This document shows positions 1-31,233 of a stretch of DNA of 31,233 nucleotides, one piece after another; positions within the stretch are counted from its first letter, which is position 1; every line of letters starts with the position of its first letter. The position numbers and the translations under genes are program-made. Source of the DNA: Bacillus sp. ISL-7 (GTDB lineage Bacteria > Bacillota > Bacilli > Bacillales_B > DSM-18226). The stretch spans positions 1 to 31,233 of the forward strand of contig NZ_JAGGQW010000093.1 in assembly GCF_018613065.1 (NCBI RefSeq), in the 5' to 3' direction. Below the pieces are notes generated by a model, which was not told the DNA's origin, did no database searches, and was given only the letters and a program-made list of their open reading frames with translations.

Positions 1-13
1 TGCACTGTTCGCC
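1..13. repeat. Half of a palindromic repeat cut by the window edge
   Basis: The first 13 bases, TGCACTGTTCGCC, match the right arm of the perfect palindrome at 20919-20959 (GCACTGTTCGC) and resemble that at 1914-1940 (CACTGTTCGCC). The left arm would lie outside the window, so the assignment is an inference from shared sequence. Confidence 0.45.
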
Positions 14-33
14 AGTTTTATTGCCTACTATTC

Positions 34-139
34 TTTCTATGGGCGAATTTTTGAGATTTATGGGCGAATTCCGGGTTTTTATGGGCGATTTTTGAACCTT
101 TTTGGGCGAATATGGTGTTTCAATGAGCGAATCCTTGAT
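34..139. repeat. Five-unit 21-bp tandem repeat (GGGCGAAT core)
   Basis: The core GGGCGAAT starts at 41, 62, 83 (GGGCGATT), 104 and 125 (GAGCGAAT), exactly 21 bp apart, with T-rich linkers that vary. The period is two helical turns or seven codons, but the frame is interrupted by stops, so it is not coding. The array lies just past the end of the minus-strand membrane-protein gene. The GGCGAA core also resembles the arms of the GGCGAACAGTG palindromes, so the two repeat types may be related. Function is unknown. Confidence 0.8.
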
Positions 140-146
140 CTTTATT

Positions 147-743
147 TTATTTCATATTTTCCAATATGTTCCGTATTTTATCAGTATAGACCTTAGCTAA
201 GCCTTTCTTACTGTATTCGAAGTTTTTCATACTTGATTCTTTCCTGATACCCATGTTTACTAATTGAATATCAAGTTTTTCAATGACAAAACGCTCATCT
301 TCATCATTTTTTACTCCACCCACTTGAGTCAAATCAATCTTTGTACCATCATTTAGTTCAATTATGTAAAAGAAATCACCCTTTGAGTGTTTAAACAGAG
401 AAGGACGCCCCTTACCGTACACGCCTGTATTAATCTTTACAATCTCCACAAGGCTATATTCCCTGCCTTGTGGAGATAGAAATGAATAATCGATAATCTT
501 GTCGTGGGTTATTACAGCAACAGCTGAAATAATCGTATATATCAAAACAACATTGAAGGTGGAGAAAGCAGCAATCACTAGTTTTCTGTACTTTTTAAAA
601 AGTCTCCCATTTCTCCAGATCTCCCTCAAATCTTTATTGAAAAGATAGAAAAAACCGATAAATAGATAAATCTCAAAAATAATCACCAACCCTGAGTAGG
701 GTGATTTAAAAATCCAGATGATATAATCTTTAGGAATAAACAA
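147..743 (-). CDS. Unrecognised membrane protein, probably 5'-truncated
   Basis: I do not recognise this 198-aa protein. It has one clear membrane segment near residues 18-35 and another near 55-77, followed by a soluble C-terminal domain of about 115 residues with alternating strands and charged residues. The listed TTG start has only a weak upstream purine stretch. The frame stays open upstream to base 842 and there encodes a further hydrophobic helix (residues reading AFIAVIILSIGFFILIS) with no ATG, GTG or TTG before the stop at 843-845. The simplest reading is that the native protein had an extra N-terminal helix and its start codon was lost where the gene now meets the cotA remnant. It may be non-functional. 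Confidence 0.5.
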   Translation of the reverse strand: MFIPKDYIIWIFKSPYSGLVIIFEIYLFIGFFYLFNKDLREIWRNGRLFKKYRKLVIAAFSTFNVVLIYTIISAVAVITHDKIIDYSFLSPQGREYSLVEIVKINTGVYGKGRPSLFKHSKGDFFYIIELNDGTKIDLTQVGGVKNDEDERFVIEKLDIQLVNMGIRKESSMKNFEYSKKGLAKVYTDKIRNILENMK

Positions 744-846
744 TGCTTCTTGAATAGCGGATATTAATATAAAAAAACCGATCGATAATATGATAACGGC
801 AATAAACGCTAGAACTCTTAGAATGGCTGCTTTAATAATTTTTCAC

Positions 847-1293
847 CCACCAGCTCGTCCTTTCTTCCGATACTTAACTTTAAATGACAATATGGATCCA
901 TACGGTCGAGAATGGATGCTGTTGGATAATAAACAGTGGGATGCCCCGATCACTGAAAATCCAAAATTGGGCTCCACTGAAATATGGTATATTATTAGCT
1001 TAACGAAGGATTCCCACCCAATTCATCTCCACTTAGTTGATTTTCAAATCTTAGACCGTAGAGAGTTTGATGTAGAAAAATATAAAAGGGAGAATATCAT
1101 CGATTATATGGGTCCGGCGATCCCTCCCGAACCACAAGAACGGGGCTGGAAGGATACCGTTCGAGCTAATCCTAACCAAGTTACTCGAATTATCATGAAG
1201 TTTGGTCCTTTTACAGGGCTGTATGTTTGGCACTGTCATATCTTGGAGCACGAGGATTATGAGATGATGAGACCGTTTATTGTGATCCGATGA
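847..1293 (+). pseudogene. cotA: Spore-coat laccase CotA, C-terminal remnant
   Basis: The frame encodes about 148 residues that match the last third of CotA-type multicopper oxidases (full length about 510 aa). Copper-ligand motifs of the third cupredoxin domain are present and intact: HPIHLHL near residue 77 of the 790-start frame, and WHCHILEHEDYEMM at the C-terminus, holding the type 1, 2 and 3 ligands. The first two cupredoxin domains are absent and no ribosome binding site precedes the ATG at 790. Bases 790-846 belong instead to the neighbouring truncated minus-strand gene. CotA normally oxidises phenolic substrates on the spore surface; this fragment cannot form the trinuclear site alone and is almost certainly dead. 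Confidence 0.85.
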
Positions 1294-1338
1294 TGGACGG
1301 TGCTCTGTCAAAAATACATTTTATATCAATTTCCTAAT

Positions 1339-1623
1339 TTATTCTTCCATTCTCTTGATCATATACTGAATCAAGTCAATATTGTTATCAATGAAGTTCA
1401 ATCTTTCTCGGGCAGTAGTGGACCATTCTGAACTATGATTCATAGATGCTGTAATATGCCGATAGCTAAATGTATATCTCGAATATAGTTCGGAAACCAC
1501 AAAGCTTATTCTGAGTTTGGTTTTCTCCTTTTTTGCTATCCCTTCAAGGTCATCATTTAACCAAGCAGGAGCATTCTCAATCGCTTTATTTACTAAATTT
1601 AATTCATAATCTTCGTTTGTCAT
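1339..1623 (-). CDS. Hypothetical protein, 94 aa
   Basis: The family is not recognised. The ATG is preceded by AAAGGAG at a suitable distance, which supports a real gene. The protein is soluble and mixed-charge, with predicted helices at the N- and C-termini (residues 3-31 and 69-93) around a central segment rich in Arg, Ser and aromatic residues. No signal peptide, membrane segment or cysteine is seen. It stands alone, between the cotA remnant (convergent) and a stretch with a decayed guaC fragment, so context gives no hint of function. Confidence 0.6.
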   Translation of the reverse strand: MTNEDYELNLVNKAIENAPAWLNDDLEGIAKKEKTKLRISFVVSELYSRYTFSYRHITASMNHSSEWSTTARERLNFIDNNIDLIQYMIKRMEE

Positions 1624-1739
1624 CGGTGTATCTCCTTTTAAAAATATGTTTATAAAGTTCTAAATTAAAATCATACACTTTCATTTCAATACCTAGTGAC
1701 TACCTAGAGGTAACACATTCCGTATGTTTGGATTCAGTA

Positions 1740-1817
1740 TCTGCGTGTGATACAACCGTATCCTTTGAAGCTATATGTTTAAGTTGCCTTTGGTGCCTGC
1801 AAATATGCAGAGATTAT
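1740..1817 (+). pseudogene. guaC: Decayed guaC (GMP reductase) fragment
   Basis: These 78 bases align to 7545-7624 inside the intact guaC of this window at about 80% identity by eye, with two single-base gaps. Shared blocks include GTGTGATACAA, GTATCCTTTG and CCTGCAAATATGCAG. Translated in pieces it reads CDTTVSF and then, after a frameshift, FKLPLVPANMQ, matching GuaC residues about 25-46. No further homology was seen on either side. It is a relic of a second guaC copy or of a duplication, not a gene. Confidence 0.75.
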
Positions 1818-1913
1818 TGAAAAACTAGGCTGGTGGAATGCTTAGCAAATAACTGGCTTAGTTTCACAAACAAACAAACAAGATTTACAAATTTTATTAA
1901 AAGTAAGTAAATA

Positions 1914-1940
1914 GGCGAACAGTGAATATCACTGTTCGCC
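1914..1940. repeat. Perfect 12-bp palindrome, possible terminator of the FbpA-like gene
   Basis: GGCGAACAGTGA and its exact complement are separated by three bases (ATA). It begins seven bases past the stop of the minus-strand FbpA-like gene. The sequence after it on that strand (TATTTACTTACTTTT) is only moderately T-rich, so termination is plausible but not certain. The arm GGCGAACAGTG recurs at 20927-20951. Confidence 0.7.
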
Positions 1941-1946
1941 CTAAGT

Positions 1947-2147
1947 TTATATTTTATTTTTCCATTGAATCGAGCCTGTATCACTATGAGGATGACAATT
2001 CGACTTTAATCTTTTGTATTCATTTTCTAAATCTGTTAAAGGTAACTTCAAAAGCTGTTCCTCACTATCAAAGATTTTAAAGGTAAGCAGAATGTTAATT
2101 AATGTTTTCCTTCTTTGTTCCACAGCATTCCGAAGTATATTCTCCAT
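1947..2147 (-). CDS. FbpA-like (Fur-regulated basic protein A) small protein
   Basis: This 66-aa protein has the layout of the Fur-regulated basic protein A family: an N-terminal helix beginning ILRNAVEQRRKTLINILL, a short linker, then a second helix with LPLTDLENEYKRLK. The C-terminal tail CHPHSDTGSIQW is a feature I recall from longer FbpA-like proteins in Bacillus, by memory only. In B. subtilis FbpA is induced by iron starvation and is proposed to assist the FsrA small RNA in sparing iron; that role is not shown for this copy. The start is supported by GGAGAGG eight bases upstream. No obvious Fur box was found. A short overlapping upstream reading frame (2099-2176) has its own ribosome binding site. 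Confidence 0.68.
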   Translation of the reverse strand: MENILRNAVEQRRKTLINILLTFKIFDSEEQLLKLPLTDLENEYKRLKSNCHPHSDTGSIQWKNKI

Positions 2148-2207
2148 GAAATCCTCTCCTTTATTAATCGTCTCATTAGAATCAGCTCCTTTAAAATAGA
2201 TAAAAAA

Positions 2208-2237
2208 AGAGACTTCTCATGGGTGCGAGAAGTCTCT
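2208..2237 (-). terminator. Intrinsic terminator, minus strand
   Basis: An 11-bp perfect stem (AGAGACTTCTC pairing with GAGAAGTCTCT) with an 8-base loop is followed on the minus strand by seven T. It would end minus-strand transcription arriving from the DUF1835 gene and the remnant after it, and isolates the FbpA-like gene. Confidence 0.8.
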
Positions 2238-2281
2238 ATCCGAATAGTCGACTAGTGTATGAATTTTAATTAACAAAAAGA

Positions 2282-2301
2282 AGACACTTGAATTTGTGTC
2301 T
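2282..2301 (-). terminator. Weak hairpin with T-rich tail, minus strand
   Basis: AGACAC and GTGTCT are separated by eight bases and followed on the minus strand by TCTTTTTG. It is a second candidate end for transcripts of the DUF1835 gene. The six-base stem is short. Confidence 0.45.
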
Positions 2302-2322
2302 CCAGTTGACTGGCTAACTATG

Positions 2323-2445
2323 TTATTTTATTCGTAAGATTGAGATCATTTCTTCAAAAGGTGACCTTGTTTGTTCACCACTTTTAATTCCGATAATACT
2401 TATCTGATTACTTAACAGGATATTATCATCCTTGGATCCTGTCAA
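2323..2445 (-). pseudogene. Possible C-terminal coding remnant, unidentified
   Basis: One minus-strand frame reads about 40 residues ending GIKSGEQTRSPFEEMISILRIK and then a stop, with a protein-like composition. It is closed upstream by a TGA at 2446-2448, and the only start is a TTG without a ribosome binding site. It may be the tail of a lost gene. The family is not recognised, and chance cannot be excluded. Confidence 0.25.
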
Positions 2446-2479
2446 TCAATAATTGGAAAATTTACAATTTTTTTCAGGT

Positions 2480-3592
2480 CTATTTTTCACGTAATTTTAC
2501 ACTATAATGCCGCATTGATCTTGGTATCCCTTTTAACTCAAGGAATCCAAAATAAATTAAATGCCGAATTCGGTATTCTATATAAAAGTCACCCACCAGT
2601 TCATCCATTTGATGCATCGTTTCAGCAATCACTTTTCCAGTCCTGATAAAGTCTTTATTTTGCTGCTCCTTATGCAAATGGTCAATTGTCTTTAGGATGA
2701 GGTCATCAAAGTAATCTTCAGTCACACTGGTAACTCGGCCATTCTTCCATAGACGAAGGACATCTTTCGATTGCGCCAGTACTTCCCAATCTCTTTGGAA
2801 TTGGATACGCTCCTGATACGATAAAGGTTCAGTCGATAGTGCTTGGTCTAATAGTTGTTTTAATTGATTAGGGTGAAGCATGCTGGAGTAGAGTTTTTCA
2901 TTGTTGGAGTCGATCCGTTGATGATGAAGTTCGGTCGTATTGAGTAGAACAATATCATTATCTTTCTCTTTTAATAAATGAAGAATAAAACGAAGACCCG
3001 TTTGTTCGTTGCCATTATTGGCCGTCCATATGTAAATAGGCACAAACTCAGGAATATCCTCTATTTCTAACAACGTCTTGGAAAAGTTATTTTGTAATTC
3101 AAAATCATCCTGCTCTACATTAATATGCTCATTCAACCATTCAAAACGAAAATTTTGGCCCGCTTTTTGATCAAGTTTCCATAAAGGCCCGATCGAAAAA
3201 AAATCATGAAATCCAATCACCGTCTTTGGCCGGTCTAAGCCTACCCTTAAAGCACCCGCAGTCGAGTCGGAAGAAACTAGATGAAATGCGCCCTTATTCT
3301 GATAGTTAAAGGAACTTACTTTCCGCTGACTTTGAATGAGTTGATTGATTTTTCCTGCCATGAAGTTGAGATCGTCTTGGCGAAGAAAATAACCCCGGCC
3401 TACAAGGGGAATATGTGCTTCATGATTAAAGCATCGAAATTCATCCACGTGGCGGATCTCAAACGTTTCCCATTCTCCTTGTTGCGACAATTCAGATGCG
3501 GTTAAATAATCTTCCCCTTCAATTTTATAAACAAACACGACATTTGGCTCCGTGAAGAAATAAATATATGGATAATGATCTCGCGTTTTCAT
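2480..3592 (-). CDS. DUF1835 / DUF3658 domain protein
   Basis: This 370-aa soluble protein has a unique N-terminal ~95 residues. A DUF1835-type domain follows from about residue 102, opening HLVSSDSTAGALR and continuing with GFHDFFSIGPL. A C-terminal helical half ends in the DUF3658-like region (about 270-365). The family is common in Bacillus and has no established function. AAGGGG lies at a suitable distance before the ATG. The gene stands alone, with terminators downstream. No membrane segments or catalytic signature are visible beyond the conserved HLVSSDS patch. Confidence 0.75.
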   Translation of the reverse strand: MKTRDHYPYIYFFTEPNVVFVYKIEGEDYLTASELSQQGEWETFEIRHVDEFRCFNHEAHIPLVGRGYFLRQDDLNFMAGKINQLIQSQRKVSSFNYQNKGAFHLVSSDSTAGALRVGLDRPKTVIGFHDFFSIGPLWKLDQKAGQNFRFEWLNEHINVEQDDFELQNNFSKTLLEIEDIPEFVPIYIWTANNGNEQTGLRFILHLLKEKDNDIVLLNTTELHHQRIDSNNEKLYSSMLHPNQLKQLLDQALSTEPLSYQERIQFQRDWEVLAQSKDVLRLWKNGRVTSVTEDYFDDLILKTIDHLHKEQQNKDFIRTGKVIAETMHQMDELVGDFYIEYRIRHLIYFGFLELKGIPRSMRHYSVKLREK

Positions 3593-3742
3593 ACCGCTAT
3601 TCCCCTTCTTAATTTAAACTTTTGAGGGGACCATCCCCTATAAATATATTTCAATCAACCTTCGAAAAATCCCTCTTTCTCGATTATTTACACTCTATCA
3701 ACATTCTAATCAAACGATTTATTAGTTTTTTACCAGTAAAAG

Positions 3743-3791
3743 AAAGGTGTCAGGCACCATGTGAATTTTTCACATGGTGCCTGACACCTTT
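3743..3791. repeat. 23-bp perfect palindrome of the GGTGTCAGGCACC type
   Basis: Arms at 3743-3765 and 3769-3791 are exact complements around a 3-base loop; the core is GGTGTCAGGCACC. The element supplies the stop codon (3750-3752) and the last dozen or so codons of the DUF2306 gene. With T-rich flank on the minus strand missing, it is better described as a dispersed palindromic repeat than as an optimal terminator, though it would likely fold in RNA. Confidence 0.85.
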
Positions 3792-4409
3792 ACGAAGGAT
3801 TCCCCACTCAACGACAATGAAATTAACTATTAGCCCCACCCATATATTTACATTCAGAACTTCCTCGACCATCTTCTCTCTCCCGCCAGGCAGAGTGAAG
3901 CCATTTAACGCGTAATAGGTTAGCAGCAAAACTGGCACCACTATTCGGCCGCTTACTGCCACTAACGTGACACCAAAGCTTCGAATCATCCATTTGCGAT
4001 GATCTGCAATTTGTTTTCTTACTGCCGTACGATATCCTTTCCAACAGGTAAAAAGCCAGATAAGTGACAATACAAGAAAAGAAGTGGCTTTCGAAAAATT
4101 TTCAATATACGAAACATATACTAGACCAAGCCCACCGCTTATTAAGACACTGCCTACATACACTCTGCCAAGAAAGCGATGGACTTTTGGTGTTTTGATT
4201 CGAAAATGTCCAACAAATTGGAAAAAACCGGATAGTAGTGCCAAACATGCCGTTACAATATGTGCAATTAATAAGGGAAATTGCATGCCAGACGATGTGA
4301 TAGATACTCGGCTATTGGCGGGATTTAATGTTAAATAAGGAACCACAAAAGGAATGATGACTCCTAATGAGATAATAAATAAAATCCACCAACTTTTTTT
4401 AGGTTTCAC
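3750..4409 (-). CDS. DUF2306 family membrane protein
   Basis: This 219-aa protein has about six membrane segments (near residues 9-27, 45-65, 83-102, 108-125, 145-168 and 188-207). The cytoplasmic motifs HRFLGRVYVG (about 77-86) and DHRKWMIRSF (about 135-144) are typical of the DUF2306 family. No biochemical role is established. The GTG start overlaps by one base the stop of a small upstream frame, suggesting translational coupling. It is the last gene of the operon with the kinase and regulator. Its final residues (GVRHHVKNSHGA) are encoded by the palindrome at 3743-3791, so the natural C-terminus has probably been replaced by a repeat insertion. Confidence 0.7.
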   Translation of the reverse strand: MKPKKSWWILFIISLGVIIPFVVPYLTLNPANSRVSITSSGMQFPLLIAHIVTACLALLSGFFQFVGHFRIKTPKVHRFLGRVYVGSVLISGGLGLVYVSYIENFSKATSFLVLSLIWLFTCWKGYRTAVRKQIADHRKWMIRSFGVTLVAVSGRIVVPVLLLTYYALNGFTLPGGREKMVEEVLNVNIWVGLIVNFIVVEWGILRKGVRHHVKNSHGA

Positions 4410-4493
4410 TACTTACACACTCCAGACTCTTCAACCGAATCTCTTCTGCTGTTTCCTTTTTTCTTTCCTAATTTCTTAATCATGTCTCTTCTC
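4409..4493 (-). CDS. Possible 27-codon small ORF in the kinase operon
   Basis: Starting at the ATG at 4493, this small frame begins MIKKLGKKKGNSRRDS and is strongly basic, then acidic at the end. It has a GGGGAGAAGAGAC ribosome binding region just before the ATG, and its TAG stop overlaps the GTG of the DUF2306 gene. It could be a small protein or simply a coupling leader. No family is recognised. Confidence 0.35.
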
Positions 4494-4503
4494 CCCTTCA
4501 TCT

Positions 4504-5025
4504 TCAAGCAAGGTTCGTTGCTTTTTTCTGTTTTCGCTGTCCCCATGGTTTAAACACCGAAATTACAAACATCGCACCAAGCGAAATAATCTGAAGGATA
4601 ATTCCGTTCCATAGCTGCCACTTGTTTACTGTGAACGATGGATCCGTAAGAGCGTTTAGCCCTCCACTAGTTGTCAACGTTACTGCTTTTAGCGTTAAGG
4701 TATACATTGCGAAAGGACCTAATAAGATTGAGAGGACCGTCAAACCTTCTTTGACGATAATCCAGTAAAATTTGAACAAGCCCCATGGCGTCAGCACAGA
4801 TAGCAAAATCCCCGTTACCACCGTGCCAATCGTGGATGCACGAACCGATGTCTGGGCTAGCATATGCATACTTATATAACATGCCTTGAGCACACCAGCA
4901 TCGTTCGTGTTAGCCGCAGTTACACTCAGAATTAAAAAAACAATGGCCACCCCGAACATGATTGCAGCAAATAATAAATGTAAGATAATCAGCCATCTTC
5001 TCTGTGTAAGATTCAATTTCCTCAT
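4504..5025 (-). CDS. Four-helix membrane protein (DUF2269-like)
   Basis: This 173-aa integral membrane protein has four hydrophobic segments (about 14-34, 56-76, 87-112 and 135-158), short loops and a basic C-terminus. The size and layout resemble the DUF2269 group of predicted membrane proteins, but that placement is tentative. AAGGGGGG precedes the ATG. It starts 15 bases after the response-regulator stop and is probably co-transcribed with it, so it is likely an output or accessory of that signalling system at the cell envelope. Confidence 0.6.
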   Translation of the reverse strand: MRKLNLTQRRWLIILHLLFAAIMFGVAIVFLILSVTAANTNDAGVLKACYISMHMLAQTSVRASTIGTVVTGILLSVLTPWGLFKFYWIIVKEGLTVLSILLGPFAMYTLTLKAVTLTTSGGLNALTDPSFTVNKWQLWNGIILQIISLGAMFVISVFKPWGQRKQKKATNLA

Positions 5026-5040
5026 ATGATTCCCCCCTTG

Positions 5041-5733
5041 TTAAACATTAAACCGATACCCGACACCCCAAATAGTCTCAATATATTGTGGCTTTGACGG
5101 GTTCGTTTCAATTTTTTCACGTAATTTTCCAATAAAAACAGTTACCGTGGCATTGTCCCCGATGGAATCCAATCCCCAGATCTTTTCAAACAGCTCGTCT
5201 TTACTGAACACCTGATTAGGATGGATGGCCAAAAATAGTAATAAATCAAACTCTTTTGAGGTAAACGGAATTTCGGTTTCATTCACGAACACTTTTCGAG
5301 ATAACTTATCAATACGAATTCCTCGAATCCTTATTTCGTCTTTTTGTCTCGCGAAGTTATCTGTCATTAACCGGTCATAACGTGCCAGATGTGCCTTGAC
5401 CCGTGCCACCAGCTCGCCGACACTGAAGGGCTTGGTCACATAATCATCTGCCCCGAGGCCAAGCCCGCGTATTTTATCAATTTCTTCTCTCTTGGCGGAA
5501 ACCATTAAAATTGGGATGTTTTTCGCTTGTCGGACGTGCCTGCAGATTTCAAATCCATCTGTATTTGGAAGCATGAGGTCGAGAATGATCAAATCATATT
5601 CCTCTTCCAAGGCCTTTTTCAGACCCACCTCTCCGCTAATGGCGATATCTACCTCATAGCCGCTTGCTTCTAAATAATCTTTTTCCACTTCCACAATAAC
5701 CTGATCGTCCTCGATGATTAAAATTCGTTTCAC
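5041..5733 (-). CDS. OmpR-family response regulator
   Basis: This 230-aa regulator has a receiver domain (1-118) carrying acidic residues D9/D10, phospho-acceptor D52 in LDLMLP and K101 in VTKPF. A winged-helix domain follows (about 130-228), ending in the typical ETIWGVGYRF. It should bind DNA once phosphorylated by the kinase encoded just upstream. The GTG start overlaps the kinase stop by four bases (GTGA), a sign of translational coupling. Targets are unknown; the two membrane proteins downstream share its operon. Confidence 0.93.
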   Translation of the reverse strand: MKRILIIEDDQVIVEVEKDYLEASGYEVDIAISGEVGLKKALEEEYDLIILDLMLPNTDGFEICRHVRQAKNIPILMVSAKREEIDKIRGLGLGADDYVTKPFSVGELVARVKAHLARYDRLMTDNFARQKDEIRIRGIRIDKLSRKVFVNETEIPFTSKEFDLLLFLAIHPNQVFSKDELFEKIWGLDSIGDNATVTVFIGKLREKIETNPSKPQYIETIWGVGYRFNV

Positions 5734-7193
5734 TCGTCCTCACCCTTATGATTGATCTTTGGTAGTGTAAAATAAATGCTGGTCCCTTCCCCTAATTGAC
5801 TTTCAGCCCAAACGGTTCCACCTTGTCCTTCGACCATCTGTTTGACAATAGCGAGACCAAGGCCTGTACCTCCCGATTCTGTATTTCTCGAAGGTTCTGC
5901 CCGGTAAAAACGTTTGAAAATATGGAGGAGTTCCTCGCTGTCAATTCCCGGTCCGTTATCCAGGATGTGTACTGTTGCTTTTGCCTCGTCGTCGAACAAT
6001 TCCACCTTGATTTCCTTTTGTTCGTTGTTCATATATTTTAAGCTGTTGTCGATTATATTCATCATTACCCTGCTCATCTTTTCATGGTCTCCCATAACGA
6101 GAACCGGTCTGTCGCTGACGGAAGAGAACGTAATCTTAATATTCTCCATTCGCAGGTCGAGACGTAATTCTTCTATATAATTCTGCAAATACCCACGAAT
6201 GTCCAGAGGTTTCAAATCAAATGGCAGTCGTTTTAAATCAAGCTTAGAATACAACATCAATTCATCTATCAATTGATCCATATCGTCCGCTTTTTTCGCG
6301 ATCATATTTATATATTTATCCCTTTTCGAAACCGTATCTGCGATTCCATCTTGAATGCCTTGAACGCACGCTTTAATTCCGGTAATCGGCGTTTTCAGAT
6401 CATGTGAAATGTTTGAAATTAGTTCTTTCCGGTTCTCTTCATACTGTAGCTGAAGATGGATCGATTCGTTCAAGCGGGCGCGCATTTCATCAAAGGAAGC
6501 CCCCAATTCTCCGAATTCATCTCTGCGGTCCAACTTCACCTCATGAGCAAGGATCCCTTTTTTAATTTGTTCTGCAGCATGTTTTAGCGTGTACAAAGGT
6601 TTGATAAAACTTCGGGAAACTAAATAGGTAAGAATACCATTCGTAAGGCCAATAACAAGTAGCAGCGACAATACCAGCAGCGGGAAAAACTTTCTTGCTT
6701 CCTTGAAAAAAGGATATAAATCAGAAAATATATATACTGTACCTGTAGTGTCATCGCTAAGAGTGATATCGTACTTTTCCACTGAAAAACGACTTTTTCC
6801 CCATCGGCCATGAGTCTGTCCCCTTTGCATCTCCTTAATCTCAGTAGTATTTAGATCAAGGCGGTTCACGAAAGGGGAAGTGAAGCCAGTTCGATTATCT
6901 TTCATTACCACGAGTCCTGAATGAACACGATTCAATTGTTTGTCCGTGCTTTTCAAGAACTCGTTGTCGTTGAATCGGTCTGGGTCATTTTTTGTCATAA
7001 ACTTCACGCCGGCAATCAGGTCTCTGCGTTGATTGGCCGTTTCCCAAAAGGCTGGCATTCCCCTACCATCCCTGGTTCCAGCCATATCCTTATAAAAAGC
7101 TGAAACAAGTGTTGTGGAAATTAAGGCGAACAACACGATGGGAATGAAGGTCATGGCCATATAGGATAGTAGTAGTCTCGTCTTGATCGACAT
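5730..7193 (-). CDS. Sensor histidine kinase (HAMP, HisKA, HATPase)
   Basis: This 487-aa kinase has a membrane segment near 8-33, an extracytoplasmic region of about 130 residues, and a second segment near 169-194. A HAMP linker follows, then a HisKA domain with H264 in SNISHDLKTP, and an ATPase domain with NIIDNSLKY, DNGPGID and GGTGLGLAIV motifs. The ATG at 7193 is preferred over the upstream TTG because AAGGAG lies eight bases before it. The signal is unknown; the sensor domain matches no family I know. It is the first gene of a four- or five-gene operon and is divergent from guaC. Confidence 0.92.
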   Translation of the reverse strand: MSIKTRLLLSYMAMTFIPIVLFALISTTLVSAFYKDMAGTRDGRGMPAFWETANQRRDLIAGVKFMTKNDPDRFNDNEFLKSTDKQLNRVHSGLVVMKDNRTGFTSPFVNRLDLNTTEIKEMQRGQTHGRWGKSRFSVEKYDITLSDDTTGTVYIFSDLYPFFKEARKFFPLLVLSLLLVIGLTNGILTYLVSRSFIKPLYTLKHAAEQIKKGILAHEVKLDRRDEFGELGASFDEMRARLNESIHLQLQYEENRKELISNISHDLKTPITGIKACVQGIQDGIADTVSKRDKYINMIAKKADDMDQLIDELMLYSKLDLKRLPFDLKPLDIRGYLQNYIEELRLDLRMENIKITFSSVSDRPVLVMGDHEKMSRVMMNIIDNSLKYMNNEQKEIKVELFDDEAKATVHILDNGPGIDSEELLHIFKRFYRAEPSRNTESGGTGLGLAIVKQMVEGQGGTVWAESQLGEGTSIYFTLPKINHKGEDE

Positions 7194-7380
7194 GAGCAAA
7201 TCTCCTTAACGCATTTTTTTTCGAACAGAATGAACCCTGATATATCTCCAAACTAGGCCAGCCAACGCTTTCTGTTATTTATCATAACCGGGAATTATAA
7301 ATCCCTTCTAAACCAATCCTAAAAAAAGTATAAAAATTATTTAAACAGTGTAGTTTGATTCCAAAAAGGACTATCATTGA

Positions 7381-7451
7381 ATTAGCTTAATGTATAGGAC
7401 CAATTGAAACCGATAACCCTATCTTTGCATTGAGTGAACATTTAAGCTAAT
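7381..7451 (+). other. Inverted repeats enclosing the guaC leader
   Basis: A perfect 10-bp inverted repeat (ATTAGCTTAA at 7381-7390, TTAAGCTAAT at 7442-7451) encloses 51 bases. Inside, ATAGG (7394-7398) can pair with CCTAT (7418-7422). The right arm ends 15 bases before the guaC ribosome binding site. This could be a structured 5' leader or a looping operator. It matches no riboswitch class I know. Confidence 0.4.
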
Positions 7452-7478
7452 TACTGTTTGTTTTCAAGGAGGACAATT

Positions 7479-8462
7479 ATGGAAAATGTATTTGATTACG
7501 AAGATATCCAATTGATTCCGGCAAAAAGTGTTGTAAATAGCCGCTCTGAGTGTGATACAACTGTATCCTTTGGCGGGCATACATTTAAGCTGCCGGTGGT
7601 TCCTGCAAATATGCAGACGATTATCGACGAAAAGATAGCCATTTACTTAGCTGAAAATGGCTACTTTTATATCATGCATCGTTTTGAGCCAGGTAAGCGA
7701 TTATCATTTATCAAAGATATGAAATCACGAGGTTTATTGTCATCTATCAGTGTTGGAGTTAAAGAGGAGGAGTACCAATTTATCAAACAATTAGCGGATG
7801 AACAGATTTCACCCGAATTTATAACCATTGATATCGCACATGGTCATTCCAATGCGGTAATTAAAATGATTCAGCATATTAAGAAGTACATACCTAACAG
7901 TTTTGTCATAGCTGGAAATGTCGGAACTCCTGAAGCAGTCAGAGAATTAGAACACGCTGGTGCGGATGCGACTAAAGTTGGGATTGGACCTGGGAAGGTA
8001 TGTATCACCAAGATTAAGACTGGATTTGGGACTGGCGGCTGGCAATTAGCTGCACTGCGTTGGTGTGCAAAGGCAGCGAGTAAGCCGATTATTGCTGACG
8101 GAGGGATTCGCACACATGGTGATATCGCCAAATCCATTAGATTCGGGGCAACCATGGTGATGATTGGTTCATTGTTTGCAGGACACGAAGAGTCGCCAGG
8201 AGAAACTATCGAGAAAGATGGTAAGTGTTATAAAGAATACTTTGGATCAGCATCGGAATTTCAAAAAGGGGAAAAGAAAAATGTAGAAGGCAAAAAAATG
8301 TTTGTTGAGTACAAAGGCTCTTTAAAAGAAACGTTGATAGAGATGGAGCAAGACCTTCAATCCTCTATTTCTTACGCAGGAGGAAATAAGTTAGCAGCCA
8401 TCCGTAATGTAGATTATGTGGTTGTTAAGAATTCAATCTTTAATGGGGATAAGGTCTATTAA
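7479..8462 (+). CDS. guaC: GMP reductase
   Basis: GMP reductase converts GMP to IMP and ammonia with NADPH, feeding guanine nucleotides back to adenine nucleotide synthesis in the cytoplasm. The 327-aa protein has the IMPDH/GMPR barrel fold. It carries NVGTPEA (about 147-153), the catalytic loop [11 protein letters not shown] with C175, and the phosphate-binding [13 protein letters not shown] segment; the length fits the single-domain GuaC family. The start was moved to ATG 7479 because AAGGAGG at 7467-7473 lies inside the longer TTG frame. A weak hairpin follows the stop. The gene stands alone, divergent from the kinase operon. A decayed second copy lies at 1740-1817. Confidence 0.95.
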
Positions 8463-8509
8463 AGGCTTTGAAGAGTTCTGTATAAACTATTAGTGGTTAT
8501 AAATGGAAA

Positions 8510-8530
8510 AGGGACGCCAAAAGCGTCCTT
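8510..8530 (+). terminator. Hairpin downstream of guaC
   Basis: AGGGACGC pairs with GCGTCCTT (one G-T pair) around CAAAA. The following bases (CATCTGTTGTT) are only modestly T-rich. It lies about 48 bases past the guaC stop, in the 208-base gap to the convergent malic enzyme gene, in which nothing else was recognised. Confidence 0.5.
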
Positions 8531-8670
8531 CATCTGTTGTTAAACAATTTCATTGAATTACGAAAAATAGCTCACTTCCCAATGAACCCTTTGGGCAATG
8601 GCTGAATAGCTTCCGCTTAGCAAGTGAATTTTGATGATATTGAACTAGTTTTGATCGACTTCCTCTTATC

Positions 8671-10020
8671 CTAATTTGGCAGGTATTCCGCTCCGTCTGC
8701 TTTCCTATTAGATTGAACAGCCGCTCTTTCAACCGCTTCGGTCACCATTTTATGAACATGTAAATCTAAAGGATGCGGAACCAAATCTCCAAGTTTAGTA
8801 CATGCTGCGATCGCTTCAGCGGCAGCGACTAGCATAGGATGGGTGATTTCACTAGCTTGCGCGTTTAAAGCTCCTCGAAAAATACCAGGAAATCCAAGAA
8901 CATTGTTAACAGAGCGGCCATCTGCCGCATATGCAGCTCCCGCCTGCAGGGCTAATTCCGGTTCGATTTCCGGTTTAGGGTTTGATAATGCTAAAATCAC
9001 CTGCCCTGGGCGTACCCATTGCTGTTGAATCAGTCCAGGAACACCTGTAGTGGCGATAACGATATCACAGTTCCTCAATAATAGTTCAATGCTATCAACT
9101 GGATGACCGCCATAGTTCTCTAACCTCGCCTTCGCATCCGGAGATAAATCTGCTCCAAATACAGTCTTTACTCCGTATGCCATAAGCATTCGAGAAATCG
9201 CCAACCCTGCTGCTCCAAGGCCAATCTGGCCAACTTGTGCATTTTTCAAGTCAAGACCGGCACTTTTACACGCTGATATCGTGGCAGCCAGGGTAACGAC
9301 AGCCGTTCCATGCTGATCATCATGCATTACCGGAATATCCAGCTCCTTCTTAAGTCGTTCTTCGACCTCGAAACAGTGTGGAGACCCTATATCTTCGAGT
9401 AAAATACCACTATAACCCGGAGAAATATTTTTCACTGTCCGTACAATCTCATCCGGGTCTTTCGTATTAAGTAGAATCGGAATCCCATTAATACCAGCTA
9501 ATTGGTCGAAGAGAACAGCCTTCCCCTCCATAACTGGCATTCCGGCAACAGGGCCGATGTCTCCCATGCCAAGAATCGCGGTTCCGTCAGTAACGATCGC
9601 TACCGAATTACCAATACTCGTATAAATTTTTGCTTTATCCGGTTCTGCCTCGATAATTCGGCAAACATCGGCCACACCTGGTGTATAAACTCTTCTTAAA
9701 TCAGCTAATGTTTGAAGATTCACTTTACTTTTCATATGAATTTTCCCTCCTTCATGTGCATGAAGGACTTCATCTGAAACAGCATGAAGACGAATTCCCC
9801 CGTCTAACCGGGAGAGAGCGTCTGCCAATTCTTCTATCTGCTCCTCATGATCGACCTGAACAGTAAAATTACGTATTGTGTAATTTGGACCTACCTTTAC
9901 CGTTTCTATTTCCCCTATATCTCCACCTGCAAGACCAATTGTCGTTGCTACTTTCCCGAGATTACCGGGGAAGGAAGGTGTTTCTACCATCAACGTTCGA
10001 ATAATTTGTTTGCTAATCAT
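8671..10020 (-). CDS. Malic enzyme with N-terminal ACT domain
   Basis: This enzyme oxidatively decarboxylates malate to pyruvate and CO2 with reduction of NAD(P). The 449-aa protein has an ACT domain in residues 1-80 (MISKQIIRTLMVETPSFPG), often a ligand-sensing module. The malic domain follows with VYTPGVADVC and the metal/substrate segments EDIGSPHCFEVEERL and HDDQHGTAVV, then a Rossmann domain with IGLGAAGLAISR and LSNPKPEIEP. The ATG at 10020 follows GGAGG by eight bases; a TTG 39 bases upstream has no such site. Cofactor preference cannot be fixed from sequence. A triplicated GlnL-type motif about 155 bases upstream ties it to the regulator encoded next to it. Confidence 0.9.
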   Translation of the reverse strand: MISKQIIRTLMVETPSFPGNLGKVATTIGLAGGDIGEIETVKVGPNYTIRNFTVQVDHEEQIEELADALSRLDGGIRLHAVSDEVLHAHEGGKIHMKSKVNLQTLADLRRVYTPGVADVCRIIEAEPDKAKIYTSIGNSVAIVTDGTAILGMGDIGPVAGMPVMEGKAVLFDQLAGINGIPILLNTKDPDEIVRTVKNISPGYSGILLEDIGSPHCFEVEERLKKELDIPVMHDDQHGTAVVTLAATISACKSAGLDLKNAQVGQIGLGAAGLAISRMLMAYGVKTVFGADLSPDAKARLENYGGHPVDSIELLLRNCDIVIATTGVPGLIQQQWVRPGQVILALSNPKPEIEPELALQAGAAYAADGRSVNNVLGFPGIFRGALNAQASEITHPMLVAAAEAIAACTKLGDLVPHPLDLHVHKMVTEAVERAAVQSNRKADGAEYLPN

Positions 10021-10100
10021 ATCTAATTCCTCCAAAACTACTTGTCTATGAATGGGCAAGGGAAGAAGTGACTCCCATTTTCCTCTTTGATCGTTAACAT

Positions 10101-10128
10101 TTTATACAATTTCTTTTGACCATTTAAA
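10101..10128 (-). promoter_or_regulatory. Candidate promoter of the malic enzyme gene
   Basis: On the minus strand a TATAAA -10 (10101-10106) lies 16 bases from a poor -35 (TTTAAA, 10123-10128). A poor -35 is consistent with dependence on an activator, and the direct repeats at 10175-10200 lie about 47 bases further upstream. This is inferred by eye. Confidence 0.35.
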
Positions 10129-10174
10129 TAAATGATTCCCTATTCGTAATATAAGAGTTGATATACATCGAACG

Positions 10175-10200
10175 ACAAAATACTACAAAAACTAACAAAG
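10175..10200 (-). promoter_or_regulatory. Triple direct repeat, predicted GlnL-type binding site
   Basis: ACAAAA (10175), ACAAAA (10185) and ACAAAG (10195) are spaced exactly 10 bp apart. On the minus strand this reads TTTTGT-N4 repeats, which is the motif I recall as reported for B. subtilis GlnL (TTTTGTN4TTTTGT). It lies upstream of the malic enzyme gene, in the 370-base gap before the GlnL-like gene. The rest of that gap is AT-rich, with a short GGTAAT/ATTACC repeat and no gene. Confidence 0.6.
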
Positions 10201-10390
10201 GTAATTTATACTCATTACCGAATATTTGATATATTATAAATTTAACTGGGAATCACTCTACATATGACAGGTAAGCAGGAGGGAGAGGTAACCTTTATTT
10301 GTTAATAATTTAAAGTTCCAATTTGGGTTGCCTTCATCTATAGCTAGAAGCACATAAAAAAGAAAAAAAGGCCATTTTAGAGTTCTGCAA

Positions 10391-11320
10391 TTAATCCTCT
10401 TGAATGAGCCTCTTCGATTCGAAATAAAGAACTTGAATAAATTTTTTCGTATTAATTCGTGTACTGGAAGCAGTAGCTTTAGGATTCTTTTGTAATTCTG
10501 TCATCTTCTTGCGTACAATCGTAAAATCAAAAAACTTAGAAGCATAATTTTCGAACTTAGCGTTGGAGAAATCTGATAAACCGAGCGAAGCTAAATGATT
10601 TAACGATTGGTAAATCGCTCTTCGTACCCGTTGTTCAGAGGCTTTTACTTCCCGCTGGATATCAATTTGTGCCGCGGGCGTCCCAAGCTTTTTTAAAGTA
10701 ATTTGCACAAAAATCTCTTTAAGCGGAGGAAATTGTTCGAACGTATGATATTGTTCATATTGATCTAAATATTGGAGGATATCCAGTAAATCTTTGCTGC
10801 CGCTTTCACCTAGGATACCTAATTCAGATAAGAGAAACTCTCCAGCTGTTACAATACTAGTTTTCTTCAATACATTTGCCGTTTCCTGTTTTGGCTGCTG
10901 TAAATTAAACACGGTATTTAATGATTTTTGAATCTCTGAAATCGACTTTTCTAACTGGATTCGCTCCATTACTTTTCGAATAACGCTTAACACTTCAATG
11001 CGATTAATTGGTTTTGAAATATAATACTCAACACCAAGGGTGTAGGCTTCACCTATTAATTCTTTTGATTCCACTTGTGAAATCATAATAATTTTACCTG
11101 AGAATTCCCCTTTTAAGCGGCGAATGGTTTCAAGTCCATCACAAACAGGCATTAACAAATCGATAAATAGAATATCCACATGCTTAAGGATCATTAAGTT
11201 TTTTTCGAGCATGAAGCCATCTTCGGCTTCTCCGATAATATCTCCCAGATCCTCATCCTCGATTATTTGTGCCAGCATGGAACGATGCACCTCATCATCA
11301 TCAACGATATAAAAATTCAT
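10391..11320 (-). CDS. glnL: GlnL (YcbB)-type response regulator
   Basis: This 309-aa regulator has a receiver domain (1-120) with D7-D9, phospho-acceptor D54 in FIDLLMP and K103 in ISKPIN. A linker follows, then a C-terminal YcbB-type DNA-binding domain (about 150-305) as in B. subtilis GlnL. In B. subtilis GlnK-GlnL activates glutaminase and a glutamine transporter. Here the neighbours are malic enzyme, aspartase and a dicarboxylate/acidic amino acid symporter, so the ligand is more likely aspartate, glutamate or a C4-dicarboxylate. The ATG lies five bases after the kinase stop, with AGAGGG inside the end of the kinase gene. Matching direct repeats occur before both neighbouring metabolic units. 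Confidence 0.85.
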   Translation of the reverse strand: MNFYIVDDDEVHRSMLAQIIEDEDLGDIIGEAEDGFMLEKNLMILKHVDILFIDLLMPVCDGLETIRRLKGEFSGKIIMISQVESKELIGEAYTLGVEYYISKPINRIEVLSVIRKVMERIQLEKSISEIQKSLNTVFNLQQPKQETANVLKKTSIVTAGEFLLSELGILGESGSKDLLDILQYLDQYEQYHTFEQFPPLKEIFVQITLKKLGTPAAQIDIQREVKASEQRVRRAIYQSLNHLASLGLSDFSNAKFENYASKFFDFTIVRKKMTELQKNPKATASSTRINTKKFIQVLYFESKRLIQED

Positions 11321-11325
11321 AAAGT

Positions 11326-12630
11326 TTACCCTCTTTCAACTAGGCTATATATCGGAATTTTTATGGTAAAAAGTGCTCCCGAATTTTCTACAGTATTTTG
11401 GAGATCAACACATCCCCCAAGTTCTTCGGTAATTTCTTGTACATAGGAAAGACCAATACCTGTTGATGGCGTGCCTGCCTGATCAAATTTTAAAGTATAC
11501 CCTGGTTTAAAAATCAAGCTTTTATACTTTTCGGGAACTCCGGGACCATTATCCTCTACTTGAAACCATACAAACTGATTTACCAGCTTTAAATAAATAG
11601 CTATTGTTCCTTTCTCCTTAATAGCTTCTACCGCATTTGCCACTAAATTATTGATTAACGATAAAACGAGATAGGCATGATATTCCGGATGTTCACCATT
11701 AATTTTATAGCGAAATTCAATCTTCTTTCCTAATGAGCTTGCATATTTTTCATTTGTTCTAATAATGATCAGGACAAGTTCATGTATATCCATGTAATCT
11801 GAAAACTTTTCATCTTCAATCAACTTGAATAGTCCTGCAAAAATCCGTTGATTGTCTTTTTTTATATCATGTACTTCTCCAGCAATCCGTAAAGCCCTTT
11901 TACTAAATTCCTCCAAGGAAATTCCTGTTTGTTTCATATGATTATTTAAGTCCCGATATAAATCGTACGATGTGATTGTAGTATTTTCCGCGTTTTGCAA
12001 TACTTTTTTTAGCTGAACGGATTCCACATACAAATTGGATAACAACATTAATAAATACTGATTCTTTTGACGAATTTGCCTCTCTCTTATTTTTCCTTCA
12101 TATAACTTCATCATACTAAAGAAGGAAAGCACAAAAAAGCTTCGGAAAATGGCAATGATAAAGATCTGGGCTAGTTTTGACAAAGTAAAATAGTCTCCAA
12201 CAGCCACATGCCGAAACATCAGTTCCGTTAAACTGGCTATGATTTCAATGGTAATGCCTAATACTCCTATAATCCAAGGACGGTTGTGGAACTGATTTAT
12301 TTTTAATAAGTAAAACAGGAACACGTACGCAAAATAATAAAGGGAGGAAGGATAGCGTGTTTGTACGGAAGCGAACAAATCGAAATGATCCTGTGTAAGC
12401 CAGTCCAATCCTACCCGAACGGAAAAAATAGACAGCGCCGTGCCAATACCTAGTAAAATAGGTGAAATGCCCCGCAAAAATAATAGTGAAAAGAATATAA
12501 TGGGCGTACCCAGACTAACACGGAAGGTATCATGAAAAGGATAAAATTTTAGCTCTCCCGCTAACGGAACAGCAACGATAACAAAAATGAAAGTATATAA
12601 ATTCCTCTCAAACAATTGATTGATTTTCAA
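11326..12630 (-). CDS. glnK: GlnK (YcbA)-type sensor histidine kinase
   Basis: This 434-aa kinase has an N-terminal membrane region of about five helices (first ~185 residues). A coiled segment and a dimerisation/phospho-acceptor region with the candidate histidine in AGEVHDIKKDNQ come next. A GHKL ATPase domain follows with LINNLVANAVEAI, DNGPGVPEKY and TGIGLSYV. The layout matches GlnK/YcbA rather than the PAS-containing DctS/CitS kinases, so sensing is probably within or near the membrane. The TTG at 12630 lies nine bases after AGGA; a GTG at 12639 is also possible but too close to it. It is transcribed with the regulator downstream. A hairpin separates it from aspartase. Confidence 0.85.
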   Translation of the reverse strand: MKINQLFERNLYTFIFVIVAVPLAGELKFYPFHDTFRVSLGTPIIFFSLLFLRGISPILLGIGTALSIFSVRVGLDWLTQDHFDLFASVQTRYPSSLYYFAYVFLFYLLKINQFHNRPWIIGVLGITIEIIASLTELMFRHVAVGDYFTLSKLAQIFIIAIFRSFFVLSFFSMMKLYEGKIRERQIRQKNQYLLMLLSNLYVESVQLKKVLQNAENTTITSYDLYRDLNNHMKQTGISLEEFSKRALRIAGEVHDIKKDNQRIFAGLFKLIEDEKFSDYMDIHELVLIIIRTNEKYASSLGKKIEFRYKINGEHPEYHAYLVLSLINNLVANAVEAIKEKGTIAIYLKLVNQFVWFQVEDNGPGVPEKYKSLIFKPGYTLKFDQAGTPSTGIGLSYVQEITEELGGCVDLQNTVENSGALFTIKIPIYSLVERG

Positions 12631-12670
12631 ACGTTTCACTTCCTAAGATTTTAAACAGATATAAACATAA

Positions 12671-12717
12671 ATAACGAATCCAACACAGGCAAATACCACC
12701 TATATTGAATTCGTTAT
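12671..12717 (-). terminator. Hairpin between aspartase and the kinase gene
   Basis: ATAACGAAT (12671-12679) and ATTCGTTAT (12709-12717) are perfect complements with a 29-base loop, followed on the minus strand by TTATGTTTATAT. It could end aspartase transcripts or reduce read-through into the kinase gene. A smaller ACAAC-TTC-GTTGT hairpin followed by CTTTTGTTTTT lies at 12755-12767, nearer the aspartase stop, and may be the main terminator. Confidence 0.45.
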
Positions 12718-12780
12718 GAGGTTTAGAAAAGTATACAATGCTGAAAAACAAAAGACAACTTCGTTGTTAAAAGATACAGT

Positions 12781-14217
12781 TTATCCTCTGTCCAAAAGCG
12801 ATGCTCCGGAAATGCCTGGGTTTGTCATTTCGTAAGGGTTTAAAATAAGATCAAGCTCTTCCTCTGTCAATACATCATATTGCAAGCATAATTCACGTAC
12901 TGGTTTACCTGTTAAAATCGCCTCTCTTGCAATACGCGCTGCTACTTCATATCCAATATGGGGATTAACAGCGGTAATGACTCCCACACTTTTTTGAACA
13001 TATTCTTTTAACTGTTCCGTATTTGCTTCAATCCCTGCCAAGCAGTAATCCGTAAACGTACGGAATGCATTGTTCATGATGCTGATTGATTCAAGCAAGT
13101 TAAAGACAAGCACAGGTTCCATTACATTTAATTCAAGCTGCCCTGCTTCGGAAGCCAGGCAAATGGTATGATCATTGCCAATAACTTGAAAGGCAACCTG
13201 GTTGATCAGCTCCGCCATGACCGGGTTCACCTTCCCCGGCATAATAGATGAACCAGGCTGACGAGCTGGTAAGGTGATTTCCCCAAGTCCTGCACGGGGA
13301 CCTGATGCCATTAACCTTAAATCATTGGCGATTTTGGACATGTTCATCATACATACTTTCAGTGAGGCAGATACCTCCGTGTAAGCATCCGTATTTTGAG
13401 TGGCATCGACAAGATGTTCAGCCCCAAAAAGCGGCAATTCGGAAATAGCGGCTATGTGCTTAACCACATTTTCGATATAACGGGGATCTGCATTTAAACC
13501 TGTACCCACTGCCGTTGCCCCCATATTGATTTCATATAAGTGCTGACGTGATTGCTGGATCCGTTTTATATCGCGCTCTAGGACACGGCTGTAGGCTTCA
13601 AACTCCTGGCCAAGACGGATTGGCACGGCATCCTGAAGATGGGTTCGTCCCATTTTAATTACATGATCAAATTGCTGCGCTTTCTGTTTGAAAACGGCCA
13701 GCATTTGATGCATCGTATCCAATAGCTTTTCCATTAACTGAAGTGTAGCAATATGGATCGCGGTCGGAAACGCATCATTTGTAGATTGAGACATATTCAC
13801 ATGACTATTCGGACTCACATGCTTGTACTCGCCTTTTTCTTTCCCAAGTAATTCAAGTGCACGGTTAGCAATGATTTCATTCATATTCATATTCATTGAT
13901 GTTCCTGCGCCACCTTGAATGGGGTCCACGATAAATTGTTCATGCCACTTACCAACTATTATTTCCTCTGCAGCCTGAACAATGACCTTGCCGATTCCTT
14001 CATATAACCGTGTTGAATCCATATTGGCTAAAGCAGCGCCTTTTTTGACAATTGCCAACGCTTTAATTAACTGTTCGTGAACACGATAGCCTGTAATCGG
14101 GAAATTTTCAACTGCCCTTAGAGTTTGTATGCCGTAATAAGCATCTGCCGGGATTTCTTTTGATCCTAAAAAGTCTTTTTCTATTCGTACTTGAGTACTT
14201 TCCTTGGTAGCTGACAT
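12781..14217 (-). CDS. aspA: Aspartate ammonia-lyase (aspartase)
   Basis: Aspartase splits aspartate to fumarate and ammonia, feeding the citric acid cycle. The 478-aa protein belongs to the fumarase/aspartase superfamily. It has GGAGTSMNMNMNE (substrate binding; fumarases usually read GSGTQ/SNMN), SQSTNDAFPTA, GRTHLQDAVP and the signature GSSIMPGKVNP near residue 322. The substrate-loop sequence favours aspartase over fumarase. The start was set at ATG 14217 because GGAGGG sits just before it; the longer TTG frame places that site inside the coding region. It lies 26 bases after the symporter gene and is probably co-transcribed with it. Confidence 0.92.
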   Translation of the reverse strand: MSATKESTQVRIEKDFLGSKEIPADAYYGIQTLRAVENFPITGYRVHEQLIKALAIVKKGAALANMDSTRLYEGIGKVIVQAAEEIIVGKWHEQFIVDPIQGGAGTSMNMNMNEIIANRALELLGKEKGEYKHVSPNSHVNMSQSTNDAFPTAIHIATLQLMEKLLDTMHQMLAVFKQKAQQFDHVIKMGRTHLQDAVPIRLGQEFEAYSRVLERDIKRIQQSRQHLYEINMGATAVGTGLNADPRYIENVVKHIAAISELPLFGAEHLVDATQNTDAYTEVSASLKVCMMNMSKIANDLRLMASGPRAGLGEITLPARQPGSSIMPGKVNPVMAELINQVAFQVIGNDHTICLASEAGQLELNVMEPVLVFNLLESISIMNNAFRTFTDYCLAGIEANTEQLKEYVQKSVGVITAVNPHIGYEVAARIAREAILTGKPVRELCLQYDVLTEEELDLILNPYEMTNPGISGASLLDRG

Positions 14218-14243
14218 GGTACTCCCTCCTATGCTCAATAAAA

Positions 14244-15524
14244 TTATGCTACATTTGACTCTTTAGACTCTTTAAAGGAGTCCACATATTGATTTGCTTT
14301 TTCTTGGTCAAATTGCCCTTCCCATTTTGACATCACGATTGTCGCCAATGAATTTCCCAGTACGTTAACTGCAGTCCTAATCATATCCAGAATACGATCA
14401 ATACCTGCAATGAAAGCAACGCCTTCTATAGGAATTCCCATTGTACCGAGTGTGGTTAAAAGGACCACAAACGACGCACCAGGAACACCAGCCATTCCTT
14501 TTGATGTAAGCATTAACACAAGCAGCAACGTAATTTGCTGCATGATGGATAAATGAATTCCATACATTTGTGCTACGAAAAGTGAAGCAAGAGCCTGATA
14601 GATGGATGAGCCATCCAAGTTAAAGGTATAGCCAGTCGGGATTACAAATGAAGTGATTGCTTTTGGGCATCCAAATTTCTCCATCTTATCCATAAGTCTT
14701 GGTAAAACAGCTTCAGAGCTTGCGGTTGTAAACGCCAGAATAAGCTCGTCTTTTAATACCTTCATGAGAAGAAAAATGCTGGTACCAGAGATTTTCGCAA
14801 TGACGCCAAGAACCACGAGCACAAAAAATATCATTGTTACATAAACAGCCAGCACCAGTTTTCCCAAAGGAAGTAACGAGGCAGCGCCAAATTTTGCAAC
14901 GTTCACCCCAATGAGTGCAAATACTCCAACAGGGGCAAATTTCATAATAAGATTCGTTACCCAAAACATCGCTTCTAATATACCTTCAAAAAATGTCAGA
15001 ACAGGCTTTCCTTTTTCCCCAATTGCTGCAATTCCCAATCCTAAGAAAACAATAAAGAAAATAATTGGAAGTAAATCACCTTTAGTGATAGATTCAAATA
15101 CGTTTGTCGGAACAAGATGTACAATCGTATCTGCTACACTCGGAGTTCCAGTCGTTTTCATTGTTTCTTCATACTTTGAAATGTCATTTGCCTTAAGACT
15201 GCCCGTATCTACACCTGCTCCAGGCTGAAATAGATTTGCCGCCAATAATCCAATCGCAATAGCCAAAGTTGTAACGCTTTCAAAATAAAGTAGAGTTTTT
15301 CCGCCTAACTTTCCTAATTTTTTGATGTCGCCCACACCGGCTATTGATACGATTAATGCAGCGATGACAATTGGCACTACAATCATCTTAATCAGATGGA
15401 TAAAAATGTCCCCCATAGGACCTAAAATGGCTATCGCTGTCTCGTTACCGTAAAAAATGACACCAACGATAATCCCAAGTATAAGCGCAATAAATATTTG
15501 TGTAGCCAACCCAAATCTTTTCAT
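14244..15524 (-). CDS. Dicarboxylate/acidic amino acid:cation symporter (SDF family)
   Basis: This 426-aa transporter is of the GltP/GltT/DctA family and moves acidic amino acids or C4-dicarboxylates with protons or sodium. About eight membrane helices and two re-entrant loops are expected. The serine-rich hairpin reads TTASSEAVLPRLM, and the substrate region contains IPTGYTFNLDGSSIYQ and TSKGMAGVPG, all characteristic. Coupling with aspartase suggests aspartate/glutamate import; malate or fumarate is the alternative. It is the first gene of the aspartase operon. Direct repeats like those before the malic enzyme lie about 100 bases upstream. The ATG follows AAGGGGGA. Confidence 0.9.
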   Translation of the reverse strand: MKRFGLATQIFIALILGIIVGVIFYGNETAIAILGPMGDIFIHLIKMIVVPIVIAALIVSIAGVGDIKKLGKLGGKTLLYFESVTTLAIAIGLLAANLFQPGAGVDTGSLKANDISKYEETMKTTGTPSVADTIVHLVPTNVFESITKGDLLPIIFFIVFLGLGIAAIGEKGKPVLTFFEGILEAMFWVTNLIMKFAPVGVFALIGVNVAKFGAASLLPLGKLVLAVYVTMIFFVLVVLGVIAKISGTSIFLLMKVLKDELILAFTTASSEAVLPRLMDKMEKFGCPKAITSFVIPTGYTFNLDGSSIYQALASLFVAQMYGIHLSIMQQITLLLVLMLTSKGMAGVPGASFVVLLTTLGTMGIPIEGVAFIAGIDRILDMIRTAVNVLGNSLATIVMSKWEGQFDQEKANQYVDSFKESKESNVA

Positions 15525-15622
15525 AGAAAAAGTCCCCCTTATTTGTTATAAGCATTTTTTTATCTTAATCAGAACACTTTGCAGGTTATGTTTTTACTCT
15601 ATTAGCAAACCTACTTGATTAC

Positions 15623-15638
15623 ACAAAAAACTACAAAA
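15623..15638 (-). promoter_or_regulatory. Direct repeat, predicted GlnL-type site of the symporter-aspartase operon
   Basis: ACAAAA at 15623-15628 and again at 15633-15638 gives the same 10-bp spacing as the site before the malic enzyme; on the minus strand it reads TTTTGT-N4-TTTTGT. The distance to the symporter start is about 100 bases. Confidence 0.6.
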
Positions 15639-15699
15639 AGTCTAAAATAAAAAAATATTTTTTAAATAATTAATATTTTCTTGCTTTTTTGGAGGTGGT

Positions 15700-15786
15700 A
15701 TGATTAAACAAAATAAGCCGTTCCTGTACAAGATTTATGTCTTGTACAGGAACGGCTTATTTTGGGCATTTCGCAAATGGAATTGA
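15700..15786 (+). CDS. Possible 28-aa peptide encoded across a palindrome
   Basis: A plus-strand frame starts at an ATG seven bases after GGAGG, begins MIKQNKPFLYKIYVLYRNG and ends at TGA 15784-15786. Most of it lies in the 24-bp inverted repeat at 15710-15763. The good ribosome binding site is the only support; the hairpin would compete with translation. It may be fortuitous. Confidence 0.25.
   Translation: MIKQNKPFLYKIYVLYRNGLFWAFRKWN
15710..15763 (-). terminator. 24-bp perfect inverted repeat, likely terminator of the YdcZ gene
   Basis: Arms 15710-15733 and 15740-15763 are exact complements around a 6-base loop (TTTATG); the core is AAGCCGTTCCTGTACAAGA. On the minus strand it is followed by GTTTAATC after the T-rich arm end, so it would end transcripts of the YdcZ-type gene that stops at 15853. 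It also serves the plus strand if that is transcribed. The arm is unusually long for a terminator. Confidence 0.6.
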
Positions 15787-15852
15787 TCTATCTGCAAGTT
15801 CATTCTTTCTTTGGTTTGTTTCAAACGTTTGTTTAGTTGTACCCCTCTTTAA

Positions 15853-16362
15853 TTACTTTTGAAGTTCAGATATTTTATTCCCTTTCGCAAAAGGCCAAGT
15901 GAGTTTTGGTACCTTATGACCCTCACCGCTTCCGCCAAATTTAAAGACAATAATCCCACCAACAATAACCAGCACACCGATCAACTGATTGAACGTAAAT
16001 GGAACTTTATTAAGACCTAGCCATCCTAATGTGTCCCCTAATAGAGCAACCACGAGTTGTGATGTCAGTGCGATAGCGATGGCATAGGTTGGTCCCAGCC
16101 GCTTGATCCCTTGAACGAGACAAACAACCACTCCCACTCCGATCAGACCGCTGAACCAGTACCAAGTCTGCATATTTTGCAAGTGAAATAACTTTCCCCC
16201 TTCAAAGAGGAGCCCAAACGTCAATGAAGCAAGGAAACCCATTCCTAATACTAAAGTAGTCGTTGCCCAAGATCCCGCCCGTTCATTGACCTTACTGTTA
16301 AAAATATTTTGCAAAGCTACCAGCGCACCGGCAATAATCGCAAATAATAATCCTAGAATCAT
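15853..16362 (-). CDS. YdcZ-family (DMT) membrane transporter
   Basis: This 169-aa membrane protein has five hydrophobic segments of the YdcZ family (formerly DUF606), part of the drug/metabolite transporter superfamily. The N-terminal GLLFAIIAGALVALQNIFNS motif and the C-terminal IGVLVIVGGIIVFKF helix are typical. Such half-size proteins are usually encoded in pairs and probably act as hetero-oligomers. A second copy lies at 17141-17566, on the other side of a Crp/Fnr-type regulator. The substrate is unknown. GGGGAG precedes the ATG. A 22-residue basic tail follows the last helix. Confidence 0.82.
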   Translation of the reverse strand: MILGLLFAIIAGALVALQNIFNSKVNERAGSWATTTLVLGMGFLASLTFGLLFEGGKLFHLQNMQTWYWFSGLIGVGVVVCLVQGIKRLGPTYAIAIALTSQLVVALLGDTLGWLGLNKVPFTFNQLIGVLVIVGGIIVFKFGGSGEGHKVPKLTWPFAKGNKISELQK

Positions 16363-16396
16363 ACTCTTCTCTCCCCTGTGTTGATATTTTTTAAAG

Positions 16397-17092
16397 TTAT
16401 TCGTAGATGTTATCCCCTGCGAGTTCCCTTAATCCATTCCTGTCTTTAACAAGGATGGAACCTCGATTACGCTCAATCAGACCTTCCGCACATAATTGCG
16501 TGATGACCCGATTCAAATGACGATAGCTCGTGCCAATTAAATTAGCTGCATCCTTGATACTGATGCTAAGTTGGTTTTTATTAAGTGAATCGGATTCATC
16601 AAAGGAAACAGATAGTAGATAACTAGCCAAGCGTACCTCAACGGGATACATGATATTAAAGCTCATTGAATTGTTTTTCAGATGGAATTTCCTCGTAATA
16701 ATATCCAATAAAAATTGTAGGAGCGGTGCATGGTCACTTCCATATTTCTTTAACCAGCGATGGTGAATGCCAATCATCCATACAGGCGATACCGCCTCAA
16801 CTGTGTTAATAATGTCAATGCCCCGTACATACTCAATATCGCCGATCACTTCAAGCGGTTTCTTAAAAGAAAGAATGAGTGTATTACCTTCTGGCGAGCT
16901 GGTGTAGATTTTAACCTTCCCTTTTACTAGTACATACAAATACTGTGATGCTTCACCCTGGGAACAAATGAGCTCGCCTTGCTCAAAGCTGTACAGCGAC
17001 AAATGGGGAATTAATGGTTCATGAAAGATCGATTCTAGTTGATATGTCTTGATATACGCGTCCAATTGCTCCTGATCATTCAGTTCTTTCAC
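16397..17092 (-). CDS. Crp/Fnr-family transcriptional regulator (YeiL-like)
   Basis: This 231-aa protein has an N-terminal cyclic-nucleotide-binding-type barrel (about 20-125) and a C-terminal helix-turn-helix (about 160-225) with SIKDAANLIGTSYRHLNRVI, the recognition helix being SYRHLNRVITQL. It resembles the YeiL branch. The canonical cAMP phosphate-binding arginine is not evident, and there is no N-terminal cysteine cluster of an Fnr-type iron-sulfur sensor, so the effector is unknown. It sits between the two YdcZ-family genes in one orientation and most likely controls them. GTG start with GGAGGG upstream. A 14-bp palindrome at 17629-17642 is a candidate operator. Confidence 0.85.
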   Translation of the reverse strand: MKELNDQEQLDAYIKTYQLESIFHEPLIPHLSLYSFEQGELICSQGEASQYLYVLVKGKVKIYTSSPEGNTLILSFKKPLEVIGDIEYVRGIDIINTVEAVSPVWMIGIHHRWLKKYGSDHAPLLQFLLDIITRKFHLKNNSMSFNIMYPVEVRLASYLLSVSFDESDSLNKNQLSISIKDAANLIGTSYRHLNRVITQLCAEGLIERNRGSILVKDRNGLRELAGDNIYE

Positions 17093-17140
17093 TCTTATTC
17101 ACCCTCCGCCTTTCATCTTCTACATTCCAAAAGACACTTA

Positions 17141-17566
17141 TTAAGTCCTTAGTATCACCACACCAATGATCATCATCCCAATACCGATAAACTGTGGCAG
17201 CTTCATCTTCTGCTTTTCCAGACCAAACCATCCGTTACTGTCTATGATAAATGTCAGCGTAAGCTGTGCTATCAGGATCGCCGATATACTTAGGGTCACA
17301 CCGATTCTTTGAATAGAGGTGACATTACTGAAAATAACAATCGCTGCAAAGGCGCCCCCAATCAAATATAATGGCTTCACTTGTTTGAAGCCTTGCCCTT
17401 TACCGTCTCGAACGATCATGAAAATAATGAGAGCCATTATAAAACCAGTAAACTGGGTAATAGTTGCTGCTTGCCACGTGCCAATGTCTTCACTAATCCG
17501 TGTATTGGCAATCCCTTGCAGGGTAATAAAGGCCCCGCCTAAAAATGCAAAGATAATCCCCTTCAT
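17141..17566 (-). CDS. YdcZ-family (DMT) membrane transporter
   Basis: This 141-aa protein has five hydrophobic segments, the YdcZ family N-terminus MKGIIFAFLGGAFITLQGIANT and the terminal helix FIGIGMMIIGVVILR. It is a partner of the paralogue at 15853-16362. The ATG at 17566 is chosen because GGGGAGAAA lies directly upstream; the longer frame from 17635 adds 23 hydrophilic residues without a ribosome binding site. It is the first gene of the set with the Crp/Fnr-type regulator. The transported compound is unknown. Confidence 0.82.
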   Translation of the reverse strand: MKGIIFAFLGGAFITLQGIANTRISEDIGTWQAATITQFTGFIMALIIFMIVRDGKGQGFKQVKPLYLIGGAFAAIVIFSNVTSIQRIGVTLSISAILIAQLTLTFIIDSNGWFGLEKQKMKLPQFIGIGMMIIGVVILRT

Positions 17567-17628
17567 ACTTTTCTCCCCTAATTTAGATTTCTTATCTATA
17601 TTAAAGGATATATTCAAGTAGTTTGGAT

Positions 17629-17642
17629 AGGACATATGTCCT
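17629..17642. promoter_or_regulatory. 14-bp perfect palindrome, candidate operator
   Basis: AGGACATATGTCCT lies 63 bases upstream of the YdcZ-type gene at 17566 and is a perfect dyad. It is a natural candidate for the binding site of the Crp/Fnr-type regulator encoded in the same set. Assignment is by position and symmetry only. Confidence 0.4.
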
Positions 17643-17827
17643 CAACTCATTTTCATTTTTTTATTAATGTACCCTTTTGTAAGCCGTAGAAAAAAGTGGA
17701 TCTGATAAACTAAATTAATAGTGGTACACTTGAGGGAACGTTCTATTAAAAAAGGAGCTTAGAAATTACGACTTGTATCTAAAATAAGTTTATAATAATT
17801 AAAAAATATTTTTGAGGTGAATAGACA

Positions 17828-18598
17828 TTGGATTTTCATTCAAATTCGAACCAACAATTAGAAAACGTTGATGATGAAGAATATAAAGAAAGAGATTACG
17901 CTACTAGACAAAAAGCAGAAGAGGAACCGGAAGAAAGAGGATTTAAACAATGGATTATGGGATGGAACAAGAAAAAAGTAGATGCAGATGGCGAAGCGAG
18001 AGTAGATTCGCCATCCAGATCCAGATCCAGATCCTCAAATAAGAAAAAGAAAGGAAGGATGATCTCATTAAAACTAGTCTTTAAGATATTTGTAGTAGCA
18101 GCTGTTTGTTACAACTTCAATTTCATTTGGAATTTTATGAAAGATCCTATTGGTAATTTTACGTTTTATCATACATTATTTGTACTAGGAATATGTGCAG
18201 GTATTAATTTTATTGCCGTTTGGATTCTATTTTATAAAAGTTCGTTTATGAGATTTTATCTTTCCTTATTAGCAATTTTAGGATCGTTTGGGTATTACTT
18301 TTACGTAAATTACACTAATCACTCTTTTATGGGGAATAATATCAAAACATCGTTGCTTGTTATGATATCAGTTTTGATCGTCATTAGTCCTAAAGTAAAT
18401 TATTACCTGAAAAGCATCGTACTTCTGTTGATACCTAGTATAGGTATCTATTTAAGTGGTAATAAATTCGCACTTGTATGGGCTTTAATGTTGAGTGCGG
18501 GATTTGTACTATTATTTAGAGTGTCAAAATCAAGTGGAAAATCAAAATCAAATAAAAAGGAAAGTCGCGCAAGAAGAAACCAAAAGCAATCAGCATAA
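17828..18598 (+). CDS. Unrecognised multi-pass membrane protein with charged N-terminus
   Basis: I do not recognise the family of this 256-aa protein. The first 78 residues are hydrophilic and highly charged, ending in an Arg/Ser stretch (SPSRSRSRSS) and a lysine run. About six membrane helices follow, starting near residue 82, and the C-terminus is strongly basic. The Arg/Ser stretch is encoded by a hexanucleotide tandem repeat (ATCCAG, 18013-18034). The TTG start is supported by GAGGTGA seven bases upstream. It is monocistronic, with a terminator downstream. The cytoplasmic ends could bind nucleic acid or phospholipid, but nothing proves it. Confidence 0.65.
   Translation: MDFHSNSNQQLENVDDEEYKERDYATRQKAEEEPEERGFKQWIMGWNKKKVDADGEARVDSPSRSRSRSSNKKKKGRMISLKLVFKIFVVAAVCYNFNFIWNFMKDPIGNFTFYHTLFVLGICAGINFIAVWILFYKSSFMRFYLSLLAILGSFGYYFYVNYTNHSFMGNNIKTSLLVMISVLIVISPKVNYYLKSIVLLLIPSIGIYLSGNKFALVWALMLSAGFVLLFRVSKSSGKSKSNKKESRARRNQKQSA
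18013..18034 (+). repeat. Hexanucleotide tandem repeat inside a coding region
   Basis: ATCCAG is repeated 3.7 times in frame and encodes the alternating Arg-Ser segment of the membrane protein. Changes in copy number would keep the frame and only change linker length. Confidence 0.85.
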
Positions 18599-18657
18599 TA
18601 TTTATTATAGGTAATTAAAAAATGCTGATTATGGCAGTATATTTATTGAAAGCAAAT

Positions 18658-18708
18658 AAGCCGAAAATGTGCAAGTGGTGAATAAAAACTTGTATTTTTT
18701 CGGCTTTT
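18658..18708 (+). terminator. Intrinsic terminator of the membrane-protein gene
   Basis: AAGCCGAAAA pairs with TTTTCGGCTT, with an inner CAAGT/ACTTG stem, and is followed by TTTATATTTT. It ends the plus-strand gene that stops at 18598. The rest of the 338-base gap to 18936 is AT-rich, and no gene was seen in it. Confidence 0.8.
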
Positions 18709-18936
18709 TATATTTTAAAAATGGAAGAAAAATATTGTTAGCTTAATTTGAAACTAACTATAGCAAATATGAACTTCATCAAGGCAATCCAGTGGCAATT
18801 ATTAAAAAAATGATTAATATACATTCCTTATTTGAAATAACCCGAAATCAAAATGTAAATATTCTGTCACTGTAATACAGTTGATGTTAGGCATTTGAAA
18901 GTATAAACTTTACTTACTATTTGAGGAGTGATTAAA

Positions 18937-19263
18937 GTGAAAACAGTAACGGTGGATAAGCTAACATTCAAGAAAAATTTATCGATGATTGAACAATTTG
19001 CAATCAAAGATTTCCTGTTTAAATGGGTTGGTCAACCAACAGAAGGATTAGATGATTTTCTACCACTTGAGTACACAGAAAATGTCTTTGCCAAGATGGA
19101 GGCAAAACAGGTAACTGCTTTACCCATTAATGGGGATAAACATTTCAGATATGCCACAATAACAGAAGACAATCAAATTGTAATAGGAGTTTTAGATTCG
19201 AATGAAGAGTTAAATCATAGAGTCATTTCTCTGGATGAGGTTTTAATAGGCAAGAGCTTGTAA
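18937..19263 (+). CDS. Hypothetical protein, 108 aa
   Basis: The family is not recognised. The protein is soluble and mildly acidic, with a mixed helix/strand pattern; residues 15-35 (LSMIEQFAIKDFLFKWVG) look like an amphipathic helix and the C-terminal half like short strands. The GTG at 18937 is preferred because GAGGAGTG lies just upstream, overlapping the alternative GTG at 18928. The gene stands alone, followed by a transposase remnant in the opposite direction. Confidence 0.6.
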   Translation: MKTVTVDKLTFKKNLSMIEQFAIKDFLFKWVGQPTEGLDDFLPLEYTENVFAKMEAKQVTALPINGDKHFRYATITEDNQIVIGVLDSNEELNHRVISLDEVLIGKSL

Positions 19264-19286
19264 GGTGCTTGCCTCTAAACTTTTCT

Positions 19287-19595
19287 CTAGCTTTCTTCTC
19301 GGACAATGACTTGAATTCCATGTCGTTCTGCTTTGTATCGAATCACTTCTATAAAAGTGGCATATGGGATTTGTATGAAGGCTTGTTTAGTTGTCTTTTG
19401 CATATCAACCTCCATCTTCCAACCCTCATTTTTTCCATTGATGATTGTATCAATGGTTCTTTCTTGAGCAATCCCCACCACTATTGCACTAGCCTTATGT
19501 AAAAAATCCATGACTCGATTGTTTGTTTTTCGGTCTAATGAAATTAATCTTGTCGTGTGAAACTTCCCTTCCTTCCTTCCTTCTTTTCTTCCTTT
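19287..19595 (-). pseudogene. TnpB remnant (IS200/IS605 family)
   Basis: The minus-strand frame encodes about 100 residues resembling the central-to-late part of TnpB. They read RKTNNRVMDFLHKAS, then GIAQERTIDTIINGKNEGWK, FIQIPYATFIEVIRYKAERHGIQV and REES, directly before where TnpB proteins continue with the zinc-finger YTSKCS segment. A TAG follows the REES motif, and the RuvC-containing front part and the zinc finger are missing. No TnpA gene or element end was recognised. TnpB is an RNA-guided nuclease; this piece is inactive. The polypurine tract of the remnant gives the CCTT repeats seen at 19565-19595. Confidence 0.75.
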
Positions 19596-19678
19596 TTAGC
19601 CAGATTGTAAAATTGGGGTCCTTCTTCTGAAAAATATGGAAGTAGCTCTGTTACATTTAACTCCTTCTCTGTTCACTA

Positions 19679-19687
19679 TGGTATACT
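19679..19687 (+). promoter_or_regulatory. Extended -10 promoter element of the MFS gene
   Basis: TGGTATACT is a good extended -10 (TG-N-TATACT) located 37 bases before the GTG start of the transporter. No good -35 lies at the usual distance, which fits an extended -10 promoter. Confidence 0.4.
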
Positions 19688-19723
19688 TTAAAAAGTTTGT
19701 TTTAAGAGTGGGAGGTTCTATTA

Positions 19724-20923
19724 GTGGAGTTACTAAAATCATATACTCAAACGAAATCGACCTATATATTTTGGCTCGTTACAGGGATTATACTTGTAGC
19801 ATTTAATTTGCGCCCCGCGATCACTTCATTAGGGCCACTGGTTGGAATGATTCAGGAAGATGTAGGACTAGCACATTGGAGTACAGGTTTATTAATGAGT
19901 TTGCCATTACTTGTTTTTTCCATCATGTCACCCATCGTGCCAAAGCTCGCCAATCGATTAACAAATGAGGTGACTTTGCTTATAGGTTTGTTCACCCTTT
20001 TAATCGGTATAGGTCTAAGATCCATCCCAATGACGTTTTTCCTTTTTACTGGGACTCTTTTTATTGGAGTGGGTATAGCCGTTGGAAATGTTCTTTTACC
20101 AGCTATTGCAAAGGACAAATTCCCACAGCACTTCGGTCTTATGACAAGTGTTTATTCTACCTCAATGGGATTGTTTGCCTCATTAGCGTCAGGAGTTAGT
20201 GTTCCTTTAGCAGACGGCATGCACCTGGGCTGGCAGGGAGCTTTAATTGTTTGGGGTATTCCGGTCGTGCTAGCTATCTTGGTGTGGGCCTTTCTTTTCA
20301 AATATAATCATGGAAGTCAAACAGATATAAAAAGGCTTGGTTCTAAATCTAATCAAGTTTGGCGTTCACCACTTGCTTGGCAAATCGCCATTTTTATGGG
20401 GTTTCAGTCTTTTTTATTTTATGTAACGATATCTTGGTTACCAGAAATCCTGCATAGTCACGGAATGAGTATGGAGAAAGCAGGGTGGCTGCTTTCAATC
20501 ACCCAAATAGTCGGACTACCTTTCAGTTTCTTCATTCCTGTCATTGCAGGACGTTTCCAATCACAAAAATGGATCGCATTCCTGTTAAGCCTATGCTCTA
20601 TAATTGGTTATGGAGGTTTACTGTTGGGCTCATCCTATCCCGTTTTAATTGTTAGCATTTTTTTCATTGGGATGGCTTTGGGAGGAATCTTTCCATTGTC
20701 ACTAACCTTTATCGGACTTCGCACTAAGAATGCCAGTCAGGCTGCAGAGTTATCTGGAATGGCACAATCAACTGGATATATCCTTGCAGCAGCGGGCCCC
20801 TTTTTTATTGGATATTTATTTGATCAGACCCATTTATGGACAGTTCCACTTAGTGCACTCATCATTATTTCTTTAGTGGTTTTGGTATTTGGGATGTTAG
20901 CGGGTCGCAATCGATACGTATAA
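19724..20923 (+). CDS. MFS transporter, CynX/NimT (YycB) type
   Basis: This 399-aa protein has 12 predicted membrane helices. It is a major facilitator of the CynX/NimT/YycB group, recognisable by NLRPAITSLGPLVGMI in the first helix and loop, GVGIAVGNVLLPAIAKDKFP near residue 115 and the FIGLRTKNASQAAELSGMAQS region. Members move cyanate, 2-nitroimidazole or unknown compounds, mostly outward; the substrate here is unknown. GTG start eight bases after GGGAGG. The stop codon lies inside the palindromic terminator shared with the convergent MFS gene of the aromatic operon, so it probably does not belong to that operon. Confidence 0.85.
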   Translation: MELLKSYTQTKSTYIFWLVTGIILVAFNLRPAITSLGPLVGMIQEDVGLAHWSTGLLMSLPLLVFSIMSPIVPKLANRLTNEVTLLIGLFTLLIGIGLRSIPMTFFLFTGTLFIGVGIAVGNVLLPAIAKDKFPQHFGLMTSVYSTSMGLFASLASGVSVPLADGMHLGWQGALIVWGIPVVLAILVWAFLFKYNHGSQTDIKRLGSKSNQVWRSPLAWQIAIFMGFQSFLFYVTISWLPEILHSHGMSMEKAGWLLSITQIVGLPFSFFIPVIAGRFQSQKWIAFLLSLCSIIGYGGLLLGSSYPVLIVSIFFIGMALGGIFPLSLTFIGLRTKNASQAAELSGMAQSTGYILAAAGPFFIGYLFDQTHLWTVPLSALIIISLVVLVFGMLAGRNRYV

Positions 20924-20959
20924 AAAGCGAACAGTGCCAGGCACTGTTCGCTTTTTATA
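20919..20959. terminator. Bidirectional terminator from a 20-bp perfect palindrome
   Basis: Arms 20919-20938 and 20940-20959 are exact complements around a single A. They contain AAAAAGCGAACAGTGCC, so both strands end in a run of five T. It separates two convergent MFS genes and includes the stop codon of the left one. The GCGAACAGTG arm matches the elements at 1-13 and 1914-1940. Confidence 0.88.
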
Positions 20960-20972
20960 CTGATTACTATTT

Positions 20973-22274
20973 TCACATGACATTTGATGTATTTGCATTT
21001 GATAGATCTGAATTTTCAATCTCTTTAGGACGGACGGCTAGCCAAACTAGTCCACCGAAAACAAGAAGGATTAGCCCGCATAACTGGAACGCATACTGGA
21101 ATCCAGCAGCTGGACTTGCTGAATGTTCAATGAAATAACCTGTTACATAGGGTCCGACAATCCCACCCAATGAAGTAAGCGCCATAAACCACCCTTGAAT
21201 TTTACCTTGATGTTTAGGTGGAACCAAATCTACTAGAATCGCTGGCCCCATAACCAAGGTAATACATCCAAATGTTAACCCAAGTGATAATAATACAATG
21301 GCAAGAATATTAGAGCTGACCATTGCTCCGAAAAAATAGCTGACGGCTCCCGCTAACATTACTGGTCCAAGGACAAAAATCCGTCCCTTTACCATACTTT
21401 TCGTCTTATGATAAAGTCGGTCAGAAATGGTTGAAAAGGTGATTTGCGAAAGGGTAATCATAATCCAAGGCAATGCTACGACAATTTTTAAAGTACCTTC
21501 GCTGAGGTGGCGGACATTTTCTAAATAATTGGGAAGCCAGTTCAGCCCAATCGTAAAGGACCAATAAGTGGCAAAACCACATAAGGCAACTAAGATGAAA
21601 TTTTTCGAAAACAAGGCAGAGGTGAATTTTGTTTCGTTCTGAATAGTGGATAACTTCGTACTGCCTTTTGTTGCAACAAGCTCAGTATCTGTAACCGCTT
21701 TATCCTTTGCGATCCATAACCACACGATAATCCAAATAAAGCCTACTACTCCAGTTGAGATAAACGCCGAGCGCCATCCATAACTCATGATGAGATGCAT
21801 TAAGACCGGTGCTGAAATGGCGACACCAAGCGGTCCGCCAACTGAAACCAATGTTAAACCAATCCCCAATTTTTCCTTTGGAAGATACTTTGAGGCGGCT
21901 GTCATCGCTAAAGCGTAGGAAGGTCCTTCCCCAGCCCCTAAAATGATTCTAGTTACCAATAAATATGTAAAGCTGCTGACAAAGATTGTTGAGAATTGAA
22001 CGATGGACCAAATTGCGACCATACCGGCAATGACTTTTTTCGCTCCAATTTTATCCGCAAGACTGCCGCCTAAAACAGCTGAAAGCGAATATAGTAAGAA
22101 GAAAACACTCCCGACAACTCCCCATTGCTCTGGCGATAATCCTAATTCCTTAATAATTGAAACTGAGGCAAACCCAATAATCGCCTTATCTGCGTTACTA
22201 ATGACCGTTAATAAAAATAACAGGAAGATGATCACCCATGTTTTTTTTGAAACTGCACTTTTCTTTTGCTCCAT
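20973..22274 (-). CDS. MFS transporter (ACS type), likely aromatic acid importer
   Basis: This 433-aa protein has 12 predicted membrane helices. It belongs to the anion:cation symporter branch of the major facilitator superfamily, with ISNADKAIIGFASVSIIKELGL in helix 1, GGSLADKIGAKKVI in the 2-3 loop and GAGEGPSYALAMTAASKY in helix 4. It is the last gene of the meta-cleavage operon, which suggests uptake of the aromatic substrate, probably as an anion. This is inferred from context. The ATG at 22274 directly follows AAGGAGG; a longer frame from 22322 is not supported. It ends in the shared palindromic terminator. Confidence 0.85.
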   Translation of the reverse strand: MEQKKSAVSKKTWVIIFLLFLLTVISNADKAIIGFASVSIIKELGLSPEQWGVVGSVFFLLYSLSAVLGGSLADKIGAKKVIAGMVAIWSIVQFSTIFVSSFTYLLVTRIILGAGEGPSYALAMTAASKYLPKEKLGIGLTLVSVGGPLGVAISAPVLMHLIMSYGWRSAFISTGVVGFIWIIVWLWIAKDKAVTDTELVATKGSTKLSTIQNETKFTSALFSKNFILVALCGFATYWSFTIGLNWLPNYLENVRHLSEGTLKIVVALPWIMITLSQITFSTISDRLYHKTKSMVKGRIFVLGPVMLAGAVSYFFGAMVSSNILAIVLLSLGLTFGCITLVMGPAILVDLVPPKHQGKIQGWFMALTSLGGIVGPYVTGYFIEHSASPAAGFQYAFQLCGLILLVFGGLVWLAVRPKEIENSDLSNANTSNVM

Positions 22275-22385
22275 ATAAGGACCTCCTTGAAATTTCTCCT
22301 TTTTTCCCTCGTTCATTTTCATAGAATGATACTACTTTGATTTCAAGACCTTTCCACCCCTCAATGAAAAGGCCCTTTTAGGAAT

Positions 22386-23177
22386 TTACTTAAATGTAAC
22401 TTCCACCTTACCAATATGTGAAAATCCAGCAGTGAACCGATCCCCTTTTTCGGCCACTTCTGCTGCAGATAATGCCCCTGATAAAATAACTTCTCCCGCT
22501 TTCAAAACAACATTGTATTCGGATAACTTATTTGCCAGCCAGGCCACACATTTGGCAGGATGGCCTAGTACATCTGAACCATATCCTGTATTAATCAGTA
22601 CACCATTTTTAAACAATTTCATTTCAATCGATGGTAAGTCGATATCCCTTAACGAGAATCGCTCATCACCGATGACAAACAATCCGCTTGATGCATTATC
22701 GGCAATCGTGTCTGCTAATGTAATCTTCCAGTCGGTTATCCGGCTGTCGACGATTTCTAAGGCTGGTGCTATATACTCTGTCGCATCAAGGACATCCTCG
22801 ATGGTCACAGATGGACCTTTCAAATCCTTGCTGAGAACAAAGGCAATCTCTCCTTCTACCTTTGGCTGGAACATGGCATCTAAGCTGATGATCCCGTTAT
22901 TACTAATTTCCATAGAATCCAATAGGTGACCGTAATCTGGTTGATCCACACCTAACAGCTGCTGCATGGCAACAGAGGTTAACCCAATTTTTTTCCCAAC
23001 AATACGTTGGCCATCGCCAACCTTCTCATTAATTGCGAGAAGTTGGACCTGATACGCCTCATCAATGGATAATTCTTGGTACAAATCAGTAAGTGGTGTA
23101 ATGGATTGCTTAGCAGCTTCTGCCTGCTGCAAAAGCTCATATACATGTTGAACACGATGAATGACTTGATTGCTCAT
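22386..23177 (-). CDS. 2-oxopent-4-enoate hydratase family (MhpD-like)
   Basis: This enzyme adds water to 2-hydroxypenta-2,4-dienoate to give 4-hydroxy-2-oxovalerate, the step after C-C hydrolysis in meta-cleavage pathways; related enzymes are decarboxylases of 4-oxalocrotonate. The 263-aa length fits the fumarylacetoacetase-like hydratase/decarboxylase family. Motifs seen are VGKKIGLTS (about 62-70), the acidic metal-binding PKVEGEIAFVL (about 106-116), ALEIVDSRI and the C-terminal GDRFTAGFSHIGKVEV. The ATG at 23177 follows AAAGGAG; the longer frame is unsupported. A hairpin with a T-run precedes it, so its level may differ from the upstream genes. Confidence 0.88.
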   Translation of the reverse strand: MSNQVIHRVQHVYELLQQAEAAKQSITPLTDLYQELSIDEAYQVQLLAINEKVGDGQRIVGKKIGLTSVAMQQLLGVDQPDYGHLLDSMEISNNGIISLDAMFQPKVEGEIAFVLSKDLKGPSVTIEDVLDATEYIAPALEIVDSRITDWKITLADTIADNASSGLFVIGDERFSLRDIDLPSIEMKLFKNGVLINTGYGSDVLGHPAKCVAWLANKLSEYNVVLKAGEVILSGALSAAEVAEKGDRFTAGFSHIGKVEVTFK

Positions 23178-23200
23178 AGTAAAAACTCCTTTTGTAAAAA

Positions 23201-23261
23201 AATAAAGCACTATTTCATAGATTCAATATCATGTTAACCTATGAATCAATCAATAGTGCTC
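23201..23261 (-). terminator. Intra-operon hairpin with T-run before the hydratase gene
   Basis: On the minus strand AGCACTAT pairs with ATAGTGCT and TTCATAG with CTATGAA, with a 7-base bulge and an 18-base loop, followed by TTTATTTTTTT. It looks like an intrinsic terminator or attenuator placed between the hydrolase and hydratase genes, 16 bases after the hydrolase stop. It could lower expression of the hydratase and transporter. Confidence 0.6.
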
Positions 23262-23276
23262 TCAAAGTTAGTCTTA

Positions 23277-24167
23277 TTATTTTGTTACCAAGGATGCGTC
23301 GTTTTGATTAGCAGCTTCTTTTCCATTTTTCAATAAGAAGTCTATTAATACAGTGTTAAACTCTTCAGGTTTCTCCCATTGCGGCCAGTGTCCGGCATCT
23401 TTGATGACAACCAACTCACTATTTGGAATCATATCTTGAATCGGTTTCGCTTCTTCAACGGTTGAAGTTGGATCATGGTCTGTCCATGCTAACAATGTCG
23501 GAACATTGATTTTACCGCACCATGATGGATCCCAGCTGTACAGCTTTCTAACTTCAATATCCTGCAGGCAGACGATATGATGAACGGCCTCTTGATAAGC
23601 TGGCTGTGTATAGATTTTGTAACGAGATTCAATTAGTTCATCGTTTACTTGGCTCTTATCATACATTAACCACTGAAGTCTTGTTTTTACATTTTCATAG
23701 TTGGCTTCAAGAACCGCTTTTAACGTGGAGTCCTTCAGCTTTTGCATAACTTCAGGTTTGTTATTAACGTTCCCTGGCGTGTTTAACACCATTGCTTTCA
23801 CATACTCTGGATGTTCAGCCGCAAACCAGGCAGCAACCCAGCCTCCTAATGATTCACCTGAAAGATATACCTTTGATAACCCTAATGCTTGGATAACACC
23901 CAATAAATGCTCACTATAATAATCAATTCCGTATGGGCGATCTGGTTTAGCGGTGTAGCCATGTCCTACCATATCGATGCAAATCACACGGAAATGTTCA
24001 CTTAAGCCTCGGATATTTCGGGCATAAGCCTCAATATGGCCACCCGTACCATGAAGCAAAATCAGGGGCTCTCCTGTTCCTGCTTCTAGTACTCTCGTTT
24101 TAATATCGGTTGCATTAACATAATAGAGTTTATATTCCAAATCAGCTAAGTCTGTCCAGATTGTCAT
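23277..24167 (-). CDS. Alpha/beta hydrolase, meta-cleavage product (C-C) hydrolase
   Basis: This 296-aa hydrolase has the oxyanion segment HGTGG (39-43), nucleophile S106 in GESLGGW, acid D230 or D232 in WTDHDPT and H260 in DAGHWPQWE. By family and context it cleaves the vinylogous diketone produced by the ring dioxygenase into 2-hydroxypentadienoate and a carboxylic acid. Presence of such a hydrolase implies that the ring-fission product is a ketone, hence a 3-substituted catechol. The motif around the serine differs from E. coli MhpC (GNSMGG), so it is not a close MhpC orthologue. The ATG follows GGGGAG. Confidence 0.85.
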   Translation of the reverse strand: MTIWTDLADLEYKLYYVNATDIKTRVLEAGTGEPLILLHGTGGHIEAYARNIRGLSEHFRVICIDMVGHGYTAKPDRPYGIDYYSEHLLGVIQALGLSKVYLSGESLGGWVAAWFAAEHPEYVKAMVLNTPGNVNNKPEVMQKLKDSTLKAVLEANYENVKTRLQWLMYDKSQVNDELIESRYKIYTQPAYQEAVHHIVCLQDIEVRKLYSWDPSWCGKINVPTLLAWTDHDPTSTVEEAKPIQDMIPNSELVVIKDAGHWPQWEKPEEFNTVLIDFLLKNGKEAANQNDASLVTK

Positions 24168-24274
24168 TTAAATCTCCCCTTTTTAAAAATAATAGTTACA
24201 TAGTGGTTTTCTACCTTTTCCATCACTGATGTTGTTGAACCTTTCAATTTCGAGAGTGGTTCCCGCTGCTAACC

Positions 24275-25258
24275 TTAAATGCTTACTTTGTTTTCAGATG
24301 CTTGTTCAGGATGATTTTGGTCAACCGGCTGACTAAACTGAACAATCGCCATACCTGTTACCCATTCCGGAATTGGCTCATAGCATGCGACACTTGCATC
24401 CAAGCTTTGCAGTACACCAAGCAGGACAAGCCAGTTGTGAATTTCCTGACCGCCATTCCCTAAATGCTCCTCAATATAATCAGCACTCCAGTTTCTTAAT
24501 GCAGTAAAATCCTTCTCGGTAATCAATCGTAAAAATTCACGGTCCATTTGTTCATTAACGGGCCCTGATTTAATTCGTGTGACATTTGTTTCCCGTAACT
24601 TTAAATATTCATCCAGCTGGTCTATTTCCTGACGGCCATTTTTTAAGACTTGTATCAAGGATTGGTCTTCTGGCTTTTCACTCTCAATCTTTGGAATCGG
24701 CACCCAGTGAGATAAACCACCCGAAGCGACAATTGCAACTTTAAGATCTTTATCCCATGACTCAATCGCTTTACGAATCACTTCGCCGACTTGGAAACAG
24801 CGGTCCATCGTTGGCAGCGGCGGCGCCGATGTATTCACAGCTATTGGAACCACTGGAATTTTCAAATCTGGATTTAAGAAGTAAATTCCTTGTGTATGGC
24901 CGTGATCGACTTTCATTTTTAACGTAAAGGCAAAATCAATATTGCTGTCTAAACCGGTGTGAAGGATATGCTTCGCTAAGTCTTCCTGCACAGGGATATT
25001 GTATTTCGGCAGCTGCCAGTCTCCCCAGCCTTCACATTCGCCAATCCCAATGGTAAATGCAGGCATTTGGTCGTAGAAATAACTATTGAAATGATCATCC
25101 GATATCAATACAATCACGTCTGCTCCTGAATCTTCGAGTACCTTCCTCATTTCAGACGCAGTTTGGAGGAAGTGCTGTCCTTTATCTCCGCCTCCCGCCT
25201 CATTTGTCATGATCATCGGACTATGCGACATTGCGACACCTGCAATAATTTTAGCCAT
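24275..25258 (-). CDS. Extradiol ring-cleavage dioxygenase, LigB superfamily, MhpB-like
   Basis: This 327-aa enzyme opens a catechol ring next to a hydroxyl group using Fe(II) and O2. It aligns by eye along its length with E. coli MhpB (2,3-dihydroxyphenylpropionate 1,2-dioxygenase). H12 (SHSP) and H56 (DDHFNSYFYDQMP) are the metal ligands, and H119 (VDHGH) and H184 (GGLSHW) match the catalytic histidines. The C-terminus IPEWVTGMAIV corresponds to IPEWIAGFG of MhpB. The side chain accepted is not evident. The ATG follows AAGGAGAGG. It lies 17 bases after the FAD synthetase stop. Confidence 0.9.
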   Translation of the reverse strand: MAKIIAGVAMSHSPMIMTNEAGGGDKGQHFLQTASEMRKVLEDSGADVIVLISDDHFNSYFYDQMPAFTIGIGECEGWGDWQLPKYNIPVQEDLAKHILHTGLDSNIDFAFTLKMKVDHGHTQGIYFLNPDLKIPVVPIAVNTSAPPLPTMDRCFQVGEVIRKAIESWDKDLKVAIVASGGLSHWVPIPKIESEKPEDQSLIQVLKNGRQEIDQLDEYLKLRETNVTRIKSGPVNEQMDREFLRLITEKDFTALRNWSADYIEEHLGNGGQEIHNWLVLLGVLQSLDASVACYEPIPEWVTGMAIVQFSQPVDQNHPEQASENKVSI

Positions 25259-25275
25259 TTGATCCTCTCCTTTTT

Positions 25276-26091
25276 TTAAGATATCCTTAATTTTCTAGAC
25301 TCAGCTATTTCTTTATGCCAAATAATGGATAGTTTCCCCTTTAAAAATAAAGGCATAACATCGATACATTTGAGCGTTGTACCATCATTCATTACGGCTA
25401 CTTTTGTTTGAAAAGAACCTCTTTCATTTCTTAAGGTAACCTCATAGCTTCCTGGACCTGGAAGAGTATAATAGGGGTAAAGTGTGAATGATATTTCATC
25501 CCATTCGCATGGAGTTTCATAGAATCGACCGAGTAAATCGTGCAGTTCTGCAACCTTCCCGTTTAACAGCCGATCACGAATACAGGTGGAACTTATTTTT
25601 TCGCCCCGGAGCTCTACCTTTGCTACTTTGGTGACATCAATTCGACCGCCTGAGTCCTGTTTTAACCGTTCCAAATTACCAGCACCACGAGAGCCATATG
25701 AAAAATCAAATCCTGCGACTGCATGAATTACACCAAGACCATTTAAGTATTGCGCAACAAACTGTTCTGGCGATAATCCGGCAAACTCTTTATCAAATTC
25801 AACAATATAAAACGTATCGACTCCCATGTTCCGAAGCTTCGTCTCTTTTTCCGCAAGCGGCATTAAATAATGGACGTGAATGTTTCCATTGGAGATAACG
25901 GTTTTCGGATGTGGGAAGAAACTCATGACAGCAAAAGGCATTTGTTTTTCGCTTGCCTTTTGATAAGCGGTGTTGATGACTGCACAATGTCCATGATGGA
26001 GACCGTCGAAACAACCAAGGGCCATCACATTTGGCCTCGCCTTTTCCTGCCATTCTGCCAAATTACTCCGGTTTACATGAATTGTTTCCAT
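25276..26091 (-). CDS. FAD synthetase (FMN adenylyltransferase) without riboflavin kinase site
   Basis: This 271-aa protein has the N-terminal FMN adenylyltransferase domain of RibF/RibC with GCFDG (26-30), HHGH (32-35), GFDFSYGSRGAG (127-138) and SSTCIRD (167-173). It should turn FMN and ATP into FAD. The C-terminal part keeps a barrel-like remnant (PGPGSYEVTL) but lacks the kinase loop (usually GxGRxxGFPTAN) expected after LLGRFYE, and the protein is 40-50 residues shorter than RibF. It is embedded between the flavin reductase and dioxygenase genes, so it is probably a pathway-dedicated FAD supplier, not the housekeeping enzyme. The ATG follows GAGAGGAG. Confidence 0.85.
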   Translation of the reverse strand: METIHVNRSNLAEWQEKARPNVMALGCFDGLHHGHCAVINTAYQKASEKQMPFAVMSFFPHPKTVISNGNIHVHYLMPLAEKETKLRNMGVDTFYIVEFDKEFAGLSPEQFVAQYLNGLGVIHAVAGFDFSYGSRGAGNLERLKQDSGGRIDVTKVAKVELRGEKISSTCIRDRLLNGKVAELHDLLGRFYETPCEWDEISFTLYPYYTLPGPGSYEVTLRNERGSFQTKVAVMNDGTTLKCIDVMPLFLKGKLSIIWHKEIAESRKLRIS

Positions 26092-26112
26092 AACAGTCTC
26101 CTCTCATCATCC

Positions 26113-26592
26113 TTAGATTGTCACAGGCAATACTTCTACTAATGAACGGTACTTTCCATTATAAAAAATCAGTGGTTCTGCATCTTCAAGGTGAATATCC
26201 GTTACTTTGCCAATAAACAAGGTGTGGTCCCCTTCAACATGTTCAGCTGATACTTCACATGCAACTTGTGCAACAGCACCAGATAATACCGGCTTTCCAT
26301 CAAGGCGGTCAAAGACCACTTCCTTGTGCTCCTTCAATTGTCCAGCGAAAATCATTGAAAGCTCTTGCTGGTCAGCGGCTAAGATATTCACAGTGAAAAT
26401 CTTGCTTTCTTTTATTTTGTTTAAGATCTTTGCCTTTTCCCCGATAGAAATAACGATAAGTTTTGGGTCAAGCGACACAGACATGAACGCATTCGCTGTC
26501 ATTCCGTGAACGTCTCCCTCTACTTCTGTGGCAATAACGGTTACCCCTGTGGCAAACTTACCCATTGCACTGCGAAACTGACGATCATCCAT
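26113..26592 (-). CDS. Flavin reductase, HpaC/HsaB-type
   Basis: This 159-aa protein belongs to the flavin reductase domain family (HpaC, PheA2, HsaB). It opens with FRSAMGKFATGVTVIAT, followed by HGMTANAFMSVSLDPKLIVISI and FTVNILA, all typical FMN/FAD binding segments. It would reduce free flavin with NAD(P)H and pass it to the monooxygenase encoded directly upstream, as in two-component hydroxylases. The ATG follows AGGAGG. It lies 66 bases after the monooxygenase and 21 bases before the FAD synthetase gene. Confidence 0.9.
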   Translation of the reverse strand: MDDRQFRSAMGKFATGVTVIATEVEGDVHGMTANAFMSVSLDPKLIVISIGEKAKILNKIKESKIFTVNILAADQQELSMIFAGQLKEHKEVVFDRLDGKPVLSGAVAQVACEVSAEHVEGDHTLFIGKVTDIHLEDAEPLIFYNGKYRSLVEVLPVTI

Positions 26593-26658
26593 TTTAAAAA
26601 TCCTCCTGTGATAAAAATTTCTATAAAGCTTGTTAGCTATGATTCGTACCCTTCGAAT

Positions 26659-27843
26659 TTAACCCCTAACTCCACTGTTAAAACCGAATAACTCCTGACC
26701 ATATGCAGCAACCGCATCTTCGTATAAAGAAGTTTTATGTGTAGCAACGGCGATGATATCCCTTAAGAACAATTCCATTGGTCCGCCTTTATAAAGAGCA
26801 CCTCCGCCAAGAGTTAACAGAGATCTTACGGCAATATCCGTGCAAATCTTAATCGCTTTTGTGCGGATTGCAAAGAATTCAGATGGAGGAGTTATACAGC
26901 CATCTGTTTCAAAGTTTTCTAGCAGATTAATATATTTTTCTAGCAAAGCTTCCGCCAGGTGGAAATCAGTTGTCATTTCGGCTAATACCCGCTGACTTCT
27001 TGGTGACTCACTTTCCCTTACTCCATCCATTAAGCGCACACGTTTTTCAGTAAGCACTTTAAATTCCTTAAGAATCCGTTCTGCCCCGCCCAGGGCCATG
27101 TAACCGAATCCCAAATAGAAGGAGGGAAAGAATGGGACATGATAAAAAGGATAGTCTATTTCATATTCTTCTAGCGGTGGTCTTCTTGTAAGCTCTGCTT
27201 GATCTAAACGCAAAATCCGCTCCATTGGGACATACACTTGATCGGCAATAATTTGGTTACTTCCTGATCCTCTTAAGCCAAATGTATCCCAGTTATGGAC
27301 CACTTCCACCTCGGATGTTTTTAGCATTGGCAAACAATATACAGGTTGTTCGCTGTCAGGAAACTGAATCATAACCCCAACACCAACCCAATCACTATAA
27401 TTGACACCACTGACAAAACTCCACTTGCCGCTGATACGATAACCATCGCCATCCCGTTCTGCTTTTCCTAATGCAGCAAAGATATCGCAAATTAATCCGC
27501 CCTGATGAATGATTTCGTCTGCACCCTTTTCAGGAAGAAATGCTGGAAGCATATTATGAAGCGGATAAAGATAGGTAAGCCAAGCTGCTGAAATATTGTA
27601 ATTCGCCACCTTACGAACGACCTTAGCAAACGTTTTCAAATCTGCCTGTGGTCCGCCATATTTTTTTGGAAGCATCATCCGTGAAATTTGCGTTTCTTTG
27701 ATGAGGTTCACCACATTTTGTGATATAGTCGCATTTTTCTCTGCTTCTAGTGCTTCTTGCTCTGCCAATTTTCCAATTCGCTCCGCTCCGGCTAGTAAAT
27801 CTTCAACTGTGACATCTTCCCCTTTTAATACAAAACTTGCCAT
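26659..27843 (-). CDS. Flavin-dependent monooxygenase, acyl-CoA dehydrogenase fold (HsaA-like)
   Basis: This 394-aa protein has the acyl-CoA dehydrogenase fold but group D monooxygenase features, as in HsaA and 4-hydroxyphenylacetate hydroxylase C2. These include PKKYGGPQADL near 60, YRISGKWSFVSGVNYSDWV near 134, WDTFGLRGSGSN near 184 and the C-terminal RDIIAVATHKTSLYEDA. Such enzymes use reduced flavin from a partner reductase to hydroxylate a phenol ortho to its hydroxyl, giving a catechol. The next gene encodes the reductase and another makes FAD, a consistent set. The phenolic substrate is unknown. It is the first gene of the operon, preceded by a candidate operator at 27899-27922. Confidence 0.87.
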   Translation of the reverse strand: MASFVLKGEDVTVEDLLAGAERIGKLAEQEALEAEKNATISQNVVNLIKETQISRMMLPKKYGGPQADLKTFAKVVRKVANYNISAAWLTYLYPLHNMLPAFLPEKGADEIIHQGGLICDIFAALGKAERDGDGYRISGKWSFVSGVNYSDWVGVGVMIQFPDSEQPVYCLPMLKTSEVEVVHNWDTFGLRGSGSNQIIADQVYVPMERILRLDQAELTRRPPLEEYEIDYPFYHVPFFPSFYLGFGYMALGGAERILKEFKVLTEKRVRLMDGVRESESPRSQRVLAEMTTDFHLAEALLEKYINLLENFETDGCITPPSEFFAIRTKAIKICTDIAVRSLLTLGGGALYKGGPMELFLRDIIAVATHKTSLYEDAVAAYGQELFGFNSGVRG

Positions 27844-27898
27844 CGTTCTACACCCCTTCTGTTTGATTAGATATAATTGTTGAGAAAAATAATAGGTT

Positions 27899-27922
27899 AT
27901 GGACTAACGTCCGTTGGTCCAT
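27899..27922. promoter_or_regulatory. 24-bp imperfect palindrome, candidate TetR-type operator
   Basis: The core GGACTAACGTCCGTTGGTCC (27901-27920) equals its reverse complement at 16 of 20 positions, extended by AT at both ends. Size and symmetry fit TetR-family operators. It lies 56-79 bases upstream of the monooxygenase start. No TetR gene is in the window; the only regulator nearby is the XylR_N/V4R/PucR protein. Confidence 0.45.
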
Positions 27923-28096
27923 TTAGCTGGCACCGCTTACATTTGAAATTGAACTAGGTTTTTACTATTTCAACCTTGTAAATAAAGTTTATATAATTTG
28001 TAATTTTCATACTAGGGCAAAAAATGTCTATGTTTTTTAATTTACTAGACAAAATTTGTTCATCCAAGAGAAATCAGCGGTGGAAAAAGGCAGAAG

Positions 28097-28125
28097 AAAA
28101 ACCACCCGGCTTATTCCGGATGGCT
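28097..28125 (-). terminator. Terminator of the aromatic regulator gene
   Basis: On the minus strand AGCCATCCGG pairs with CCGGGTGGTT (two G-U pairs) around a 5-6 base loop, followed by TTTC. It begins directly at the stop of the regulator gene and separates it from the operon promoter region (27844-28096), which is AT-rich and holds the palindrome at 27899-27922. Confidence 0.8.
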
Positions 28126-29994
28126 CTAATCTAATGTGAGTTCCCCTATGGCAATCAACGATTTTATAATCAGTAGTAATTGATGCATTTCATCTGAATC
28201 GCGAAGGTCTTTTTCTAATAAGCTTTCGATTCTGCTAATCCTATGCCGGAGCCCGCTCATCGATAAAGACAAATCACTCATCGTTTGCTCAAGCTTTCCC
28301 CCATTCAACAAAAAACTATACAAAGTTTTTAGAAGTTCGAGGATTTTTGGATCTGTCATGTTATATAGAGGTCCTAATTCTTGCTCAGCAATTAGTTTAA
28401 TCCCACTGATATTTTTCGCGTTAATCAGTACCCCTACGATTCCTAATGATTGAAACGGGACGATATGCTTCTTGACTGCTAATCGTAAAGCAATGGTTGC
28501 TTCCTCGTAACATCTGGATGCTTGGCAAATATCATCCTCTAAATGGCTGATACCACATTTAAAATGACCTTGTGGATATCTTTTTAACATATAATCGAGG
28601 TATTCTTTTATCACATCATAGATCGCTTTCTTTTGAATGGTTTCATTGGTTATCAATAACACCATGTTGCCATCACGGTGTCCAACCAAGATATTATGCT
28701 TTTTCTCATTGAAATAATGAAAGGTCGTTTCAAAAATATGTTCCTGCAGAAGAAACTCATCTTCAATTGAACTTTGGATTTTTTTATATTCCACTACCGA
28801 TAGATAGTATTTCTGCTCAAGATCTACACCAGTATATTTCCCTCGATTGATGATCTCATTTGTAGACAGCCTGCCCTCTACTATTTGTTCAAGAAAATTC
28901 CCCTTCATTCTCTCAAACGTTTCTACCTTTGTTTTCTCATTTAAGAGAATGAGTGAGGCTGCATTGGCAAATCGGTCTAAAAACAAATAATCCTCTTCGT
29001 GATGGTGATTTTTCATTTCATCATAAAGCAAGGTACAATAACCGATTACCTCTTTTTGTAAAAGTATTGGGGTGATGAGACGTTCTTGAATCGAAGTTTT
29101 GATCACTTTTTTTCTAAAGGGTAAAAGTGACTTCGTGCTTAATCGATTTTCTTGAAGATAACTTTCCATATCGTCTCGATAATCCAAATATTTTTCCTTC
29201 GATAGCCCCGAATAGGTAATCGTTCGATGTAACGTATCCTCAACGATAATAGGGATTTGCATCATTTTATATACCATATCAGCTAAGGTTTGCAAATCAC
29301 TGCCATTAATAATCTCTTCGGTCAATTTGTTTTGAAAATTGGCCAAGCGAGTGACGACATTTTTCTGATCCAATAATTGGTCATAGGTTAACTCAAGTTC
29401 TTTTACAATCGGTGTTTCATTATAATAATCGAGTTCATGCTCATCTTGAAGTTCCTTTTCCCATTCCTTTTTGGGCTTCATCACCCATCGGCACTCCGAA
29501 TCGCCCTTCCCCACACAAGTGATTTCTCTCGACAGAAGCGATTCTCCAAATATTGTTGTCATAAAACCGCTCGCAAATCCGCTCAATGTGTGACAAACCG
29601 GACCATTAGATACTCCGAGATGCTTTATATGCTCCTCAGCCTCATAAGAATCAATCCATGTTCCGGATGAAAAGAAATATTGGATCCGGCGTTGTTCATC
29701 TAACTCATAAGAGCAATCATGTTTAATCCCTCTTATATGCCCATTTTGAATGTGAAGAATCGGCCCATGTTTGATGAGATTTTCTAGTGAGGATTCGGTT
29801 TGCACCACTTCATTGGCAATTTTGACACCCATTTCCCAGCCATAATGAAATAAAAATCCCTTTATCCTCTTAATGCCAATATTCTTTGCCAGTTGCTGCC
29901 TGAGAATCCCGAAAACGGATGCAGATGTAACAATCTTACGGTCACCTGCAACTACCTCGTGGCTATAACTCTCCTCCGAAACCTTGACGTTCAT
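28126..29994 (-). CDS. Aromatic-sensing regulator: XylR_N, V4R, GAF-like, PucR helix-turn-helix
   Basis: This 622-aa regulator has an XylR_N (activator of aromatic catabolism) domain in about residues 12-110 and a V4R domain in about 125-195 with GVSNGPVCHTLSGFASGF and CVGKGDSECRW. A helical linker and GAF-like region (about 225-375), a CdaR/PucR GGDEF-like region (about 385-520) and a C-terminal PucR-type helix-turn-helix (about 555-615, with MSDLSLSMSGLRHRISRIESLL) complete it. XylR and DmpR carry the same sensor but join it to a sigma-54 AAA+ domain; none is present here. The ATG at 29994 is preferred because XylR_N starts nearby and AGGA lies nine bases upstream; an ORF to 30111 is possible. 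It likely controls the operon downstream. Confidence 0.85.
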   Translation of the reverse strand: MNVKVSEESYSHEVVAGDRKIVTSASVFGILRQQLAKNIGIKRIKGFLFHYGWEMGVKIANEVVQTESSLENLIKHGPILHIQNGHIRGIKHDCSYELDEQRRIQYFFSSGTWIDSYEAEEHIKHLGVSNGPVCHTLSGFASGFMTTIFGESLLSREITCVGKGDSECRWVMKPKKEWEKELQDEHELDYYNETPIVKELELTYDQLLDQKNVVTRLANFQNKLTEEIINGSDLQTLADMVYKMMQIPIIVEDTLHRTITYSGLSKEKYLDYRDDMESYLQENRLSTKSLLPFRKKVIKTSIQERLITPILLQKEVIGYCTLLYDEMKNHHHEEDYLFLDRFANAASLILLNEKTKVETFERMKGNFLEQIVEGRLSTNEIINRGKYTGVDLEQKYYLSVVEYKKIQSSIEDEFLLQEHIFETTFHYFNEKKHNILVGHRDGNMVLLITNETIQKKAIYDVIKEYLDYMLKRYPQGHFKCGISHLEDDICQASRCYEEATIALRLAVKKHIVPFQSLGIVGVLINAKNISGIKLIAEQELGPLYNMTDPKILELLKTLYSFLLNGGKLEQTMSDLSLSMSGLRHRISRIESLLEKDLRDSDEMHQLLLIIKSLIAIGELTLD

Positions 29995-30264
29995 GCTAAC
30001 ACATCCTGTTTTCATGATAGATAGCATACGTCCTTCTAGTTGAAAACAAATCTTTTCGTATGCCTCAAATTTCAGTAATTTAATCATAAGGCTTTTCAAA
30101 TAGACCATCAATCAAAATTCACCATTTTCCCACGAAGAGCACCTTAACCTAGAGGATCTTCTCCAAATTGTCCCCATAGATTTGGAAACATCTCTAATTT
30201 AGAAAATCCTCGTATTACTTTATTTAACTTTCTCCCAAACTACATTAGTATAGTCCTTCATATT

Positions 30265-31233
30265 TTAGGATTTGTTGTTAGGTTCCACCGTTATGACAAC
30301 ATTTCCCTTTTTGTGTCCTTTTTCGACATATCTATGAGCCTCAACGATTTCTTCAAACGCATAGGATCTGTCAATGACCACTTTTAACTTCCCCGTCTCA
30401 ACAAGTTCTTTAAGAAAATCTAGTGCTTCTGAAGTTTCAGGTGAGTTTTGACTCAATATTAGTTTTTTGCTGCTTGTCAATTTAGTCCATAGCATCCGAA
30501 CACCTGGTATCGGTACAGTGACATTTATATAGGTTCCGTCCTTCTTTAGCGATTTCATACAAGCCGAAAACGAGCTCTTGTCAACCGCTTCAAAGATCAC
30601 ATCATAAGTCTCGCCTTTACTCGAAAAATCTTCTGCAGTGTAATCAATTACCTGATCCGCTCCAAGAGATTTTACCAATTCTATATTCGTGGTACTGCAT
30701 ACTCCTGTAACATTTGCTCCGAGATATTTGGCAATCTGAACTGCATAACTTCCTACACTTCCTGAAGCACCATAAACTAGAACCCTTTGACCGCTCTGAA
30801 TGTTAGCTTTTCTAAGAAAATACAATGCGGTGCGTGCTCCAATAGGAATGGCAGCGGCTTCCTCATATGTTAAATTGGAGGGCTTAATAGATACTGGTCC
30901 ATCTTCAGGCAGACACTTATACTCAACATAAGCACCAAACCCCAAAAGAGAAGCAGCAAAAACCTGATCACCTTCCTTAAACCTTTTGACATTTTTCCCT
31001 ACTGCCTCAACTTCCCCAGCTAACTCCATTCCCAATGTAGTTTTTTTGGGTTGTCTAAAACCAAGTGTTAGTCGGGCAGGCAGCCAAAAAGCGGGAGGAA
31101 CTGTAAAACTCCGTGCCCGAATATCTGCTACTGTTACGGTTGTCGCTTTTACTTTTACCAGGATTTCATTTTCCTTAGGAGAAGGTTTTTCTACCTCTTT
31201 CAGTTGAAGAACGAGGGCACTGAAAAACTTACG
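30265..31233 (-). CDS. NAD(P)-dependent alcohol dehydrogenase / quinone oxidoreductase (partial)
   Basis: The frame is open from the stop at 30265 to the right edge, giving 322 residues and lacking only the first few codons. It is a medium-chain dehydrogenase of the zinc-independent quinone oxidoreductase type. It shows [28 protein letters not shown], the cofactor loop [17 protein letters not shown] and [15 protein letters not shown], then the C-terminal [10 protein letters not shown]. No structural-zinc cysteine cluster is visible. It reduces quinones or activated alkenes in related proteins; the substrate here is unknown. It is separated by about 270 bases from the aromatic regulator and shows no sign of sharing its operon. 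Confidence 0.88.

Follow-up and report, generated by a model that had tools for sequence, protein, structure and literature searches.

Gene content and conservation of the locus

The window analysed here is a stretch of 31,233 nt from Bacillus sp. ISL-7 (contig NZ_JAGGQW010000093.1 of assembly GCF_018613065.1), and all coordinates are positions in it. Between positions 20973 and 30111, its minus strand contains seven co-directional genes for enzymes and a transporter, plus a sensor gene. Pfam and NCBIfam profile searches bore out the functions named for these eight genes in an initial annotation made from the sequence alone; all eight proteins score under the curated cut-offs of their top NCBIfam models. 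The features are:

28126..30111, minus strand: sensor-regulator (XylR_N and V4R domains, a middle part without Pfam match, GGDEF_2, PucR-type HTH_30)
28011..28063, minus strand: 53-bp twin-dyad element, proposed operator (leave-one-out matrix over 28 upstream regions)
27986..27995, minus strand: -10-like sequence TATATAAACT (consensus of 27 upstream regions, one misaligned)
26659..27843, minus strand: oxygenase component of a two-component flavin monooxygenase of group D, with an acyl-CoA-dehydrogenase fold and resembling the phe type (Pfam, NCBIfam, solved relatives, phe-type comparison)
26113..26592, minus strand: flavin reductase partner (Flavin_Reduct in Pfam; 66% identical to the reductase of a phe-type operon)
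25276..26091, minus strand: FAD synthetase (FMN adenylyltransferase) whose flavokinase part is reduced to a short remnant (FAD_syn in Pfam, RibF alignment, AF2 model)
24275..25258, minus strand: class III extradiol dioxygenase, MhpB/LigB-like (LigB in Pfam; 29% identical to Escherichia coli MhpB; aligned with MhpB-type and LigAB chains of known structure)
23277..24167, minus strand: C-C bond (meta-cleavage product) hydrolase (Pfam, NCBIfam, solved relatives)
22386..23210, minus strand: 2-hydroxypenta-2,4-dienoate hydratase (TIGR03220, 306 bits, cut-off 409; 59% identical to the hydratase of the phe-type operon)
20973..22322, minus strand: MFS importer (Pfam; top match the 2A0114 subfamily, 162 bits, cut-off 395)

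The seven enzyme and transporter genes are separated by 17–107 bp, and a 282 bp region (27844–28125) lies between the sensor and hydroxylase genes. The ATG at 29994, previously given as the boundary of the sensor gene, is internal to the listed open reading frame (codon 40) and may be its start. The importer is likely to start at the ATG at 22274, preceded by AAGGAGG, and the hydratase at that at 23177, preceded by AAAGGAG.

Synteny proved to be conserved, the gene set being found again in 36 loci of Bacillaceae and their relatives. All 36 are built around this dioxygenase; in eight the first oxygenase is a different one, of the Rieske type, leaving 28 non-Rieske loci. Among the latter (identity thresholds of at least 45% for the sensor and 67% for the hydroxylase), the sensor, hydroxylase and hydrolase were each found in 27, the FAD synthetase in 26 (absent from two), the reductase in 23 (absent from five), the importer in 23 and the hydratase in 18 (absent from ten). 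Since the gene set recurs in named genomes, the arrangement goes beyond chance.

The monooxygenase and the FAD synthetase

The hydroxylase matches Acyl-CoA_dh_2 above the cut-off and its gene adjoins one for Flavin_Reduct, which places it among the group D two-component flavin monooxygenases; solved members of that group scored 71–114 bits against it. Its top NCBIfam match is HsaA (NF045629; 157 bits, cut-off 450), while p-hydroxyphenylacetate hydroxylase C2 (NF045920) reached 152 bits (cut-off 650). The earlier label ‘HsaA-type’ is imprecise, because the monooxygenase of the Parageobacillus phe-type phenol operon is clearly closer (46.5% identity). Steroid ring degradation, which the HsaA name suggests, would also fit the top NCBIfam match of the hydrolase, HsaD. 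However, both matches lie far under their cut-offs (126 bits versus 400 for HsaD), the phe-type enzyme is much closer to the hydroxylase, and none of the eight genes is steroid-specific according to Pfam; a steroid substrate is therefore very improbable.

The gene following that of the reductase encodes a relative of RibF. It matches PF06574 with 153.9 bits (cut-off 27) and has both nucleotide motifs, as expected of a FAD synthetase, but has no Flavokinase match in Pfam and so differs from bifunctional RibF. The adenylyltransferase half is RibF-like, carrying GCFDGLHHGH and ISSTCIR and having a RibF-type fold; the kinase half is shortened, the protein being 271 aa long compared to 316–338 aa for five housekeeping RibF proteins, and alignment with these showed the kinase motif stretch GDKRGRTIGFPTAN to be absent. 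An AF2 model (pLDDT 90.8) gave RibF-type structures as Foldseek matches. Such kinase-motif-less RibF relatives were present in 36 of the 37 family genomes with the hydroxylase versus 10 of the 156 without it. A FAD-making enzyme inside a catabolic operon of this kind is an unusual arrangement. No FAD synthetase gene was seen in the phe-type operon L089 within the stretch covered, and the accessible open-licence literature yielded no description of one in an aromatic operon, although other literature may differ; in the accessible part of a paper on monooxygenases (PMC5481743) the sole mention is an entry in the reference list. The arrangement suggests that cofactor synthesis can belong to a catabolic operon. 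A FAD requirement of the hydroxylase cannot be assumed, since XiaF, C2-HpaH and HsaA can each use either FMN or FAD (accessible part of PMC5481743).

The sensor and the element upstream of the hydroxylase gene

The sensing part of the regulator is that of the DmpR/XylR activators (XylR_N, 42.3 bits, cut-off 23; V4R, 42.8 bits, cut-off 31). Pfam detected no sigma-54 AAA+ domain in it; GGDEF_2 and a PucR-type HTH_30 (36.3 bits, cut-off 27) stand in its place. In an alignment with MopR and CapR(DmpR), residues H120, W152, C173, E196, C199 and C207 were found in all 30 regulators compared (window plus non-Rieske loci). A His is present at the position where the hydrocarbon sensor XylR has a Tyr, a trait of the phenol class (PMC7264223, in its accessible part). 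The proposal of a meta-cleavage operon under an aromatic sensor is supported, the sensor class being phenol. The sensor keeps the phenol-class residues yet has a PucR-type output, as does that of the phe-type operon. Two further ideas were dropped. One took the small residue at MopR position Y176 (30 of 30) to indicate a bulky ligand, but Ala occupies this position in the phe-type sensor too; the other, that the architecture is new to science, fails because the phe-type sensor has the same four domains. No description of V4R joined to PucR was found in the accessible open-licence literature, which other literature may contradict, and the mode of action of PheR's sensor type was left open in the accessible part of its description (PMC2590616).

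The 53-bp element upstream of the hydroxylase gene consists of two GAACA-N5-TGTTC-like sites 32 bp apart. A strict twin-dyad search found it in 11 of the 28 regions, the window not among them (shuffles: mean 0.38, maximum 2), and was replaced by a matrix search. With the leave-one-out matrix, 24 of the 28 upstream regions scored above 20, the top value of 840 shuffles being -7.8 and that across the eight Rieske loci -3.2. The element was not found in the phe-type operon L089. The sequence TATATAAACT, which sits 15 bp downstream of it, may be part of the promoter. No sigma-54-type pattern was matched in the 28 upstream regions, and consensus scans for promoters and terminators gave results near chance level. 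A palindrome near the hydroxylase gene, GGACCAACGGACGTTAGTCC, was rejected; its pattern matched the window and locus L022 (with other letters) only. A candidate conserved operator is now available for the PheR-like sensor type.

Ring cleavage and the nature of the substrate

The dioxygenase belongs to class III (LigB, PF02900; 158.5 bits, cut-off 26.3). Its top NCBIfam models are 3-carboxyethylcatechol dioxygenases (NF009910; 172 bits, cut-off 291), and its best solved relative is MhpB-type. The best solved relatives of the hydrolase are CarC-type, CumD-type, BphD and HsaD proteins (123–101 bits; gene names partly presumed), with MhpC at 76 bits; the BphD equivalog model gave 109 bits (cut-off 462). 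It had been argued that such a hydrolase implies a 3-substituted catechol. On its own it is no proof, because the hydrolytic branch can also handle the semialdehyde derived from plain catechol (accessible part of PMC2590616). No genes for an aldolase or an acetaldehyde dehydrogenase are among the operon's seven; in all 23 relatives searched an aldolase scored above the cut-off, versus none of 14 control genomes.

In the eight Rieske loci, a dioxygenase 66–77% identical to that of the window lies beside a biphenyl/cumene/toluene-type Rieske oxygenase, and no window-type importer (at least 40% identity) was found. Locus L024 has a different MFS gene further downstream. NCBIfam ranked HcaE first for a Rieske sibling (516 bits, below the cut-off of 830), but the idea that these are 3-phenylpropionate dioxygenases was rejected, since higher scores came from clade members of known structure, the biphenyl, cumene and benzene dioxygenases (655–733 bits versus 452 for the 3-phenylpropionate enzyme); the alpha subunit of a Polaromonas bph operon is 69% identical to a sibling alpha subunit. 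Another sibling cluster, on a Priestia plasmid, has genes for an HpaB-type hydroxylase and for an MhpT/PcaK-like importer of aromatic acids (279 bits against a cut-off of 410, and 272 against 770). One kind of ring-cleavage enzyme thus occurs beside three unrelated oxygenases.

These clues conflict as to the side chain. The top match of the importer, 2A0114, which we take to be the anion symporters (ACS), and the Priestia importer speak for a carboxylate. They would fit an analogue of the mhp pathway, in which 3-(2- or 3-hydroxyphenyl)propionate or a hydroxycinnamate would be taken up, be hydroxylated to give 2,3-dihydroxyphenylpropionate or the corresponding cinnamate derivative, and undergo cleavage that releases succinate or fumarate. 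The dioxygenase models and its MhpB-type relative agree with such a route, which is possible if somewhat doubtful: identity to MhpB and MhpC is only 29 and 27%, the hydrolase is nearer the CarC/CumD/BphD types, and the Rieske siblings group away from the 3-phenylpropionate enzyme. No phenylpropionate meta-cleavage of this arrangement is described for Bacillaceae in the accessible open-licence literature; other literature may differ. A neutral side chain is favoured by the Rieske oxygenases of the eight sibling loci and by the type of hydrolase, which is CarC/BphD-like. Together with the phe-like hydroxylase, the phenol-type sensor and the absence of a window-type importer from those loci, they point to a 2- or 3-alkylphenol, a cresol or a hydroxybiphenyl, the acid released being acetate, a short fatty acid or benzoate. 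This reading is likewise possible if somewhat doubtful: a 2A0114-type importer in 23 of the 28 non-Rieske loci and the aromatic-acid importer on the Priestia plasmid would be odd for a neutral compound, and the MFS gene of L024 also counts against it. A carboxylated side chain (hydroxyphenylpropionate/cinnamate type) and a neutral alkyl or aryl one are about equally likely.

A third route would convert 3-hydroxybenzoate or salicylate to 2,3-dihydroxybenzoate, cleaved beside the carboxyl-bearing carbon; by chemical reasoning, the hydrolase would then free oxalate. On benzoate, Neobacillus sp. EB600 releases benzoate products that are 2,3-dihydroxylated, by a pathway left open (PMC12442788, in its accessible part), and the Rieske sibling cluster L019 lies in a genome bearing that strain name. 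The L019-type cluster is a candidate for a possible benzoate route of EB600 via 2,3-dihydroxylation. The same genome, however, has seven further Rieske alpha genes (30–34% identity). That number equals the count of p-cumate-like operons given by the authors of the EB600 study, who showed for another strain that metabolites of this kind were no proof of the corresponding pathway; they give no accession for EB600 (accessible part of PMC12442788). We regard this route as unlikely.

Proposed function

The gene set of this soil Bacillus relative is probably switchable, and its products likely cleave the aromatic ring of a substituted phenol. Judged from sequence, the genes probably form an inducible operon for the breakdown of a ring-substituted phenol. 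The compound would be brought in by the importer, and a phenolic ligand would bind the XylR_N/V4R sensor, whose PucR-type domain may activate the promoter at the twin-dyad element. The reductase and the phe-like monooxygenase would add an ortho-hydroxyl with reduced flavin, the operon's FAD synthetase presumably converting FMN to FAD for the monooxygenase or a related flavoprotein, a role suggested by gene content and motif loss. The resulting catechol would be opened by the MhpB-like dioxygenase, as its family suggests; the C-C hydrolase would release a carboxylic acid, leaving 2-hydroxypenta-2,4-dienoate, and the hydratase would form 4-hydroxy-2-oxovalerate, from which an aldolase and an acetaldehyde dehydrogenase, presumably encoded elsewhere, would yield pyruvate and acetyl-CoA.

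A broader proposal, to which we give nearly an even chance, is that Bacillaceae have a catabolic FAD synthetase family which diverged from RibF and lost the kinase. It would accompany two unrelated kinds of two-component flavin monooxygenase (acyl-CoA-dehydrogenase-fold and HpaB) and boost FAD supply only when an aromatic inducer is present; here it would reside in an operon whose DmpR-type phenol sensor has a PucR-type output acting on a twin operator unseen in the phe-type operon.

Comparison with known systems

Like DmpR and MopR, the sensor combines XylR_N and V4R and has the same hydroxyl-positioning and zinc residues; it differs from these and from XylR in its GGDEF_2 and PucR helix-turn-helix output. 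The E. coli mhp operon has the class III dioxygenase, C-C hydrolase and hydratase in identical order (29, 27 and 40% identity). However, the hydroxylase and sensor gave no BLASTP match to MhpA and MhpR at E 1e-3, and the mhp aldolase and dehydrogenase are not among the seven genes here. The earlier view that the layout is unlike mhp is supported. The phe operons, described in Geobacillus stearothermophilus (accessible part of PMC2590616) and compared here through the phe-type operon L089 of a Parageobacillus thermoglucosidasius plasmid, share the two-component monooxygenase (46.5%), the reductase (66%), the hydratase (59%) and a sensor whose four Pfam domains and their order are identical (31.5% over 92%). 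A catechol 2,3-dioxygenase, a ferredoxin and an oxalocrotonate branch belong to the phe set; the first and last are absent from the eight genes of 20973–30111, which instead encode a dioxygenase of the MhpB-like kind together with a C-C hydrolase, a FAD synthetase and an importer. The operon is real and conserved, amounts to a new form of a known kind, the meta-cleavage operon, and adds to the thin record on aromatic catabolism in Gram-positive spore formers.

Gene content and conservation of the operon

All eight genes proposed in the initial annotation were confirmed on the minus strand, pointing the same way, each with a profile match. The products were assigned as an MFS importer, a 2-oxopent-4-enoate-type hydratase, an alpha/beta hydrolase, a LigB-type dioxygenase, an FAD synthetase, a flavin reductase, an acyl-CoA-dehydrogenase-fold hydroxylase and a sensor with XylR_N, V4R, GGDEF_2 and HTH_30 domains; these assignments are at family level, since all eight proteins scored below the curated cut-offs of their best NCBIfam models. 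Intergenic gaps were 17–107 bp among the seven enzyme and transporter genes and 282 bp between the sensor and hydroxylase genes. Better starts, with Shine-Dalgarno-like sequences, were found for the hydratase (ATG 23177) and the importer (ATG 22274). A CynX/NimT-family MFS transporter gene (window 19724–20923, plus strand; TIGR00896, 374 bits, cut-off 406) converges with the operon importer gene. Upstream of the sensor gene lies a gene for a PIG3-like zinc-type quinone oxidoreductase (window 30265–31233, minus strand), probably cut at the window edge rather than broken, since its frame seems to continue beyond it.

A scan of named genomes with the dioxygenase as the starting point identified 36 loci in about 32 genomes, some loci sharing a strain name (L006 and L020; L023 and L030; L019, L032 and L034); being dioxygenase-based, its counts are uninformative on genomes lacking that enzyme. 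The closest named relative was Bacillus sp. OV166 (98% dioxygenase identity), and many near relatives bear the name Neobacillus. Gene content was determined by tblastn limited to the stretch around each dioxygenase. Eight loci (L015, L016, L019, L020, L024, L025, L029 and L030) contained a Rieske oxygenase. No match to the hydroxylase, the reductase or the FAD synthetase was detected in any of them, nor a window-type importer (40% identity or more), although the L015 stretch ends about 1 kb past the dioxygenase; L024 had a different MFS gene further downstream. Among the 28 non-Rieske loci, the sensor (at least 45% identity), the hydroxylase (at least 67%) and the hydrolase were each found in 27, the FAD synthetase in 26, the reductase and the importer in 23 each, and the hydratase in 18. 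The outlier L032 showed hydroxylase matches of 24–26% only, and in L011 the sensor (32%) sits elsewhere. The operon is real and conserved. In L007 and L033 a second set follows downstream, comprising a related sensor (52–56%), a glyoxalase-type dioxygenase, another hydrolase and a 67–68% identical hydroxylase.

The hydroxylase and the phe-type operon

The hydroxylase had been labelled HsaA-type, a label that was not supported: it scored 157 bits with the HsaA model (cut-off 450) and 152 bits with the C2 hydroxylase model (cut-off 650). Solved structures of its group gave 71–114 bits. The closest relatives found among plasmids of the collection were of two kinds, a Peribacillus asahii protein (47.5% identity) and the monooxygenase of Parageobacillus plasmids (46.5–46.8%). 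The operon of the latter (L089, from Parageobacillus thermoglucosidasius) has the gene set of the phe operon of Geobacillus stearothermophilus, as described in part of PMC2590616, and its proteins stand in here for the published ones. In this phe-type operon, the reductase and hydratase were 66% and 59% identical to those of the window, and the sensor, 31.5% identical over 92%, matched that of the window in all four domains and in their order. Similar Bacillaceae clusters (L075, L081–L083) contained a related sensor, a hydrolase, a dioxygenase, a flavoprotein, a hydroxylase (53–55%) and an FAD synthetase. An NCBIfam scan of one of them, L081, found an HsaD-like hydrolase, a catechol 2,3-dioxygenase-like enzyme, TcuA-like flavoproteins and a methylisocitrate-lyase-like protein; these clusters perhaps serve another aromatic pathway.

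The upstream element and the sensor

A leave-one-out matrix search located a conserved element upstream of the hydroxylase gene:

28011–28063, between the sensor and hydroxylase genes: 53-bp twin-dyad element

It scored above 20 in 24 of the 28 upstream regions, window included, with a best score of −7.8 in 840 dinucleotide shuffles, a comparison that overstates independence because eight sites of the same set served as the seed of the matrix and many loci are close kin. The distant loci L026, L028, L031 and L035 retained it. Four regions scored below 20: L018, L021 and L023, which on our reading appear to hold its parts with a one-base shift, and L011, where no element was found. Among 31 other loci, the top score was 31.8, in L074, where a further genome carries this same operon, and the next was 1.6, in L080; the maximum was −3.2 over the eight Rieske loci and −18.0 in the phe-type operon. 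Of the 28 regions, 27 contained a TGnnCTAG core (for L035 the script picked another copy), with a conserved −10-like stretch after it; no sigma-54-type pattern was matched in any of the 28. We infer that the sensor may bind at this element.

On alignment to MopR, residues H106 and W134 and the zinc ligands C155, E178, C181 and C189 (MopR numbering) were kept in all 30 regulators examined from the window and non-Rieske loci, as well as in all 14 of a second set (window again included). DmpR positions the phenol hydroxyl between His100 and Trp128 and binds zinc through three Cys and one Glu; the toluene/xylene sensor XylR has Tyr in place of His100 (from part of PMC7264223). The region with the residues aligned to MopR was absent from all eight Rieske-linked regulators, the one scanned having GGDEF_2 and HTH_30 only.

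Ring-cleavage partners and substrate

The dioxygenase tree (38 rows, without L018, which the ORF caller missed) placed Rieske-linked enzymes among hydroxylase-linked ones; its starred branches require at least two changes of oxygenase partner, the root being uncertain with a very distant MhpB outgroup. In a Priestia aryabhattai plasmid cluster, a 71% identical dioxygenase was accompanied by an HpaB-type hydroxylase, an aromatic-acid importer, a reductase and an FAD synthetase. One kind of dioxygenase is therefore found next to three kinds of oxygenase. In the sibling loci, the Rieske subunit groups with biphenyl, cumene and benzene enzymes, which favours a substrate with a neutral side chain; the importers of the window operon and of the Priestia cluster favour, with equal weight, a carboxylate.

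The last-step aldolase was above cut-off in all 23 relatives searched versus none of 14 control genomes; within the stretch examined, it accompanied acetaldehyde dehydrogenase in 10 of the 36 loci, seven of them hydroxylase loci. The genome of L019 (Bacillus sp. EB600) contained a biphenyl-type Rieske cluster plus seven more Rieske alpha genes (30–34%); an isolate named EB600 excretes 2,3-dihydroxylated benzoate products, according to part of PMC12442788.

The FAD synthetase

Profile searches detected an adenylyltransferase domain in the FAD synthetase and no flavokinase match. Aligned with five housekeeping RibF proteins, it kept the nucleotide-binding motifs and lacked the stretch GDKRGRTIGFPTAN. 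Its AF2 model (mean pLDDT 90.8; 21 sequences) matched RibF-type structures, which suggests that the kinase half persists as a shortened remnant.

In 193 genomes of the GTDB family, the hydroxylase (E 1e-60 or better) was called in 37. An FAD synthetase closer than housekeeping RibF was found in 36 of these versus 10 of the 156 others (24/24 versus 7/37 in the nearest genus), raw counts that ignore descent, many genomes carrying the same operon; the dividing line was set by hand between 1.7e-50 and 4.1e-49, and a strict 1e-50 gives 35/37. In 20 further, hand-picked FAD synthetase neighbourhoods of 16 kb, an oxygenase candidate was seen in 16: a hydroxylase homologue of at least 40% in 11 (L074 among them), an HpaB-type hydroxylase in L084 and L085, and proteins with HsaA as best model, below cut-off at 243–287 bits, in L071, L077 and L080. 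None was seen among the scanned part of the genes in L069, L070, L078 and L086; L069 had an acyl-CoA dehydrogenase. Of the 10 genomes that have the FAD synthetase but lack the hydroxylase, the four examined all had an HpaB-type (L084, L085) or HsaA-model protein (L066, L067) nearby. The enzyme might supply cofactor to flavin enzymes; however, related monooxygenases also accept FMN (part of PMC5481743), and the phe-type operon had no FAD synthetase in the stretch examined. In L076 (8103–9716), FAD synthetase and hydratase share one 537-residue frame, either through a fusion or through a sequencing error.

Comparison with known systems

In the parts of the open-licence literature consulted, no description was found of the combination with an MhpB-like dioxygenase, of the FAD synthetase link or of the element. 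The operon is assembled from parts of known kinds; its sensor architecture also occurs in the phe-type operon.
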